Source: Flavobacterium microcysteis
Lineage (GTDB): Bacteria; Bacteroidota; Bacteroidia; Flavobacteriales; Flavobacteriaceae
Assembly (NCBI RefSeq): GCF_006385255.1
Contig: NZ_VFJE01000056.1
Coordinates: forward strand, 682,001-746,000
DNA length: 64,000 nt
Direction of reading: 5' to 3'
The notes under the pieces are model-generated. The model was not told the DNA's origin and searched no databases. It saw only the letters and a program-made list of their open reading frames with translations. The translations under genes were made by a program, and so were the position numbers. The first letter of the stretch is position 1. The number at the start of each line of letters is the position of its first letter. This document shows positions 1 to 64,000 of the stretch, one piece after another.

Positions 1-298
1 CAATATTGGGTATTTTCTGCTGAATAATCAGATCGCAGCAAGGAGGTGTTTTCCCAAAATGACTGCAAGGTTCCAGACTGACATAAATTGTTGATTTTTC
101 GAGCAGAGACTTGTCTTTTACAGAATTTACGGCATTGACTTCGGCATGAGGTTCGCCGGCCTTTTGGTGCCAACCTTCGCCTATGATTTTACCTTCATGT
201 ACGATAACGCTTCCTACCAAAGGATTTGGATAAGTCGTTCCAAGTCCATTTTTGGCAAGCTCTATGCATCGTAATATGTATTTTTCGTGTATCTTCAC
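1..298 (-). CDS. ribD: Riboflavin biosynthesis deaminase/reductase RibD, N-terminal part (runs off window)
   Basis: The 99 visible codons encode the start of the cytidine-deaminase-like domain of RibD, which deaminates the pyrimidine intermediate of riboflavin synthesis. The zinc-site motifs are visible: HAEVNA (His ligand and catalytic Glu) and the second ligand set PCSHFGKTPPC with its two Cys. The only possible start is GTG at 298, because an in-frame stop lies at 323-325 and no ATG occurs between. The reductase domain expected downstream lies outside the window. The gene is divergent from the lipoprotein gene at 350, with about 50 bp between them. Confidence 0.9.
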   Translation of the reverse strand, partial: MKIHEKYILRCIELAKNGLGTTYPNPLVGSVIVHEGKIIGEGWHQKAGEPHAEVNAVNSVKDKSLLEKSTIYVSLEPCSHFGKTPPCCDLIIQQKIPNI

Positions 299-349
299 GG
301 AACAAAAGTAAGCTAAAATTTTTTAGAGCTTGAAATCCTGAATCCGAAA

Positions 350-1162
350 ATGAAAAGAATAGTATTGCCTTTTTTCTTATTTTTTATGCTGTTTTCCTGT
401 AAGGACAATAAAGATGTCCAGCAGATAAAAACTAGTGATACAATTGAAAATACAGTTGTTGAAAAAGTGCTTCCAACAGATGAGGCTGTTCCTGAAGATG
501 CTGATTTTAAAAACGATTTTGATATTTTGCTGGCTACAAGTTATCGCACTTGGGAAAATAATAACCCTGCTACTTCCTTGACTAAAAACTGGATGGACTT
601 ATATGAGAAGAATGACAAGTTCTATCTTGGGAAAGCTGATTTTAAATTAGAAAGCGGCTATGATGAATGTGCCGGAGATTCTACCAAAATTATCAATTCC
701 AGTACCAAAACGCTTCTTTTTATGGATTTGCCGGAATTAAAGTCAGGTGAAATCAAATCATTAAAAATTGATAAAAATAAAATTTGGCCTAAAGAAAAAA
801 TAACTCTTGTTTTTAATGGTGTTGAATATTTTTTAAGAGCAGAAGGCGAAGTGCTTGCTTCCCAAAAGGTTATTAATGACGGAGGAAAGGAGGAAATTTT
901 CCAAAACGTAAAAAACTACAAACTCTATATTTCTACAAAAAACACTCCTGAAAAACTGCTTTTGCAGGAAGCTTCTTTCAATGATACTTTTGTTGAATTG
1001 CTTTTTGCTGGTGATATTGACGGTGATAGCAAATTGGATTTTATTTTTAGAGCCAATAGGGATTATGAAGAGGAAAGAGTAATTTTGTTCCTGTCTTCTA
1101 AAGCCAGTCCGGAAAATAGTGTCAAGAAGGTAGCTGAAATTGCTGTCCAATTTGATTGCTAG
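350..1162 (+). CDS. Putative lipoprotein of unknown function
   Basis: A 270-residue protein with a short hydrophobic signal ending in a lipobox (LFSC, Cys17), so it is probably a lipoprotein. The mature part is acidic and has no domain I recognise. Near the C-terminus GDIDGDSKLDF resembles a calcium-binding FG-GAP/dockerin-like loop. It ends 20 bp before the ATG of prmC on the same strand, so the two may be co-transcribed. Function unknown. Confidence 0.75.
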   Translation: MKRIVLPFFLFFMLFSCKDNKDVQQIKTSDTIENTVVEKVLPTDEAVPEDADFKNDFDILLATSYRTWENNNPATSLTKNWMDLYEKNDKFYLGKADFKLESGYDECAGDSTKIINSSTKTLLFMDLPELKSGEIKSLKIDKNKIWPKEKITLVFNGVEYFLRAEGEVLASQKVINDGGKEEIFQNVKNYKLYISTKNTPEKLLLQEASFNDTFVELLFAGDIDGDSKLDFIFRANRDYEEERVILFLSSKASPENSVKKVAEIAVQFDC

Positions 1163-1182
1163 AACTGCAAAAAAAAACAAAA

Positions 1183-2028
1183 ATGTTAGCTAAAGAATAT
1201 CGGAACCATTTTATAGAAAAATTGACACCTCTGTATGATGTATTGGAAGCGGAAAGCTTTTTTTATATCCTATTGGAGGACTTCCATCAGATGAAGCGTA
1301 TTGATTTGGCGCTGCATCCGGATTTTATTTTTACGGACAAAGAAATCGACAAATGGAATCAGGTTTTAGAAAAACTTGAAAAAGAAATCCCAATACAATA
1401 TATTTTGGGGAAAGCTCATTTTTATGGATTGGAGTTTGAAGTGAATGAAAATACACTGATTCCCAGACCCGAAACCGAAGAGCTGGTTGAATGGATTGTC
1501 AAAAAAAACGAATTCAAAGGCAAAATAAAGATTCTCGATATAGGAACAGGTAGTGGCTGTATTGCAATTTCACTGGCGAAAAACCTTCCCAATGCGGAGG
1601 TTTTTGCAGTTGATGTTTCGGAAAAAGCATTGGAAATGGCTAACAGAAATGCTCTTGCAAACAAAGCGGATGTCGTTTTTATGCAAAAAGATATTTTGAA
1701 GACAGAAAATCTAGTGCATGATTTTGACCTTATCGTTTCCAATCCGCCGTATGTCAGGAATCTTGAAAAAGAAGAAATCAAAAAGAATGTACTGGACTAT
1801 GAGCCGCACCTGGCTTTGTTTGTTGAAGATGATGATGCCTTGCTTTTTTATCGCAAAATTTCTGAATTGGCACAGAACAATCTAAAAGATAACGGAGAAC
1901 TCTATTTTGAAATTAACCAATATCTCGGGCCAGAAATGATTAATCTGTTAGAAGCGAAAAACTTCAAAGAGATCGAATTGAGAAAAGATATCTATGGCAA
2001 TGACCGAATGATTTTCGGAAGAAAATAA
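1183..2028 (+). CDS. prmC: Peptide chain release factor N5-glutamine methyltransferase PrmC
   Basis: 281-residue SAM-dependent methyltransferase that modifies the GGQ glutamine of release factors. An N-terminal helical region (about 1-90) precedes the Rossmann fold with the SAM motif DIGTGSGCIAIS (119-130), and the diagnostic NPPY at 187-190 binds the substrate glutamine. RPETEELVEW near residue 95 is also typical. ATG 1183 is preferred over an in-frame TTG at 1156, which would overlap the upstream lipoprotein gene; an A-rich stretch precedes the ATG. It converges with the ABC permease gene, 4 bp apart. Confidence 0.95.
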   Translation: MLAKEYRNHFIEKLTPLYDVLEAESFFYILLEDFHQMKRIDLALHPDFIFTDKEIDKWNQVLEKLEKEIPIQYILGKAHFYGLEFEVNENTLIPRPETEELVEWIVKKNEFKGKIKILDIGTGSGCIAISLAKNLPNAEVFAVDVSEKALEMANRNALANKADVVFMQKDILKTENLVHDFDLIVSNPPYVRNLEKEEIKKNVLDYEPHLALFVEDDDALLFYRKISELAQNNLKDNGELYFEINQYLGPEMINLLEAKNFKEIELRKDIYGNDRMIFGRK

Positions 2029-2032
2029 GAGG

Positions 2033-3274
2033 TTATTCGTATCGTAAAGCTTCTATAGGATCTAGATAAGCCGCTTTTATTGACGGGTAGAGTCCTGAAA
2101 ATAAAGCAACAAAAAAGCTGATAGCCACTGCTGCAAAAATTGCTGTCCATGGAGCAGCGAATTCAAATTTCATTACAAGAGAAATTATGTAGCCAATTAG
2201 TACTCCAAGAAAAATTCCCACAAAACCGCCCATCTGCCCAATAACAAGGCTTTCTGTGAAAAACTGAAAGGCTATGGTAGAACGTTTTGCGCCAAGCGCC
2301 TTACGTACGCCAATTTCACGTGTTCTTTCGGTTACAGAAACAATCATGATATTCATTAAGGCAATAGAGGAACCAAAAATGGTAATAATACCTATGACCC
2401 AAGCGGCAATACCCATAAATTCTGTTTGGGAGCGAAGCATTTCCAAAAGTTCGTCGCTTCGGGTAATTCCGAAATTATTTTCTTCAACCGGGTTTAATTT
2501 TCGAACTTTTCGCATCGTGATTATGGCGTCATCAACAGCCGCATTCAATAATTCTTCTTTTCCTACGAGCACTTTCAGGTCGTAATTGATGTTAGGAGCT
2601 GTAAATAAAGAGCGCGCAATTTGGGTTGGAATCAATACACGCAAATCCTGACTGTTTCCAAATGTGGAACCTTTTTCTTTAAGCACTCCAATTACTCTGA
2701 ATTTGGCGCCTCTGATAGAAAGTACCTTGTCTATTGGGTTGACATCTTTTAATACTCCTTTTAAAAAATCAGAACCTACGATGCATACATAATTATTGTT
2801 TTGGATATCAAATCCGGTGAAATTTCTTCCTACCTGAGTTTCTAATCCTGAATTGATAAGGAAGTTTTCATCTACACCCAAGACCGAAATATCCGGGTCA
2901 GTCTTTTTATTTTCAAATTTGATTTCTGCGGTAGAGGTTGCCGTAAAAGACAAAGAAGTTGTGGTGAAAGGATAGGTATATTTTTCCTGAAATGCTTTGG
3001 CTTGCGGGTAACTAATGATCGGATTGATCTTTTCAACATTGTTATTTCTATTGATTTGAGCCGAATTATCGTATTGGCTCATCGAAAATGTATTGGAACC
3101 CATAGAGGAAAAATTACTGCCAACCGTGTTCTCCAAAGCGGTTACCAACGTAAGGATTCCGACCAATGCCGTGATTCCGATAGCGATAATAAGTACCGTT
3201 AAGATGGTACGCAATAATTGAGTTCGGATGGAACCCAAGGCGATATGCACGTTTTCTTTCAGCAGTTTGAACAT
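2033..3274 (-). CDS. ABC transporter permease, MacB/FtsX family
   Basis: 413-residue inner-membrane permease. One membrane segment (about 20-40) is followed by a periplasmic MacB_PCD-type domain (about 45-250) and three C-terminal membrane segments of the FtsX fold. The cytoplasmic loop with [16 protein letters not shown] is the family signature contacting the ATPase. These proteins usually work with a LolD/MacB-type ATPase in lipoprotein release or efflux; no ATPase gene is adjacent in this window. Substrate unknown. Confidence 0.92.
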
Positions 3275-3445
3275 GTCTCCGTTTTAATGGCTCTAAAGTA
3301 TGAATTTTAAGTCATAAGTCGCAAGTTGGATATCAAAAGTTACAAGTTTAAAGCCAAAAGTTGAAACCCGATTCTATTTTCCCAAATCCCAAATAAAAAT
3401 AAGATATTTGCATAAGTTTTAAGTACAACAAAGAAGTCAAAAAAA

Positions 3446-4813
3446 ATGGCCAAACCGGGAATTCCAAAAGGGACCAGAGATTTTTCACCAATCGAGGTTT
3501 CGAAGCGACAGTATATCATCCAGATTATAAAAACCAATTTTGAACGATATGGCTATCAGCCTATCGAGACGCCATCTTTTGAAAATTCCGAAACCCTTAT
3601 GGGGAAATACGGAGAAGAAGGCGACCGTTTGATTTTTAAGATTTTGAATTCTGGCGATAAAGTAAAAAAAGCAGATATGGCAGCTTTAGAGGCAAACAAT
3701 CTTGCTAAATTTTCCAATTCATTATCAGAAAAAGCATTGCGTTACGATTTGACCGTACCATTTGCGAGATATGTTGTGCAGCATCAGGCAGAAATTGAAT
3801 TTCCATTCAAAAGATATCAGATTCAGCCTGTTTGGAGAGCTGATAATCCACAAAAAGGGCGTTTCAGAGAATTTTACCAATGCGATGCCGATGTTGTAGG
3901 TTCCACCTCTTTGTGGCAGGAAGTAGAATTGGTGCAGTTGTATGATGCCGTTTTTACCGAATTAGGATTGGAAGGTGTCACCATAAAAATCAATAACAGA
4001 AAAATATTATCCGGTATTGCAGAAGTTATTGGTGCAAGCGATAAGCTTATCGATTTTACCGTGGCTTTGGACAAGTTGGATAAGATTGGCGAAGATGGTG
4101 TAAAAAAAGAAATGCTTGGAAAAGGGATTTCACCGGAAGCAATAGAAAAAGTACAGCCTTTGTTTCAGTTTACCGGAAGCATTTCTGAAAAAATAAGTAA
4201 GCTTTCAGAACTTTTGCAATCATCAGAAGAAGGAACAAAAGGAGTAGAGGAGTTGCAATTTATTTGTGATACTGTTGCTAAGTTAGGCTTGAAAAAATCA
4301 AACTTAGATTTAGATGTGACATTAGCTCGTGGACTGAATTATTATACCGGAGCTATTTTTGAAGTAGCTGCACCAAAAACGGTAGCCATGGGTTCTATTG
4401 GCGGTGGCGGTAGGTATGATGACCTGACAGGAATTTTCGGATTGAAAAATGTGAGTGGCGTCGGAATTTCTTTTGGACTTGACAGAATTTATCTGGTTTT
4501 GGAAGAATTGGGACTTTTCCCGCAAACGGTTACCGCTACTTCCAAAGCTATCTTTTTTAATTATGGAGAAGCCGAAGCTTTTTATGCGATGCAGGCCATT
4601 GCAAAATTAAGAGATGCAGGAATAAAAGTAGAGATGTATCCTGACAAGGCAAAACTAGATAAGCAATTCAAGTATGCCGAAAAGCGTCAGATTACTTATG
4701 CTATCATGGCAGGCTCTAATGAAATAGCAACAGGAAGCTATAGCGTAAAAGATCTGGTGACAGGCGAGAAGCACACTGTAGATTTCGAAGGTTTGAAAAA
4801 AATGTTACAATAA
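3446..4813 (+). CDS. hisS: Histidyl-tRNA synthetase
   Basis: 455-residue class II aminoacyl-tRNA synthetase charging tRNA-His. Motif 2 is visible as [19 protein letters not shown], and the HisRS-specific segment as [24 protein letters not shown] and [11 protein letters not shown] (motif 3) complete the catalytic core, and an anticodon-binding domain follows (about 365-455). ATG 3446 follows an A-rich leader. A strong terminator follows at 4834-4864. Confidence 0.97.
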
Positions 4814-4833
4814 TTAGAGTCTCATATAGAAAC

Positions 4834-4864
4834 AAAAAGTCCCGGAAAACCGGGACTTTTTTTA
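4834..4864 (+). terminator. Rho-independent terminator after hisS
   Basis: Perfect stem AAGTCCCGG / CCGGGACTT (4837-4845 and 4850-4858) with a 4-nt loop and a T tract on the plus strand. An A tract on the other side lets it also serve the minus-strand gene ending at 4904. Confidence 0.9.
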
Positions 4865-4903
4865 TAAAATCAACCTAAATAAATATAATCCCCATAATTA
4901 TAA

Positions 4904-7900
4904 TTATTTTACGATGATTTTTTTGCTTAGCTCACCATTGGTGGTTGTTATTTTAACGATATACGTTCCAGTGCTTAAACCTGAAATTGGAATCTGGATG
5001 TTTTGCTGTGTTTGGTTTTCCACATCCCATGACGACAAGTTTTGACCCAGTAGGGTGTAAGCAGCAACAGAAGTTATCGTCGTATCCATTAATTTGTTTT
5101 TGATATGCAACATATTGTTGTTGCTTGTAAAGGCAATATCAACTCCGTCTACCAGGCTAGGATTATTAGTTCCCAGACTTTCGCTTGGAGAAAATCGCAA
5201 TGAAAATCTTCGGTCGTGCAATCCGGCATCAAGGTTTATCTCGAAAGTAGTATTCCTGATGTTGTGGTAGATTCCTGTCATGTTATCAAAAATGTAAACT
5301 CCCTGATTTTCGTCCAGATTCTCTACTTTGTCCAACATGAATTTTACGTTTCCAACAGCATCTGCTTTTACGGCCAATGGGTAAATATTGTTAGTATTGA
5401 AATAACCGTCACCCTGGATGACCAATTTGGTGCCATTATGGATAAAATACATATCGTTGACCTGAGTGTCAATGTGAATGGCATCATATCCTGGTTCGAT
5501 TTCGCTGCTGGCAAGATCGTTCATGAAACCTAAAAGAACCTGCCTGTGGTAATTGTCTTTGGAATCATATCCTAATCGTATCTTGATGAAATCATCCTGA
5601 TCTTCTTCCAGATTTTCTGCATTGTTTTCAAAATGATTGACATTCGGAATTGTACGGGCCTGGTTTCTGAACATTAGGTTTGAAGTGGCGTTATCTTCCT
5701 TGACGAATTGTCTTTGGTTGTTGTTAAAAACCATATCACCGCCAATACTACTTGAGGTTACAAAAAATCCTTGTCCAACCGGTACATATCGGTTTGGGAT
5801 TTTTGAACCAGGGCCTATGTTTCGGAGTTCCGGCTGTGACATTGCTACAACTCCGCCTACAAGATTTCTTGCGGCATAACCTCCAAGATAGGATAATAAT
5901 ATATGTGTTTCACCTCCAAAATGATCCCAGAAATAGAGAGTCCCTGTTGTAGTAGCCAGGTTATCATTGATAAAAGCTGTCGCATCAAGTGCTGAAGGAT
6001 ATGGATTTCCTGTCAGGTTTAACAAGTTTGGTCCTATATTGTATTGGATTCTTCCATTGTTAGGCTTGCCCACAAAAGTATAGTTCTGTTTTGGAGTAGC
6101 GGCACCGCTTCCTTTCATTGTAAAACCTTGCGCAGCAAGTAATGCTCCGGTATGGCCTACATAAATCCAGTTGGCATAATTGTTTGAAGCACTTTGGAAT
6201 TTATAAAGCCATTTGCTGCTCAATGTTATTGGTGAACCAGGTGCGCCATCTGTGCCAGATGTCCATGAAATTGTCTGAGGAGTGGTTGTTGTACCGTCTC
6301 TCAATACACCGTTTATAGTATATCCGATATTATTTGTCGTACCGTTTTGTGTACTTACAGGCGAACACCAGTAGTTATAGTTGTATTTATTACTTGTGCC
6401 TTGTTGGTCTCTTTCTAAAGATCCTGTACTGGTAGGGTCAAGGTCACTGTTTAATGTTTGTATCAGCTGTGATTTTCCAACAAGATCAATTTTACCGTTT
6501 ACTTTTAGGTAATGAGATACTTCAATTTTGGAGTCGTTTTGAGCGCTTAAAGTATTGTTGATAACATTAAGTCCAAGCACGGTCTTGTTTCCTACAGAAG
6601 AAACATTATGTGATGTTTGTACAATATTCCAATCTACTGGAATACTGGCGTTCACGATGGAAACATTATTTGGAAGTTCCTGTACGCTTCCGTTAGTCCA
6701 TGTAGTAGTAGTAGCCCATGCTCCGTCTGTTGCAGACTGATAAGGAAGTGGAGCAGTTTGCGTACCTACAATATTTTTGTCTACTGTAAGGTATTTGATT
6801 CTAGCCCAACGATTATTATCAGACTTGTCTTTTATAGACGTTCCGTAAAAAGTATTCAGATCATAGTAAGCCTGAAGATTGTTCCATGGAATACTGGAAA
6901 TATCGTTTTTAGTAATTGTATTAGGAATAGCTTTTCCATAGGTATTTGTGCCGTTCTTTTCGATTTCCTGATTCATGATGTAGCGGATTTGAGCCACGGT
7001 CAAAGCGCTGTTCCAAACTCTGATTTCGTCAATATCACCTGAAAATACGCTGGAAATTGATGATTTGTTCGACCATAATGCACCAATAGAAAAATTAGCC
7101 GTATTTGAAGTTGGAACCGGTTGGCTTGTAGTAGTAGCATCTAGCACACCATCAATATAAAGGTTGGCAGTGCCACTATTGAAAGCAACAGCTACATAAT
7201 GCCATTTTCCGCTATTGACAGAAGTCGCGCTTGTGATTCTATCGCCACCATTCCAGTTACCTACGAATTTGTTTGAGCCGTTGATATAGAATTGGTAGGC
7301 ACCATTTTTTGCCAAAACAGTACCGCCACCGCTTGTGTGTCTAACCCATCCTGATACGGTAAAGTTAGAATTAAGGTTGATGTTTTTTTCTCCCAATACG
7401 AAATCTCCGGTTTGGTTGTCGAGCCTGTATTTGTTATCAAATTGGTTGGAAACACCAAAGCTGAAAAATTTAGAACCGTCGAAATCATACCATACCTCAT
7501 AATTGCTGCCAGTGTCTGTCAATGGAATAATATCAACAATGTCGTTGCTTCCGAATGTACTTGTTGAAGAAACAATCAATACATATTCCTGAGTTGCTGT
7601 TTTTGTAAAATTAGAAGTCAGGGACGATTTTGGAAGTGATACTACAACCTGGCCGACATCAGTTCCTGTTTCTACAATTTTCCATTTTCTGTTTCCGGCA
7701 GTAAAAGAAGTAGTAAGCCCGCCAAGATTGACATTTGTAGTTGTTCCGGAAGAAGCAAAACTACCGTTGTTGCATCCCCATACTAAATAATCTTTATTTG
7801 TCGTGAAAGTCGAAGCGTTTTGCGTGTTTGTTGTCGCTATTTCTCCTAATCCAATGGCAACATCTGTTGCTAAATTAACACTTCTGGATTGTTTTTGGTT

Positions 7901-9547
7901 TAATTTAGAGAGGTCGTCACGGCCTATTCCAGCAATATTCCAGTTAAATCCGGCATTAGAAGTGGTATTCCAGATTACTGTCCCGTCAGAATTTGTGTAG
8001 TTTTGAGATGTACCGTTTGTACCCATTGTTATACCGTATTTGATAGCCAGATAGCTTTCAATTCGGATTCTTTCGGTAGCATCATTTTTACGTGAGCTAA
8101 AGGTGATGATTTCAGCAACTCTTCCGTCAAGTGTCGCTTTCCATCCTTCACTTCGCCCAATCCAATATTTTCCGTTAGATAGGTTGGCAAATGTTCCGGT
8201 TGAAGTTGTATTTACAATGTTTAAACCGTTATAAAAAAGTTCCTGAGCTGTTGACCCGGCATTGTTTCTGGTATTGATTATACCAACGTTTGTATAAGTT
8301 TTTGTAGTGCTTGTTTCGGCAATACCATATCCGTTTCCTAAACCTGATGAGGTAGCATAAGCATACGAAAGAACCTCGTTGTTAAAACGCTGTGAATAGG
8401 CACCAAAACCAATTCCTGTTCCATCATTTTCCTGCGTTGCTATATCAGCATCGGAACAAAGAATATCCATACTTCCGAAAGAGCTGTTCACGGTAACATT
8501 TGGAATGACAACAATAAACTGGTCTTGTGTATAATATCCTGAATTTCCTACTAGATATTGCTGCCCTGCCAAGCCATAATTATAGCTGCCCGCCGCTTCT
8601 GTAGAGACATTCTTAAAGTCAACAACAGCGTTGAAATTGACGTTGTCAGTCGAGTTGTTTTTGAATTTTGGCTCTTGCCCTGATGTATATACTGAAGCGT
8701 TGCTTCCCATGGCTTGTGTTTGCCAGGAAGAAACATTGGTGTTGTCTGCTACAGAGTTCGTCCCGTTTACTAAGTCGGCACGAAGCCATAATTGCAAGCC
8801 GGCTGTAATACCACCGGGTCCGTTAGGCAAAGTATAACTAACGACTATCTGTCCGTTAGCTCCGTTACCTCCATTTCGAGTGGCAGAACCGCTGGTTCTT
8901 TTTCCACCACCGCCACCACCGCCAGGTACAGTACCTGCAGCGCCGTTTCCATTGTTGGTGCTTGAGTTGACTCCGTTACCGCCATTTCCTCCTCCGGCTG
9001 GTGCGGTTCCACCGTTAAAAGTGTTACCATTGACTCCGGCAAGAACAGTTCCTGCTGAAGAACCTCCACCTCCACCATATACGGTTAATATAGTGGTTCC
9101 GTCAGCACCATTACCGCCAGAACGCTTAAAATCGCCTATACTTGCAGCAGCAGTACCTCCGTCGCCTCCGGCAGTTGTATTGTTTGCAACGCTTTCGCCT
9201 CCTTTAGCAAGCAGAGTAGTGGCTGAGCCAAACCAGGAGTCGCCTCCGTCTGAAGTTGAAGTACTTCCGGCGCCTACAGTAACGGTGTAAGTAGTAAATG
9301 GAGTTACGGTTATTACGCTTCTAACATAGGCTCCACCGCCACCGCCGCCACCGCCGCCGTTGTTTGTTCTGGTTCCTCCTTTTCCGCCGCCGCCCCATGC
9401 CTCAACAGTGATGCTGGTAACGCCAACGGGTACAGTAAATGTTCCTGAAGTTGTATAAGTCTGGTTTTGTGAATAGCTTACGGAAGTAAGCAATACAAGA
9501 AATAGTGTAAGCGTCAGCTTACAGCCTAGTAGGTAGGTTTTTTTCAT
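4904..9547 (-). CDS. Very large secreted protein: glycine-rich, LamG-like, T9SS type A sorting domain
   Basis: 1547-residue secreted protein. A signal peptide (1-26) precedes a strongly glycine-rich stretch (about 50-240), then a segment starting LQLWLRADLVNG typical of Bacteroidota surface proteins. A LamG/concanavalin-like jelly roll follows (about 700-850, with WHYVAVAFNSGTANLYIDG), then a long beta-rich region. The last about 80 residues form the T9SS type A signal (YTLLGQNLSSW, then GTYIVKI and KKIIVK). The protein is therefore expected to cross the outer membrane by T9SS and be anchored or released. Ligand unknown; adhesion or polysaccharide binding is a reasonable guess. Confidence 0.85.
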   Translation of the reverse strand: MKKTYLLGCKLTLTLFLVLLTSVSYSQNQTYTTSGTFTVPVGVTSITVEAWGGGGKGGTRTNNGGGGGGGGGAYVRSVITVTPFTTYTVTVGAGSTSTSDGGDSWFGSATTLLAKGGESVANNTTAGGDGGTAAASIGDFKRSGGNGADGTTILTVYGGGGGSSAGTVLAGVNGNTFNGGTAPAGGGNGGNGVNSSTNNGNGAAGTVPGGGGGGGKRTSGSATRNGGNGANGQIVVSYTLPNGPGGITAGLQLWLRADLVNGTNSVADNTNVSSWQTQAMGSNASVYTSGQEPKFKNNSTDNVNFNAVVDFKNVSTEAAGSYNYGLAGQQYLVGNSGYYTQDQFIVVIPNVTVNSSFGSMDILCSDADIATQENDGTGIGFGAYSQRFNNEVLSYAYATSSGLGNGYGIAETSTTKTYTNVGIINTRNNAGSTAQELFYNGLNIVNTTSTGTFANLSNGKYWIGRSEGWKATLDGRVAEIITFSSRKNDATERIRIESYLAIKYGITMGTNGTSQNYTNSDGTVIWNTTSNAGFNWNIAGIGRDDLSKLNQKQSRSVNLATDVAIGLGEIATTNTQNASTFTTNKDYLVWGCNNGSFASSGTTTNVNLGGLTTSFTAGNRKWKIVETGTDVGQVVVSLPKSSLTSNFTKTATQEYVLIVSSTSTFGSNDIVDIIPLTDTGSNYEVWYDFDGSKFFSFGVSNQFDNKYRLDNQTGDFVLGEKNINLNSNFTVSGWVRHTSGGGTVLAKNGAYQFYINGSNKFVGNWNGGDRITSATSVNSGKWHYVAVAFNSGTANLYIDGVLDATTTSQPVPTSNTANFSIGALWSNKSSISSVFSGDIDEIRVWNSALTVAQIRYIMNQEIEKNGTNTYGKAIPNTITKNDISSIPWNNLQAYYDLNTFYGTSIKDKSDNNRWARIKYLTVDKNIVGTQTAPLPYQSATDGAWATTTTWTNGSVQELPNNVSIVNASIPVDWNIVQTSHNVSSVGNKTVLGLNVINNTLSAQNDSKIEVSHYLKVNGKIDLVGKSQLIQTLNSDLDPTSTGSLERDQQGTSNKYNYNYWCSPVSTQNGTTNNIGYTINGVLRDGTTTTPQTISWTSGTDGAPGSPITLSSKWLYKFQSASNNYANWIYVGHTGALLAAQGFTMKGSGAATPKQNYTFVGKPNNGRIQYNIGPNLLNLTGNPYPSALDATAFINDNLATTTGTLYFWDHFGGETHILLSYLGGYAARNLVGGVVAMSQPELRNIGPGSKIPNRYVPVGQGFFVTSSSIGGDMVFNNNQRQFVKEDNATSNLMFRNQARTIPNVNHFENNAENLEEDQDDFIKIRLGYDSKDNYHRQVLLGFMNDLASSEIEPGYDAIHIDTQVNDMYFIHNGTKLVIQGDGYFNTNNIYPLAVKADAVGNVKFMLDKVENLDENQGVYIFDNMTGIYHNIRNTTFEINLDAGLHDRRFSLRFSPSESLGTNNPSLVDGVDIAFTSNNNMLHIKNKLMDTTITSVAAYTLLGQNLSSWDVENQTQQNIQIPISGLSTGTYIVKITTTNGELSKKIIVK

Positions 9548-9655
9548 AATCTTATGGGGTTTAGATAATGATAAATTGCGATAAAATAGACTTGGGGTCT
9601 TTATAAGTAAAAGTTGCAGGGGTTAGCAACTTGAGCTATTTTATAGATTTTAAAG

Positions 9656-9685
9656 ATTAATACTAGATTTGGGTATTCAAATATA
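9656..9685 (-). promoter_or_regulatory. Promoter -7 element and early leader of the LamG-type T9SS gene
   Basis: On the minus strand 9685-9678 reads TATATTTG, a match to the Bacteroidota -7 element TAnnTTTG. The next about 22 nt match the start of the carboxypeptidase leader at 14122-14151 (25 of 30 positions identical over the whole segment). Transcription would start near 9672 and give a leader of roughly 125 nt. No good TTG lies at the usual distance upstream. Confidence 0.5.
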
Positions 9686-9740
9686 AAAAAGTTTTTTTAA
9701 ATTTTAACATAAATTAGCAAAAATGTAGTGTAAAAAATAC

Positions 9741-9774
9741 AAAGGCTTGCAAACACTGGGTGTTGCAAGCCTTT
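9741..9774 (-). terminator. Strong hairpin downstream of the small membrane protein gene
   Basis: Perfect 12-bp inverted repeat AAAGGCTTGCAA / TTGCAAGCCTTT (9741-9752, 9763-9774), with three further inner pairs. It lies 86 bp beyond the stop of the gene at 9860 and probably ends the carboxypeptidase-small protein transcript. Confidence 0.75.
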
Positions 9775-9859
9775 AATTAATAGGGTTTTACGTTTTTGAG
9801 AGCTTTTATTCCTGCAAAATTGCTATTTGAATGATGCAAGAAGAGAAACTCTTTAAACA

Positions 9860-10066
9860 TTATGAATTTCTTTTCGCCAGTTTTGGACTGTATTTTAAAA
9901 ATACATAAGCCAATCCAACCAAAGCAAGAAGCCAAATGTGGTCGCTAATTGGAGCAGGAGGGCCGTCCAAATCTTCAGGAACTTCTTCGGGATTTTGTGC
10001 CAAAACCGATAGTGAACTAAATAAGAAGAAAGCCAGGCTCAGGAATTTTATAGCTGTATTTTTCAT
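9860..10066 (-). CDS. Small exported membrane protein with a PID-CTERM-like tail
   Basis: 68 residues in three parts: a signal peptide (1-23, ending VLAQ), a short acidic proline-containing linker (NPEEVPEDLDGPPAP), and a membrane segment (about 43-60) followed by a basic end (KLAKR). This tripartite layout, with PIS just before the membrane helix, resembles the small flavobacterial PID-CTERM proteins, which carry PID at that place; the match is by memory and imperfect. It starts 16 bp after the carboxypeptidase stop on the same strand, so the two are probably one transcript. Confidence 0.7.
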   Translation of the reverse strand: MKNTAIKFLSLAFFLFSSLSVLAQNPEEVPEDLDGPPAPISDHIWLLALVGLAYVFLKYSPKLAKRNS

Positions 10067-10082
10067 GTTTTCTTTTTATTAA

Positions 10083-13000
10083 TTAGTAAACAATCTTTTT
10101 GGTTGCAGTTCCGTTTTCTGAGGTAATGATTTTTACCAGCAATACCTGATTTGCAATCGAAAGGTTTGAAATTACGGTTTTCGTGTCATCAACTTCTGAT
10201 TTGGAATAAATAAGTCTTCCGCTTACATCGTACAGCTCAATTTTTTCCATCATATAATTCCCTGAATCAATATAAAGCATTTCGTTTTTCTTGTAAACGA
10301 CAATACTGTTTGGATTGATTGTTGGAGTTTTTACACCAAGAGCAGCTCTGTATACAACCTCGAATCGGTTGGTAAAGTTTCCGGATTCTGTTGTGAAATT
10401 ATACGCAGCTGTTTTTAGGTTATGGATTTGTCCGGTCTGATTATCTTTTAAGAAAATATCCTGGTTTGCTTCAAAAAGCCCGTCTAAATGGTCGATAGAA
10501 ATGCTGTAGCTTCCAGAAACATTGGTTTTAAAACTTAATGGAACTACATCATTTGTAGAAAACGGTAAGCTTCTTCCTTGAATTGCATATTCTGAATTGT
10601 CAATATAAGAAGTTAGTGCAATTGGGCTGTCATTGAAATATTTTCCATCAATACCATAATCAACACTTTCTGTAGCGCCTGCCATATATCCAAGTAAAGT
10701 CTGGCCTATGACATCTGTTTCGTTAGATAGGTTTAACCACATTCTGTGTTTCTCGATATCTTCTGAGTCGAAATTTCCATTTCTGAAAAATACGCCATTT
10801 GTACCAGCCGAACGGAAGCCATTGTTGAAATTTAATGAAGATTGGGTAGCGCCATTTTTCACTTTTACGAAAAATCCTTGTCCGCTGCTGATGATTCCGT
10901 TTGGATTCATAGAAGCTACTTCAGGCTGTGCGCTCGTGATTCCCAATCCTGTTGTTGTAGCATAACCACTTCCTGCAACACCGTTTCTTTTTCTCCAGAA
11001 CCAAACAGTTCCGTCAATGGCATTGGAGTTCGAAGAAAACAATCCGGAAATTGAGATAGCCGAAGGATAAGGGTTTCCTACAAGGTTAAATCCATTGTTG
11101 GCATTGGAAAGAGGAAAACTAAAGTTTCCATTGTAAGGGATACCGACAAAAACACCATTGTAAGCAACTCCAGGAATTGATGAATTTACATAAGAAACAT
11201 GATTATCCGGAACTCTGATGAGGTATCCTTTTGCTTGTGCAAAGGTATAAGTGCTTTCGTTTTGTGCCGGATAGATGGTTTCATAGTTACCATTATTTCC
11301 AAGTACAGGATTGTAGATGTAAAATCTGTTTGTTAGTGTTGCCGGCGAGAAATTGCGTAAGTTTTGACCGCTTACCGGTGAAGACCATAAAGTATAGTCA
11401 GAACGATATAAAGGAGCGCTGTTTCTTTTCACGGTAATCAAACCTGTATTTACAGCACTGTTTGTCTGGATTAGGTTGGCATTGCTTTCTACGATGAAAT
11501 TTGCTGCTCCCGCATTGTTTGTAATCGCATTGCTTATTGTCAGGCTGGTTCCGGTATTTACAGTTAGTGTAAAACCTGAATTTAAGGTTAGACTCTTTGA
11601 GGTAAACGAGCCGTTAGTACCTGAGGAGAAATTTCCATTAATGATAGCATCAAGGCTGGCTGTTGGAGTTCCGTTTGACCATGAGCTTCCGTTCCATGTA
11701 GTAGAAGTTGGTGCAGTAATGGTAAAGTTTGTCGCTGCCGTTGAAAAGTTGTTGCAAGTATTGAACACTTTTACTTCAACCGTGCCGCTTGTAGCAATTT
11801 CTGAAGCAAGAATTGACGCAGTCAATTGTGTTGCACTCACAAAAGTTGTTGTTTTGTTTGTACCATTCCAATTGATTATGGATTCACCATTGACAAAGTT
11901 GGTACCGTTTACGGTTAAGGTAAAGCCCACTTCACCTCTTACTTTTGTATTTGGAGTAATCGTAGTGATAGCCGGATTTGGTTTTACAGTTACGATAACT
12001 TCATCTCTTACACTTTTAAAAGTTTGGAATTTCCAGTTAAAGAAAGGAAAGAATGTTCCGGCTCCGCTATTGGCTGTAATTGATATTACTCCATTAGTAT
12101 AAGGGTAGGTGATTCCGGAATTGGCTCTATAGATATTGAATCCTGAAATTTCTCTTACAACCAATCTCATGTTATTTTCTGCTGGGACAAAGAAATTCAA
12201 ATCAATTTCCTGAGTTCCTGATGCTGCCAATTTTACCACCTTAGACTCCAGCATTGTTCCCGCGCTGTTTTGAAGTTCCACCATCATATCTCCTGCGGCA
12301 CTTGAATTAATAGTCACGGTTTTTAATTTCGATGGAATCGTAGCGCTAAAAATCATATACCTGTTTCTAGCAGTTGTATTGTTTACCGTACCACCTCCTG
12401 CAACTGTTGCAGGGCCTACGGTTTCTGGTGTTTCGCGCTCTACATAATACGATCTGTTTGCGCTTAGTGCCGGAGTTGTATAGGAAGTACCTGTAGCAAG
12501 TACTGTTGTAGTCGTGTTGTCTGCATACCATCTGATGGTTCCTGTTCCGGTAGCTGTCAGTGCGGCAGTTTGTCCTTCGCAAATTGTCTTGTCGTCTGCA
12601 GTTGGAATTGTAGTGCTTGGCACCATTGTAACGTTGAGTACTGTTGCCGCATTGTTAGCAACAGTCACGCTTTGTGTCTGGCTGATATAACCCGGAGCTT
12701 CAAAAGTCACATTGTAGGTTCCTGCGATCATCACTTTGTAGTAGTCTCCAAGTGGGCCTGTTTTTACCCAGGATCCCATTAGGTCAGTGCCGTTGATGTA
12801 TACTTTTGTATCTACAGCTTCACCAGCACTGTTTTTTACGGTTCCTTTTAAACCGTAGTTGGCCTGTTTCATATAATTAAGAAGTGCCTGTCTGTTTCTA
12901 TCCCAATAGAACGGAAGGTTAGCAGCAGCTGGGAACTTCGTAGCTGAAATTTCGATGGTCATTTCTTTGTTATGGTTAAAGAAATTGTTCCAGTCCTGTC

Positions 13001-14120
13001 TTCCGCCATAAACTGAATACCATGCAGCACCGTTTGTTGTTCCAGGAAATTGCCCGCTGTTGATGACATCGTCCATATAGTTGGCATTTCCGTCTGCCGT
13101 TTGGCAAAGCTGTGCATATTCTTTTGAGACAAACTTGAAATAGTTGTCGTGTGGATGGATGCTGAAATTGGCCGTGCCTGGCGTAGTTGAAGTATCCCAA
13201 GGGAAATTTACTACTTCCACACCACCATGATAGTTGGCTGCCAGTACAAAATTTCGGGTTTTCTCAAATTCCATAAACGCAAGCGTTTCAGGTTGGTAAG
13301 CATAACCGTCAGGGTGTAACCCGTCGATAGCGTCAGGGTAGTTTCTGTTAAGATCGACTCCAGCAGAATTGGCTCTGGTAGCCGTATTTCCGGCAGAATT
13401 CATAGTGTCGTTTCCGGCTGTTTTATAAGATCCGTCAGGATTTGCCAACGGACAGATAAAGATTTCGGTATTGTTGACAATGTTGCTGATTTCGCTGTTT
13501 GTAGCATAGCCTGTCAGCAGATAATCAATAAGACGCATCATGGTTGGGAATCCTGTAATTTCATCTCCATGCATTGAAGAAGTATAAAGGAATTCAGCCT
13601 CAGCCTCATCGACTTGTGCATTGTCAGAAATTTTCATGACATACAACGTTCTCCCGTTTGGAGTTGTACCAATACTCTGAAGCTTGCATAAATTAGGATA
13701 AGTGTTGGCCCAATATTGCATTTTAGCAACATACTCTGAATATTTAGGGTATGCATTCCAGGTATCATCCCAAGCTGATGTTCCGTAAGTAAGGTATTCG
13801 TCGGCAATAAATTCGTTTTCAGAAACGCTGACTTCGAACGGAAGACCATACGTTTGGAATTTTTTGAATTGCTCCGGATTGGCATATGCTTCGACTTTCA
13901 AATCGTTTTGATCGACTATCTTGTGACTGATAGACAAGAAACGAGCCAGTTCTTTAAATTGTTCTTTGGATTGGGCTTGGAAAGTGAAGACTACTTCTCC
14001 TTTTTCTTTAAGATAGTGTTGCGCTTTTTCAAGTGGGGACTTGTTTTCTGACACAACCTGACCTTGAGTTATGCCCATAACAAATAGGCACAACATTCCT
14101 AATAAGGTAGTTTTGTTCAT
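10083..14120 (-). CDS. Secreted zinc carboxypeptidase (M14) with T9SS type A sorting domain
   Basis: 1345 residues. Signal peptide (1-20), propeptide-like region (to about 110), then the M14 catalytic domain (about 120-415). Zinc ligands are visible as H184 and E187 (SSMHGDE) and H298 (NYHGG), the substrate arginine as R259 (DLNRNYPD), and the catalytic glutamate as E390 (TIEIS). A carboxypeptidase-regulatory/transthyretin-like domain (about 420-500) follows, then Ig-like and beta-rich repeats. The C-terminus (IELYDVSGRLIYSK ... ATKKIVY) is a T9SS type A signal. The protein should be exported by T9SS and trim peptides outside the cell. Specificity cannot be read by eye. Confidence 0.93.
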   Translation of the reverse strand: MNKTTLLGMLCLFVMGITQGQVVSENKSPLEKAQHYLKEKGEVVFTFQAQSKEQFKELARFLSISHKIVDQNDLKVEAYANPEQFKKFQTYGLPFEVSVSENEFIADEYLTYGTSAWDDTWNAYPKYSEYVAKMQYWANTYPNLCKLQSIGTTPNGRTLYVMKISDNAQVDEAEAEFLYTSSMHGDEITGFPTMMRLIDYLLTGYATNSEISNIVNNTEIFICPLANPDGSYKTAGNDTMNSAGNTATRANSAGVDLNRNYPDAIDGLHPDGYAYQPETLAFMEFEKTRNFVLAANYHGGVEVVNFPWDTSTTPGTANFSIHPHDNYFKFVSKEYAQLCQTADGNANYMDDVINSGQFPGTTNGAAWYSVYGGRQDWNNFFNHNKEMTIEISATKFPAAANLPFYWDRNRQALLNYMKQANYGLKGTVKNSAGEAVDTKVYINGTDLMGSWVKTGPLGDYYKVMIAGTYNVTFEAPGYISQTQSVTVANNAATVLNVTMVPSTTIPTADDKTICEGQTAALTATGTGTIRWYADNTTTTVLATGTSYTTPALSANRSYYVERETPETVGPATVAGGGTVNNTTARNRYMIFSATIPSKLKTVTINSSAAGDMMVELQNSAGTMLESKVVKLAASGTQEIDLNFFVPAENNMRLVVREISGFNIYRANSGITYPYTNGVISITANSGAGTFFPFFNWKFQTFKSVRDEVIVTVKPNPAITTITPNTKVRGEVGFTLTVNGTNFVNGESIINWNGTNKTTTFVSATQLTASILASEIATSGTVEVKVFNTCNNFSTAATNFTITAPTSTTWNGSSWSNGTPTASLDAIINGNFSSGTNGSFTSKSLTLNSGFTLTVNTGTSLTISNAITNNAGAANFIVESNANLIQTNSAVNTGLITVKRNSAPLYRSDYTLWSSPVSGQNLRNFSPATLTNRFYIYNPVLGNNGNYETIYPAQNESTYTFAQAKGYLIRVPDNHVSYVNSSIPGVAYNGVFVGIPYNGNFSFPLSNANNGFNLVGNPYPSAISISGLFSSNSNAIDGTVWFWRKRNGVAGSGYATTTGLGITSAQPEVASMNPNGIISSGQGFFVKVKNGATQSSLNFNNGFRSAGTNGVFFRNGNFDSEDIEKHRMWLNLSNETDVIGQTLLGYMAGATESVDYGIDGKYFNDSPIALTSYIDNSEYAIQGRSLPFSTNDVVPLSFKTNVSGSYSISIDHLDGLFEANQDIFLKDNQTGQIHNLKTAAYNFTTESGNFTNRFEVVYRAALGVKTPTINPNSIVVYKKNEMLYIDSGNYMMEKIELYDVSGRLIYSKSEVDDTKTVISNLSIANQVLLVKIITSENGTATKKIVY

Positions 14121-14121
14121 A

Positions 14122-14151
14122 ATTAATATTAGATTTGGGAATACAAACGTA
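14122..14151 (-). promoter_or_regulatory. Promoter -7 element and very short leader of the M14 gene
   Basis: Minus-strand 14151-14144 reads TACGTTTG (TAnnTTTG). The start codon is at 14120, so the leader would be only about 18 nt. The segment matches 9656-9685 at 25 of 30 positions. Confidence 0.5.
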
Positions 14152-14263
14152 GGAAAAAAGTTTTAATTAATGTTAAATCGTTGTAAAATATTTCGTTTTA
14201 AGCTAAAATGTTGCCGTTTTGGAAGTTTTTTAAGCAACGGAGTTTTTTGTTACAACTAATCTT

Positions 14264-14271
14264 TAATTTTG
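14264..14271 (+). promoter_or_regulatory. Candidate -7 element upstream of the membrane AraC regulator
   Basis: TAATTTTG fits TAnnTTTG and lies 49 bp before the ATG at 14320. A TTG occurs at 14247-14249, but only 14 bp upstream, shorter than the usual spacing. Confidence 0.4.
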
Positions 14272-14319
14272 TGAGGCAGCAGCAAAGCCTTGATAGGCAA
14301 TAAATAAAACCAGGAAGTA

Positions 14320-15450
14320 ATGATGCTTTATCTTTTAGGAATTTTTCTTGCTTTTTTTTTGTCATTCCTATTAATCACAAAGAAAAACAAAAATGCAGCA
14401 GACTTTATCCTGTCCGCCTGGTTGTGCGTATTAGGACTTAATCTAACGGCCTATTATCTTCTACTAACCCAACAATATCAAGAGTTTCCATCGTTTGTGG
14501 TTTTTGGTACAACTTTGCCATTGGCTCATGGTCCCTTTTTATATCTCTACATAAAACAGCAGACTTCTCAGAGTCCATTTTTGCTACATGATTACCTTCA
14601 TTTTTTGCCGCTTGTGTTAGGAAATCTGCTATTTGCATCGTTTTATATGGCTCCATTTTCGGAACGTTTGGGTATTGTTATTCATGAAGGAGAAGGATAT
14701 GGAGTGGAAATGCTCATCCGATCTTATGGTGTATATCTATCAGGAATTATCTATGTTTCCTTGTCGCTTTGGATCTTATATAAGTATCGAAAAAACATGG
14801 TGCAGCAATTCTCAAATACCGAGAAAATCAATTTTAATTGGCTGTTGTATCTTATCATCTGGATTATCATTATCTGGTTTTTTGTTCTTGTGATTCAGAA
14901 AGACAGCTTTATATATGCGATTACTACTTTTTTTATTCTGTGGTTGGGTTACTTTGGGATAAAGCAGGTGCAGGTTTTCCATCAGCCGCATTTATCAGAG
15001 AATGATTATCTGGTATATGAAAATATAGAGGCGGATTATTTCCAGAAGGAAGTTAATTCTGAAGAAGCTGAAAAAAAATATAAAAACTCTGGATTGACAG
15101 ATTCTAATATCGACGCTATCCATAGCAGACTGATACAGCTATTGGATGAAGAAAAACCTTATGTCAATCCAAACCTCACGCTTAATGAGCTTGCAAAAAT
15201 GCTGCATGTGCATCCTAACTATCTTTCACAGGTTATAAATTCGAAAGAAGAAAAGAATTTCTACGAGCTTATCAATAAAAAAAGGGTTGATGAATTTGTA
15301 AAAAAGCTTGAAGACCCAGAAAACAAACAATATACTCTGATAGCCATTGCGTATGAATGCGGGTTTAATTCAAAGGCTTCCTTTAACCGGAATTTTAAAA
15401 AATATTTTGATGTGACTCCGAGTGAGTATCAAAAAAAGCTGGAAAGCTAA
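14320..15450 (+). CDS. Membrane-anchored AraC-family transcriptional regulator
   Basis: 376 residues. The first about 215 form a bundle of around seven hydrophobic segments (starting MLYLLGIFLAFFLSFLL). The last about 100 form a double helix-turn-helix of the AraC type (LTLNELAKMLHVHPNYLSQVIN ... IAYECGFNSKASFNRNFKKYFDVTPSEYQKK). Such proteins are thought to sense a signal in or near the membrane and regulate nearby genes. The downstream hydrolase and barrel genes on the same strand are candidate targets by position only. ATG 14320 and 14323 are both possible starts. Confidence 0.88.
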   Translation: MMLYLLGIFLAFFLSFLLITKKNKNAADFILSAWLCVLGLNLTAYYLLLTQQYQEFPSFVVFGTTLPLAHGPFLYLYIKQQTSQSPFLLHDYLHFLPLVLGNLLFASFYMAPFSERLGIVIHEGEGYGVEMLIRSYGVYLSGIIYVSLSLWILYKYRKNMVQQFSNTEKINFNWLLYLIIWIIIIWFFVLVIQKDSFIYAITTFFILWLGYFGIKQVQVFHQPHLSENDYLVYENIEADYFQKEVNSEEAEKKYKNSGLTDSNIDAIHSRLIQLLDEEKPYVNPNLTLNELAKMLHVHPNYLSQVINSKEEKNFYELINKKRVDEFVKKLEDPENKQYTLIAIAYECGFNSKASFNRNFKKYFDVTPSEYQKKLES

Positions 15451-15508
15451 TTTCACAACGTCTCATTCTTCAGGGATGAGTATCGATCTTCATAAGCCTA
15501 TTAAAATC

Positions 15509-15534
15509 AATGCCTTGTAGAGGCATTTTTTTAG
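15509..15534 (+). terminator. Terminator after the AraC regulator
   Basis: Stem AATGCC / GGCATT with a 7-nt loop and a run of T on the plus strand. It separates the regulator from the hydrolase gene. Confidence 0.65.
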
Positions 15535-15606
15535 GTCTCAATCGTCCTTTTGCGACCTTTCATTTTTTGAGATAGCCAATATTTGTGAAAATTAAATTCA
15601 CAAATT

Positions 15607-16629
15607 ATGACAAGTCTGAGAAAAAAAAATCCATTTGGTATTGCCGTCGTGATTGCTGCCACCCTGCTTTTTTCGTGTGGGGAAGAACTTTCAATTGATG
15701 AACCTGGAAATTTGGTTCCTAAAACAGTAACCCAAGATGCATCCTTACCTGCAATCTATGCTAATGGTGCCTGGCTGCATTCTGAAGCTTTTGGTCCGGA
15801 AGAGGCTACTATGATTATTGCTATTCATGGCGGCCCGGGTGGCGATTACCGTTATCTTCTTAACTGCAAAGATTTGGCAGACAATGGCTATCGTGTCATA
15901 TTTTATGACCAGCGAGGTTCCGGTCTGTCTCAAAGATTTCCAAAACGATCCTACACTTCGCTCCAAGAGAGGGCAGTTGATCTGATGTATGATGAGCTTA
16001 CGGCTGTCATTGACCATTATCGCAAAATCCCAAACCAAAAAGTAATATTGCTGGGGCATTCTTGGGGAGCGATTTTAGCTTCAGGTTATGTGGGCAAACA
16101 TCCTGATAAGGCGCAAGGGCTTATTCTTTGCGAACCGGGAGGACTGAAATGGAAAGAAATTGAAGATTATGTCAAAGAATCAAGGTCGTTTAAATTATGG
16201 AGCGAACTATTGAATGATGCTACCTATCTGGATCAATTTATTACGGGTAAAGAAGACCAACATGAGATACTTGATTATAAAGCGACCATGATGGCTTCAA
16301 AAAATGATATCACAGGAGAAGGCGATTTTGATCCAAGCGCTAGCTGGAGAAGTGGGGCAGTCATTATGGATGCTCTTTTTAGTGTTGGGGATTCTTATCA
16401 TATTGATTTTTCAAAAGGTCTTGAAAATTACACTATTCCTACACTTTTCTTTTATAGCGGAAGGAACAGGGCTTATCATGATTCTTGGGCTCAAAAAATA
16501 ACTAGGCATTATGCCAATGTTGAAGTTGTAAAAATAAATGGAGTAGGGCATGACGGCATCATTACCAATACGCAGGAATGGAATGCACAGACAAAACCTC
16601 AAATCATAAACTATATCAATAGCCTTTAA
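15607..16629 (+). CDS. Alpha/beta-hydrolase lipoprotein (proline iminopeptidase-like)
   Basis: 340 residues with a lipobox LLFSC (Cys24), so probably membrane-anchored. The alpha/beta-hydrolase fold shows the oxyanion-hole motif HGGPGGD (74-80), DQRGSG, the nucleophile elbow GHSWG (Ser152) and a C-terminal GHDG (His). HGGPGG with DQRGSG is the pattern of S33 prolyl aminopeptidases, but many such proteins are esterases or lactonases. The start at 15607 is the first ATG after a terminator. The barrel gene starts 10 bp downstream, so the two are likely co-transcribed. Confidence 0.85.
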   Translation: MTSLRKKNPFGIAVVIAATLLFSCGEELSIDEPGNLVPKTVTQDASLPAIYANGAWLHSEAFGPEEATMIIAIHGGPGGDYRYLLNCKDLADNGYRVIFYDQRGSGLSQRFPKRSYTSLQERAVDLMYDELTAVIDHYRKIPNQKVILLGHSWGAILASGYVGKHPDKAQGLILCEPGGLKWKEIEDYVKESRSFKLWSELLNDATYLDQFITGKEDQHEILDYKATMMASKNDITGEGDFDPSASWRSGAVIMDALFSVGDSYHIDFSKGLENYTIPTLFFYSGRNRAYHDSWAQKITRHYANVEVVKINGVGHDGIITNTQEWNAQTKPQIINYINSL

Positions 16630-16639
16630 ACAAAAAACA

Positions 16640-17314
16640 ATGAAAAATAGTAAGCACTATGCCTGCCTGTTGATTTTTGGATTGATATCCAATTTCATCC
16701 AGGCCCAAACGGTCAATTGGCAAAGCCTCAAAGACAATGAAAAACATATTTTTTCTGCCAATATCGGTGCAGAATATGGAATTATTTACGGAGTTGGCTA
16801 TGGATATAAATTTGATAGCAAATTATTTCCGGTCATTGCCAATGTAGAATTCTCTATTCCGTCAGGAGACAAACTTTTAGATGATTTCAAGTCAAAAATT
16901 GGCGGAAACGTACGGTGGATAAAATTAGGGAAGTTTCAATTTTCTACAAAAGCGCAGGGTATTTTCAGGCGATTTGGAAATGAAAATGTTCGACTCTCCA
17001 ATTTTGGTCTGGACATGTCAGGTGTTATAGGATATTATGAGAAACGATGGTTTGTTGGAGCCGAAGTAGGTTTTGATAAGGCCATAGTCACCCATTTTAA
17101 ACATACTGACAAATACAGGGAAATCTTTCCCGATGTAAAAGACGGTTGGTATGAACCGGCTACGGGCGGAAACTTTTATTATGCAATACAGGGCGGATAT
17201 ACTTTTAAAAACCAGGAAATTTATTTGAAATTGGGAAGCATCGTGTCTGAAGATTTTAAAACAAAACCGACGCTGCCTTACCTTCTTCAAATAGGATATA
17301 ATTATAAGTTATAG
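16640..17314 (+). CDS. Putative outer-membrane beta-barrel protein
   Basis: 224 residues with a signal peptide (about 1-22, ending IQAQ), followed by alternating aromatic/polar beta-strand patterns (YGIIYGVGYGYKF, WFVGAEVGF, YAIQGGYTF). It ends in an aromatic-containing strand, LQIGYNYKL, as expected for a small outer-membrane barrel. No specific family recognised. It is 10 bp behind the lipoprotein hydrolase and probably shares its mRNA. Confidence 0.65.
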   Translation: MKNSKHYACLLIFGLISNFIQAQTVNWQSLKDNEKHIFSANIGAEYGIIYGVGYGYKFDSKLFPVIANVEFSIPSGDKLLDDFKSKIGGNVRWIKLGKFQFSTKAQGIFRRFGNENVRLSNFGLDMSGVIGYYEKRWFVGAEVGFDKAIVTHFKHTDKYREIFPDVKDGWYEPATGGNFYYAIQGGYTFKNQEIYLKLGSIVSEDFKTKPTLPYLLQIGYNYKL

Positions 17315-17317
17315 TGG

Positions 17318-17409
17318 AAAGTCGAAGGTTGAAAAGTGGAAAGAGGAAAGTTGATAGTGAAGATATTCTGGGTAGCCTTTTGACTTTCCACTTTTCAACC
17401 TTCGACTTT
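17318..17409. repeat. Long perfect inverted repeat (26-bp arms)
   Basis: Arms 17318-17343 and 17384-17409 are perfect reverse complements, separated by 40 bp that include more copies of short GGAAAG-like units. The right arm ends in a T run. It lies between the barrel gene stop (17314) and the DUF808 gene (17489) and could act as a terminator. Its AGTCGAAGGTTGAAAAGTGG composition resembles the low-complexity AAGTT-rich stretch at about 3310-3370. Confidence 0.8.
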
Positions 17410-17488
17410 TTTATTAAATTAAAATTATCTCAACTATTGTAGGACATCGTCCGATTGTCTAATTTGCGGCCTAATTAATTAAAAAAAT

Positions 17489-18358
17489 ATGGCTTCAGGT
17501 ATTTTTGCCGTTTTAGATGATATAGCGCTACTTATGGACGATGTAGCGATGACTACAAAGTTAGCAACAAAGAAAACCGCCGGGATTTTGGGCGATGATT
17601 TGGCAGTAAATGCAGAAAAAGCTACCGGCTTTTTAGCTTCCAGAGAAATCCCTGTTCTATGGGCAATTACCAAAGGTTCGCTGTTGAACAAAGTGATTAT
17701 TGTACCGATAGCTCTGCTGTTAAATGCCTTTCTTCCTATAGCTATTATAATTATCCTGATGTTGGGTGGAGCTTTTCTAGCTTATGAAGGTGTAGAGAAA
17801 ATTGTTGAATATCTTTTTCACCGTAAAACAGCTGATCACGCACCGGCTGTTGAAGAGGTTCGAGATGATATGGAGGCTGAAAAGACTAAGGTTAGATCTG
17901 CTGTAACTACAGATTTTATACTTTCGGTTGAAATTGTAATTATTGCTTTGGGAAGCGTGCTGACAGAGCCATTGACTGTACAGATAATTACGGTTTCAGC
18001 AGTGGCACTTATAGCAACTGTTGGGGTGTACGGTATTGTTACACTAATTGTTCGTATGGATGATGCAGGTTACAATCTGATCCGACGTTCAAAAGAAAAA
18101 TCTTTAATGTTTTCAATAGGTACGTTGCTTGTGAAGTCATTGCCTTTGATTATTAAAGGTTTGGCTGTAGTAGGTACGATTGCTTTAATTCTGGTAGCTG
18201 GAGGTATTTTTGTACATAATGTACATTTCCTGCATGAATTGTTTCCTACAATACCATCAATGGTTAAGGAATTTGCTATTGGCTTGGTTGTTGGAATTAT
18301 AGTAGTTGTTTTGGTAACTGCAATAAAAAAAATATTCGGTAAGAAAGCATCTGCTTAA
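17489..18358 (+). CDS. DUF808 family inner-membrane protein (YedI-like)
   Basis: 289 residues. The N-terminus, ASGIFAVLDDIALLMDDVA followed by TKKTAGILGDDLAVNAEKA, is the recognisable DUF808/YedI signature. About five to six hydrophobic segments follow (around 68-95, 142-165, 170-185, 225-245 and 262-280). The molecular function of the family is unknown. Single gene with its own terminator. Confidence 0.9.
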   Translation: MASGIFAVLDDIALLMDDVAMTTKLATKKTAGILGDDLAVNAEKATGFLASREIPVLWAITKGSLLNKVIIVPIALLLNAFLPIAIIIILMLGGAFLAYEGVEKIVEYLFHRKTADHAPAVEEVRDDMEAEKTKVRSAVTTDFILSVEIVIIALGSVLTEPLTVQIITVSAVALIATVGVYGIVTLIVRMDDAGYNLIRRSKEKSLMFSIGTLLVKSLPLIIKGLAVVGTIALILVAGGIFVHNVHFLHELFPTIPSMVKEFAIGLVVGIIVVVLVTAIKKIFGKKASA

Positions 18359-18386
18359 TTATAAAAATATCTTTTTGGAAAAATAA

Positions 18387-18424
18387 GAACGGCGGAAGTG
18401 AATACTCCGCCGTTCCTGTTTTTA
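18387..18424 (+). terminator. Terminator after the DUF808 gene
   Basis: 10-bp stem GAACGGCGGA / TCCGCCGTTC (18387-18396, 18406-18415) with a 9-nt loop, then CTGTTTTT. Confidence 0.85.
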
Positions 18425-18432
18425 TACTAATT

Positions 18433-18467
18433 GCTTAGCGCCTTTGCGCCTTTGCGAGAAAATAATT
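18433..18467. repeat. Dispersed intergenic repeat copy (GCGCCTTTGCG family)
   Basis: The stretch GCTTAGCGCCTTTGCG followed by CCTTTGCGAGAAAATAATT matches, in reverse orientation and with few differences, the element at 60296-60345. It contains a direct repeat of CCTTTGCG. No coding potential is evident. Confidence 0.6.
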
Positions 18468-18488
18468 ATCCGCTACAAAACCGCTAGA

Positions 18489-19412
18489 TTACTTATCAAA
18501 ATCCGGATAAGGAAATCCCTTACCGGTTTCGCAAAGAAATTTCAAGCTTCTGAAAAATAACGCCCAGTCAAAACTGCATGATGCCATTTCCGGAGTATAA
18601 GCTTCCCAGCCATCATGATGGAATAATAATGTACATCCTTTTTGATGGGCTTCTAATTCAAAAGTGAGTGTAGTGCCAATCCAATCTTCAAAAGCTTTGA
18701 TGCACTTCCACTTTATAAAACTGTACGGCTTTAGTTCGAGAACCTCCATTTGTTTGAAATAGTCGGGACCAAATCCAAATCTTAAAATACTTCCTACTTC
18801 GGGTTTTGCAATCGTGTCTGGTGTCCACCAACCTGCCAATCCTTCCTGAGTAGTAAGCGCCTGATAGACTTTTTCTAAAGGTGCTTTTATCAACAGCTTG
18901 TGATAAATGCTTTTTGTGTCGGATGGATTGTTATTTTGCTTTGCTGGAGTTGAGGTTGTCGATTCGCTTTCCTTAGGCGTAGGCTGACCTTTGCCAGTTT
19001 CGATAAGCATTTTTAGGCTTTCTTGTATATAGTAAGTCCATGCATCATGGCAAACCTGATAGCATTCATAGGTTGGAACCAGTCCTTGATGCGTAAATTT
19101 CATTTCGGTCTTACCGTTCTTTTCAGTAATATCAAAAATGATATGAGTGTTTTTCCACTCGCTTTTATCTTTGGTAAACTTAAAATTATTATCAAGCACA
19201 TGCCATATCACTTCAGTGTTGGCTTTCATTTCCGTAACTTTTATACGGCAACGGTGTACATCCATATAATGATAGGAAAACTCGCCGTTAAGTTCGTCTG
19301 TTGGGCCTTCGATATTTTCTGACCACCATCCTCGTACATTGTTAATTGCATCAAATACTTTTTGTGGTGTGGCATCCACGATAAATGATGTTGTAAAATT
19401 TTCTTGTTTCAT
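18489..19412 (-). CDS. Tandem SRPBCC (AHSA1-like) domain protein
   Basis: 307 residues containing two AHSA1/START-like ligand-binding domains in one chain: about 1-140 (TTSFIVDATPQKVFDAINNVRGWW) and about 165-307 (IYHKLLIKAPLEKVYQALTTQEGLAGWW). A polar Ser/Thr/Pro/Asn linker joins them. The second copy ends with VHFHHDGW-like and ASCSFDWALFFRSLKFLCETGKG segments typical of the family. The ligand is unknown. Divergent from the GlxA-type regulator at 19580. Confidence 0.85.
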   Translation of the reverse strand: MKQENFTTSFIVDATPQKVFDAINNVRGWWSENIEGPTDELNGEFSYHYMDVHRCRIKVTEMKANTEVIWHVLDNNFKFTKDKSEWKNTHIIFDITEKNGKTEMKFTHQGLVPTYECYQVCHDAWTYYIQESLKMLIETGKGQPTPKESESTTSTPAKQNNNPSDTKSIYHKLLIKAPLEKVYQALTTQEGLAGWWTPDTIAKPEVGSILRFGFGPDYFKQMEVLELKPYSFIKWKCIKAFEDWIGTTLTFELEAHQKGCTLLFHHDGWEAYTPEMASCSFDWALFFRSLKFLCETGKGFPYPDFDK

Positions 19413-19579
19413 GATTCGTTTAGTATTGATTGTTTTTTATTGTTCAATTCAAAGGTATTGACAAGAAATCATCTAAGCAGGGTGTGAAATAGACTTTATA
19501 AGAGGTTGATTTGGACAAAATGCTTTCTTAACTTTGTAAGAGCTATGAAGTTACAATTTAAATTTTTAAATCTTGCCAG

Positions 19580-20578
19580 ATGAAACATCTTACCGTATTA
19601 GTACCCGATATACAGACAGGTCCCAACACGCTATCCTGCATTATAGGAGCCTATCATATTTTTACGGAGGCCAATAACTATTGCATTCGGCAGAATAAAA
19701 ATCCGGTATTTACAATTGAACTGGCGGGTGTTTCAGGGCAATCCAATTTTGTAAATGGGTTGTTGTCTGTTATGCCTCAAAAAGAAATAAATTCTATTGA
19801 AAAGACGGATCTGATTATTATTCCTGCAATATTGGCTGCTTTTAAAAAAGTAGAAGGCGGAAATGTTCTGCTGGTTGATTGGATATTGGAGCATTATAAA
19901 AAAGGAGCTGAGGTAGCAAGTATGTGCACAGGAGCCTATATATTGGCTTCAACCGGACTGTTGGATAAAAAGAGCTGTTCTATCCATTGGAATGCAGCTG
20001 CAAATTTTAAACAGTTGTTTCCTAAAGTAAACCTGAAAGCAGAAAAACTCATTACAGATGAACAGGGTATTTACACTAATGGCGGCGGATATTCTTTCCT
20101 GAATCTTATTATTTATCTGGTTGAAAAATACTATGACAGGCAAACGGCCATTTATTGCTCCAAGGTTTTCCAGATTGATCTGGATAGGCAGACGCAATCG
20201 GATTTTGTGATTTTTAATGGACAGAAAACACATGGTGACGAAGTAGTCGTAAAAGCACAAGAATATATTGAGAAGAACTTTACGGAGAAAATATCGATGG
20301 AAGAGCTTTCCAGTAAATTTACGGTTGGGCGAAGAAATTTTGACCGCAGGTTTATAAAAGCTACGGGTAATACGCCGGTTGAATACCTTCAGCGGGTAAA
20401 AATAGAATCGGCAAAAAAGGAACTCGAAACTTCCCGCAAAACAATCAATGAAGTGATGTATGAAGTTGGTTATGCTGATGTAAAGGCTTTTCGTGAAGTG
20501 TTTAGAAAAATTACAGGATTGTCGCCATTGGAATATAAAAACAAATACAATAAAACGGGTTCGGCAGCCTTAATTTAA
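19580..20578 (+). CDS. GlxA-type AraC regulator with DJ-1/PfpI domain
   Basis: 332 residues. The N-terminal DJ-1/PfpI-like domain (about 1-190) includes the nucleophile-elbow-like ASMCTGAYILASTGLLD. The C-terminal AraC double helix-turn-helix (about 225-325) includes MEELSSKFTVGRRNFDRRF and YEVGYADVKAFREVF. The regulator class is known; its ligand and targets are not. The divergent tandem SRPBCC gene is the natural candidate target. Its 3' end overlaps the convergent gene at 20570 by 9 bp. Confidence 0.9.
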   Translation: MKHLTVLVPDIQTGPNTLSCIIGAYHIFTEANNYCIRQNKNPVFTIELAGVSGQSNFVNGLLSVMPQKEINSIEKTDLIIIPAILAAFKKVEGGNVLLVDWILEHYKKGAEVASMCTGAYILASTGLLDKKSCSIHWNAAANFKQLFPKVNLKAEKLITDEQGIYTNGGGYSFLNLIIYLVEKYYDRQTAIYCSKVFQIDLDRQTQSDFVIFNGQKTHGDEVVVKAQEYIEKNFTEKISMEELSSKFTVGRRNFDRRFIKATGNTPVEYLQRVKIESAKKELETSRKTINEVMYEVGYADVKAFREVFRKITGLSPLEYKNKYNKTGSAALI

Positions 20579-20902
20579 TTCCAAAAACACATCAACATCT
20601 TTACCATCTGAAAGTATACGAATATTTTGCAGTTTTAAAAGTTCGGTTGCATACTGCTTGGGATCTGTTTCGGAGTAGATGATTTCGTTATCCGTATCAA
20701 AATAAAACATGATAATGCTGATTTCATCAATAAGGTCACCCAACTCTGCATAAAATTCATAATTCTGCGGTCTGTCAACCATTTCGCCAAAATATTCAAA
20801 AATGGTAGTGTCTTCTTTTATTATAGAAGTCAGTTCTTCTTTACTAACGTTTATTGATTTTGGAAATGTAGCAGATCTGAAAACAAGCTTGTGTTTGTGC
20901 AT
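20570..20902 (-). CDS. Hypothetical acidic protein
   Basis: 110 residues, acidic, beginning MHKHKLVFRSATFPKSINVSKEELTSI. No signal peptide, membrane segment or recognised domain. The pattern (short strands, helices rich in Glu/Asp) suggests a small soluble protein. Its stop overlaps the end of the convergent GlxA-type gene by 9 bp. Confidence 0.55.
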   Translation of the reverse strand: MHKHKLVFRSATFPKSINVSKEELTSIIKEDTTIFEYFGEMVDRPQNYEFYAELGDLIDEISIIMFYFDTDNEIIYSETDPKQYATELLKLQNIRILSDGKDVDVFLELN

Positions 20903-20957
20903 TTTTATTTTAAAGATAATGATTGTCTGCCTTTAGAAAAAATAGTAGTAAGAATAA

Positions 20958-20987
20958 ATGCCACAAATATTAGATTATTTGTGGCAT
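20958..20987 (-). terminator. Hairpin between two minus-strand genes
   Basis: Perfect 12-bp stem ATGCCACAAATA / TATTTGTGGCAT with a 6-nt loop, just past the stop of the DUF1062 gene. There is no long T tract on the minus side, so it may be a terminator or an mRNA-end stabiliser. Confidence 0.55.
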
Positions 20988-21005
20988 CTATACTTTTTTA
21001 AAAGG

Positions 21006-21602
21006 TTATATTTTCAATTTGTCTCGATATACACAAACAATATCTCCGTTTCTGACCTTATGCTTTTTCTCTAAAAATTTTCCGTTAACAGAAAATACTT
21101 CTGCTTCAATTAACTGGTTTAGTTTGTTCGCAGAAATATTTAAAGCTGTTCTAATAACAGTCGATAGTTTCAGGTTGAAGTCCAAAGGATATTTGATTCT
21201 GAATTGTATAGTTTCACTTTCAAAGCCTAAAATATCCTCTATCGAAAGATTGTCGTGCAGTAGGTCGTATTCTACACTTCCAAAATCAAATTCGACATTG
21301 TTTTTTCGTTTGGCTTCCTGAGAAAAAGCATACTGCCAGGCTGCTTCGGTATTGTTTTCTGAAAATTTATGGAATAAATCCTTTTGTATCAATTCCGGCT
21401 TGGTTCGGAAAAATAGTGACAAATTGTAGGTGCTATCACATTTTACACATCGGTAAATCAGCCACACGTCAATATTCTTTTTTTGAGCGTTCATCCTGAA
21501 TTTCTCACTGCAGATGAAGTCGTCATTAGTGCAACGATTGCATTTTCTTTTTAAAAGGGGAGTGTTCTTGACTTTTACCTCCCATATATATTCTCTTGTC
21601 AT
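21006..21602 (-). CDS. DUF1062 domain protein
   Basis: 198 residues. Two zinc-ribbon-like Cys pairs are visible (CNRC near 21-24, CVKC near 52-55). The C-terminal part (IRTALNISANKLNQLIEAEVFSVNGKFLEKKHKVRNGDIVCVY) looks like an S4-type RNA-binding fold. The overall layout matches my memory of DUF1062, a bacterial family of unknown function; a role in RNA binding is inference. The gene stands alone, with a long structured region upstream. Confidence 0.75.
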   Translation of the reverse strand: MTREYIWEVKVKNTPLLKRKCNRCTNDDFICSEKFRMNAQKKNIDVWLIYRCVKCDSTYNLSLFFRTKPELIQKDLFHKFSENNTEAAWQYAFSQEAKRKNNVEFDFGSVEYDLLHDNLSIEDILGFESETIQFRIKYPLDFNLKLSTVIRTALNISANKLNQLIEAEVFSVNGKFLEKKHKVRNGDIVCVYRDKLKI

Positions 21603-21752
21603 TATAGTAGCGCTTAATATTCTTTTTGAATTTGTTGCATACTATTCACGGCGTTTCAGGATGGATAAGAACTATCAAAAACTGAAATAGCAAATGCCAT
21701 TGCTTTTGGGAGCAATGCAATAATGAATAATATGATTAAATGAAAAACCGGC

Positions 21753-21806
21753 TTGGGTAGGGTTACCCAAACGAAAGAATAATCAGCCTGCGGTTATAAG
21801 GCTGAT
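21753..21806. other. Two consecutive hairpins in the 820-bp gap upstream of DUF1062
   Basis: Perfect stems TTGGGTA/TACCCAA (21753-21759, 21764-21770; 4-nt loop) and ATCAGCCT/AGGCTGAT (21782-21789, 21799-21806; 9-nt loop), 11 nt apart. No T tract follows on either strand. They could be a structured RNA, or the 5' leader of the minus-strand DUF1062 gene about 150 bp away. The rest of 21603-21990 shows no gene that I can support. Confidence 0.4.
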
Positions 21807-21997
21807 GTTAAGCTACTATAAATTTAAGAGTGGATCTCAAAATATATAAATTGTGGTTTCTATGGGGTAAAAATAATGAATTCAGCCTTTGGTAAGGAGG
21901 AATAATTTAACTTTTCTATATAATAGGGTTTATTGCCGCAATACTAATCTTACCTTATCTTTGTTCGATAATTCTGAAGATATTTATTTTCAAATAG

Positions 21998-22160
21998 TAT
22001 TGGTTTTTGGCGAAAGCTGAAATTAAAAGGGAATCGTGTGTGAATCACGAGCTGTCGCGCAACTGTAAATGATGCAAAGTTTTTACCCTTAATGTCCACT
22101 GTCTGCCCTCGCAGATGGGAAGGGCGGTAAAAATATCATAAGTCAGGAGACCTGCCTTCA
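21998..22160 (+). promoter_or_regulatory. Cobalamin (adenosylcobalamin) riboswitch
   Basis: The conserved B12 box AGTCAGGAGACCTGCC is complete at 22141-22156. Upstream are the other hallmark segments: AAAAGGGAATC, GTGTGTGAATCAC, GAGCTGTCGCGCAACTGTA (22051 on), then CCACTGTCTGCCC and GATGGGAAGGGCGG (about 22096-22128). Order and spacing fit the class. It is on the plus strand, about 260 nt before the thioesterase gene, with a 25-codon ORF between. In Bacteroidota such elements normally repress B12 uptake or synthesis genes when cobalamin is present; there is no uptake gene here. Confidence 0.93.
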
Positions 22161-22206
22161 CTGTATTGACAAAGCTTTCGCGATTGAAGCTATTGGTTTG
22201 ATTTGC

Positions 22207-22284
22207 ATGGGATCATTACATCCTGGCGTATTTCTCTTTTCAATCACATTGCTGTCTCTAGGGATTATTCTGTATTCTTTTTAG
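22207..22284 (+). CDS. Possible small hydrophobic leader peptide (25 residues)
   Basis: Short ORF between the riboswitch and the thioesterase gene, reading MGSLHPGVFLFSITLLSLGI followed by ILYSF. It would form one membrane helix. No clear ribosome-binding site. It could be a real small protein, a translated leader that couples the switch to downstream genes, or chance. Confidence 0.25.
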   Translation: MGSLHPGVFLFSITLLSLGIILYSF

Positions 22285-22420
22285 GATATGGAGTGTATTA
22301 TTCATTGGCAATGACAAAACATCAACCGAGCTAAACCAATATTTGCCTGTAGTTTACTGCGCCTTTGTTTTATAATACAAAAAACAATTATTCACTTTAA
22401 GCATTGAACAAGTAAGTATT

Positions 22421-22810
22421 ATGACATTAGATGAAAAAATCAAGCAATCGGAAACGCACATTTTTAAGGCTGTATTTCCTAATACGACAAACCATTATGA
22501 CACGCTGTTTGGAGGAACTGCGATGCAGCTTATGGATGAGGTCGCATTTATCACAGCTACCCGATTTAGCAGGCAGCGTGTTGTGACCGTTAGCAGTGAT
22601 CGTATTGACTTCAAAAGGCCAATACCTGCGGGAACTATTGCCGAACTGATTGGTAAGGTAAAATATATCGGAAAGACAAGTCTTCAGGTTCATGTTGAGA
22701 TTTTCGTAGAGGATATGTATTCTGAAAACCGTGAAAAGGCAATCAGTGGTAACTTTACGTTTGTTGCTATTGATGAAAATAAGATGCCTACATCAATAAA
22801 TAAGGATTAG
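22421..22810 (+). CDS. Acyl-CoA thioesterase, hotdog fold
   Basis: 129 residues forming one hotdog domain of the YciA/BFIT type, which hydrolyses acyl-CoA to fatty acid and CoA. Diagnostic segments are TNHYDTLFGGTAMQLMDEVA (substrate-channel helix with the catalytic Asp region), ATRFSRQRVVTVSSDRIDFKRPI and TSLQVHVEIFVEDM. It starts 4 bp ahead of a KASIII gene on the same strand, so they are translationally close. Both lie downstream of the cobalamin riboswitch. Acyl-chain preference cannot be read from sequence. Confidence 0.92.
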   Translation: MTLDEKIKQSETHIFKAVFPNTTNHYDTLFGGTAMQLMDEVAFITATRFSRQRVVTVSSDRIDFKRPIPAGTIAELIGKVKYIGKTSLQVHVEIFVEDMYSENREKAISGNFTFVAIDENKMPTSINKD

Positions 22811-22814
22811 TTAT

Positions 22815-23804
22815 ATGAGCCAAGAAATTAAAGCGGCCATTACGGCTGTGGGTGGCTATGTTCCCGATACCATATTGGACAATTTCCAACTTGAAAAATT
22901 GGTAGATACTTCAGATGAATGGATTGTTGCCCGAACAGGAATCAAAGAACGAAGAATTCTTGCAGACAAGCAGAAAGCAACATCAGATATGGCTGCCGCT
23001 GCAATAACAGAATTGCTTGCAGAATATTCCGTAAAGGCTGAAGAAATAGATTGCGTTCTTCTGGCAACTTCAACACCAGATAAACTTCTGGCGCCAACAG
23101 CACCCATAGTATGCACAAAAGCAGGACTGCGGAATGCATGGGGATTGGATATTAATGCTGCCTGTAGCGGTTTCCTGTATGCACTATCTGTTGGAGCTGC
23201 GTTTATAGAATCAAGAAGATTTAAAAAAGTTCTTGTTGTTGGAGCCGATACCATGAGCAGGATTGTTGATTATACTGACCGGAATACGTGTATTCTTTTT
23301 GGAGATGGGGCAGGAGCCGTTTTATTAGAACCATCATCAAATTACGGCCTGCATGATTTTATTTTTAAGACAGATGGAACTGGAAATGATTTTTTATCAA
23401 TTCCCGCAGGAGGATCTTTACAGCCGGTAGGAGATATATCGCTACATGAAAACTTGCATTATGTGAAGCAAGACGGTCGTACCGTTTTTAAAAATGCGAT
23501 TTCGGGTATGACAAGCAGTTGTGATGAGCTATTGATGAAAAATGGTTTTGATGCGGATGCTATTGACTGGATAATACCGCATCAGGCAAACCTGCGAATT
23601 ATTAATGCCGTTGCAGACAATTTGAAAGTACCCATGTCTAAAGTAAAAGTGAACATACAGCGATATGGCAATACAACCGCTGCAACTATACCGCTTTGTC
23701 TTTGGGATTTCAAAAATGATTTCAAACAAGGCGACAGGATTTTTCTAACCGCTTTTGGAGCCGGTTTTACTTATGGAAGCAGTTATCTTACATGGGGAAA
23801 TTAA
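22815..23804 (+). CDS. 3-oxoacyl-ACP synthase III (KASIII), riboswitch-linked copy
   Basis: 329 residues with the complete KASIII triad: Cys117 (NAACSGF), His256 (IPHQAN) and Asn286 (YGNTTAA). The enzyme condenses an acyl-CoA primer with malonyl-ACP to start fatty-acid synthesis. It begins 4 bp after the thioesterase stop, so the two form one unit behind the cobalamin riboswitch. A second KASIII-like gene lies at 50783, so this is probably not the only family member in the genome. Primer choice (acetyl, propionyl or branched) is unknown. Confidence 0.93.
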   Translation: MSQEIKAAITAVGGYVPDTILDNFQLEKLVDTSDEWIVARTGIKERRILADKQKATSDMAAAAITELLAEYSVKAEEIDCVLLATSTPDKLLAPTAPIVCTKAGLRNAWGLDINAACSGFLYALSVGAAFIESRRFKKVLVVGADTMSRIVDYTDRNTCILFGDGAGAVLLEPSSNYGLHDFIFKTDGTGNDFLSIPAGGSLQPVGDISLHENLHYVKQDGRTVFKNAISGMTSSCDELLMKNGFDADAIDWIIPHQANLRIINAVADNLKVPMSKVKVNIQRYGNTTAATIPLCLWDFKNDFKQGDRIFLTAFGAGFTYGSSYLTWGN

Positions 23805-23827
23805 GCAACTGTACTATTTCAATATAA

Positions 23828-23858
23828 AAAGGCTGACAGTGATTATCTGCCAGCCTTT
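23828..23858. terminator. Bidirectional terminator between KASIII and Tet(X)-like genes
   Basis: Stem AAAGGCTG / CAGCCTTT (23828-23835, 23851-23858) with three further inner pairs after a mismatch. It sits between two convergent genes, 24 bp after the KASIII stop. Confidence 0.75.
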
Positions 23859-23861
23859 AAT

Positions 23862-25043
<1,182 letters not shown>

Positions 25044-25061
25044 ACATTAAAATAGTCGTAT

Positions 25062-26027
25062 ATGGAATTAAATAAAACACCATTGTCGGTAACAGTGCCC
25101 CATGTCCTAAAGAAATTTGCAGACTTGCTGAATACCGAAATGATAGGTAATAAAGTTATAATTCCTGAAAAATTTGGGAAAGGCTACTGTGCCGGATATA
25201 TCCTGAACGAAAATATACGCTTGCTTCTGCTCGATTATGAATTAAAAGAAGAATTAATACTCGAAGATCCCGATAGCGATAGTGTTGGGAAAATGCTTCT
25301 TTTTAAGTTTCAGGGCATCTTTCCCAAAACCGAAAAAATATCGGCAGAAAAACCATCCGTTCTACCTACTGCTTTAATTGCCACAAGAAGGGCAGGCTCC
25401 CATATTCCTGTCCATACGAATACCGCAACCATCAATATTGAAGTATCGGCAGGCTATTTAGATGGCCTATTAAATTTATCTGGAAAATCTACTGTCTTAC
25501 AGCAACTCTTGCAAAATACACAGCCTTTGTTGTTTGAGCAGTTAATCCAGCCTGCTTTGCAAAAAATTGTAGATGAAATTTTAATGAGCACGACGTTTGG
25601 AACTTTTGAACTGTATTTTCTTAGGATTAAGACCGAAGAACTTATTTGTAGGTTGCTGATGGAATTGGAAAAGAGAGAAGAAAACCAACTTTATGCTTTG
25701 AATGGTAACGATATCCGAATCTTATATACCATAAGAGAACAGATTTTGGAACATCTGGATATTCCGCCAGTTATTAATGAATTGTCTGCTGAAGCGAATA
25801 TGAGTCCGACCAAACTGAAACGTTTATTTAAGCAGGTTTTTGGGAATAGTATTTTTAACTATTATCAAGAGTTTAGAATGAAAGAAGCTGCACGTTTGCT
25901 GAAAGACGAAAAGCTGTCTGTTTCTGAAGTAGGCTACCAATTAGGATTTACCAACCTAAGCCACTTTACACGCCTTTTTGAAAAGCATATCGGATTGAAA
26001 CCGAAAAAATACAGTATGTTTGAGTAA
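25062..26027 (+). CDS. AraC-family transcriptional regulator
   Basis: 321 residues. The N-terminal about 210 residues carry no domain I recognise. The last about 100 form an AraC double helix-turn-helix (VINELSAEANMSPTKLKRLFKQVFG and VSEVGYQLGFTNLSHFTRLFEKHIGLKPKKY). It is divergent from the Tet(X)-like gene with about 80 bp between starts, which makes that gene a likely target. A strong terminator follows. Confidence 0.88.
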   Translation: MELNKTPLSVTVPHVLKKFADLLNTEMIGNKVIIPEKFGKGYCAGYILNENIRLLLLDYELKEELILEDPDSDSVGKMLLFKFQGIFPKTEKISAEKPSVLPTALIATRRAGSHIPVHTNTATINIEVSAGYLDGLLNLSGKSTVLQQLLQNTQPLLFEQLIQPALQKIVDEILMSTTFGTFELYFLRIKTEELICRLLMELEKREENQLYALNGNDIRILYTIREQILEHLDIPPVINELSAEANMSPTKLKRLFKQVFGNSIFNYYQEFRMKEAARLLKDEKLSVSEVGYQLGFTNLSHFTRLFEKHIGLKPKKYSMFE

Positions 26028-26042
26028 ATCGAATAAAAATTA

Positions 26043-26078
26043 CAGGCTGCTTATATCAATGAGCAGCCTGGTTTTTTT
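26043..26078 (+). terminator. Rho-independent terminator after the AraC gene
   Basis: Stem CAGGCTGC / GCAGCCTG (26043-26050, 26063-26070) followed by GTTTTTTT. Confidence 0.88.
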
Positions 26079-26092
26079 GGCATCCTAATAGA

Positions 26093-26692
26093 TTAAAAAG
26101 ATTGTATTGTCTGTTCCAGAGGTAAACGAGACTTCGCTTTAATTGAAGGCTGGTTGGAATCTTCCGGATTTCTAGAGCCTATCGCAACAGCAAACAGCGC
26201 TTTATAACCATCCAATTGTAGTATTTTGCCATACTCTTCATTCTTGATACCTTCCATGGGTGAACTGTCAATATTCATGCTGGCACATGCCGAAAGGAAA
26301 AATCCAAGCGACAGATAAACCTGGTGTTCCAACCACGATTTGATTTCTGCTTCCGGCTTTGGTTTTAAAAACTGGTTGTAATAATTTACAGAACCTTCCG
26401 GTAAATTTTGCTTGATTTGATTTTCAAATTGCTGAATGTCATCAATCACACTAAAAACAACCAGATGGCTTGCCTCATTGATTTTTTGCTGGTTGAAATA
26501 AGAAACGCTTGCCAGTTCGCTTTTAAGTCTCTCATCGGAAATAAAGATAAATTTCCATGGCTGGCTGTTAATCGAAGAAGGACTTAAACTCAAAATCTCT
26601 TTTAATTCTGTAATGGTTTGTTCAGTAGCCCTTTTATTTGGGTTATAACTTTTTGTAGTGTATCTGCTTTTCGCAAGGTCTAAGAAGTTCAT
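26093..26692 (-). CDS. Nitroreductase-family flavoprotein
   Basis: 199 residues of the NfsB/FMN-dependent nitroreductase fold. Features are the FMN-phosphate binding start (KSRYTTKSYNP), LSPSSINSQPWKFIFI and the C-terminal SRLPLEQTI. These enzymes reduce nitro compounds or quinones with NAD(P)H; the natural substrate is unknown. Divergent from an HxlR regulator with overlapping promoters, a common arrangement for redox-responsive pairs. Confidence 0.9.
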   Translation of the reverse strand: MNFLDLAKSRYTTKSYNPNKRATEQTITELKEILSLSPSSINSQPWKFIFISDERLKSELASVSYFNQQKINEASHLVVFSVIDDIQQFENQIKQNLPEGSVNYYNQFLKPKPEAEIKSWLEHQVYLSLGFFLSACASMNIDSSPMEGIKNEEYGKILQLDGYKALFAVAIGSRNPEDSNQPSIKAKSRLPLEQTIQSF

Positions 26693-26711
26693 AATTTTTT
26701 ATCTTTTTTAT

Positions 26712-26761
26712 ACTATATATTTTATAGTTGCAAAACTAAGTATAGTTAAATAACTTTGCAA
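26712..26761. promoter_or_regulatory. Overlapping divergent promoters with a palindrome (nitroreductase/HxlR)
   Basis: Plus strand: TTG at 26728-26730, 20-bp spacer, TAACTTTG at 26751-26758. Minus strand: TTG (plus CAA at 26759-26761), 20-bp spacer, TAGTTTTG (26738-26731). Both fit the Bacteroidota consensus. A palindrome ACTATA-5 nt-TATAGT at 26712-26728 overlaps the plus TTG box and is a candidate HxlR operator. Confidence 0.65.
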
Positions 26762-26786
26762 TAACGGTCAAAATAGATAGTATAAA

Positions 26787-27134
26787 ATGTATTGCATAGA
26801 CGACAAAAAATATCCTTGTACCACCAGCCTTACCATGAAATATATTGGGGGGAAATGGAAAGCTGTAATCCTGATCCATCTGATTAGGAAATTACGCTAT
26901 AACGAATTGAGAAAAGAACTGCCAATGGTTACAGAACGTACCATCAGTCTCCAGTTAAAAGAATTGGAAGAAGACGGTTTAATTAAACGTACCGTTCATA
27001 CCAGCAAACCGCCATTAAAAGTAGAATATGAGTTGACTGAATTTGGGGAAACATTAATCCCATTACTCAAAGCTATTTCAGAATGGGGAAGGGAAACGGC
27101 AAAGAGTAATAAGCGTATTGATGTTGTTGCGTAA
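26787..27134 (+). CDS. HxlR-family transcriptional regulator
   Basis: 115-residue winged-helix regulator. The family signature is visible: an N-terminal Cys-containing segment (CIDDKKYPC), MKYIGGKWKAVILIHL, then RYNELRKELPMVTERTISLQLKELEEDGLI. Members are often thiol- or aldehyde/quinone-responsive repressors; the N-terminal cysteines would suit that, but sensing is inference. It likely controls the divergent nitroreductase gene. Confidence 0.92.
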   Translation: MYCIDDKKYPCTTSLTMKYIGGKWKAVILIHLIRKLRYNELRKELPMVTERTISLQLKELEEDGLIKRTVHTSKPPLKVEYELTEFGETLIPLLKAISEWGRETAKSNKRIDVVA

Positions 27135-27158
27135 CAACAAAATAGTATTCTGTATTGG

Positions 27159-27205
27159 CATCTACAAAATCATTAGTGTTGTCAACAATTACAATTTTGT
27201 AGATG
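27159..27205. terminator. Inverted repeat between convergent HxlR and OmpA-like genes
   Basis: Perfect 12-bp arms CATCTACAAAAT / ATTTTGTAGATG (27159-27170, 27194-27205) with a 23-nt loop, in the 80-bp convergent gap. A bidirectional terminator is the simplest reading. Confidence 0.5.
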
Positions 27206-27214
27206 TTCCAATTC

Positions 27215-28210
27215 TTATTTTATCTTAACCAGTTCTACTCGTCTGTTTTTGGCTTTATTACCTTCCGAATCGTTTGGAGCTAATGGACGTTCTGATCCAA
27301 AGCCTTCTGCCGACAGTCTTGATTTATCAATTCCTTGTGTTGTTAAGGTTGATAGAACAGCTTTGGCACGATCATCGGATAATTTTTTATTATGGGCAGC
27401 ATTACCGGAGTTGTCAGTATGTCCTTCTATGGCAATTCTTAAAGAAGGATTTTCTTTTAAGGCCCCTGCGATTTCCTTTACTATTTCCTTACCGTCAGGT
27501 GAAATTGTAGATTTATCTATATCAAAATTAATGTATAGAATTGATTTGCCTTTTTCGGCTAAGTCTTTTGCTATTTCATCAGCAGTAATCTTTGTTATAG
27601 TTTGCTTAAATGCTTCTTCCTGAAGTATATTAAGCTTTCCTGAGGCATTATTTGCGGAAAACTGAACATAGATATTTCCTTTGTCTTTGGTACGGATAAC
27701 ATAAAATTTAATTTGTTCGTCTGTATAACCAATATCTCCTTCATCACCTTTATTAGGGTCCTGTTTGTTGTATCGGTCATATTCTTCGGAGGAAATTTTT
27801 CCATCAAAAACCTTTATCGCACCCACTGAAGTAAGATAATCTTCTATACTCTTTTCGAAATACCTTTGTGAAAATTCTTCTCCAGGCTTAGAGACTATAT
27901 TTGATTTATAGAGGCGACCTTCAAATGGGATCATTATGCCGTCAATAGGGAAATAGCAAACATCAAATTTTTTCTCCAGCGGTTTATTCTGCTCTTTAAG
28001 TCCCTGAGGCAAAGTGAAAAATGGAAAATCACCTATACTAGCGTTCGAAAAAGCGATGTCTTCAATATTGAATTTTTTTGCTGTTTCAGGTTGGTCTTTT
28101 TTTTCGGAAACTTGTTCTGTTTCTATTTCCTTATTCTGATCGCCTTCAGATTTCTTGTTGCAAGAGAATATAATTGATGTTAATGCGAGTAAAAGAATTC
28201 CTTTTTTCAT
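27215..28210 (-). CDS. OmpA-family lipoprotein
   Basis: 331 residues. A signal with lipobox (IIFSC, Cys17) is followed by a charged linker and a middle domain of unknown type. A C-terminal OmpA/MotB peptidoglycan-binding domain (about 225-331) contains INFDIDKSTISPDG and IEGHTDNSGNAAHNKKLSDDRAKAV. It probably links the outer membrane to peptidoglycan. No terminator is evident at its end other than the inverted repeat at 27159-27205. Confidence 0.9.
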   Translation of the reverse strand: MKKGILLLALTSIIFSCNKKSEGDQNKEIETEQVSEKKDQPETAKKFNIEDIAFSNASIGDFPFFTLPQGLKEQNKPLEKKFDVCYFPIDGIMIPFEGRLYKSNIVSKPGEEFSQRYFEKSIEDYLTSVGAIKVFDGKISSEEYDRYNKQDPNKGDEGDIGYTDEQIKFYVIRTKDKGNIYVQFSANNASGKLNILQEEAFKQTITKITADEIAKDLAEKGKSILYINFDIDKSTISPDGKEIVKEIAGALKENPSLRIAIEGHTDNSGNAAHNKKLSDDRAKAVLSTLTTQGIDKSRLSAEGFGSERPLAPNDSEGNKAKNRRVELVKIK

Positions 28211-28459
28211 TGTAAATTTTATAAAAAATTAGTTTTTAAATGTCTTACATAATTTTGTAAAATACAATACTGAAAAAGGGAATTGATTATATGCTTACAA
28301 GTCGTTAAAATCGGCGAACCTGGTCTTGTGAGCCAGATTCTGTTTTCTTCTGCAATTTCAGGCAATGATTTTATAGTAGCGAGGTTTTTGTTTTTTGGCA
28401 AAATCGGAAATATATTTTAGTATCCTCTATGTCAATTTCTATCCTTCTTTTGTACTTTT

Positions 28460-28594
28460 ATGGATAGAATCAATCTTAATGACACGGAAAAGCTTTCTAA
28501 ACAAATTAAAATTTTAGAAAGAGTCAACCGGGTCAGGGAACGTAAATTGCTAATTGAAATTCTATTGATTTTGAAAAGTATAGAGATACGCTAA
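28460..28594 (+). CDS. Possible small helical protein (44 residues)
   Basis: ATG-started short ORF beginning MDRINLNDTEKLSKQIKILE, strongly charged and predicted to form one amphipathic helix. A TTCTTTTG that partly fits the -7 consensus lies just upstream, which would give an almost leaderless mRNA. It ends 32 bp before the SnoaL-like gene on the same strand. May be real or chance. Confidence 0.35.
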   Translation: MDRINLNDTEKLSKQIKILERVNRVRERKLLIEILLILKSIEIR

Positions 28595-28626
28595 AAATCA
28601 GATAAAACTTGTGATAATCTAAAAAG

Positions 28627-28992
28627 ATGACAAAAACCGAAATTTTAAATCAGGAAAATAAGCTTTATAAAGCTATTCAGGAAAGTGATATAGTAATGCT
28701 AGATGAGCTATTGCATGAAGACCTACTTTTTGTTATTCCGAACGGAGATGTGATTACCAAAGAAATGGATTTGCAGACTTACCGTAGTGGCAACATAAAA
28801 ATTAATAAACTTGTTCCTAAGATTGAGAACCTGAATTTGTTGGGTGATTTGGCAGTCATCACGTTGACAATAGAATTGCAGGGAAGCTATCATAAAGAAG
28901 CCTTTGAAAGCAAGTGTCGCTACATTCGTTTTTGGAAAGAGTTTCCAGAAGGAATTAAGGTGGTTGGCGGTAGCGGGATGGTCATTGGTTAG
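28627..28992 (+). CDS. SnoaL/NTF2-like (DUF4440-type) protein
   Basis: 121 residues forming one cone-shaped NTF2-like domain: an N-terminal helix (LYKAIQESDIVMLDELLHEDLLFVIPNGDVITKE) followed by antiparallel strands to the end. The family includes isomerases and ligand-binding proteins; no catalytic residues can be assigned here. It may share a transcript with the small ORF at 28460. Confidence 0.8.
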   Translation: MTKTEILNQENKLYKAIQESDIVMLDELLHEDLLFVIPNGDVITKEMDLQTYRSGNIKINKLVPKIENLNLLGDLAVITLTIELQGSYHKEAFESKCRYIRFWKEFPEGIKVVGGSGMVIG

Positions 28993-29120
28993 AAAGCCGA
29001 ATGGTTCAAGCAGTTAAAAAAGTAGCTTGAAAATAAAAGTAAATAGGATATTGGACTATGATAAAAATCGGGCTTATAATCCGTTTTTTGTTTTGATTTA
29101 TTGCTTACTTACTGTAATAC

Positions 29121-29537
29121 TTACTTCACAATCAAGATAAGTGTTCCTGCAATAATAAAAGCAGCTCCTATTAGAGTTTTTAGAGTCAGTGCTTCTCCTA
29201 AAAATATGACAGCCATAATAATTGTAAGGGCTACACTTAGCTTATCAACCGTTGCTACCTGTGATACATTTCCCAATTGTAAAGCTTTGAAATAAAATAG
29301 CCAGGATAAACCTGTTGCTATTCCTGAAATGATTAGGAAAATAATATTTTGTTTTGACAAAGTGCTAATCCCTTTTGCTTCGCCTCTTGCCAACACAATA
29401 CTCCAGATCATTATTACTATAACAATCGTTCGTATCCCGGTTGCAAGATTTGAATTAATATTGGCTATCCCTAATTTGGCAAAGATTGCCGTAAGAGAAG
29501 CGAAAATTGCCGATAGTATTGCGTAAATCCACCACAT
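29121..29537 (-). CDS. Single-domain EamA/DMT transporter
   Basis: 138 residues with four to five membrane helices forming one EamA half-domain (starts WWIYAILSAIFASLTAIFAKLG, ends FIIAGTLILIVK). Most DMT exporters carry two such halves; single-half proteins work as dimers, so this length is normal for that subtype. Substrate unknown. Confidence 0.85.
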   Translation of the reverse strand: MWWIYAILSAIFASLTAIFAKLGIANINSNLATGIRTIVIVIMIWSIVLARGEAKGISTLSKQNIIFLIISGIATGLSWLFYFKALQLGNVSQVATVDKLSVALTIIMAVIFLGEALTLKTLIGAAFIIAGTLILIVK

Positions 29538-29657
29538 AATAAATGATTTTAAATTTCTTTATAATAAAAATTGTGTTGCCGTAGTTGCCGATTTTTTAGT
29601 CAGACAGCAGTTTGTCAACCTTTTGAATAAACGATATAGCTTAAAAATGAATTATTA

Positions 29658-30401
29658 CTATGATGATTTTGCTGTTGCTTTCTTCTGGGCTATAGCAATC
29701 ATTATAGCCATGATAAAAATTGAAACCAGAGATGATTGGAGTGTGCCAAGCTCAAGTCCTCCTTTTGCTATTGGCTTTGTCAGAAAATCACCAAAGGTTG
29801 CACCAAATGGCCTTGTAAAAATAAAAGCTATCCAGAATAGCGGTATATGATTAAGTTTGGTAAAATAATGCAATACAACTACCACAAGAATTATGATGCC
29901 GGTTACTAATGCGCCATACATATAACTCAATCCTAAATTATCACTTAAAAAATCACCAAAAGCAGTTCCCAGACTATTGGAAAACAAGACTGCTGTCCAG
30001 AACAACAACTCTTTGTTTCTTTCTACAATAGGATAGACCTCTAAAGAATTATACTTTTTGTACCAAACCACTAAAGTAGCGACTAGGCAAGTAGCTAAGA
30101 ATATGCTGCCAAAAAGATAGCCCAGATGTAGCGACCGGTCAATAAAATCTGAAATCTCAGTGCCTAGAGTGGTTGTTCCAATGATGACGAGCCAATATTG
30201 CAAAGGTTTATACTCACTGGCATTAAGCTGTATCAATAAGGCAACGATAAAAATGACCAAAGTAATCATTATGCCTACTACATAGCCATAATTAAGAGTC
30301 ATTGAAATAAAATCACCCAGCGTTTCTCCTAAAGTTGTAGCTACCACCTTCATTAGCCAGAATAAGAGGGTAATAGGAGCTACTTTATTTAATTGTTTCA
30401 T
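29658..30401 (-). CDS. Multi-pass membrane protein with four DUF347/COG4705-type repeats
   Basis: 247 residues, about eight membrane segments. Four copies of a short motif recur at helix starts: TLGETLGDF (about 23-31), TLGTEISDF (about 77-85), SLGTAFGDFLS (about 143-153) and PFGATFGDFLTKP (about 198-210). This repeat marks the COG4705/DUF347 family, of unknown function. The pattern suggests internal duplication with inverted or pseudo-symmetric halves. Confidence 0.82.
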   Translation of the reverse strand: MKQLNKVAPITLLFWLMKVVATTLGETLGDFISMTLNYGYVVGIMITLVIFIVALLIQLNASEYKPLQYWLVIIGTTTLGTEISDFIDRSLHLGYLFGSIFLATCLVATLVVWYKKYNSLEVYPIVERNKELLFWTAVLFSNSLGTAFGDFLSDNLGLSYMYGALVTGIIILVVVVLHYFTKLNHIPLFWIAFIFTRPFGATFGDFLTKPIAKGGLELGTLQSSLVSIFIMAIMIAIAQKKATAKSS

Positions 30402-30519
30402 CTTTTTTATATAAAGATAAATCTCAATTTAGAAAAAATTTAGAATTGATAGAAACAAATTGAAATAGATATGCTTTTTTTACTATAGTCTATTTGCTAT
30501 TGGAAAGTCTTCCTATTTC

Positions 30520-30840
30520 CTAAACGATTGTTGTATTCATTCCGCCTATTACTTCTCCAATTGCATTAATGGTTAATCGGTCCACTTCTCCGGCTTTTTG
30601 ATATTGGCTAAAATCATGGATAAATGCAGTATGGATAATGCCATCTGCTTGGGCAGCTCCTTTTTTTAATACTTCCAGATTTTCCAGATTTCCTAATAGT
30701 ACTTCTGCGCCAGCATCGCTGATGATTTTTGCTGATGCTTCCGAACGGGCAAGTCCGATAATCTGATGCCCTGCACTAATCAATTCCCTGACAACTGCTG
30801 AGCCTACATAACCAGAAGCTCCTGTTACAAATACTTTCAT
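30520..30840 (-). pseudogene. Truncated NAD-dependent epimerase/dehydratase (extended SDR)
   Basis: Only the N-terminal 106 residues remain of a protein family normally near 290. The Rossmann motif TGASGYVGSAVV (7-18), LARSEAS and IHTAFIHDFSQ are intact. The reading frame then ends shortly after EVDRLTINAIGE, before the catalytic Tyr-x-x-x-Lys. Nothing downstream (30402-30519) continues the protein in any frame that I could see. It cannot be catalytically active as read. Confidence 0.75.
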
Positions 30841-31177
30841 TTTTATTGTTTTTATTTTGTTGATACAAAGTTCCGCAGAACTTAAATGAAAGCTGTAGCC
30901 GAATGTCAGGTTGTTGTAGTTGAAAAGGTAAAAGAGTAGGGTTTATACAGATTAATTTAGTGAGAAAACTATCAAAATACTTGCTTGTTTTGAGTCTTGA
31001 AACCACATTCTGGCAAAGCAGGGCAAAATGTATTTCGATATATTCCCGACCCGCATTATTTGCATAGTAATAAAGGTTTGATGTGCAGAAAAATATTTTC
31101 GAAGATATTTCAAGGAGACACCGTACGCTATATGTGCAAGAATATGAAGTTTGATTGCCGAGATATAAGATGGAAAG
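30841..31177. other. 337-bp gap without a supportable gene
   Basis: Between the truncated epimerase and the hypothetical gene ending at 31178. A plus-strand open frame (about 30997-31197) lacks an ATG and overlaps the next gene antisense, so it is not called. No hairpin or repeat stands out. Together with the truncated gene this looks like a rearranged or decaying spot. Confidence 0.5.
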
Positions 31178-31987
31178 TTAGTGTTTTGTCCTTATAAGAT
31201 TAAAAGTGCCTTGTGTTTCAGGTTCTTTAGAATAGTACTTTTCGTTAGTCTTCAAAACTATTCTTAATCCATTTTCAGATTTGAAGTTTCCTATTAAAAA
31301 TGCGTCATTTTTTCTAAAAGAATATAATCCTCTAAATTTAATGACATTATATGTATTGGTATAATCAGAGTTGGCAAATTCATTAAAATAAAAAAATATA
31401 CTATCGTTTTCTACAAAACCTTTGATCCTAAATAATAGATATTTTTTCCGTTTTGGATAGAAAGTAAAAACCCCGTCTATTTTTAAATCGTTATATAGTT
31501 GTATGGATAAAGTTGCATCGATAGAACCTAAAACATCATCTTCATATTTTCCTTTCCAATAAGTCCCATAGTTGCTACTGTTGCTATATCTTTCTTTCAT
31601 TACAGAATATGGAATTTTAGATAAAATTTTCTCGTTTGTTAAACTAGGGGGACTAATGAATTGTTTGCTTTGGTAATGCTGTGAATTTACATCGTTATTG
31701 ATGTCTTTTTTTTCAACATTATGAGCTTTTTCAATTGTTCCACCCGTATGTGTATCAATATCGTTAGATAGTTTTGCATTCAAAGTGTCAGAAGTAACAT
31801 GGCCCGTACTGTCTGCTTTTATTATTATAGGAGAACCTATAATCGTGTTGTTTTTTAAATCAAGCTTTTTTTCATTACCGGATTTTGTAGCAGGTGGATT
31901 AAGTTGGAAGTAAAGTGCAATTCCGCCAAGAATAAGTGCAATTAAGGTTGCTATCTCGGCTGCAATTGTTAATTTTCGATCTGCCAT
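31178..31987 (-). CDS. Hypothetical single-pass membrane protein
   Basis: 269 residues with one N-terminal membrane helix (about 9-28, AEIATLIALILGGIALYF). A polar Asn/Asp/Thr/His-rich linker (to about 110) precedes a beta-rich C-terminal part (YGTYWKGKYEDDVLGSIDATLSIQLYND, then an FTFYPKRKKYLLFR segment). The C-terminal strands resemble a lipocalin-like or tail-fold binding domain, but I cannot name the family. Confidence 0.6.
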   Translation of the reverse strand: MADRKLTIAAEIATLIALILGGIALYFQLNPPATKSGNEKKLDLKNNTIIGSPIIIKADSTGHVTSDTLNAKLSNDIDTHTGGTIEKAHNVEKKDINNDVNSQHYQSKQFISPPSLTNEKILSKIPYSVMKERYSNSSNYGTYWKGKYEDDVLGSIDATLSIQLYNDLKIDGVFTFYPKRKKYLLFRIKGFVENDSIFFYFNEFANSDYTNTYNVIKFRGLYSFRKNDAFLIGNFKSENGLRIVLKTNEKYYSKEPETQGTFNLIRTKH

Positions 31988-32022
31988 TTTAATATAATAA
32001 TGAATTTAAAAAGAGGTTATTA

Positions 32023-32157
32023 TTATTTAAGTAACATTTCTTTCACCCACTCAAAGCTAACATTCAATGCCAATTCCTGATTGTATTCACTTCTTGTTTG
32101 ACAAAGATATTCACATACGTTAATGTCAATATTGTTGTTGAGTCTTATATTTGTGTT
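32023..32157 (-). pseudogene. Possible gene remnant upstream of the hypothetical membrane protein
   Basis: A 44-codon open frame without a usable start, ending EYNQELALNVSFEWVKEMLL plus Lys and a stop, 35 bp before the next start codon on the same strand. The peptide looks protein-like, but the frame closes upstream at 32158-32160. It may be the 3' end of a decayed gene or chance. The remaining gap to 32437 shows no gene that I can support. Confidence 0.25.
32102..32129 (-). promoter_or_regulatory. Candidate promoter for the gene ending at 31178
   Basis: Minus strand TTG (plus CAA 32127-32129), 17-bp spacer, TATCTTTG (32109-32102). Fits the Bacteroidota consensus and would give a leader of about 105 nt. 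Confidence 0.5.
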
Positions 32158-32437
32158 TTACAATTTTTTTGGTATTCAGTAACTTACTTTCTTCTGTATC
32201 GCTAACCGGATAAGTCTAATTGGTGAAGGTTTGATTGCTGAACTTTTTTATTTACAGGTGTTTAGAATCGTAAAAATACCGATAATCTGGCTAATTAAAA
32301 TTTCTGCAATAACTTTTTTTTAATTTTTTGAATAAAAGAACAGCTATTTGATATTTAGCTCCTTATACTTTCTCATTCTAAAATTAGGCAATATTTAGTG
32401 ACCTAATACTAGGTAACGTACTTAAGTAACAAAAAAT

Positions 32438-32470
32438 AAAAAAGCCCTTACAATTTGTAAGGGCTTTTTT
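32438..32470 (-). terminator. Terminator downstream of tRNA-Met
   Basis: Stem AAAGCCCTTAC / GTAAGGGCTTT (32441-32451, 32457-32467) with a 5-nt loop, flanked by A on one side and T on the other. It lies just past the tRNA 3' end on the minus strand. Confidence 0.85.
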
Positions 32471-32478
32471 AAACCTAG

Positions 32479-32552
32479 TAGCGAGGACGGGAGTTGAACC
32501 CGTGACCTCAGGGTTATGAATCCTGCGCTCTAACCGACTGAGCTACCTCGCC
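32479..32552 (-). tRNA. tRNA-Met (anticodon CAT)
   Basis: 74-nt cloverleaf on the minus strand: acceptor GGCGAGG / CCTCGCT (first pair G-U), D arm GCTC/GAGC, anticodon loop TTCATAA with anticodon CAT, T arm ACGGG / CCCGT with TTCAACT. The terminal CCA is not encoded. The C11-G24 pair argues against the initiator form. An A-C mismatch closes the anticodon stem, and a lysidine-modified Ile2 tRNA cannot be excluded by eye. Confidence 0.95.
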
Positions 32553-32585
32553 ATTTTTGAAGACATGCATCCTTGAATGCGGGTG

Positions 32586-32615
32586 CAAATATAAAACTAA
32601 ATTTAAAGCTTGCAA
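32586..32615 (-). promoter_or_regulatory. Promoter of tRNA-Met
   Basis: Minus strand TTG (plus CAA 32613-32615), 19-bp spacer, TATATTTG (32593-32586), 33 bp before the tRNA 5' end. Good consensus match. Confidence 0.7.
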
Positions 32616-32700
32616 ATATAAATGGCCAAAAAAAATAATTTTTAAATTATAGTTATCTTGATTTTATTCTATATATTTCCAAAAAAAATTAGAGCATACT

Positions 32701-33093
32701 ATGGAAGGTAAAATACGTTACGAACTAGAATTTCCTTTAAATTCCTCACCTCAATTACTATATCAGTATATATCAACACCTTCCGGTTTGTCGGAGTGGT
32801 TTGCCGATAATGTCAATTCTCGTGGAGAGTTTTTTACGTTCATATGGGATGATGCTGAAGAGAAAGCCAGACTGGCTTCTAAAAAAACCGGAGAAAAAGT
32901 AAAATTTCGCTGGATTGATGAAAATGGGCAAGACGGAGACTATTTCTTTGAATTGCGAATCCTTGTGGATGAAATTACAAAAGATGTCTCTTTGATGGTT
33001 GTTGACTTCGCAGAAAAAGATGAGGTGGCTGAATCGACTCAGTTGTGGGAAAACCAGATTTCCGATTTAAAACATGTAATCGGATCGGTATAG
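32701..33093 (+). CDS. START-like (SRPBCC) domain protein
   Basis: 130 residues with one START/AHSA1-like fold: KIRYELEFPLNSSPQLLYQYISTPSGLSEWFADNVN at the N-terminus, and the long C-terminal helix AESTQLWENQISDLKHVIG. Widespread in Bacteroidota and of unknown ligand. It precedes the aminotransferase gene with a hairpin between them. Confidence 0.8.
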   Translation: MEGKIRYELEFPLNSSPQLLYQYISTPSGLSEWFADNVNSRGEFFTFIWDDAEEKARLASKKTGEKVKFRWIDENGQDGDYFFELRILVDEITKDVSLMVVDFAEKDEVAESTQLWENQISDLKHVIGSV

Positions 33094-33114
33094 CAGAATT
33101 CACTTTTTAAGACT

Positions 33115-33149
33115 TATATTTGCCCTGATTTAATTTCAGGGCTTTTTTT
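33115..33149 (+). promoter_or_regulatory. Promoter nested inside a terminator hairpin
   Basis: TATATTTG (33115-33122) runs directly into a perfect 7-bp stem GCCCTGA / TCAGGGC (33122-33128, 33136-33142) and a T7 tract (33143-33149) that ends at the ATG of the aminotransferase gene (33150). Transcripts from upstream would contain the whole hairpin. Transcripts starting a few bases past the -7 box would lack its left arm. Confidence 0.65.
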
Positions 33150-33986
33150 ATGATTAATTTCAACGGAACTATTACAGAAGACGCAAACATATTAGCTGGT
33201 AACAGAGCATTTCTTTACGGGGATTCTGTTTTTGAAACAGTGAAAATTTTGGATGGGAAAGTGCTTTTCCTTGAAGATCATTATTTTAGATTGATGTCCG
33301 CTATGCGTATCGTCCGAATGGAGATTCCGATGAACTTCACAATGGAGTACTTCGAAGAACAGATTTTGTCTACTGCTGCTTCAGAAAATTTTTCAGGTTC
33401 TTGCCGCACACGTATTTCTGTTTACAGAAAAGAAGGAGGTTTTTACCTGCCTAAAGACAATAATGTGTCATTTTTGATTACAGTGTTGCCGTTAGAAGAT
33501 TCGGTTTATCGAATTGAAAAAGACCAATACGAAGTCGAATTGTACAAAGATTTTATCGTTACCAAACATTTGCTATCTACAATCAAATCATCCAACAGAA
33601 TGATAAATATAACCGGAAGCATTTTTGCCGATGAAAATGGTTACGACAACTGCCTTCTGATTAATGATGAGAAAAATGTTATTGAGGCACTAAACGGGAA
33701 TCTTTTTATGCTGATGGGAACTAAATTGATAACGCCTCCAATTTCTGAAGGTTGCCTTAATGGCGTCATGCGTAAGCAAATTTTAGCTCTTGCTAAAAAA
33801 ATAGATACGATTGAAGTAGCGGAAGAGCCAATTTCTCCTTTTGACCTTCAAAAAGCAGATGAGCTATTCATCACTAACGTAGTTAGAGGAATCCAGCCTA
33901 TAACAAAATACCGTAAGAAAGAATATGGGGTAGGGTTGGCAAAAGACTTGCTACTTCGATTAAACGCGCAAATCCGTCTGGGCTAA
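33150..33986 (+). CDS. Class IV aminotransferase (PabC/IlvE-like)
   Basis: 278-residue PLP enzyme. The fold-type IV signature is visible: an early FLYGDSVFETVKI and the catalytic lysine K146 (TIKSSNR), then NGNLFMLMG and LFITNVVRGIQPI. By length and motif it could be 4-amino-4-deoxychorismate lyase (folate pathway) or a branched-chain/D-amino-acid aminotransferase; the sequence does not settle it. The leader is about 20 nt long and made mostly of the T tract. Its stop overlaps the convergent yqgE stop by 4 bp. Confidence 0.88.
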   Translation: MINFNGTITEDANILAGNRAFLYGDSVFETVKILDGKVLFLEDHYFRLMSAMRIVRMEIPMNFTMEYFEEQILSTAASENFSGSCRTRISVYRKEGGFYLPKDNNVSFLITVLPLEDSVYRIEKDQYEVELYKDFIVTKHLLSTIKSSNRMINITGSIFADENGYDNCLLINDEKNVIEALNGNLFMLMGTKLITPPISEGCLNGVMRKQILALAKKIDTIEVAEEPISPFDLQKADELFITNVVRGIQPITKYRKKEYGVGLAKDLLLRLNAQIRLG

Positions 33987-34543
33987 TTCAGTATCGGATT
34001 TTCGGGGGCATTGGACCATATGACATAGTCGCCCCCTAACTCGAGGATTTTCTGCTTCCAGAAATCAGTGGTCGATTTGCCTATAATTTTATTCTCGTAA
34101 ATGTTTTTTGAGATAATCCAGGAATTAGCCTGCATTTCTTTGTCCAATTGTTGCGCATCCCAACCGGTATAACCTAAAAAGAAACGGATGTTGCTCTTTT
34201 TGATTTTTCCTTCGTTGATTAGGGCTTTAGTAGATTCAAAATCGCCTCCCCAATAAATTCCGTTGGAGATTTCGATACTGTTCGGAATCATTTCGGGAAT
34301 ATTATGGATAAAATAAAGATTGTCTTGTTCGACCGGACCACCATTATAGATCTTGAATTTGGCGTTGATTTCAGGAATCAGATCTTGTATGGTATATTCC
34401 AAGGGCTTGTTAAGGATAAATCCTACAGAACCTTCTTCGTTGTGGTCTGCAAGCAAAATCACTGAGCGATTGAATGATAGGTCTCCGATTATGGATGGTT
34501 CCGCGATCAGAAGTATTCCTTTTTTGAGCTTTTCTGAAATCAT
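33983..34543 (-). CDS. YqgE/AlgH family protein
   Basis: 186 residues from ATG 34543 (MISEKLKKGILLIAEPSII), preferred over a longer frame to 34627 because the family starts here. Motifs: SVGFILNKPLEYTIQDLIPEI and GYTGWDAQQLDKEM. Function unknown across bacteria. Overlaps the end of the convergent aminotransferase gene by 4 bp. Confidence 0.9.
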   Translation of the reverse strand: MISEKLKKGILLIAEPSIIGDLSFNRSVILLADHNEEGSVGFILNKPLEYTIQDLIPEINAKFKIYNGGPVEQDNLYFIHNIPEMIPNSIEISNGIYWGGDFESTKALINEGKIKKSNIRFFLGYTGWDAQQLDKEMQANSWIISKNIYENKIIGKSTTDFWKQKILELGGDYVIWSNAPENPILN

Positions 34544-34615
34544 TTGGATGCAATTTTTACTAAATTTAACAATAAAAAGTTTTTTCTCCAAATTAATTCG
34601 ATGAATAGTATAAAA

Positions 34616-34641
34616 AAAGCCCTCCAAATGGAAGGCTTTAA
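34616..34641 (-). terminator. Terminator after the HU gene
   Basis: Stem AAAGCC-C-TCC / GGA-A-GGCTTT with one mismatch and an A tract on the plus side (T on the minus side), just past the HU stop. Confidence 0.7.
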
Positions 34642-34660
34642 TTTATATCGGGACAAAAAA

Positions 34661-34939
34661 CTATTTAGAGTTAACTGATCCTTCTAATTCAGCACCAGCT
34701 TTGAACTTCACTACATTTTTAGCAGCGATTTTGATAGTTTTTCCAGTTTGAGGATTTCTTCCTTCTCTTGCAGCTCTAGAAGAAACTGACCAAGATCCAA
34801 ATCCTACTAAAGATACTCTGCCACCTTTTTTCAAAGTGCCACCTACGTTATTTAAAAATGACTCTAAAGCTAATTTTGCAGCTGCTTTAGAAATTCCTGC
34901 GTCAGCAGCGATTGCATCAATTAATTCTGATTTGTTCAT
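34661..34939 (-). CDS. HU-family DNA-binding protein
   Basis: 92 residues. The N-terminal helices (KSELIDAIAADAGISKAAAKLALESF) and the DNA-binding beta arm (GFGSWSVSSRAAREGRNPQTGKTI) are the HU signature. It bends and compacts DNA. A good TTG-19-TAAATTTG promoter sits at 34983-35012 and a terminator follows, so it is a single-gene unit. Confidence 0.95.
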   Translation of the reverse strand: MNKSELIDAIAADAGISKAAAKLALESFLNNVGGTLKKGGRVSLVGFGSWSVSSRAAREGRNPQTGKTIKIAAKNVVKFKAGAELEGSVNSK

Positions 34940-34982
34940 AATAATAGTTTTAATTGTTGGTTAAACATTATGTTAATTATAA

Positions 34983-35012
34983 CAAATTTAATAGGATTTC
35001 CTTACTAGGCAA
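34983..35012 (-). promoter_or_regulatory. HU promoter
   Basis: Minus strand TTG (plus CAA 35010-35012), 19-bp spacer, TAAATTTG (34990-34983). About 44 bp before the start. Confidence 0.7.
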
Positions 35013-35117
35013 GACATTTCGGGTGTTTTTCGCTGTTTTGTTGATAACTTGGGGCTTTTGTTAATAAAACCGGCTTGTTTTTCTCGAAATCGCTGTGAAA
35101 TCAGTGTTCATGCGGGC

Positions 35118-36065
35118 TTAGAACGCTTTTGCGTCCGTTCCGAAACTGATACCATTTAATAGTTCCGCAGTCTTTAAATTTTTCTTTCCCGGAAATTGCA
35201 ATTGGGCTATTTCGATATAACCGTCACTAACCGCAATTTTCATTTCTTTTTTTGTCGTAATGATTTTGCCAATTGTTTCGGAATGGGATTGGGATACAAA
35301 TTTTGCCTCGTATATTTTTACGTTCCATTCCTGCCCATTATCGCTAAAGAAACTCCAGGCGGCAGGATAGGGAGACAGTCCGCGTATTTGGTTATGAATT
35401 TCTTTTCCTGTTCTGTTCCAGTCAATCTTGCAATTGTCTTTGTTGAGCTTGTAAGCTGTTTTTATTTCGGCTGAGTCTACTTGTAAAGTCGTTTCAGCTT
35501 TTCCGTTTTCAATCAGTGTTAAAGTCTCAACGACAGCTTGGCTTCCCAGGTGCATGAGCGTGTCGTGTAGTTGCCCGGCATTTTCATCGGGAGTAATGCT
35601 TACTTCTTTGCTCAATATCATGGCACCGGTGTCGATTTTGTCATCGATAAAGAAAGTAGTGACGCCGGTTTTGGTTTCACCATTTATAATAGCCCAATTA
35701 ATAGGAGCTGCTCCACGGTAATTCGGAAGTAATGAGGCATGGAGATTGAATGTGCCAAATTTTGGCATATCCCAAACAACCTTAGGCAGCATACGGAAAG
35801 CTACTACTATATGGAGATTTGCGTTTAAGTCTTTTAATTCTGCCAAGAAACTTTCGTCTTTGAGGTTGGTAGGCTGTAATAGTTTCAGGTTTTTCTCCAG
35901 GGCGTATTCTTTAATGGCCGAATATTTGATTTTCTGACCACGGCCTGCAGGCTTGTCGGCAGCGGTAATCACTCCAACGACCTCAAAATTGTTATTTAAA
36001 ATGGTGTCCAGTATGCCGACAGCAAATTCCGGAGTTCCCATAAAAACGATGCGTAACTTTTCCAT
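35118..36065 (-). CDS. fmt: Methionyl-tRNA formyltransferase
   Basis: 315 residues. It transfers formyl from 10-formyl-THF to Met-tRNA for initiation. Visible are the start RIVFMGTPEFAVGIL, the active-site loop ASLLPNYRGAAPINWAI and the C-terminal RNA-binding domain (from about 205). Its ATG is 1 bp past the recQ stop, so it is co-transcribed with recQ and probably translationally coupled. Confidence 0.96.
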   Translation of the reverse strand: MEKLRIVFMGTPEFAVGILDTILNNNFEVVGVITAADKPAGRGQKIKYSAIKEYALEKNLKLLQPTNLKDESFLAELKDLNANLHIVVAFRMLPKVVWDMPKFGTFNLHASLLPNYRGAAPINWAIINGETKTGVTTFFIDDKIDTGAMILSKEVSITPDENAGQLHDTLMHLGSQAVVETLTLIENGKAETTLQVDSAEIKTAYKLNKDNCKIDWNRTGKEIHNQIRGLSPYPAAWSFFSDNGQEWNVKIYEAKFVSQSHSETIGKIITTKKEMKIAVSDGYIEIAQLQFPGKKNLKTAELLNGISFGTDAKAF

Positions 36066-36066
36066 T

Positions 36067-37956
36067 CTATTTTAAAGTGTATTTATTGTTGGGCAACAGC
36101 TCGATTTTATTTGTTTCCAAAAGCTGTTTCAATGCAAAGATAAGGGCATCATCCGGAAATTTAGAATGAAACTGGATTTCTCTTGAACTCATCGGTGCAG
36201 TTTTTAATAAGTGCAGTATTTTTTCTGCGGCAGTGTTAGGAACGCTAACTTTATTCTGTTGAATGCAATAGGAGCAGATGTCGCAATCTTTGCTGTCTTT
36301 CTCTCCAAAATAGCTTAAGAGCTGACGACTTTTGCAAGATGTATTGTCGGCTGCATAGTTCAAAACTGCCTCAAACTGATCTTTTTTCAGGCTGTTCTGT
36401 TCTTCTAAATATTTTGAAATGCGGTTGATGGTCCTGTCGTCTTCCCGTATCTCGTTAAAAGTAACAGTAGAGTCGTTGTTTTTTGCATGATAGTCAATAA
36501 TCTGCCTTTCATGTAACTTATGTAAGACGGCCATTACCTGTGTTTCTTTTGCACCGGATTTTTTTGCGACCAGCGGAATGTTTATGGCAGTGACAATTTC
36601 ATAAATACCGGGATAGGTACGTAGCAATGTCAGTATTATTTCTTCATCCTGCGGATTAAGGCTGACATATCGGATTACTTCCTTAGATTCGATAACAAAA
36701 CGTACGGTTACCTTTTCTGAAAACTCCTGTGAGAGCGAAATAATTCCTTGTCTGTCCAAAAACTGGAGACTATTAAAAGTCTTTAATGGCGGAAAGCCAT
36801 ATTGGACGCAAAATTGGTTGATATTAAAGGAAAACTGCTCGTTGATCCCTTCTCCGTAAGCAATCTGGAAAAAATTACAGAGCTTGACATACATTTCTTT
36901 TAGGAACTTTTTGTCAGGAAGGCTATTCAGGATTTGGTTTTCGGAGTACTGAATGTCAGATGGATTGTTTAGCAGTATGGCAAAAGCCTTTTCTCCGTTT
37001 CGTCCGGCACGCCCGGCTTCCTGATAGTAATTTTCCAGATTTTCTGGTAATTGTATATGGATGACTGTTTTTACATTGGCCTTGTCTATTCCCATGCCAA
37101 AAGCATTTGTAGCTACAATGACCTGAGCTTTTTCTTCCATCCACAACTTCATGTTCTTTTCCTTTTCAGTGATGTGCAGTCCACCATGATAATAGGTAGC
37201 TTTAATGCCAAGCGACTCCAGTTGCGAAGCTGTGTCGAGGCAGGCCTTTCTGTTTCGGACGTAAATTATGGAAGGTTGCGGATTTTTTCGTAGTATCTGC
37301 TCAATCCGGTAAAGCTTGTCTTCCGCATTTAAAACCATATAGGCGAGATTTTCTCTTGCGAATGATTTTTGAAAAACAGCCGGATTTTCTATTCCAAGCT
37401 GTGCGATGACATCTTTTTTTACACGTTCTGTTGCAGTAGCGGTTAATGCCAGAAAAGGAACTTTTGGAAAATGAGTCTTAAGGGAAGCAATTTTTAAATA
37501 GGCAGGACGGAAATCATGTCCCCACTGCGAAACGCAATGCGCTTCATCAATAGCAATAAGATTGATTGGAAGATTTTTGAGTCGGTCTACAACCCAGTCC
37601 GCTTGTAGTCTTTCTGGTGATAAGTATAAAAATTTATAATTCCCGTATTGGCAGTTGTCTAAAAGGTCGCTAATCTCATCTGTAGAAATGCCTCCTGTAA
37701 GTGCAATAGCTTTAATGCCTATTTTCTGGAGATTGGCAGTCTGGTCCTTCATCAGCGCTATGAGCGGTGAAATTACAAGGCAGATGCCTTCCTGCATCAT
37801 GGCGGGGATTTGGAAACAGATCGATTTTCCACCGCCAGTTGGCATCAAGGCAAACGTATCATGCCCGTCCAAGACTGAAGTTATAATTTCAGCTTGCGGT
37901 GTTCGGAATGAATCGTATTTCCAGTATTTTTGGAGAATCGATAACGCTTCTTGCAT
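36067..37956 (-). CDS. recQ: ATP-dependent DNA helicase RecQ
   Basis: 629 residues. Helicase motif I PTGGGKS (39-45), motif II DEAH (137-140) followed by VSQWGHDFRP, and motif VI QEAGRAGRNGE are intact. The RecQ-specific zinc site is visible as CKSRQLLSYFGEKDSKDCDICSYC. No HRDC domain is apparent at the C-terminus. It lies 4 bp after the NTPase gene and 1 bp before fmt, forming a three-gene run. Confidence 0.95.
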   Translation of the reverse strand: MQEALSILQKYWKYDSFRTPQAEIITSVLDGHDTFALMPTGGGKSICFQIPAMMQEGICLVISPLIALMKDQTANLQKIGIKAIALTGGISTDEISDLLDNCQYGNYKFLYLSPERLQADWVVDRLKNLPINLIAIDEAHCVSQWGHDFRPAYLKIASLKTHFPKVPFLALTATATERVKKDVIAQLGIENPAVFQKSFARENLAYMVLNAEDKLYRIEQILRKNPQPSIIYVRNRKACLDTASQLESLGIKATYYHGGLHITEKEKNMKLWMEEKAQVIVATNAFGMGIDKANVKTVIHIQLPENLENYYQEAGRAGRNGEKAFAILLNNPSDIQYSENQILNSLPDKKFLKEMYVKLCNFFQIAYGEGINEQFSFNINQFCVQYGFPPLKTFNSLQFLDRQGIISLSQEFSEKVTVRFVIESKEVIRYVSLNPQDEEIILTLLRTYPGIYEIVTAINIPLVAKKSGAKETQVMAVLHKLHERQIIDYHAKNNDSTVTFNEIREDDRTINRISKYLEEQNSLKKDQFEAVLNYAADNTSCKSRQLLSYFGEKDSKDCDICSYCIQQNKVSVPNTAAEKILHLLKTAPMSSREIQFHSKFPDDALIFALKQLLETNKIELLPNNKYTLK

Positions 37957-37960
37957 GTTT

Positions 37961-38521
37961 CTAGTTCGAAAGATGCTCTAAGATAAAAAGAATTCTGTTA
38001 TCTACTGTGTCTTTTGGAACTTCAATCAAGTAATACCCGTAACTTTCGTAAGTTTCTTTTAGGTGTTTGTAGATTAAAGTGGCCTGTTCGTAATTTTCAT
38101 AGCGTGCATCGTCGCTTTCATAGATAGCTTCCCAAGGCGGCAATATGAAGATTTTGGTGTATTTGTGTTCGCGGCAAGCCTCGTCAAAGAAAGCCGGATA
38201 AGCATCGCCAATGTAGTGCATATAGGCCAAAACATCAGGAATACCACGGTCAATAAAAACTACCGGACTTTCCTCTTTCAAGGCTTCGTGGTATTGTTTT
38301 TTTCTTCCTTCCAGAAGCAATTCGCTGAAAAGCAGCGGATTTTCAAGAAACAATTGTTCGATTCCCTGTTTTTTTGCCTCCATTGTTACTTCCCGTGAAA
38401 TTTCAGGGAAACAACAGTGTCCGCGTTCAAGCAGCCCATCAATGATGGTTGTTTTCCCCGTTCCAGGTCCGCCTATGATAACAACAATATCTTTTTGCAC
38501 TTTTTGAAAAATAAGGGGCAA
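37961..38521 (-). CDS. P-loop NTPase (AAA domain, NadR/Ttd14-like)
   Basis: 186 residues with a Walker A GGPGTGKTT (17-25) and a later acidic stretch FIDRGIPDVLAYM (Walker B-like). The pattern fits small AAA_28-type kinases/NTPases seen near NadR and Ttd14. Substrate unknown. First gene of the NTPase-recQ-fmt run. Confidence 0.82.
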   Translation of the reverse strand: MPLIFQKVQKDIVVIIGGPGTGKTTIIDGLLERGHCCFPEISREVTMEAKKQGIEQLFLENPLLFSELLLEGRKKQYHEALKEESPVVFIDRGIPDVLAYMHYIGDAYPAFFDEACREHKYTKIFILPPWEAIYESDDARYENYEQATLIYKHLKETYESYGYYLIEVPKDTVDNRILFILEHLSN

Positions 38522-38698
38522 ATTTACTTAAAGATTTTTAAATACTAAAGTGAATTCGTTTTTTTAGAAAGTGATCTTGAAATGAGGAAATAAAATGGAT
38601 AAAATGGTCAGGATTTGTTTTTTATCGCCTGGGATTTCTGTGGCAGTTCATTTCACATTAAATTAATTCCATACCTGTTAAATCTAAAATCAATACCG

Positions 38699-38706
38699 TA
38701 TATTTG
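38699..38706 (+). promoter_or_regulatory. -7 element of the DUF493-DUF4290-murA run
   Basis: TATATTTG at 38699-38706, 21 bp before ATG 38727. No other obvious promoter lies between 38727 and murA, so it may serve all three genes. Confidence 0.55.
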
Positions 38707-38726
38707 CCTTTATTTTAATTTTGAAG

Positions 38727-39011
38727 ATGGATAAGAAGACTCAGGAATTTTATGAAAGGCTGAAAACAGAATTGGATGATGCAAACGTTTGGCCGGCAGA
38801 ATACCTTTTTAAGTTCATAGTCCCAACCGACAAGCAGAAGATTGACACAGTAGAAAATGCTTTTAACGGCATGGGAGCTGTGATTAATACGACACAGTCA
38901 AAAACGGGAAAATTTACCAGTATTTCTGTAAACGTGAGAATGGGAAGTTCACAGAGCATCATTGATAAATATATAGAAGTTTCCACAGTAGAAGGAATCA
39001 TATCGCTTTAA
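38727..39011 (+). CDS. DUF493 family protein (YbeD-like)
   Basis: 94 residues starting at ATG 38727 (a TTG two codons earlier is also open but less likely). The small ACT-like ferredoxin fold is seen in WPAEYLFKFIVPTDKQK and KTGKFTSISVNVRM. In other bacteria YbeD neighbours lipoate genes; its role is unclear. 16 bp before the DUF4290 gene. Confidence 0.88.
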   Translation: MDKKTQEFYERLKTELDDANVWPAEYLFKFIVPTDKQKIDTVENAFNGMGAVINTTQSKTGKFTSISVNVRMGSSQSIIDKYIEVSTVEGIISL

Positions 39012-39027
39012 AGCTTCACGACGATTT

Positions 39028-39735
39028 ATGTATATAAAAGAAAATCCACACGACATCGTTCACCATCTGGAATACAATGCAGAGAGACCGCATTTGATTA
39101 TTCCGGAATACGGACGTCATTTGCAGAAACTGATTGATCAGGCTACTGTAATTGAAGACAGAAATGAGCGCAACAAGGCTGCAAAATATATTATTGCAGT
39201 AATGGGAAGCTTAAACCCACATTTGCGCGATGTGCCTGATTTCCAGCATAAGCTTTGGGATCAGATTTTTATTATGTCTGATTTTAAGTTGGATGTAGAT
39301 TCTCCATACCCGGTGCCGTCAAGAGAAATGTTGCAGCAGAAACCGGATCGTCTGAAATATCCGCAAAACTTTCCTAAGTACCGATTTTATGGCAACAACA
39401 TCAAATATATGATTGATGTGGCCAATAAATGGGAAGAAGGTGAATTGAAAAGTGCATTGATTAAGGTCATTGCCAATCACATGAAAAAGTCTTACCTAAG
39501 CTGGAATAAGGATACGGTAAAAGACGAAGTGATTTTTGAACATTTGTATGAGCTGTCTAATGGCAAAATCAATCTTAAGACCAGTTCGGAAGAATTGCTG
39601 AATTCTACAGATTTGATGCGTACGAACAAAAAAATGTCCAATAAAAATCAATCGCCCCTGCAAAAGCCAAAATCTAAAAATGGTGGCAAGCAGAACAATA
39701 ATCAAAACAAAAACAATAGAAAACCACAAGGTTAG
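39028..39735 (+). CDS. DUF4290 domain protein
   Basis: 235 residues. The conserved N-terminal part (YNAERPHLIIPEYGRHLQKLI) and middle part (NFPKYRFYGNNIKYMI) mark DUF4290, a Bacteroidota family of unknown function. The C-terminal about 35 residues are low-complexity and basic (Asn/Lys/Gln), which suggests nucleic-acid or polyanion contact. Between DUF493 and murA on one strand. Confidence 0.9.
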   Translation: MYIKENPHDIVHHLEYNAERPHLIIPEYGRHLQKLIDQATVIEDRNERNKAAKYIIAVMGSLNPHLRDVPDFQHKLWDQIFIMSDFKLDVDSPYPVPSREMLQQKPDRLKYPQNFPKYRFYGNNIKYMIDVANKWEEGELKSALIKVIANHMKKSYLSWNKDTVKDEVIFEHLYELSNGKINLKTSSEELLNSTDLMRTNKKMSNKNQSPLQKPKSKNGGKQNNNQNKNNRKPQG

Positions 39736-39791
39736 TAATGGCATTTGGCACTTGCCAATAGCATCTAATCAATAACTCATAATTTAAAAAA

Positions 39792-41099
39792 ATGGAAACT
39801 TTCAAGATTGAAGGAGGCGTTCCTTTAAAAGGAGAAATTACGCCGCAAGGAGCAAAAAATGAGGCATTGCAAATTTTATGTGCGGTTTTGCTTACTCCGG
39901 AAAAAGTAACTATCAATAACATTCCGGATATTATTGATGTCAATAAACTAATTACTTTATTGAAAAATCTTGGAGTTAAAGTTGAAAAAATAGGTAAAGG
40001 TTCTTACACTTTCATATCGGATGAGGTCAATATGGCTTATCTGGAATCAGAAGCTTTCAAAAAAGAAGGAAGCTCGCTACGTGGTTCGATTATGATTGTA
40101 GGGCCGCTTTTAGCTCGTTTCGGAAAAGGGTATATCCCAAAACCAGGAGGAGATAAAATTGGAAGAAGAAGATTGGATACACACTTTGAAGGCTTTATCA
40201 ATCTTGGAGCTTCATTCCGTTATAACAGAGAAGACCATTTTTATGGTGTTGAAGCGACTAAATTAATAGGAACATCTATGCTTCTTGATGAGGCTTCAGT
40301 AACAGGAACCGCTAATATCGTAATGGCAGCTGTTTTGGCTGAAGGAAAAACATCAATCTACAATGCAGCCTGCGAACCTTATTTGCAGCAGCTTTGCAAG
40401 ATGTTGAATTCCATGGGAGCGAAGATTACCGGAGTAGGTTCTAACTTATTGGAAATTGAAGGTGTTTCGTCTTTAAATGGTTGTACGCATACCATTCTTC
40501 CGGATATGATTGAAATCGGATCATGGATTGGATTGGCGGCTATGACACGTAGCGAAATCACAATCAAAAATGTAAGCTGGGAAAATCTTGGTGTGATTCC
40601 GGGAACTTTCAGAAAACTTGGAATTACATTAGAAAAAAGAGGCGACGATATCTATATTCCTGCTCATACAGAAGGTTACGAAATCCAGAATTATATTGAC
40701 GGTTCTATCCTGACTATTTCAGATGCGCCTTGGCCTGGATTTACACCGGATCTTTTGAGTATCGTTTTAGTTGTGGCAACACAAGCAAGAGGAAGCGTTC
40801 TAGTACACCAAAAAATGTTTGAAAGCCGTTTATTCTTCGTAGATAAGCTGATTGATATGGGTGCGAAAATCATTCTTTGTGATCCGCATAGAGCAGTAGT
40901 TATTGGTCATGATTTCAAATCGCAATTAAAAGCTACGACGATGTCTTCTCCAGATATCCGTGCGGGAATTTCCCTGCTGATTGCGGCACTTTCTGCAAAA
41001 GGAGTAAGTAAGATTCAAAACATCGAGCAAATCCACAGAGGATATGAAAATATCGAGGAAAGACTAAAAGCATTAGGAGCTAAAATTATAACTGAGTAA
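39792..41099 (+). CDS. murA: UDP-N-acetylglucosamine 1-carboxyvinyltransferase MurA, Asp-type
   Basis: 435 residues. First committed step of peptidoglycan synthesis, transferring enolpyruvate from PEP to UDP-GlcNAc. Typical segments are QGAKNEALQILCAVLL, VGPLLARFGKG and the ending HRGYENIEERLKALGA. The catalytic loop reads PGGDKIGRRR, so the usual Cys115 (E. coli) is Asp121 here. Asp-type MurA enzymes are insensitive to fosfomycin. A terminator follows. Confidence 0.96.
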   Translation: METFKIEGGVPLKGEITPQGAKNEALQILCAVLLTPEKVTINNIPDIIDVNKLITLLKNLGVKVEKIGKGSYTFISDEVNMAYLESEAFKKEGSSLRGSIMIVGPLLARFGKGYIPKPGGDKIGRRRLDTHFEGFINLGASFRYNREDHFYGVEATKLIGTSMLLDEASVTGTANIVMAAVLAEGKTSIYNAACEPYLQQLCKMLNSMGAKITGVGSNLLEIEGVSSLNGCTHTILPDMIEIGSWIGLAAMTRSEITIKNVSWENLGVIPGTFRKLGITLEKRGDDIYIPAHTEGYEIQNYIDGSILTISDAPWPGFTPDLLSIVLVVATQARGSVLVHQKMFESRLFFVDKLIDMGAKIILCDPHRAVVIGHDFKSQLKATTMSSPDIRAGISLLIAALSAKGVSKIQNIEQIHRGYENIEERLKALGAKIITE

Positions 41100-41120
41100 T
41101 TAGGCAAATTCTACTATAAA

Positions 41121-41153
41121 AAAAGGCGTTTCAATCGAAACGCCTTTTTTATT
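41121..41153. terminator. Terminator between murA and the DUF5686 gene
   Basis: 12-bp stem AAAAGGCGTTTC / GAAACGCCTTTT (41121-41132, 41137-41148), 4-nt loop, T and A tracts on both sides. Serves both convergent genes. Confidence 0.9.
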
Positions 41154-41156
41154 TGC

Positions 41157-43625
41157 TTATTCTAAAATGTTTAAGAATTTCAATCCGAAGACAACACCGT
41201 CGCCCTGGAAGCCATTTTGGTAGGAGCGTACATAATCTACACGCAACATTCTGAATTTGCCAAAGCCAAGATTGTCTAATCCAACAGAAAACTCAGAATA
41301 CGGTTTCACATCAGGAACTGCTATCGCATGGTAACCAATAACAAGATTGGATTTCAACTTGTTTAATAAAGGAATCCTGTTCATGATATAGCCCTTAAAA
41401 TTATGCTCGGCATGAAACTCAATATAAGAGTCGTTTGTGCTATGTGAATAATACGGAAGAAGGTTGAACACGTTCAGGTATCTTTCAGTCTGGCCAATAT
41501 GCGTCTGGTTTCCGTTAAAGTGCTTGTAATCGGCAAAAGAAATATTGTCTGCATTAAAAAACTTTCCGGCTTTTAGGTTGATTCCCAATTCGCCTTTGTT
41601 TCCTAAAGTAACATCGTAAGTCATACGTGCATGTATGGCATCATACTCATATCCTTTTTCGCTTCCTGCAAATGCTTTTTCATAAGTTGCAAAAAGTACA
41701 GGATATTTCTCATTTCTGATATTCATTTTTCCGTCTGGTCTTGAAATGTATTCCTGTCCGAAATTCACTCTGGCAGAAATGGAAGCTTTTGCCAGGCGGT
41801 GCGTTTCAAAAATTGGCAACGAATTGGCTGTTGGAGCCAATGGATTGTTTGAGGTATATTCCTTATCGTTTTTAATCAATACATAGTCCGTATTATTGAA
41901 AAGCGATTTTCTTCTGGAATATTCAACATTTCCAAATAACATTAATCCATTAACAACTTCCTGCTGGTAGCCAATTCTACCAAAAGTCTTGTCGTATAAT
42001 TTCATATAGTTGTCCTTAAAGAATAAGGTACTTACTGAATTTACAACCTCAGTAATAGCCGAGCTGTTGAATTGTACAATTTGATTACCGGCAGCGGCAT
42101 AAAAAATAGAATTGTTCTGGTTGTTCAGTCTTGTCGAAAAATAACCAAAAGCTCTTAGTCTGTCTTCAGCGAGCCCATAATTCATTTTTACACCAAAATG
42201 GGTATAAGTGTTTTCGTCTGGATTTCTTTTTGTAAAAGAAAAACCTGTATTTAAATTCCAGCCTTGAACGGTGTTAAAGCTAGGTACTTGTATCAGTCCG
42301 TCATATTTTATAGCCCAATTTTTATAAGAGTTATTAAATGTATAACCTTCAATAATGTCGAGCGGTTTAAAACGGTTTTTCTTGTTGTCTACAGAATCAA
42401 GGTATGTTTTAGACTTACGAATGGTCTGGATACTATCTTTTTTGGTATAGTCTTTTGATTCTTCTTCGGTCAAAGGAACCGGGCGTGCCGCATTCCAAAA
42501 CGAATCATCTTTTTTGTTGGCTTCCTTGTCAATCGATACGATTTCTTTGGTAAACGTTTTCTTTTCGAACTCCTGTTTGAATTCGTAATTGCTAAACGCA
42601 TGGGTGAATTTTCCGGTAAACTTGATTCCAAAAAGTCCTGCACTGAAATCTAATGTCTGAAGGCTTTTAGCCCAAATCTTAGAGTTGGAATTGTAACTAA
42701 AGTTTTGGGTAAGGTTCATCACTTCAAGAATTGGTTCCTGCATTCTGTAACCTTTGATATCAAGGTCTACGGCATAAATGGCCCAACTATCTTCGACTAT
42801 ATAAATATAACCTTCAAAAACAGGATCGCTGTCTCGTTTTGGAGTTACCTTGATTTTGTTTATCGTATTGTTGTTTTCATCTATAAACGTACCTTCCATT
42901 TTAAACTTATAGTAACCAAAAGCATTGTTAGCGATTGGAGAAACCATATTGATGTTGAGATTGATATAATTCTCGTAGAAATCATAATCAGTGTTTCTGG
43001 CGGTATTATAGCTGAATCCATTATCGTTTCCGCTTATTTTGGATGCGATGATTTTCTCTTTCAGTTTGTCCGGTTTTTGGTAAGTGACTCTAGATACTGT
43101 TTCAGACAAGTACATGATTCCAGTTCCGGTAGAATCCAGAATACCTTGTTCATCTACAGTTTGGCCAAGAATTTTCTTTGGCATATCTTTTACTCTAAAA
43201 ACACCACGGGAATAGAAATCGGCAGTGAACTTGGCTGTCATTTCAGAATTCTGTTTTTTGGCAGCAATAGCACTTCGGATAATAGCATTAGCCGGGTTTT
43301 CTTTAGAATCGATAACGATTTCCGGAATGGCGATGTTTTCTTCCACAAGCGTTACATCTAAAACATAAGGGAATTTATCCACATTTACGGCTATTTTTTG
43401 AGTCTTATAACCCAGGAATTGGAATACTACAGTATATTTTCCAGTTGATTTTACACTGAGTTCGTATTGTCCAACCTCGTTAGAAGAGGTGCCGTTATAG
43501 GTGTTTTCGATATAAACATTTACGGCTGGTAATGTAGTTCCGGACTGATCCGTAATTTTTCCTTTGATTTGTGCAGAGGCAGCAATAGAAAAGGCTAATA
43601 AAAAGAGGGTAATTATTTTTTTCAT
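41157..43625 (-). CDS. DUF5686 outer-membrane protein with CarboxypepD_reg-like domain
   Basis: 822 residues from ATG 43625; the longer open frame to 43667 adds 14 residues ahead of a normal signal peptide (MKKIITLFLLAFSIAASAQ). The N-terminal part (about 20-105) is a carboxypeptidase-regulatory-like domain (IKGKITDQSGTTLPAVNVYI). The rest is beta-rich and ends in barrel-like strands (YHAIAVPDVKPYSEFSVGLDN, then GVVFGLKFLNILE). A Bacteroidota-specific family of unknown function. Confidence 0.87.
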   Translation of the reverse strand: MKKIITLFLLAFSIAASAQIKGKITDQSGTTLPAVNVYIENTYNGTSSNEVGQYELSVKSTGKYTVVFQFLGYKTQKIAVNVDKFPYVLDVTLVEENIAIPEIVIDSKENPANAIIRSAIAAKKQNSEMTAKFTADFYSRGVFRVKDMPKKILGQTVDEQGILDSTGTGIMYLSETVSRVTYQKPDKLKEKIIASKISGNDNGFSYNTARNTDYDFYENYINLNINMVSPIANNAFGYYKFKMEGTFIDENNNTINKIKVTPKRDSDPVFEGYIYIVEDSWAIYAVDLDIKGYRMQEPILEVMNLTQNFSYNSNSKIWAKSLQTLDFSAGLFGIKFTGKFTHAFSNYEFKQEFEKKTFTKEIVSIDKEANKKDDSFWNAARPVPLTEEESKDYTKKDSIQTIRKSKTYLDSVDNKKNRFKPLDIIEGYTFNNSYKNWAIKYDGLIQVPSFNTVQGWNLNTGFSFTKRNPDENTYTHFGVKMNYGLAEDRLRAFGYFSTRLNNQNNSIFYAAAGNQIVQFNSSAITEVVNSVSTLFFKDNYMKLYDKTFGRIGYQQEVVNGLMLFGNVEYSRRKSLFNNTDYVLIKNDKEYTSNNPLAPTANSLPIFETHRLAKASISARVNFGQEYISRPDGKMNIRNEKYPVLFATYEKAFAGSEKGYEYDAIHARMTYDVTLGNKGELGINLKAGKFFNADNISFADYKHFNGNQTHIGQTERYLNVFNLLPYYSHSTNDSYIEFHAEHNFKGYIMNRIPLLNKLKSNLVIGYHAIAVPDVKPYSEFSVGLDNLGFGKFRMLRVDYVRSYQNGFQGDGVVFGLKFLNILE

Positions 43626-43718
43626 GCAAAAGAAATAAGTGAAGTTTAAAGTTAGTAATGCGGTCACATTATAAATAGACGAATCTATTTACAAAATGGT
43701 TGCATGGGTAAAAAAATA

Positions 43719-44132
43719 TTATAGGAAAGACTTTAGGGCAAGCTTATAGCTGTCTAGCCCAAAACCGATGATGATTCCTTTTGCATTAGGGGAAATATAA
43801 GATTGGTGTCGGAAAGACTCTCTTGAAAAAGTATTGGAAATATGAACTTCTATGACAGGAGTAGGGATTGATTTAACAGCATCGCCAATTCCTACGGAAG
43901 TGTGAGTATAAGCAGCAGCATTCAGGATAATTCCGTCAAACGTAAAGCCTATTTCGTGAAGTTTACTGATGATTTCGCCTTCGATGTTGCTTTGGAAATA
44001 GTGAAGTTCAATGGTTGGAAACTCTGCCTGGAGTACTACGAAATATTCTTCAAAAGTCTGGCTTCCGTAGATTTCTGGTTCTCTTTTTCCAAGTAGGTTT
44101 AGGTTCGGTCCGTTGATAATAATGATTTTCAT
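43719..44132 (-). CDS. aroQ: 3-dehydroquinate dehydratase, type II
   Basis: 137 residues from ATG 44132 (MKIIIINGPNLNLLGKREPE). A longer frame to 44207 is open but the family starts here. Key residues: INGPNLNLLGKRE (catalytic Tyr loop follows, PEIYG), NAAAYTHTSVGI and the His in EVHISNTFSRE. Third step of the shikimate pathway. Single gene. Confidence 0.95.
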   Translation of the reverse strand: MKIIIINGPNLNLLGKREPEIYGSQTFEEYFVVLQAEFPTIELHYFQSNIEGEIISKLHEIGFTFDGIILNAAAYTHTSVGIGDAVKSIPTPVIEVHISNTFSRESFRHQSYISPNAKGIIIGFGLDSYKLALKSFL

Positions 44133-44192
44133 GAAAGATGATTTTTGTAAAAATAGAAATTTCCCTTCTTTATAAAATGTTAAGGCATAAAA

Positions 44193-44219
44193 AAACCGTT
44201 TTGTCAAACAAAACGGTTT
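44193..44219 (-). terminator. Terminator after the minus-strand barrel gene
   Basis: 12-bp perfect stem AAACCGTTTTGT / ACAAAACGGTTT with a 3-nt loop, with A residues on its left giving a T run on the minus strand. Confidence 0.85.
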
Positions 44220-44239
44220 CTTTTTAAGAAATATATTTT

Positions 44240-44776
44240 TTAGAAAAAGTATCCAAGAGATAGCTGGAATACAGCATTTTTAACTTCTGCATCTTTTGAC
44301 ACTTCAGTAAGTCCGATAGTGTATCTTGCCTGAGCAAAAAAGTGATCGGTAATATTAAGTCCTAAGCCTCCCGCTGCTGCGAAATCGAAGCTTTTGTTGT
44401 CGAATGCCTCTTTTGCATCATCAACCAAAAATGAAAACTGCGGACCTACTTCCACACTTAACTTTTCAGAAATCAAGTAAAATTTGGCCAAAACCGGAAC
44501 AGAAACGTAATCCAAGTTGAAATCACCAATTCCTTTTACATCCGCACCTTGAGAAGTATACATCAATTCAGGCTGTAACGAAAAATTTTGAAAAAGTTTT
44601 ACTTCAGCAACCGCACCAGCATGAAAGCCAGTTCTGCTGCTGTAATCGATACCATCGGCACCTCCGTTAAAGTTGGCAAAGTTAACGCCTCCTTTGATAC
44701 CAAATTTTAAAAGTTGTGCATCAGCATTTGTTACTCCCGCAATGATTAAAATTGCAGCTACAATAAGTTTTTTCAT
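44240..44776 (-). CDS. Outer-membrane beta-barrel protein (PorT-like family)
   Basis: 178 residues: signal peptide (1-20, ending ADAQ), then FGIKGGVNFANFNG, SLQPELMYTSQGA, ARYTIGLTEV and a terminal strand FQLSLGYFF. It belongs to the same family as the two genes across the divergent gap (shared FGxKxGxNFxNF and QPELxYxxxGA). A minus-strand TAAATTTG lies at 44830-44823, about 47 bp upstream. Confidence 0.85.
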   Translation of the reverse strand: MKKLIVAAILIIAGVTNADAQLLKFGIKGGVNFANFNGGADGIDYSSRTGFHAGAVAEVKLFQNFSLQPELMYTSQGADVKGIGDFNLDYVSVPVLAKFYLISEKLSVEVGPQFSFLVDDAKEAFDNKSFDFAAAGGLGLNITDHFFAQARYTIGLTEVSKDAEVKNAVFQLSLGYFF

Positions 44777-44940
44777 AATAGTTTTTTTAAGGTGGTTTAA
44801 AAGTTTTAAAGCTTTAACTAGACAAATTTAACTATGTTTTTTTGAGTTAATTTTAAATTTATGAAATTATTAATATTTTTTTTCCTAAAATTAAGTTAAA
44901 TAAAAGTGTAAAAGTCAGGTGTTTCGTGTTATTTTTTTAA

Positions 44941-44948
44941 TACATTTG
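44941..44948 (+). promoter_or_regulatory. -7 element, first tandem barrel gene
   Basis: TACATTTG 25 bp before the start codon. The upstream GTTTCGTGTTATTTTTTT is repeated almost exactly ahead of the third barrel gene. Confidence 0.6.
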
Positions 44949-44972
44949 ATAGTAATTTAAAACTAAACAAAC

Positions 44973-45497
44973 ATGAAAAAAATCTTTTTAACAGTAGTTG
45001 CAGTATGTGCTTTTGGGCTTGCTAATGCTCAGGAAGGAATTAAATTTGGTGTTAAGGCTGGTTTGAACTTCACAAATTTTGGTGGAGATAGCGACGGAAA
45101 CGGTAAAACAGGTTTTTATGTTGGAGGTTTGGCAGATTTCACAGTAACTGACAAATTCCATGTTCAGCCCGAATTGTTGTATTCTAATGAAGGAGCAGAG
45201 GATGCTAAATTGGATTACATAAGAATTCCGATTATGGCTAAATATTATGTTTATCAAGGGTTAAGCATTCAGGCGGGTCCGGAAATTGCCTTTAAAATTG
45301 CTGCTGAAAACGATTTTCTGGATGAAAGCACAAAATCAATTGATTTTGCTCTTGGCATTGGTGCAGGTTATGAATTGCCAAATGGTTTATTTTTTGATTT
45401 AAGATACAACGCAGGTTTGACTAATATCAATGATACGGATACAGGTTTTGATGTTAATAATACGGGTTTTCAAATTGGCGCAGGTTACAGATTTTAA
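44973..45497 (+). CDS. Outer-membrane beta-barrel protein, tandem copy 1
   Basis: 174 residues: signal peptide (1-20), FGVKAGLNFTNFGGD, FHVQPELLYSNEGAEDAKLDYIRIP, and a final FQIGAGYRF. Nearly identical in protein to copy 2 at 45698 (about 10 differences, half of them in the signal peptide), while many third-codon positions differ. Own promoter and terminator. Small eight-stranded-type barrel, role unknown. Confidence 0.9.
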   Translation: MKKIFLTVVAVCAFGLANAQEGIKFGVKAGLNFTNFGGDSDGNGKTGFYVGGLADFTVTDKFHVQPELLYSNEGAEDAKLDYIRIPIMAKYYVYQGLSIQAGPEIAFKIAAENDFLDESTKSIDFALGIGAGYELPNGLFFDLRYNAGLTNINDTDTGFDVNNTGFQIGAGYRF

Positions 45498-45514
45498 TTT
45501 TATTCCACTATACT

Positions 45515-45543
45515 AAAAGCCTTCCGAATGGAAGGCTTTTTTA
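45515..45543 (+). terminator. Terminator after barrel copy 1
   Basis: 11-bp stem AAAAGCCTTCC / GGAAGGCTTTT with a 4-nt loop and T tract. Confidence 0.88.
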
Positions 45544-45665
45544 TTTTGAAAAATATCGGTTTTGAGTTTGAATTCCAGTAAATTAGGGTGAAATGGGTTT
45601 TGTTTTTGTTAATTTAATAGTTAATAAGAAAATAACATATCTATTATTTTATGTTAATTCCTTGC

Positions 45666-45673
45666 TATATTTG
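45666..45673 (+). promoter_or_regulatory. -7 element, second tandem barrel gene
   Basis: TATATTTG, followed by TTTAAAACTAAACAAACATG exactly as in copy 1. The region further upstream is unlike the other two copies. Confidence 0.55.
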
Positions 45674-45697
45674 ATGGTAATTTAAAACTAAACAAAC

Positions 45698-46222
45698 ATG
45701 AAAAAAATTATTTTAACAGTAGCAGCTGTATTTGCTTTTGGGTTTGCTAATGCTCAAGAAGGAATTAAATTTGGTGTTAAGGCTGGTTTGAACTTCACAA
45801 ATTTTGGTGGAGATGGTGACGCAAACGGTAAGACAGGTTTTTATGTTGGAGGTTTGGCAGACTTCACAGTAAGTGACAAATTCCATGTTCAGCCGGAATT
45901 GCTGTATTCTAACGAAGGAGCTGAAGATGCTAAATTAGATTACATAAGAATTCCAATCATGGCTAAGTACTATGTTTATCAAGGATTAAGTATTCAAGCG
46001 GGCCCAGAAATTGCATTTAAAATTGCTGCTGAAAACGATTTTCTGGATGAAAGTACAAAATCAATTGATTTTGCTCTTGGTGTTGGAGCTGGTTATGAAT
46101 TGCCAAACGGCTTATTCTTTGATTTGAGATATAACGCAGGTTTGACAAATATTAACGATACTGATACTGGTTTCGATGTTAAAAACACAGGTTTCCAAAT
46201 AGGAGCGGGTTACAGATTTTAA
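45698..46222 (+). CDS. Outer-membrane beta-barrel protein, tandem copy 2
   Basis: 174 residues. From residue 21 on it follows copy 1 (changes S/G, G/A, T/S, I/V, N/K only). Its signal peptide instead matches that of the third barrel gene (MKKI-LTVAAVFAFGFANAQ, one change). Single gene with its own promoter and terminator. Confidence 0.9.
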   Translation: MKKIILTVAAVFAFGFANAQEGIKFGVKAGLNFTNFGGDGDANGKTGFYVGGLADFTVSDKFHVQPELLYSNEGAEDAKLDYIRIPIMAKYYVYQGLSIQAGPEIAFKIAAENDFLDESTKSIDFALGVGAGYELPNGLFFDLRYNAGLTNINDTDTGFDVKNTGFQIGAGYRF

Positions 46223-46242
46223 TCTTATAATTTTATAGAATG

Positions 46243-46276
46243 AAATGCCTTCCCTTAACGGAAGGCATTTTTATTT
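46243..46276 (+). terminator. Terminator after barrel copy 2
   Basis: Stem AAATGCCTTCC / GGAAGGCATTT (46243-46253, 46260-46270) and a T run. Confidence 0.85.
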
Positions 46277-46410
46277 TTAGAAATTAGCTTTATATTAACT
46301 TTCTGTCTAGTGCATTGATTATCAATTAGTAATGTGGTGTTAGGGTGTTTCGTACGAATTTAATGATAAATGAAAAATAACATGTCAGTTGTTTCGTGTT
46401 ATTTTTTTTA

Positions 46411-46418
46411 TACTTTTG
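46411..46418 (+). promoter_or_regulatory. -7 element, third barrel gene
   Basis: TACTTTTG preceded by GTTTCGTGTTATTTTTTTT, as in copy 1, and followed by TTTTAAAACTAAACAAACATG minus one base. Confidence 0.6.
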
Positions 46419-46444
46419 CCGCATAATTTTAAAACTAAACAAAC

Positions 46445-47047
46445 ATGAAAAAAATTGTTTTAACTGTAGCTGCCGTATTCGCATTCGGTTTTGCTAACGC
46501 TCAGGAAGAGACTTCTGAAGGCTTTAAAAAAGGTGATGCATTCATTTCTGGTGCTGTAGGTTTTGGTTCAACTAAAACTGGAGATTTCAAAACTAGTGAA
46601 TTTGAAATCGCTCCAAGTGCAGGTTACTTTGTAACTGAAAACATCGCTGTAGGTGTTGCTTTCGGATACCTATCTTCTAAAGTTGATGTAGGTACTGCTG
46701 ATGCTAAAAACAGCACATTGTCTGTTGGTGCTTTCGGTAGATACTACTTCACACCAGCTTCTAAATTCTCTATCTTCGGTCAATTGGGTGTAAACTATAT
46801 GAGCTATGATAATGAGTTTGATCCTGAAGCAGGAACACTTGGTGAGTTCAAAGGTGATGGTTTTGGTGTAAAAGTAGCTCCAGGTGTTAGCTATTTCCTT
46901 GCTAAAAACTTTGCAATCGAAGCTTCTTTCGGAGTTCTAGGTTTCGAAACTACTAAGCCAGATGCTGACGGTGCTGAGAAAACAAATTCTTTTGATTTCG
47001 GTCTTGACATGAGAGATATCAAATTAGGATTGGTTTACAAATTCTAA
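46445..47047 (+). CDS. Outer-membrane beta-barrel protein, third in series
   Basis: 200 residues. The signal peptide is almost the same as copy 2, but the mature barrel is different (GDAFISGAVGFGSTKTGDF, YFVTENIAVGVAFGYL, ending IKLGLVYKF). It uses preferred codons heavily, suggesting strong expression. Followed by a strong terminator. Confidence 0.9.
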   Translation: MKKIVLTVAAVFAFGFANAQEETSEGFKKGDAFISGAVGFGSTKTGDFKTSEFEIAPSAGYFVTENIAVGVAFGYLSSKVDVGTADAKNSTLSVGAFGRYYFTPASKFSIFGQLGVNYMSYDNEFDPEAGTLGEFKGDGFGVKVAPGVSYFLAKNFAIEASFGVLGFETTKPDADGAEKTNSFDFGLDMRDIKLGLVYKF

Positions 47048-47069
47048 GAAATAAAATTAGAATATATTC

Positions 47070-47100
47070 AAAAAGGCTTCCCATTTGGGAAGCCTTTTTC
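47070..47100 (+). terminator. Terminator after the third barrel gene
   Basis: Stem AAAAAGGCTTCCCA / TGGGAAGCCTTTTT with a 2-nt inner loop. Confidence 0.9.
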
Positions 47101-47124
47101 TTTTAAGATTCACTTCGGTTTCCC

Positions 47125-47132
47125 TAACTTTG
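47125..47132 (+). promoter_or_regulatory. -7 element of the ABC ATPase gene
   Basis: TAACTTTG, 20 bp before ATG 47152. Confidence 0.55.
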
Positions 47133-47151
47133 CACTCTTCAATCCACATTC

Positions 47152-48099
47152 ATGTTATCAGTCCAGAACATTTTTTTCGGCTATACCGAAAAACAAGTTA
47201 TAGAGAATATCAGCTTTACCATCCAAAAAGGCCAAAATATTGCAATAATAGGCGAGAGCGGCTGTGGAAAAAGCACGCTTTTGAAATTGATTTATGGTCT
47301 TTATGATTTGGATGAAGGACAGATTTTCTATAATGATACGCCTATTTTAGGCCCAAAATACAATTTGATTCCCGGAGAAGATTATATCAAATACCTGGCG
47401 CAGGATTTTGACCTGATGCCTTATATAACTGTTGAGGAAAATGTTGGGAAATATCTTTCCAATGTCAATAAGGAAGAAAAGGCGCAGCGTGTTGCTGACC
47501 TGCTTGCTATGGTTGAAATGTCTGATTATGCCAAAACCAAGGCAAAATATCTAAGCGGAGGACAGCAGCAAAGGGTGGCGTTGGCTAGAGTTCTGGCTTT
47601 GGAACCCGAAGTACTGCTGTTGGATGAGCCTTTTAGTCATATTGACAATTTTAGAAAAAACGCTTTACGCAGAAATCTGTTCGCTTATTTGAAGAGAAAA
47701 GGTATAACCTGTATCGTAGCAACGCACGATAGCGCAGACGCGCTTTCTTTTGCTGATGAGACCATAGTGATGCAGAAAGGTAAAATGCTTGAAAAGGCGC
47801 CTTCTAAAGAGCTTTATTTTAATCCGGTTAATAAATATGCAGCATCACTTTTTGGTGAGATCAATGAAATCGTGGTGGAAGATGAGAACGGGACAATGAC
47901 ACACCTGCTTTTATATCCACACCAATTAAAAGTGGCCCAATCAGGTTTTATACAGGTTTTGGTAAAACAATCTTATTTTAAAGGAAACCGATACCTCGTC
48001 AAGGCGATATTGGAAAAACAGGTTATTTTCTTCGAACATAATATGGCTTTAGAAAACGATACGCTCGTTTATCTGGAAGTAAGCAATAAAGTATCTTAA
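47152..48099 (+). CDS. ABC transporter ATP-binding protein (importer-like)
   Basis: 315 residues. Walker A GESGCGKST (34-42), signature LSGGQQQR, Walker B VLLLDEP and the switch His in VATHDSA are complete. A C-terminal extension (about 225-315) of beta character resembles the regulatory TOBE-like tail of importer ATPases such as PotA/CysA. No permease or binding protein is adjacent, so the transported substrate is unknown. Confidence 0.92.
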   Translation: MLSVQNIFFGYTEKQVIENISFTIQKGQNIAIIGESGCGKSTLLKLIYGLYDLDEGQIFYNDTPILGPKYNLIPGEDYIKYLAQDFDLMPYITVEENVGKYLSNVNKEEKAQRVADLLAMVEMSDYAKTKAKYLSGGQQQRVALARVLALEPEVLLLDEPFSHIDNFRKNALRRNLFAYLKRKGITCIVATHDSADALSFADETIVMQKGKMLEKAPSKELYFNPVNKYAASLFGEINEIVVEDENGTMTHLLLYPHQLKVAQSGFIQVLVKQSYFKGNRYLVKAILEKQVIFFEHNMALENDTLVYLEVSNKVS

Positions 48100-48102
48100 A
48101 AT

Positions 48103-48136
48103 AAAAATCCCGGAATCAAAAGATTCCGGGATTTTT
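48103..48136. terminator. Terminator between the ABC ATPase and S9 peptidase genes
   Basis: 15-bp stem AAAAATCCCGGAATC / GATTCCGGGATTTTT with a 4-nt loop. Serves both convergent genes. Confidence 0.92.
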
Positions 48137-48158
48137 TAATTTTATAGATAGCTCCAAA

Positions 48159-50567
48159 TTAGTTTTTCAGATGCTTTTCCAGGAACTGATCTTGTTCCCA
48201 AAGCAAGTGAAGGATGTTTTCTTTAGCAGCATATCCGTGGCTTTCTTTTGGTAATAAAAGCAATCTTACCGGTGCTCCAAGACCTTTTAGAGCCTGGAAA
48301 TATCTTTCAGACTGCAATGTGAAGGTTCCTGGATTGTTATCAGCATCACCATGCACAAGCAAAAGCGGAGTTTTCATCTTGTCAGCCGTCATGAAAGGCG
48401 ACATGGTGTTGTATATTTCAGGGACTTCCCAGTAGTTTCTTTGCTCACTTTGGAAACCGAATGGTGTAAGCGTTCTGTTGTAAGCACCGCTTCTGGCAAT
48501 ACCACAAGCAAATAAATCAGAATGTGTTAGCAAGTTTGCTGTCATAAACGCACCATAAGAGTGTCCTCCAACAGCAACTTTTTTACGGTTGATATAACCT
48601 AGTTTATCTACAGCGTCAATTGCAGCTGCAGCGTTGTCAACCAATTGAGTGATAAAAGTATCGTTTGGTTCTGCTGAGCCTTCTCCAATAATTGGGAAAG
48701 ACGCATCATCCAAAACTACATAGCCTTTGGCTACCCAGTAAACGAAAGAACCATAGTTAGGGAACGTAAATTCATTCGGGTTTTGAGAACTTTGTCCAGC
48801 ACTGTTTTTGTCTTTGTACTCTTCAGGATAAGCCCAGATCAAAAGAGGCAATTTCTCTTTTTTCTTCATGTCATAGCCAACAGGAAGATATAATGTTCCA
48901 GAAAGCTCTACACCGTCTTTTCTTTTGTATTTGATTACTTCTTTATGTACGTTTTTGATACTTTCAAATGGGTTTTTGAAAGCAGTAATCTGTGTTAGCT
49001 CATTCTTCTTTTTGATGTTTCTGAAGTAGTAGTTCGGGTATTCGCTTTTCGACTGAATCTGAACTAATACATCACCTTTTTTGAAGTCTTCAATAGAGAA
49101 GATGCTTTCTTTTTTGTCTTTGTAAGCAGATTGATACAAACGTTTTGCTTTGAAAGTCTTAATGTTGAATTCATCAATAAAAGGGAACTGTCCGTTTTTA
49201 GTATGACCTTCACCAATAAGGAATGCATTGTCATTTTCAAGAGCCAATACTTGTCTTCCATACTGGTTTTTAACTGTTTCGAAGCTTCCCGGATCAGAAT
49301 AGATATCTTGAGAATTTCTGTCAAAAATTACTTTTGGAGCCTGGCCCGGATTTGACGGGTTAATCAAATACGTTTTCTCGTTTCTGGTGTCATACCATTG
49401 GTCAAATAAAATAGCCGTAGTGTTATTTCCCCAAATAATTCCTCCATAACGTTGCGCTGTTTTAGCCAAAGAAGTAGGGTTGGAAGTAAAAGGAGCTTGC
49501 CATAAGAAAACTTCATCTCTGAAATCTACTTTGTTAGCAGGATCACCACCATCTAAAGCTTCAACATAAGAAAGAGTTGCAGGCGCATCACTTCTCCAGT
49601 TCATGCTTCTTTTTCCTTTACGTGTAGCCATGAATCCTTTTGGCATGATTTCAGAAAGAGGCACTTCGTTAACCATCTTAACTTCTTTTCCTGTAAGATC
49701 GTATACGATAGATTTCATAGGGAAACGGCTCAAAGGAACGATATAAGAAAATGGTTTCTGTATCGTAGTAATCATGATGTAGTTTCCGTCAGGAGAAAAA
49801 CCTTCGCCAGCATATAAGTCTGCACTTTTATAAAGGGACGCTTTTCCGCTTAGGTCAATTTTATAAAGTTCTGAAGTTACTAATGTTTCAAAATTAGTCT
49901 CGTCAGTCTTGTTTTTTAATAAATCCTGGTAGGTTCTGTTCTGTGATTTAGAACCGTCGCTGGTAGAAACTGTAGGTCCTTTTGGAAGGTCTTTTTTAGA
50001 ATCGATCAGAGCAGGACGGTTTTTAGGAAGCATCTTAACCAATAGGTTCTGGTTATCTCTGTACCAGCTGAATGGGCCACCCATATTTGCATTTACAGTT
50101 GCATCTGTTAATCGGGTTGCTTTTGCAGAAGCCATATCCAAAACCCACAATTCTACTCCTGTAGCTGTAGTGTGTGTGAAAGCAATTTTCTTTTCGTCAG
50201 GAGACCAGGAAATATTGCTGATTTTTGGATTTTGTGGCAAACCGGTTACCTGAATTTCATTCTTGTCCTTGATTTTACGGACTTTCAGGTTGTTTATATA
50301 CGTTACGGTGCTTGAGATATTGGTAATTGGGTTGATTCTCAAACCGCCTAATCTCATTTCTTCCTGATTTAATTCATCAAGAGTTTTGTAAGTGTTTCGG
50401 TACGAAAGAAGCATGTATTCTTTCTTAGTATCCATCGTAACCGAAGGAGCTCTTTCGTAGTCAGCCAGGTCCAAAATTTCTTTGGAAGGCTTCTGGTAAG
50501 TAAGCTCTTCCTGCGAAAATCCTGTCAAACCGACAAGCAGGAAAAGCATAGATAGCTTTAATTTCAT
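48159..50567 (-). CDS. S9-family serine peptidase (prolyl oligopeptidase type)
   Basis: 802 residues. Signal peptide (1-18, ending GFSQ), a beta-propeller region (about 100-530), then the alpha/beta-hydrolase catalytic domain (about 550-802). The triad is visible: Ser in GGHSYGAFM, Asp in HGDADNNPG and His in ESHGYAA. The arrangement resembles the glutamyl endopeptidase/acyl-peptidase branch of S9. Exported, probably periplasmic. Confidence 0.92.
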   Translation of the reverse strand: MKLKLSMLFLLVGLTGFSQEELTYQKPSKEILDLADYERAPSVTMDTKKEYMLLSYRNTYKTLDELNQEEMRLGGLRINPITNISSTVTYINNLKVRKIKDKNEIQVTGLPQNPKISNISWSPDEKKIAFTHTTATGVELWVLDMASAKATRLTDATVNANMGGPFSWYRDNQNLLVKMLPKNRPALIDSKKDLPKGPTVSTSDGSKSQNRTYQDLLKNKTDETNFETLVTSELYKIDLSGKASLYKSADLYAGEGFSPDGNYIMITTIQKPFSYIVPLSRFPMKSIVYDLTGKEVKMVNEVPLSEIMPKGFMATRKGKRSMNWRSDAPATLSYVEALDGGDPANKVDFRDEVFLWQAPFTSNPTSLAKTAQRYGGIIWGNNTTAILFDQWYDTRNEKTYLINPSNPGQAPKVIFDRNSQDIYSDPGSFETVKNQYGRQVLALENDNAFLIGEGHTKNGQFPFIDEFNIKTFKAKRLYQSAYKDKKESIFSIEDFKKGDVLVQIQSKSEYPNYYFRNIKKKNELTQITAFKNPFESIKNVHKEVIKYKRKDGVELSGTLYLPVGYDMKKKEKLPLLIWAYPEEYKDKNSAGQSSQNPNEFTFPNYGSFVYWVAKGYVVLDDASFPIIGEGSAEPNDTFITQLVDNAAAAIDAVDKLGYINRKKVAVGGHSYGAFMTANLLTHSDLFACGIARSGAYNRTLTPFGFQSEQRNYWEVPEIYNTMSPFMTADKMKTPLLLVHGDADNNPGTFTLQSERYFQALKGLGAPVRLLLLPKESHGYAAKENILHLLWEQDQFLEKHLKN

Positions 50568-50745
50568 ATTATTTATGTTAGAGTTGATGAAACATTTGTC
50601 TAAAATAAGTCAAGCTTGTTACATCTGCTAAAATATTTAGTTAATAAATAAATGCATTCCGTGAAAAAAGCACTTGTGAAATAAACTGTCAATTGCTGAT
50701 ATTGAAATATTTGCTAACTTGTGCAACAGATAATTCGCAGATGCG

Positions 50746-50753
50746 TAAATTTG
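50746..50753 (+). promoter_or_regulatory. -7 element of the second KASIII gene
   Basis: TAAATTTG with a TTG at 50719-50721 (24-bp spacer, slightly long), 29 bp before the start. Confidence 0.5.
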
Positions 50754-50782
50754 CGGTCTGATTTTTAACGAAATAATAAAAT

Positions 50783-51793
50783 ATGTATCATTCGAAAATT
50801 GCAGGTTTAGGATATTATGTTCCTGAAAATATTGTTACTAATGATGATTTGTCTAAAAAAATAGACACTAATGATGAGTGGATCCAGGAACGTACAGGAA
50901 TTCAGGAAAGACGCCATATAGTAAAAGGCGACGGGAATACTACTACGTCTATGGGTGTAAAAGCAGCAAAAATTGCAATAGAGCGTTCCGGAGTAGCAAA
51001 AGAAGATATTGATTTTATCGTTTTTGCTACGTTGAGCCCTGATTACTATTTTCCAGGTCCTGGAGTTTTGGTTCAAAGAGATTTAGGATTAAATACGGTT
51101 GGTGCTTTGGATATTCGAAACCAATGTTCAGGTTTTGTATATGCCTTGTCAATTGCAGACCAGTATATCAAGACTGGCATGTATAAAAATATCTTGATTA
51201 TTGGTTCTGAAGTGCATTCGACAGGATTAGATATGACAACACGTGGACGTGGTGTTTCGGTAATTTTTGGTGATGGGGCAGGAGCGGCAATAATTTCAAG
51301 AGAAGAAGATTCAAACAAAGGAATTTTGTCGACACACCTGCATTCTGAAGGGCAATATGCGGAAGAACTTATCGTAAAAGCTCCCGGAATGGGCGGACGT
51401 TGGGTAACCGATATTATTGCAGATAATGATCCGAATGATGAAAGCTATTTCCCATACATGAATGGGCAATTTGTATTTAAAAATGCAGTGGTTCGTTTTA
51501 GTGAAGTGATTATGGAAGGCTTAAAAGCCAGCAATCTGGATGTTTCTGATATCAATATGCTGATTCCACATCAGGCGAATTTGAGAATTTCTCAATTTAT
51601 CCAGCAAAAATTTAAGTTGACAGACGACCAGGTTTATAATAATATCCAGAAATACGGAAATACTACCGCAGCTTCCATTCCAATTGCTTTGACAGAAGCA
51701 TGGGAGCAAGGAAAAATAAAATCTGGCGACCTTGTGGTGTTGGCTGCTTTTGGAAGTGGCTTCACCTGGGGGAGTGTAGTTATTCGTTGGTAA
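50783..51793 (+). CDS. 3-oxoacyl-ACP synthase III family protein, second copy
   Basis: 336 residues with the KASIII triad: Cys115 (RNQCSGF), His263 (IPHQAN) and Asn293 (YGNTTAA). Compared with the copy at 22815 it has a longer insertion after residue 195 (KAPGMGGRWVTDIIADNDPND), typical of a separate KASIII branch. Primer substrate unknown. Single gene; the housekeeping fabH may be elsewhere. Confidence 0.9.
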   Translation: MYHSKIAGLGYYVPENIVTNDDLSKKIDTNDEWIQERTGIQERRHIVKGDGNTTTSMGVKAAKIAIERSGVAKEDIDFIVFATLSPDYYFPGPGVLVQRDLGLNTVGALDIRNQCSGFVYALSIADQYIKTGMYKNILIIGSEVHSTGLDMTTRGRGVSVIFGDGAGAAIISREEDSNKGILSTHLHSEGQYAEELIVKAPGMGGRWVTDIIADNDPNDESYFPYMNGQFVFKNAVVRFSEVIMEGLKASNLDVSDINMLIPHQANLRISQFIQQKFKLTDDQVYNNIQKYGNTTAASIPIALTEAWEQGKIKSGDLVVLAAFGSGFTWGSVVIRW

Positions 51794-51800
51794 AAAAAAG

Positions 51801-51912
51801 AGGCTAAGGTGCTGAGGCGCTAAGCTGCTAAGATTTTATGACTCTGGGTTAAAAAAAACTCTCTAAAACCTTAGTGCCTTAGTACCTTAGTACCTCAGAA
51901 TCTTAGTACCTC
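51801..51912. repeat. 8-bp-period repeats in inverted arrangement
   Basis: Left block 51801-51832 runs in units GCTAAGGT, GCTGAGGC, GCTAAGCT. Right block 51868-51912 has the complementary form with ACCTTAGT and GCCTTAGT units. The right block ends 8 bp before the start of the L,D-transpeptidase gene. Imperfect long hairpins are possible. No coding frame. Confidence 0.75.
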
Positions 51913-51919
51913 AAAAAAA

Positions 51920-52417
51920 ATGCTTCTTCTAATCCTCCCCATCTCCTTCCTCCTTTACTATTTTTATCCAGGATCAAAATTGCCGAAAGGTAAGGCTATC
52001 GATAGGATAGAAGTTTACAAGTCAAAACGAAGGATGAGAGTCTATTATGGAAATGTTCTTTTAAAAACATATCGTATAGCCTTGGGGAAAAATCCGGTAG
52101 GGCATAAAGAATTTGAGGGCGATTGCAAAACTCCGGAAGGAATTTATACGATAGACGGAAAGAACCCGAATAGCGCTTTCCACAAAAATCTAGGAGTTTC
52201 TTATCCTAATGAAAAAGATGTTGAGCATGCCATGACTTTAGGAAAGTCGGCGGGTGGCGATATAAAAATTCACGGACTTCGGAATGGTTTCGGTTATAGA
52301 AGAAAGTTCCACCGATGGAAAAATTGGACAGCCGGCTGTATTGCTGTAACAGATGACGAAATTGACGAATTATATGAAGCAGTGGAAATAGGAGCGGTAA
52401 TAGAAATATTTCCTTGA
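51920..52417 (+). CDS. L,D-transpeptidase (YkuD) domain protein
   Basis: 165 residues: an N-terminal membrane anchor (about 1-17), then a YkuD domain with the His of IKIHGLRNG (H118) and the catalytic Cys140 in NWTAGCIAV. It forms 3-3 peptidoglycan cross-links or attaches proteins to peptidoglycan; the exact substrate is not visible. ATG 51920 directly follows an A8 tract and the repeat block. Confidence 0.92.
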   Translation: MLLLILPISFLLYYFYPGSKLPKGKAIDRIEVYKSKRRMRVYYGNVLLKTYRIALGKNPVGHKEFEGDCKTPEGIYTIDGKNPNSAFHKNLGVSYPNEKDVEHAMTLGKSAGGDIKIHGLRNGFGYRRKFHRWKNWTAGCIAVTDDEIDELYEAVEIGAVIEIFP

Positions 52418-52436
52418 ATGCAGGATTTATAAAATA

Positions 52437-52469
52437 AAAAAACTCGGAGGCATCACTTCCGAGTTTTTC
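52437..52469. terminator. Terminator after the L,D-transpeptidase gene
   Basis: Stem AAACTCGGA / TCCGAGTTT with a 9-nt loop and T tract; A tract on the other side, so also usable by the gene ending at 52508. Confidence 0.85.
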
Positions 52470-52507
52470 ATTCTAACCCAATATATAAAAAAATCTAAAA
52501 TTGATTC

Positions 52508-54922
52508 TTAGAACATACCGCCACCTTGTTTCGTGTTATCTTCACGATACTTTCTTTGCAGCGCTCTGTTTTTACCACCACCAAACATATAGTTGATTCC
52601 GAAGTAAAGGCTTTGGCTTTCCCATCTGAAAACTCCTGTGCTTGGATATGGATTTCTGCTGTCGAAGCCATATTCCATCATATTAAAGACGTCATTGAAA
52701 CGAACACTGAAGTTCATCTTGTTGTTCAACATAGAGTAACGTGCTCCCATATCAATTTTGTACATGTCTTTGCTATCATTTTGAACTCCATCAACACCAC
52801 TTCTATAGAAACCAAACAATAGGAAGCTCAAATTCTTTGTTGCTTTGAAGTTACTATTCAATCTTGCATTAAATGCAGCAGCGTCAATTTCTTTTCTTAC
52901 AAAATCAAACTGGTCGATTGTTCCAGGTCTCAATACAGAAACCAGACCTTTTTGTGAAATACTTGAGAAATCGATAGAAGGCTGAACATCCCACCATTTT
53001 GCAATTTTGTAGTTGGCAGACAATTCAAATCCGTAAGCAGAATTGTTGTCAAAGTTAGCCCAGCTCATGATCAAGTCATTTGGGTTGTCTGTAGTTTCGT
53101 CAGAATATAAAACTCGGCTAATTTCATCATTGATCAATCTGTAGTAAACACCTCCTGTAATCGAGCCTTTTGTAAGTATTCTGGTATAGTTCAATTCTAC
53201 AGAGTTGGTAAACTGTGGCTCTAATTCCTGATTACCCAAACCGGTAACCAAAGGCGTTGCAAACTCTCTGATTGGTTTTGTCTGTTCTAAGCTTGGTCTG
53301 TCAACACGACGGCTGTAGCTCAACTGGAACATGTCTTTCTCATTCAGGTTATACGTAAAATAAGCTGACGGATAAACTGTGATATAATCGTCCTCAAAAG
53401 CTACTTTGCTATTGTTTACATTCAGGTTAGCCTGTACTTTATAGCTTTCAAAACGTGCTCCAAGTTGGTAACTGAATTTTTCAAACTTCTGTCCGAAAGT
53501 AGCATAAGCTGAGTAGATGTCAATATCGTATGTATAGTTTGAACTTCTGTTTCCAATTGGAACCAACAGGTTTCCTGTAGTATAATCGTTTGATGTTCTT
53601 GTGATTCTGGCTTCAGCACCCAATTCAAGAGTCGATTTTTCAGACAAAGGATTTACGTAATCCAGGTTTAAAGTTGTGGTTTTTCTTTTGTCAACAATTT
53701 TGTCATTATAAATAACCTGTTCTGCCGGATTAACAAATGTTGTCGTGTTGAAATTTGCTTTTTGCGTCTGGTCATAATCATTGTAGTTTCCTTCAAAGTC
53801 CAAAGTATGGCCTTCTTTTGCAAACTTATGTTTATAGGCCAGGTTATAGGCACCACTATTATTGTCTGTATCATATCTTCCTAGCTGCAATACATTTGGC
53901 AGGTCTCCATTCAGGTAACGAATATCAGTATCTACATTTCCTTTACCATTCATTGAGTTTTGGTTCGTATAGAATGAAATCGTATTGTTATCATCGATAT
54001 AATAATCCATGCCAATCTTGTATAAATACGATTCATTGTCATTCAGCATATTAAGCTTCTGTTGTGAATTATTGTCGAATCTTTGGATAAAACCGTCATT
54101 GTGGTATTTTCCGAAGTTGCTTCCTCCATTTCCAAAGAAGTTTACTTTTCCGGTTCTGTAGTTCATGTCCAAAGAGTTGTTGAATTTTGGATCTTTGGCG
54201 AATGTAATTCCTGAGTTTAAGCTTCCGTTGAAACCGTTATTTGAGTTTTTATGCAACACAATGTTGATAATACCCGACATTCCTTCCGGATTGTATTTGG
54301 CACTCGGGTTCGTAATCAATTCGATTTTCTTGATTGATGTAGAAGGAATCTGTTTTAGCAATTGTGCCGGATCCATATTGGTTGGTCTTCCGTCTATCAA
54401 TACCCTAACATTTTGGTTTCCTCTTAAGGAGATTTTTCCATCCTGATCAACATTCACAGAAGGAATATTGTTCATGATTTCTGAAGCTGTGGCTCCGGCC
54501 GTTGTAAGGTCGCGTCCTACGTTGATTACTTTTCGGTCGATTTTTTGCTCAATCGTTGAGCGTTCTGCAATAACTTCAACGCCTTCCAGCTGAGTTGCTT
54601 CGTCTGCAAGGGTAATTCTGCTTAATGACAAGCTTTTTTGACCTGTTGTAAGATCGGCCTTTCCGTTATAAGGCTTGTATCCGATAAACTGTATCTCGAC
54701 ATTGTAATTCTTAGGAGCAAGTCCTTTTACTTCAAAATCACCACTATCATCAGTGATACTTCCTGTAATTACTGTCTCACCTTCCTTCACCGTCACGGTA
54801 GCGTAAGAAATCGGTTGTCCCGATTTATCGACTACCTTTCCTGTAATCGTCAGATTGTTTTGTGCCTGCATAGAAAGCAATGGCATCATAATAAGGCTTA
54901 GAATAAATAATTTTAGTCTCAT
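52508..54922 (-). CDS. TonB-dependent-receptor-like outer-membrane protein
   Basis: 804 residues. Signal peptide (1-20), CarboxypepD_reg-like domain (about 22-105, ITGKVVDKSGQPISYATVTV), plug domain (about 120-215, with VNVDQDGKISLRGNQNVRVL), then a long beta-barrel of the OMP_b-brl_3 type. The plug and barrel suggest uptake or export of a large ligand; no SusD partner or transporter gene is adjacent. A minus-strand TACATTTG at 54961-54954 is a likely -7 element. Confidence 0.9.
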   Translation of the reverse strand: MRLKLFILSLIMMPLLSMQAQNNLTITGKVVDKSGQPISYATVTVKEGETVITGSITDDSGDFEVKGLAPKNYNVEIQFIGYKPYNGKADLTTGQKSLSLSRITLADEATQLEGVEVIAERSTIEQKIDRKVINVGRDLTTAGATASEIMNNIPSVNVDQDGKISLRGNQNVRVLIDGRPTNMDPAQLLKQIPSTSIKKIELITNPSAKYNPEGMSGIINIVLHKNSNNGFNGSLNSGITFAKDPKFNNSLDMNYRTGKVNFFGNGGSNFGKYHNDGFIQRFDNNSQQKLNMLNDNESYLYKIGMDYYIDDNNTISFYTNQNSMNGKGNVDTDIRYLNGDLPNVLQLGRYDTDNNSGAYNLAYKHKFAKEGHTLDFEGNYNDYDQTQKANFNTTTFVNPAEQVIYNDKIVDKRKTTTLNLDYVNPLSEKSTLELGAEARITRTSNDYTTGNLLVPIGNRSSNYTYDIDIYSAYATFGQKFEKFSYQLGARFESYKVQANLNVNNSKVAFEDDYITVYPSAYFTYNLNEKDMFQLSYSRRVDRPSLEQTKPIREFATPLVTGLGNQELEPQFTNSVELNYTRILTKGSITGGVYYRLINDEISRVLYSDETTDNPNDLIMSWANFDNNSAYGFELSANYKIAKWWDVQPSIDFSSISQKGLVSVLRPGTIDQFDFVRKEIDAAAFNARLNSNFKATKNLSFLLFGFYRSGVDGVQNDSKDMYKIDMGARYSMLNNKMNFSVRFNDVFNMMEYGFDSRNPYPSTGVFRWESQSLYFGINYMFGGGKNRALQRKYREDNTKQGGGMF

Positions 54923-55111
54923 TGGGCTATTTTTTGATTGATGTTTGATGTTGCAAATGTATTTGTTTTTCTATTAACATGTAATGCATAGTACTAGTTT
55001 ATACAAAAATTAACATCTTTTTAATATTGAACGTGTTTTAGCTGACTATATAGACTATAGAAATAAAAATATGTTACACATTTTTTCATATTTAAATTCA
55101 TTCCAAACAAT

Positions 55112-55139
55112 AAAAAGGCTTCCTGTTTTAGGAAGCCTT
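55112..55139 (-). terminator. Terminator after the type B T9SS gene
   Basis: Stem AAGGCTTCC / GGAAGCCTT (55115-55123, 55131-55139) with A residues on the plus side. Confidence 0.8.
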
Positions 55140-55170
55140 CTGATTAGCTGTAAATTAGTAGCTTTTAAAT

Positions 55171-58100
55171 TTATCGTTTCATTGCGAAATGTGCCCTAAA
55201 TTCTTTTGTAACGCCGTTTTCAGTATAGATAACTTTGAACCAATAATCCGTAGATGGCATAGGAGCGTTGTTGTAAAATCCGTCCCATCCGCCCGGTTGC
55301 GATGGTTTTATCTGTTTTAATAATTTGCCATATCGGTCAAAAATATAAATGACAGCTTCTGGTTGGTGTGATAAATCCCAGATGTTCCAATAGTCATTAT
55401 AGCCGTCCCCGTTTGGAGTGAAATACCTTGGATAATTGATTACGAAAGCTGGTATTGTCGTTTTTTCACATCCATTCAGGTCATCTACCGTTATAGTGTG
55501 TTGTCCGGAGGAAACATTTTCAAAAACGTTGCTGGTTTGAAAAGGGCCATTATCGAGCTGGTACACATAATTACCACCAACTCCGGTTGCGTTAACTGTA
55601 ATGCTTTGGTTCTCTCCAAACGTATTGTTAACGGTATAGGTTACAGTAGCTTTTTCAGAACGGACAACTTCAACAGAAGTAAGTTTTGAAGGGCAACCGG
55701 TTGCATTACTTGTTGCAATTACCGAATAGGTGCCCGGAGTTGTTGCAATATAAGAACTGCCTGTTGCACCTGGAATAGGTCCATTGGCATCAAACCATTC
55801 AAAAGTATGCAGAGAGCTGCTGAGTCCTGTTTGTATGGAGTGAGAACTGATCAGCTGGTTGGTTTCGCTATTAATACATACAGTTCCTCCTCTAGGGCGA
55901 GGTTCCGGTATGCGGAGTACTGTTAATTGAATTGGCAAGATGTCGTAACAACTGTCTGAAATCCTGCTCGAAACCCTTATGTGAATTGTCTGGGCTGTAG
56001 AAGAGGTTACAGGATTGGTTCTTGTCAATGCATTACTTGCAGATTCAAAATACTCAACTATATAATCTTCCGGTAATTGAGTGCCAAGTGCAAAATCTGT
56101 AAAAACAGACAGGTCAAATGAAGTTATACCATCATTTACATCGTCATTATCACAAGTTATTTTCAAACCTGCAGGAACCGGATTTACTGTTGGAGTAGTA
56201 ACAATCGTAATCTCAAATAGATTGTCGTCTGAACAAATTTCACCACGGTTGTCGATTTCGGCATAAATATGCAACGTTTCGCTTGTTGTAATAACATCAC
56301 CTGCATGCCTCATGATTCCTCCCCCATTAGGTTGGGTATAATAATCTCCTACTGTCAGAGCCGGAAGGATATAGCTATCACAACTTGCAACAGGAGCAGG
56401 AGAATCGGCTTCAACTCCAACAATTGTAATTGTAAAGCTATTTTGAGCACTACATGGAGGTACAGTTGTGCTAATAGCATAAATATAAATCGTCTGCGTT
56501 GCAGAAATAACATCTCCGGCAGAAAGCATTCTTCCTTGTCCGTTAGGTTCTGTATAATAATTACCCACGGCCAGAGGTGTTAAGGTATAAGGCTGGCAGG
56601 TTGGCCCAATATCCGATCTGGAGCTGATTTGCGGAATCGGATTGATGGTAACCATGTAGCTTATTTCATTGGTACAGTTTTGTCCCGGAAGCACAGGTTT
56701 GTAAATATAAACCCTTTGAGTAGTAAATATAGTTTGTCCGGCTAGCATCATCGTGCCTGTTCCATTCGAACCGGTATAGTAGTTTCCTACTGTTATTGGA
56801 GGCAAAGTATAACTGCCGCAAATGACAACGTCGCCCGGAATAGGATCAAAAGGATCTGTTATGATAACATCAAAATGTACGTTGTCTGTACAGTTTGGTC
56901 TTTCGGTTGTAGCTACATACACATAAATTGTTTGTGAAGTAGTAATTACTGTCCCGGCGGGAATTTGGGTTCCGGTACCGGCCGGCCCGGTATAATAATT
57001 TCCAATAGGTAACGATGGTAATGTATAGCTGGAACAATTTGTGGCATCAGGCGGAGTATCGATTCTGATAAATACTGTAAATTCTTTTTGGTCTTCGCAG
57101 ATGTCATTCTGTACATAAGCATAGAGCGTTTGGGTAGCAGTAATTGTCGTACCGCTAGGAACTATGGTGCCTGTTCCTCCAGGTCCTGTATAATAATTTC
57201 CAAAAGGCAATGCAGGCAATACGTAAGAATCACAGTCGAATACTGAAGTGATATCCGGAAGATTTTCAAACGGAATAATCTCAACCTCAAAACTGCCGTC
57301 AATGATACAGAAAGGCTCTTCAGGGAATTGATAATAAACAAAAATGGTCTGCGAATTTCTAATTACGGTTCCCGGATTAATCTGGGTGCCGTTCCCGCCA
57401 GATTGCGTATAATAATTTCCAAATGGCAATGTAGGCAATGTATAGCTTGTGCAATATCTTCCGTCAGGTGGAATCAGTGATTCCGGGTCGATAATGGTTA
57501 TTCTGAAACTGCTTTGGTTAGAACAGTTAGGCACGCCTCCGGTTTGGTTGTAAACAAAAATAGTTTGTGTTTCTGTAATGATGTCACCTGCAAGAAGCGG
57601 CGTTCCTGTTCCGTCAGGACCGGAAAAATAATTTCCGTTTGTAAGAGGAACTAATTCGTGTTGGTCGCACACAATTACATTTTCGATTATGTCTACAATC
57701 GGGAGGTTTTTTACAAAAATCTCAAAACTGGTCGTGTCATAACAGGCCGTATCCGTTTTATTCTCCAATCTTACATAAATTGTCTGATTGCCTCCTGTGG
57801 TATAATTTGTAGAAGGAAGCGGATTGGTTCCGGCCTGTGCATTAGGGAGTGATGTATAATATGAAATGTTGTAAATGTCAGCAGAAAGTCCGTTTAAAAC
57901 TGCAATATCTTGTATTGCAAAATTGAAATTCGCATCGGTAGCGTCTAAAGCGACAGCACATTCAGTAACATCGTTTGGCTTTGTTGCTGTTGGAGGTGCA
58001 ATCAAAAGCAGGTCAAACGACTTGATTGAGATACAGCCATTGGTGTTTCGAATCCTTACGTATATGGTTTCACTTCCGGCACTCGGATAGGTAGCTGGTA

Positions 58101-59340
58101 ATATGTTTGCTCCGGTTTCAGCATCTGCTCTGTTGGCGTGATACGATAGTGTCACGCCCGGATCGATACCAGACAAAATAATAGGCGTGTTGTAAGACAA
58201 GTCAAAGTTATATGTAGGCTGTCCTGTGTTGCATTTGTACAAAGTATGCGGTTGCGGCGTAACCAGTTCCGGATAATATTCTACAATAATAGTGTCGGTT
58301 ACCGGAGCTTCGCACGGAAATAGCGTATTGTTATAGGTAACAGAATACGTTCCAGGTTCGTTAATGATTAATTCATCATCATTTCCACCAATAGGTCCTC
58401 CGTTTCTCATCCATGAAAAAGAATAAGTTCCCGGATCCAATCCAGTAGTAAGAGTATGTGTTTCGTTCTGGCAAATTGCCGTTTGGGTAGCAATAGTCAA
58501 ATCCGGTCCCAAAACATCTTGCCCGATATTAAAGCTGTCTGACGAAAGAAAGATAGCAGAATCGGATTTGTAGTCAGATCGGTCGGCAATAACCAGTTTG
58601 ATATGGTAAGGCGTATTAGGTGTCAGAGTAGACGAGGCTGTGAAAAGGACTGTTTGTCCGTTAAAATTAATAGCAGAACCTGAAGCTTCTGAACCGCCAT
58701 TAAACTTTCCAAAATATTCAGGATTAACTGAGGGACATGATGAGTTATAAAGAAAGTCACGAATTGTCAAGACAGAAATCGGAGTTGTCGTATTTGGAAT
58801 TACAGCCAGATTTTCGGTGACTCCAGTATTCAGATTTGTGAGAAGAAAAGCAAATGCATCTGAAAAGTTACATTGCGAATTACCGTATTCTTCTGAAGCA
58901 AAAAGAAAATCCATGCTGAAATTGGAAGAAATCGGTACGAAATCAAATTCAAGCACGGTGGCATTTACAGAAGTCATGGTGAATCCTGCGGCAGCGAGTA
59001 CATTTTCCAAATCGGTATCGCCTATCCATGCCGGATTATTCCCGTCACTTAGTAGTGAATTGTTTGGGCCGGGTGCATGGCTTGCGTCTCCTGTGGTTAG
59101 TATGACACCGCTTTCTATCGGGAAATTAGGATTGGTATTCTGGAAATAGCCTATTCCGTTGCTGGAACCAAAATTGCTTCCGGTTCGCCATGAAACATTC
59201 GTTACTTCTGTGCAAGGAGAATTTACTAGAACATTAGTGACAAGTTCTGGGACTGTACGGGTTGACGTATCGACAGTTATGGCCTGGGAATAGCCAAGTA
59301 TTGGCAATAACGCCAATAAAATCAATAGGTTATTTTTCAT
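55171..59340 (-). CDS. Giant T9SS type B cell-surface protein with seven short repeats
   Basis: 1389 residues. Signal peptide (1-18), a choice-of-anchor-L-type domain (about 40-270, with LLSDGNNPAWIGDTDLENVL and FLFASEEYGNSQCNFSDAFAF), then PKD/Ig-like parts. Seven repeats of about 70 residues occupy roughly 555-1040. Each begins with C..Y.LP.L..GNYYT and holds a second Cys. The C-terminus is the T9SS type B (gliding-motility-type) signal, YFTPNGDGYNDYWNIWD ... IYIFDRYGKLLKQ. Probably an adhesin or gliding-surface component. Confidence 0.93.
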   Translation of the reverse strand: MKNNLLILLALLPILGYSQAITVDTSTRTVPELVTNVLVNSPCTEVTNVSWRTGSNFGSSNGIGYFQNTNPNFPIESGVILTTGDASHAPGPNNSLLSDGNNPAWIGDTDLENVLAAAGFTMTSVNATVLEFDFVPISSNFSMDFLFASEEYGNSQCNFSDAFAFLLTNLNTGVTENLAVIPNTTTPISVLTIRDFLYNSSCPSVNPEYFGKFNGGSEASGSAINFNGQTVLFTASSTLTPNTPYHIKLVIADRSDYKSDSAIFLSSDSFNIGQDVLGPDLTIATQTAICQNETHTLTTGLDPGTYSFSWMRNGGPIGGNDDELIINEPGTYSVTYNNTLFPCEAPVTDTIIVEYYPELVTPQPHTLYKCNTGQPTYNFDLSYNTPIILSGIDPGVTLSYHANRADAETGANILPATYPSAGSETIYVRIRNTNGCISIKSFDLLLIAPPTATKPNDVTECAVALDATDANFNFAIQDIAVLNGLSADIYNISYYTSLPNAQAGTNPLPSTNYTTGGNQTIYVRLENKTDTACYDTTSFEIFVKNLPIVDIIENVIVCDQHELVPLTNGNYFSGPDGTGTPLLAGDIITETQTIFVYNQTGGVPNCSNQSSFRITIIDPESLIPPDGRYCTSYTLPTLPFGNYYTQSGGNGTQINPGTVIRNSQTIFVYYQFPEEPFCIIDGSFEVEIIPFENLPDITSVFDCDSYVLPALPFGNYYTGPGGTGTIVPSGTTITATQTLYAYVQNDICEDQKEFTVFIRIDTPPDATNCSSYTLPSLPIGNYYTGPAGTGTQIPAGTVITTSQTIYVYVATTERPNCTDNVHFDVIITDPFDPIPGDVVICGSYTLPPITVGNYYTGSNGTGTMMLAGQTIFTTQRVYIYKPVLPGQNCTNEISYMVTINPIPQISSRSDIGPTCQPYTLTPLAVGNYYTEPNGQGRMLSAGDVISATQTIYIYAISTTVPPCSAQNSFTITIVGVEADSPAPVASCDSYILPALTVGDYYTQPNGGGIMRHAGDVITTSETLHIYAEIDNRGEICSDDNLFEITIVTTPTVNPVPAGLKITCDNDDVNDGITSFDLSVFTDFALGTQLPEDYIVEYFESASNALTRTNPVTSSTAQTIHIRVSSRISDSCYDILPIQLTVLRIPEPRPRGGTVCINSETNQLISSHSIQTGLSSSLHTFEWFDANGPIPGATGSSYIATTPGTYSVIATSNATGCPSKLTSVEVVRSEKATVTYTVNNTFGENQSITVNATGVGGNYVYQLDNGPFQTSNVFENVSSGQHTITVDDLNGCEKTTIPAFVINYPRYFTPNGDGYNDYWNIWDLSHQPEAVIYIFDRYGKLLKQIKPSQPGGWDGFYNNAPMPSTDYWFKVIYTENGVTKEFRAHFAMKR

Positions 59341-59409
59341 ATCAAAATCTGGACAATTTTTTTGATACTCACTTAATAAAAATTGGGGCTTTTATTTGAA
59401 AGTTCTAAG

Positions 59410-59441
59410 CAAAGATATAGAGAAGCATCGACGAAATGCAA
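59410..59441 (-). promoter_or_regulatory. Promoter of the type B T9SS gene
   Basis: Minus strand TTG (plus CAA 59439-59441), 21-bp spacer, TATCTTTG (59417-59410), about 70 bp before the start. Confidence 0.65.
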
Positions 59442-59559
59442 ATTAATCAGGCGAAAAGTAACGTTTTGATATATTGTGTGTTGAAAGTCTTACAAATCTA
59501 GATTTATAAGAAAGAAAATTCAATCAGAAATAGATTTGTCATTCCCAAAAAGAAACAGA

Positions 59560-60150
59560 TCATGACCCAAATAAATTTTTTATCGCAAAAAATAGGACTT
59601 TTGGTAACATCCCGATTATTTCCAAACCAATAGCAAGAACAGGCAGTATCAAGTAGGCCCAAACAGGAAATTTAAATTTGGTATTTACGCCGCTTATGAT
59701 GTTTCTCCAGATAATCAGAATCCGATCTTTATAATGCCATAAAACCAGGCAGTCAAGCAGTATGTAAAAAGGAAGCCTAAAGGTAAAGCCGGCTAACAAG
59801 GCAGGCGGCATGGCTGTCAAATCAATTATTAAAATTACGGTAACTATTGGCAGAAATAGAAAAGCACCCAATAGTGCTGTCCGATTTAGGATTAATAACA
59901 GTCCGCAGACAATCTGGGAAATTCCAATAAACAGATTGAAAGGTTCGTGTCCAAACAGATACCAGGAAACCCGAAATAGGCTGAGGTCTTTTATGGGTGT
60001 CAGTAATTCTGCTTCTGTCAAACCGAATTGCCCATCGGTTAATTTTCCGTAACCATATCTTAAAAATGTCCAGCCCAATAAAAATCGAGCTACGAGTATG
60101 AAATAATCCCAATATTTTCCTTTTGTGATTGATTGTAGTTTGTTCGTCAT
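59560..60150 (-). CDS. DoxX-family membrane protein
   Basis: 196 residues with four to five membrane segments: an ILVARFLLGWTFLRYGYGKL start (DoxX signature), then IGISQIVCGLLLIL, FLFLPIVTVILIIDL and YLILPVLAIGLEIIG. The family is tied to redox and thiosulfate/quinone metabolism in some bacteria; the role here is unknown. Single gene. Confidence 0.82.
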   Translation of the reverse strand: MTNKLQSITKGKYWDYFILVARFLLGWTFLRYGYGKLTDGQFGLTEAELLTPIKDLSLFRVSWYLFGHEPFNLFIGISQIVCGLLLILNRTALLGAFLFLPIVTVILIIDLTAMPPALLAGFTFRLPFYILLDCLVLWHYKDRILIIWRNIISGVNTKFKFPVWAYLILPVLAIGLEIIGMLPKVLFFAIKNLFGS

Positions 60151-60289
60151 GATTGATGTATAAAATGGTTGACTCTTTTATTTGCGGCCTGATTGGGATT
60201 GTATGTAAGTTGAGAAGGCTTATTTATTAGAGACGAGGCACTTTAAATTTTGTTACTTCCAAAAAAAAGGTGTTATGAAAAAGCTTTGC

Positions 60290-60345
60290 GTATTAGCGTC
60301 TCTGCGAGAGAATAATTGCTCGCAAAGACGCAAAGGCGCTAAGTC
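60290..60345. repeat. Dispersed intergenic repeat copy (GCGTCTTTGCGAG family)
   Basis: Inverted repeat GCGTCTCTGCGAG / CTCGCAAAGACGC (60296-60308, 60319-60331; one mismatch) plus AAAGGCGCTAAG. The right half matches 18433-18467 on the opposite strand. It lies in the 358-bp gap between DoxX and argS, otherwise empty apart from the argS promoter. Confidence 0.75.
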
Positions 60346-60479
60346 GAAGAAAAAATTATTGGCTAACTTTTTTGAGTGTTCTTTATAGCAATAAAACAGC
60401 CAATTTTTCAAGCAAAGCAAAAAGAAAATCTATCTTTGATAAATGGAATTTTGGTATTCCTAAATTCAGTCAGAATTAA

Positions 60480-60487
60480 TATCTTTG
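60480..60487 (+). promoter_or_regulatory. -7 element of argS
   Basis: TATCTTTG 21 bp before ATG 60509. A TTG at 60451-60453 is 26 bp upstream, slightly far. A second TATCTTTG lies at 60431-60438. Confidence 0.55.
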
Positions 60488-60508
60488 CACGCTTAAAAAA
60501 CACTTAAA

Positions 60509-62611
60509 ATGACATTATCTCAAATTCTTACACCACAGATTGAAAAAGCCATTTCGGCTTTGTTTGGAGTTACTATTGATAAAATAGAATTTCAGGCAAC
60601 ACGGAGGGAATTCGAAGGTGATATCACTATGGTGATTTTCCCGCTGCTTAAGCTTGTGAAAAGCAATCCGGTAGAACTTGGAAACAAAATAGGAACCTAT
60701 TTGGTAGAAAATGTTGCTGAGGTTGAAAAATTCAATGTGGTTTCCGGATTTCTAAATATTGTTATCTCGGACAGCTACTATCTTGATTTCTTTGAAAAGA
60801 CAAGATCAGAGAAGAATTTTGGTTTTGTAACTCCATCGGAAAACGAAAAAGCAACTTTGGTAGAATATTCGTCTCCAAATACCAACAAACCATTGCATTT
60901 AGGGCACGTTCGTAACAATCTTTTGGGATATTCTGTAGCAGAAATTATCAAAGCTTCAGGAAAAAAAGTATACAAAACCCAGATTATTAATGACAGAGGA
61001 ATCCATATCTGCAAATCGATGTTGGCCTGGGAAAAATTTGGAAACAATGAAACTCCTGAAACTTCCGGACTGAAAGGTGATAAATTAGTTGGGAAATATT
61101 ATGTTATGTTTGAAAATGAAATTAGAAATCAAGCCCAATCCATTTTTCAGGATTATAGAATAAATGATTTTAAGAATTTTCCAACGACTAAATCTAATGA
61201 AATAGAATTATCAAACGCTGCAATTAAAAGTTTATATTCTATACGATCTACCGAATGCAATAATTTGGATTTTGAAGCTATATCGAAATTAGGGAATCAG
61301 TTTGAAATTAAAGTTAAAACAGCGATAGATAATGAATTATTTCTTTCTAAAATATCAAAATTAATTTTACAAGAAGCCGATGAAAAAGAGAAAGAAACTT
61401 TAGAGGCAAAATGTAAAGATTTTGAAAAAATAATTAAGTCTGTAATTTTAATAGAAAATAAAATTGAGGAAGAAGTTTCTAAGATAATGGATGTTTCTAG
61501 AAGCAGAACTAAAATTATGTTAGAAGCTCAGGAAATGCTTCAAAAATGGGAAGCTGGCGATGAACAGGTAATGAACCTTTGGAGAATGATGAACCAATGG
61601 GTATATGCCGGATTTGCCGAAACCTATACCAATCTTGGAGTTGATTTTGATACGTATTATTACGAAAGCAATACCTATTTATTAGGGAAAGATATAATTG
61701 AACAGGGACTTGAAAAGGGCATTTTTTATAAAAAGCCTGACGGTTCGGTTTGGATTGATTTGACTGAAGACGGTTTGGATGAAAAACTAGTCTTGCGTTC
61801 TGACGGAACTTCGGTTTATATGACACAGGATATTGGGACTGCCGTTCAGCGTTCCAAAGATTTTCCGGATGTTGGAGGTATGGTGTACACGGTAGGGAAC
61901 GAGCAGGATTATCACTTTAAGGTGTTATTCCTAATCTTGAAAAAACTCGGATACGACTGGGCACAGAACCTTTTCCACCTGTCTTACGGAATGGTGGATT
62001 TGCCTTCTGGAAAAATGAAAAGTCGTGAAGGAACCGTTGTTGATGCAGATGATTTAATGGATGATATGGCTGAAACGGCCAGAACGATTTCTGAGGAACT
62101 GGGCAAGTTGGATCATTATTCTGAAGAAGAAAAAAACAAGCTGTATAAGACTATCGGATTGGGTGCCTTGAAATATTATATATTAAAAGTAGATCCTAAA
62201 AAACGTATCCTGTTTAACCCTGAAGAATCGGTTGATTTTGCAGGAAATACAGGTCCGTTTATCCAATATACCTATGCAAGAATCCAGTCTATCATCAGAA
62301 AAGCGGACTTTGACTATTCAGGAGCTGTGTCTGCGATAAAGTTGCATGAGAAGGAAAAAGAATTGCTAAAGCAAATGGAAACTTTCCCGGAAGTAATCCA
62401 GAATGCAGCTCAAAATTTCAGTCCGGCTTTGATTGCGAATTATACATACGAACTGGTTCGTGAATACAATTCGTTCTATCAGGCGGTTCCTATTTTGGCT
62501 TCTGATAACATGACGGAAAAGATTTTCCGTGTCCAACTGTCAAAAAAAGTAGCCGATATTATTGCATCGGCGTTTAGCCTTTTAGGAATAGATGTTCCTG
62601 AAAGAATGTAA
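60509..62611 (+). CDS. argS: Arginyl-tRNA synthetase with a large internal insertion
   Basis: 700 residues, class I synthetase charging tRNA-Arg. The HIGH-like site is KPLHLGHVRNN (H130-H133), and the KMSKS-like site is KMKSR (502-506). An anticodon-binding helical domain ends the protein (about 575-700). Bacteroidota ArgS is usually about 590 residues; here about 108 extra residues interrupt the chain between KLVGKYYV (ending at 199) and EAQEMLQKWEAGDE (from 339). The reading frame is kept, both catalytic motifs are intact, and the enzyme is probably functional. Confidence 0.95.
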   Translation: MTLSQILTPQIEKAISALFGVTIDKIEFQATRREFEGDITMVIFPLLKLVKSNPVELGNKIGTYLVENVAEVEKFNVVSGFLNIVISDSYYLDFFEKTRSEKNFGFVTPSENEKATLVEYSSPNTNKPLHLGHVRNNLLGYSVAEIIKASGKKVYKTQIINDRGIHICKSMLAWEKFGNNETPETSGLKGDKLVGKYYVMFENEIRNQAQSIFQDYRINDFKNFPTTKSNEIELSNAAIKSLYSIRSTECNNLDFEAISKLGNQFEIKVKTAIDNELFLSKISKLILQEADEKEKETLEAKCKDFEKIIKSVILIENKIEEEVSKIMDVSRSRTKIMLEAQEMLQKWEAGDEQVMNLWRMMNQWVYAGFAETYTNLGVDFDTYYYESNTYLLGKDIIEQGLEKGIFYKKPDGSVWIDLTEDGLDEKLVLRSDGTSVYMTQDIGTAVQRSKDFPDVGGMVYTVGNEQDYHFKVLFLILKKLGYDWAQNLFHLSYGMVDLPSGKMKSREGTVVDADDLMDDMAETARTISEELGKLDHYSEEEKNKLYKTIGLGALKYYILKVDPKKRILFNPEESVDFAGNTGPFIQYTYARIQSIIRKADFDYSGAVSAIKLHEKEKELLKQMETFPEVIQNAAQNFSPALIANYTYELVREYNSFYQAVPILASDNMTEKIFRVQLSKKVADIIASAFSLLGIDVPERM
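61106..61519 (+). other. AT-rich in-frame insertion region within argS (residues about 200-337)
   Basis: The segment is much richer in A and T than flanking argS and uses ATA (nine times) and TTA codons that are rare around it. It codes for an acidic/lysine-rich, mostly helical stretch; residues about 285-330 (QEADEKEKETLEAKCKDFEK) look like coiled coil. It replaces about 31 residues of the usual KAYKAEI-type loop. No intein or homing-endonuclease motif is seen. Edges are approximate. Confidence 0.75.
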
Positions 62612-62633
62612 TGCATAAATCATAATCAATTAA

Positions 62634-64000
62634 GTGAAAACGAATTCATATTTCTTTCAATCATTTGCAATAGTACTTCTGGCTGCTGTAGCGTTTATTG
62701 GCTTTAAACAGTTCTTGCCAAAGAAGATTTTTTCAGAAAGTGCTCCCAATTCAAAAAACGTACTGATTGACAGTATGCTTCTGGATGCGGTTGCAAAAGA
62801 TGTCAAATCAACGACAAAGGATACATTGGTAAATGCAAAGATTGTCTTTGATCCGACATTAGGAATTACTTTTCCTTCTGAAAAATTTGAAGATTACAAA
62901 GGCTACCAATATCTGATTTCATTTTATGAAAAGTTATACCAACTGGAAAAAAATCCGGAGTCTGAAAATGTAAGGATTGCCTATTTTGGCGATTCCATGA
63001 CAGATGGCGATATGATTGTTCAGGATTTGAGAGCGGATTATCAGGCAAAATTTGGAGGGCAAGGCGTTGGTTTTGTTTCCATAACTTCTGAATCAGCGGC
63101 TTCAAGAGGTTCGATTACGCATCAATATTCCGGAAACTGGAAAACCCAGTCTTATTTAAATGTCAAAAAGCCGAGAAGTCCTTTTGGAGTGAACGGACAT
63201 GTATTTTTTGCCAACGATACGGCTCATGTAGAATGGGTTAGATTCAAGGCTAATACAGCACGATTTGCAACTATGCTTGATAATCCGACACTTTTCTATG
63301 GAAGGTCTTCTAATCTTCAAGGAAAAGTGGATGTGATTATAGGAAAAGATACTATCGTAAAAAGTCTTACGCCAAATAGTCTGGTGAATACGCTAAAGGT
63401 TTCATCTAATAGCATCAAAGGATTTAAGGCTGATTTTATAAAGGCCGATTCTATTCCGATATTCGGTTTTAATTTTGATGATGGAAAAGGAGTTCATGTC
63501 GATAACTTCTCTCAAAGAGGAAATTCCGGATTGCCAATTTCGACGTTTAATCCGGCTGTGATGCAGGCGTTTAATAACAAATTGGGTTATGACCTGATTG
63601 TGTTGCACTACGGAACGAATGTACTGAACTACGGAACAAAAGATTATACATGGTATGACAGAAGCATGACCAAAACGGTTAACCATTTGAAAGAATGTTT
63701 TCCGGGAGTTGCCATACTGATTGTTTCGACAGCAGATAAGGGAACAAAATACGATCTGGAAATGAAAACGGATTCGGCAGTAGTTCCGTTGACTGTTGCT
63801 CAGAAAAGATATGCTTTAAAAACCCAATCTGGATTCGTCAATCTGTATACACTAATGGGCGGTGACGGTTCTATGGTAAAATGGGTTGAAGAAGAACCTG
63901 CAAAAGCAAACAAAGATTATACGCACTTCAATCACAGAGGAGCTAAAAAAATAGCAGGACTGTTATACGAACAGCTGAACCAGGGATATGAAAAGTATAA
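62634..64000 (+). CDS. SGNH/GDSL-type hydrolase, partial (runs off window)
   Basis: At least 455 residues from GTG 62634, 22 bp after argS. An N-terminal membrane anchor (about 6-25) precedes the nucleophile motif YFGDSMTDGD, a GTNVLNYGT block and a late DYTHFNHRG (catalytic Asp/His). SGNH proteins of this layout often act as O-acyl-esterases/transferases on cell-wall or surface polysaccharide, next to MBOAT genes; the neighbour is outside the window. No ATG fits the N-terminus better. Confidence 0.85.
   Translation, partial: MKTNSYFFQSFAIVLLAAVAFIGFKQFLPKKIFSESAPNSKNVLIDSMLLDAVAKDVKSTTKDTLVNAKIVFDPTLGITFPSEKFEDYKGYQYLISFYEKLYQLEKNPESENVRIAYFGDSMTDGDMIVQDLRADYQAKFGGQGVGFVSITSESAASRGSITHQYSGNWKTQSYLNVKKPRSPFGVNGHVFFANDTAHVEWVRFKANTARFATMLDNPTLFYGRSSNLQGKVDVIIGKDTIVKSLTPNSLVNTLKVSSNSIKGFKADFIKADSIPIFGFNFDDGKGVHVDNFSQRGNSGLPISTFNPAVMQAFNNKLGYDLIVLHYGTNVLNYGTKDYTWYDRSMTKTVNHLKECFPGVAILIVSTADKGTKYDLEMKTDSAVVPLTVAQKRYALKTQSGFVNLYTLMGGDGSMVKWVEEEPAKANKDYTHFNHRGAKKIAGLLYEQLNQGYEKY

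Follow-up and report, generated by a model that had tools for sequence, protein, structure and literature searches.

Cobalamin riboswitches of the RF00174 class, whose Rfam clan also includes RF01482 (AdoCbl) and RF01689 (AdoCbl-II), possess an L5-L13 kissing loop as the expected regulatory element. Through riboswitches of this class, B12-independent isozymes are derepressed when B12 is low. A survey of RNA regulons in 255 genomes recognizes four categories of cobalamin-riboswitch targets: biosynthesis, B12 transport, cobalt transport and isozymes; its Bacteroidetes group consists of Bacteroidaceae, and the accessible sections of the paper contain no thioesterase category (PMC3766115). For Flavobacterium psychrophilum, the accessible part of one report places a cobalamin riboswitch ahead of a TonB-dependent transporter (PMC9723704). 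The accessible text of a study on twelve isolates, all from other bacteria, states that the conserved B12 enzymes are matched by counterparts working without B12, methylmalonyl-CoA mutase excepted; MetE, NrdAB and QueH cover three of the four widely conserved B12 enzymes, the mutase being the fourth (PMC10378866). Among the open-access papers listed for the subject, none was found to describe a cobalamin or B12 riboswitch upstream of an acyl-CoA thioesterase; the accessible text of one Chlorobium paper contains both terms, riboswitch and thioesterase, in unrelated passages.

The locus described here lies in a 64,000-nucleotide stretch of the Flavobacterium microcysteis genome, referred to below as the window, and shares with the RF00174 class the full aptamer, the B12 box and the L5-L13 kissing loop. 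The original prediction was of a well-formed aptamer in the right orientation, with its B12 box at 22141-22156, and a covariance-model search with the Rfam cobalamin family was proposed. This search confirmed it, returning RF00174 at 21984-22173 (+ strand) with 102.9 bits and E 1.2e-24, far above the 31.5 bits of the gathering threshold and along the whole model (positions 1-189 of 189), and the B12 box, AGTCAGGAGACCTGCC on the + strand, is identified at the predicted positions by sequence reading and by the Rfam alignment. The L5 loop TCGCG (22055-22059, +) forms five pairs with the complementary loop CGCGA (22179-22183) of the P13 hairpin AGCTTTCGCGATTGAAGCT (22173-22191, +), in agreement with the kissing interaction of RF00174. 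The hairpin is strongly conserved among six aligned loci; the minimum-energy fold does not pick it out (z -0.33). A terminator or shared attenuator was sought between P13 and TE, with nothing on the + strand, and a short second hairpin, spotted by eye in the KASIII subclade, gained no further support. Genome-wide search revealed two riboswitches, the copy in the window and one on contig 31, next to which a gene for a periplasmic binding protein (PF01497) is encoded in the opposite direction. The element in the window is very probably a cobalamin riboswitch with the thioesterase described below as its predicted target.

Two genes follow on the same strand, 4 nt apart, as had been read from the sequence originally. 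The proximal one, beginning 247 nt after the aptamer end, encodes a hotdog acyl-CoA thioesterase of 129 residues (TE; 22421-22810, +). The enzyme is a member of the 4HBT superfamily (PF03061, 63.4 bits, gathering score 20.6), and its match to the YciA equivalog NF007970 (56.4 bits, curated cut-off 162) places it in the same superfamily but outside YciA itself. It shares fold family and sequence with the YciA/hotdog thioesterases (4HBT; PDB 2gvh, 2eis, 1yli), the nearest solved chains being 2gvh and 2eis. YciA-type thioesterases have a broad substrate range, so the substrate of TE is not readable from its sequence; the accessible parts of the papers found describe no B12 control of YciA-type enzymes. 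The distal gene (22815-23804, +) encodes a beta-ketoacyl-ACP synthase III of FabH type with 329 residues (KASIII), matching PF08545/PF08541 and belonging to the FabH/KASIII family by its TIGR00747 score (349.7 bits, cut-off 292.1). Its best solved chain is 2ebd, and the aligned segments ACSGF, PHQAN and YGNT, which hold the Cys, His and Asn that are presumably catalytic, are conserved. A second FabH, 54% identical, is encoded elsewhere in the genome, and together with the conserved segments this makes the KASIII of the window look like an extra copy. A further KASIII homologue, 37% identical, is located at about 50795-51790 (+). TE and KASIII fall in none of the four target categories in the accessible sections of the 255-genome survey (PMC3766115), which distinguishes the locus from the targets described there. 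On the other strand, 23862-24980 (-) encodes an FAD monooxygenase near the Tet(X) family, a sub-threshold relative with 626 bits against the NF033111 cut-off of 750.

A search for the thioesterase in 299 genus genomes gave 113 matches above 120 bits besides that of the window, and all 113 regions were scanned; this number excludes G122, where the match is partial, with 58 residues and 95 bits. A riboswitch on the same strand, within about 3.3 kb upstream of TE, is present in 38 of the 113 loci. The profile scan of the TE loci gave no significant riboswitch match on the opposite strand, and one chance motif, in L158, was excluded from the riboswitch list. A riboswitch is present in 0 of 60 loci where TE adjoins RibBA and in 38 of 53 elsewhere. 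The RibBA group was assembled from seven loci of the sequence-cluster table (L195-L201) and 53 of a later scan (L286-L338), one RibBA protein having been checked with Pfam; the gene order in L197 is LolA-LptF/G-RibBA-TE. The remaining 15 switch-free loci include L152, scored as lacking a switch, whose contig breaks off about 650 nt before the TE gene. Rfam was also empty of riboswitches in 12 of the switch-free loci.

With a profile built from 29 Rfam-matched riboswitches, 17 of the 38 riboswitches score 83-110 bits, and the other 21 match in the core only, with 16-37 bits and without exception on the strand of TE. Eleven exceed the Rfam threshold, and in all seven sub-threshold loci that were re-tested the cobalamin clan was matched (E 4e-6 to 5e-4) with the expected position and strand. 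Among the 17 strong profile calls, thirteen are without an Rfam match of their own among those listed. Seven weak calls (L164, L167, L170, L173, L174, L183 and L188) were made by the profile and the L5, B12-box and P13 motifs alone. Five genomes (G020, G169, G204, G343 and G252) carry two riboswitch-TE loci each, and two switch-free loci, L179 and L180, belong to genomes with a full mutase match and a second TE that carries the switch (L191, L190). In a TE tree of 62 rows, which takes in neither the last 53 genus loci nor the 38 from other genera, the window is placed inside a well-supported group of seven, six of them with a switch. The switch label requires eight changes on this tree, of which at least five are imposed by branches with good support; after shuffling the number is 18.

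The L5 loops of the 38 riboswitches are of four types, TCGCG (24 loci), TTGCG (8), TCGTG (5) and TAGCG (1), and a homologous P13 hairpin was found in all 38 and in the window (39 rows). Among the 24 TCGCG loci, 22 have CGCGA or CGCGG as their L13 loop; it is CACGA in the five TCGTG loci, and CGCAC or CGCAT in the eight TTGCG loci. L5 and L13 vary jointly from locus to locus. Counting Watson-Crick pairs only, the locus's own L5 fits best in each of the three types that comprise several rows, with 4.44 pairs of 5 against at most 3.48 for the L5 of other types, 5.0 against 4.0, and 4.0 against 3.12. When G-U pairs are allowed, the TCGCG type is not discriminated (4.92 for its own L5, 4.92-4.96 for others), and in the single TAGCG locus, L175, the L5 of another type fits better. 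An earlier L5/L13 swap with a permissive hairpin search did not discriminate and was replaced by this comparison of homologous hairpins. In three loci of other genera L5 is ACGCG, and its counterpart, read by eye, is CGCGT for L225 and L235 and CGCGA for L226.

The switch is followed directly by TE as the first gene in 20 genus loci out of the 38 and also in L223 of another genus, where QueH comes next (PF02677, 215 bits); the aptamer core and the P13 hairpin are present in these first-gene loci. In other loci further genes accompany TE under the switch. NrdB and NrdA are inserted between switch and TE in nine genus loci, and L242, from another genus, has the order NrdB-TE-NrdA. Among these, L166 and L242 were scanned with NCBIfam, where Nrd alpha scores above the cut-offs (NF006577, TIGR02510) and beta below, and the other eight were assigned by sequence cluster. 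MetE lies between switch and TE in L150 of the genus and in L235 of another, and G252 carries both a MetE-TE and an NrdBA-TE locus. DUF71 precedes TE in L148 and L151, and KASIII is located between switch and TE in L143, L144, L146 and L147. A PAS partner occurs under the switch in L155 of the genus, in L225 and L226 of other genera and in L005 of Gelidibacter. Altogether seven kinds of partner have been identified (MetE, NrdBA, QueH, DUF71, PAS, BtuB-like and KASIII), five of which serve B12 uptake or salvage or encode isozymes that do without B12. In L154 a decayed MetE start lies between riboswitch and TE (4433-4657, oriented), which shows how TE could come to be the first gene of the operon. 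The PAS partner is a small protein encoded just 5' of TE (L155 4492-4974 and L225 4508-5005, oriented; L226 4499-4996; L005 4913-5479); that of L226 comes closest to the models of LOV blue-light receptors without reaching their cut-offs, and in L169 a related gene flanks TE on the opposite side and is oriented towards it.

The family search covered 199 genomes, each at least 95% complete, and gave 38 TE-subfamily loci from other genera (rows above 130 bits). A riboswitch was identified in five of them, spanning four genera, and 33 are without a switch; L227 was scanned with 3.7 kb upstream instead of 5. In addition, Gelidibacter gilvus (L005) shows the order riboswitch-BtuB-like-DUF5074-PAS-TE-KASIII, the BtuB-like protein scoring below the B12-receptor cut-off. 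A widespread TE paralogue, about 38% identical, has a riboswitch in 0 of 20 regions, by Rfam or by profile. The thioesterase is predicted to belong, as a recurring target, to the B12-riboswitch regulon of the Flavobacteriaceae. Control of TE by the riboswitch is not universal, because the RibBA-linked group contains none.

The original prediction as a whole is sustained in part. Its central idea, that the riboswitch controls the thioesterase, has more in its favour than the sequence alone could reveal: recurrence with changing partners, the B12-related company of five partner kinds and the switch-free paralogue speak for it. Orthologous loci lacking the riboswitch, named beforehand as counter-evidence, make up the large RibBA-linked group. 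Among the loci examined for KASIII, which include the first 60 genus regions and not the last 53, a switch common to KASIII and TE is confined to the window, Gelidibacter and four related loci. In L145, KASIII and TE stand together with no riboswitch. Of the 11 related KASIII loci, nine are free of riboswitches; of the other two, L005 has one upstream on the same strand and L006 a divergent one. KASIII was rejected as the primary target, with a same-strand riboswitch in L005 only of these 11 and with TE mostly under the switch without KASIII. The KASIII part of the predicted target is in this way weaker than the TE part, and its putative function as a propionyl-CoA sink is doubtful.

The company of TE points to the enzymes that depend on B12. 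TE shares riboswitches with MetE, NrdBA and QueH, the replacements of MetH, NrdJ and QueG, and it stands in the same operon as these riboswitch-controlled isozymes in L150, L235, L166, L242 and L223. Since the mutase alone has no replacement and TE belongs to the same regulon, TE plausibly relieves the block of the mutase at low B12. B12-independent isozymes replace an enzyme; TE, in contrast, does not catalyse the mutase reaction and would relieve its block. Like TE, the DUF71-B12 subgroup is tied to B12 metabolism by context alone, and unlike TE it is a predicted salvage enzyme, as described in the accessible part of the source (PMC3541065).

The mutase family PF01642 is matched in all 299 genus genomes, so the presence of the enzyme does not discriminate the loci with a switch, and the RibBA-linked group has no switch despite full-strength mutase matches (E 1e-232 or lower). 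Four genomes, G058, G123, G305 and G314, are the only ones on the TE list with a weak mutase match. Their MutB of 480-547 residues ends where the B12-binding domain would start, and PF02310 is missing in all four, while it is present in MutB of G169 and of the window's own genome. The TE loci of these genomes (L184-L187) have no switch, whereas the near relatives L177, L181-L183 and L188 carry it. Sixteen other genomes have a best mutase E above 1e-200; none is in the list of TE matches above 120 bits, and the majority of them are fragmentary or not complete. MetH, too, is missing from the four genomes, each of which retains one cobalamin riboswitch elsewhere. The loss of the MutB domain and of the TE riboswitch is one event in one clade. 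As a single event in a clade also lacking MetH, the co-loss points to B12-dependent metabolism in general. In L211-L214 of the same genomes, MutB without the B12-binding domain lies beside a MutA of about 455 residues; this is a diverged mutase pair, predicted to be unable to bind cobalamin in the usual way.

The stalling of the mutase at low B12, offered originally as the reason for the control, accordingly gains circumstantial backing from the MetE, NrdBA and QueH company and from the co-loss, and is set back by the latter being a single event with MetH gone too. A role of TE at low B12 is likely; that this role consists in relief of the mutase block is a fair reading, with about even chances. 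According to the proposed mechanism, the aptamer and the L5-L13 kissing hairpin would repress the TE-KASIII operon when B12 is plentiful and release it when B12 is scarce, the direction of control being taken from the riboswitch class. TE would then hydrolyse acyl-CoAs (propionyl-CoA, methylmalonyl-CoA or both) that accumulate and trap CoA when the mutase is without its cofactor, and would be the mutase's counterpart to the turning on of MetE, NrdAB or QueH. In the subclade of the window, KASIII may draw acyl-CoA into fatty acids.

Three other accounts of the arrangement have been considered. TE might be transcribed from its own promoter downstream of the riboswitch, B12 being irrelevant to TE here, as the interval of 247 nt and the -7 boxes with three of four letters found after the aptamer in some relatives by consensus scan would allow. 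Such a promoter was also the objection foreseen in the original prediction, and none was found. By the consensus of Bacteroidetes-type promoters, a full match, the putative promoter TTG-N20-TATCTTTG (21933-21963, +), precedes the aptamer by 20 nt, whereas the interval between aptamer and TE contains no site with at least three of the four scored -7 letters and no sigma-70-type site on the + strand. A -7 box with four of four letters lies upstream of the aptamer in 11 of 12 other scanned loci, with TTG at 15-23 nt in only two of these. The conservation of the P13 hairpin in relatives also argues against a separate promoter, which is highly improbable. The riboswitch could instead be a remnant whose classic target (MetE, NrdBA or BtuB) was deleted, leaving TE as a passive downstream neighbour; the frequent distal position of TE behind MetE or NrdBA and the MetE fragment of L154 are in line with this. 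Against it stand the first-gene loci that retain aptamer core and P13, the seven partner kinds, the five genomes with paired riboswitch-TE loci, and a persistence across so many lineages that is unexpected of a decaying element. As a general explanation it was rejected, because loci with TE as the first gene recur and have retained the switch, and we regard it as improbable.

B12 may also control TE for another purpose, such as adjustment of acyl-CoA or membrane lipids or a response to light or stress through PAS, possibly with KASIII setting the fatty-acid chain type. The PAS genes adjoining TE under the switch, the KASIII partners of one clade and the position of TE behind RibBA in the switch-free group fit this account, but PAS is found in only four loci and five of the seven partner kinds belong to B12 uptake, salvage or isozyme replacement, so it is rather unlikely. 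The preferred reading is a B12-repressed TE-KASIII operon in which TE relieves the mutase block. Taken as a whole this reading is somewhat probable, its substrate, its physiological role and the role of KASIII being deduced from gene content and context. A more extensive version is conceivable and a little less than evenly placed: the dedicated, riboswitch-controlled TE would be the Flavobacteriaceae bypass of a stalled mutase through CoA release, completing the set of MetE, NrdAB and QueH, and in one subclade a second FabH would make odd-chain fatty acids from surplus propionyl-CoA.

The targets of cobalamin riboswitches help to map B12-dependent enzymes, and a thioesterase recurring among them would represent a new class of target, the relief of a blocked pathway as opposed to the replacement of an enzyme. 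The analysis provides a regulatory context for a poorly defined thioesterase subfamily of the Flavobacteriaceae and suggests that the pairing of riboswitch and TE is a so far unrecognised way to cope with B12 shortage. If true, it would give a testable answer to the question of how B12-scavenging bacteria survive failure of the mutase, a bacterial parallel of methylmalonic acidaemia.
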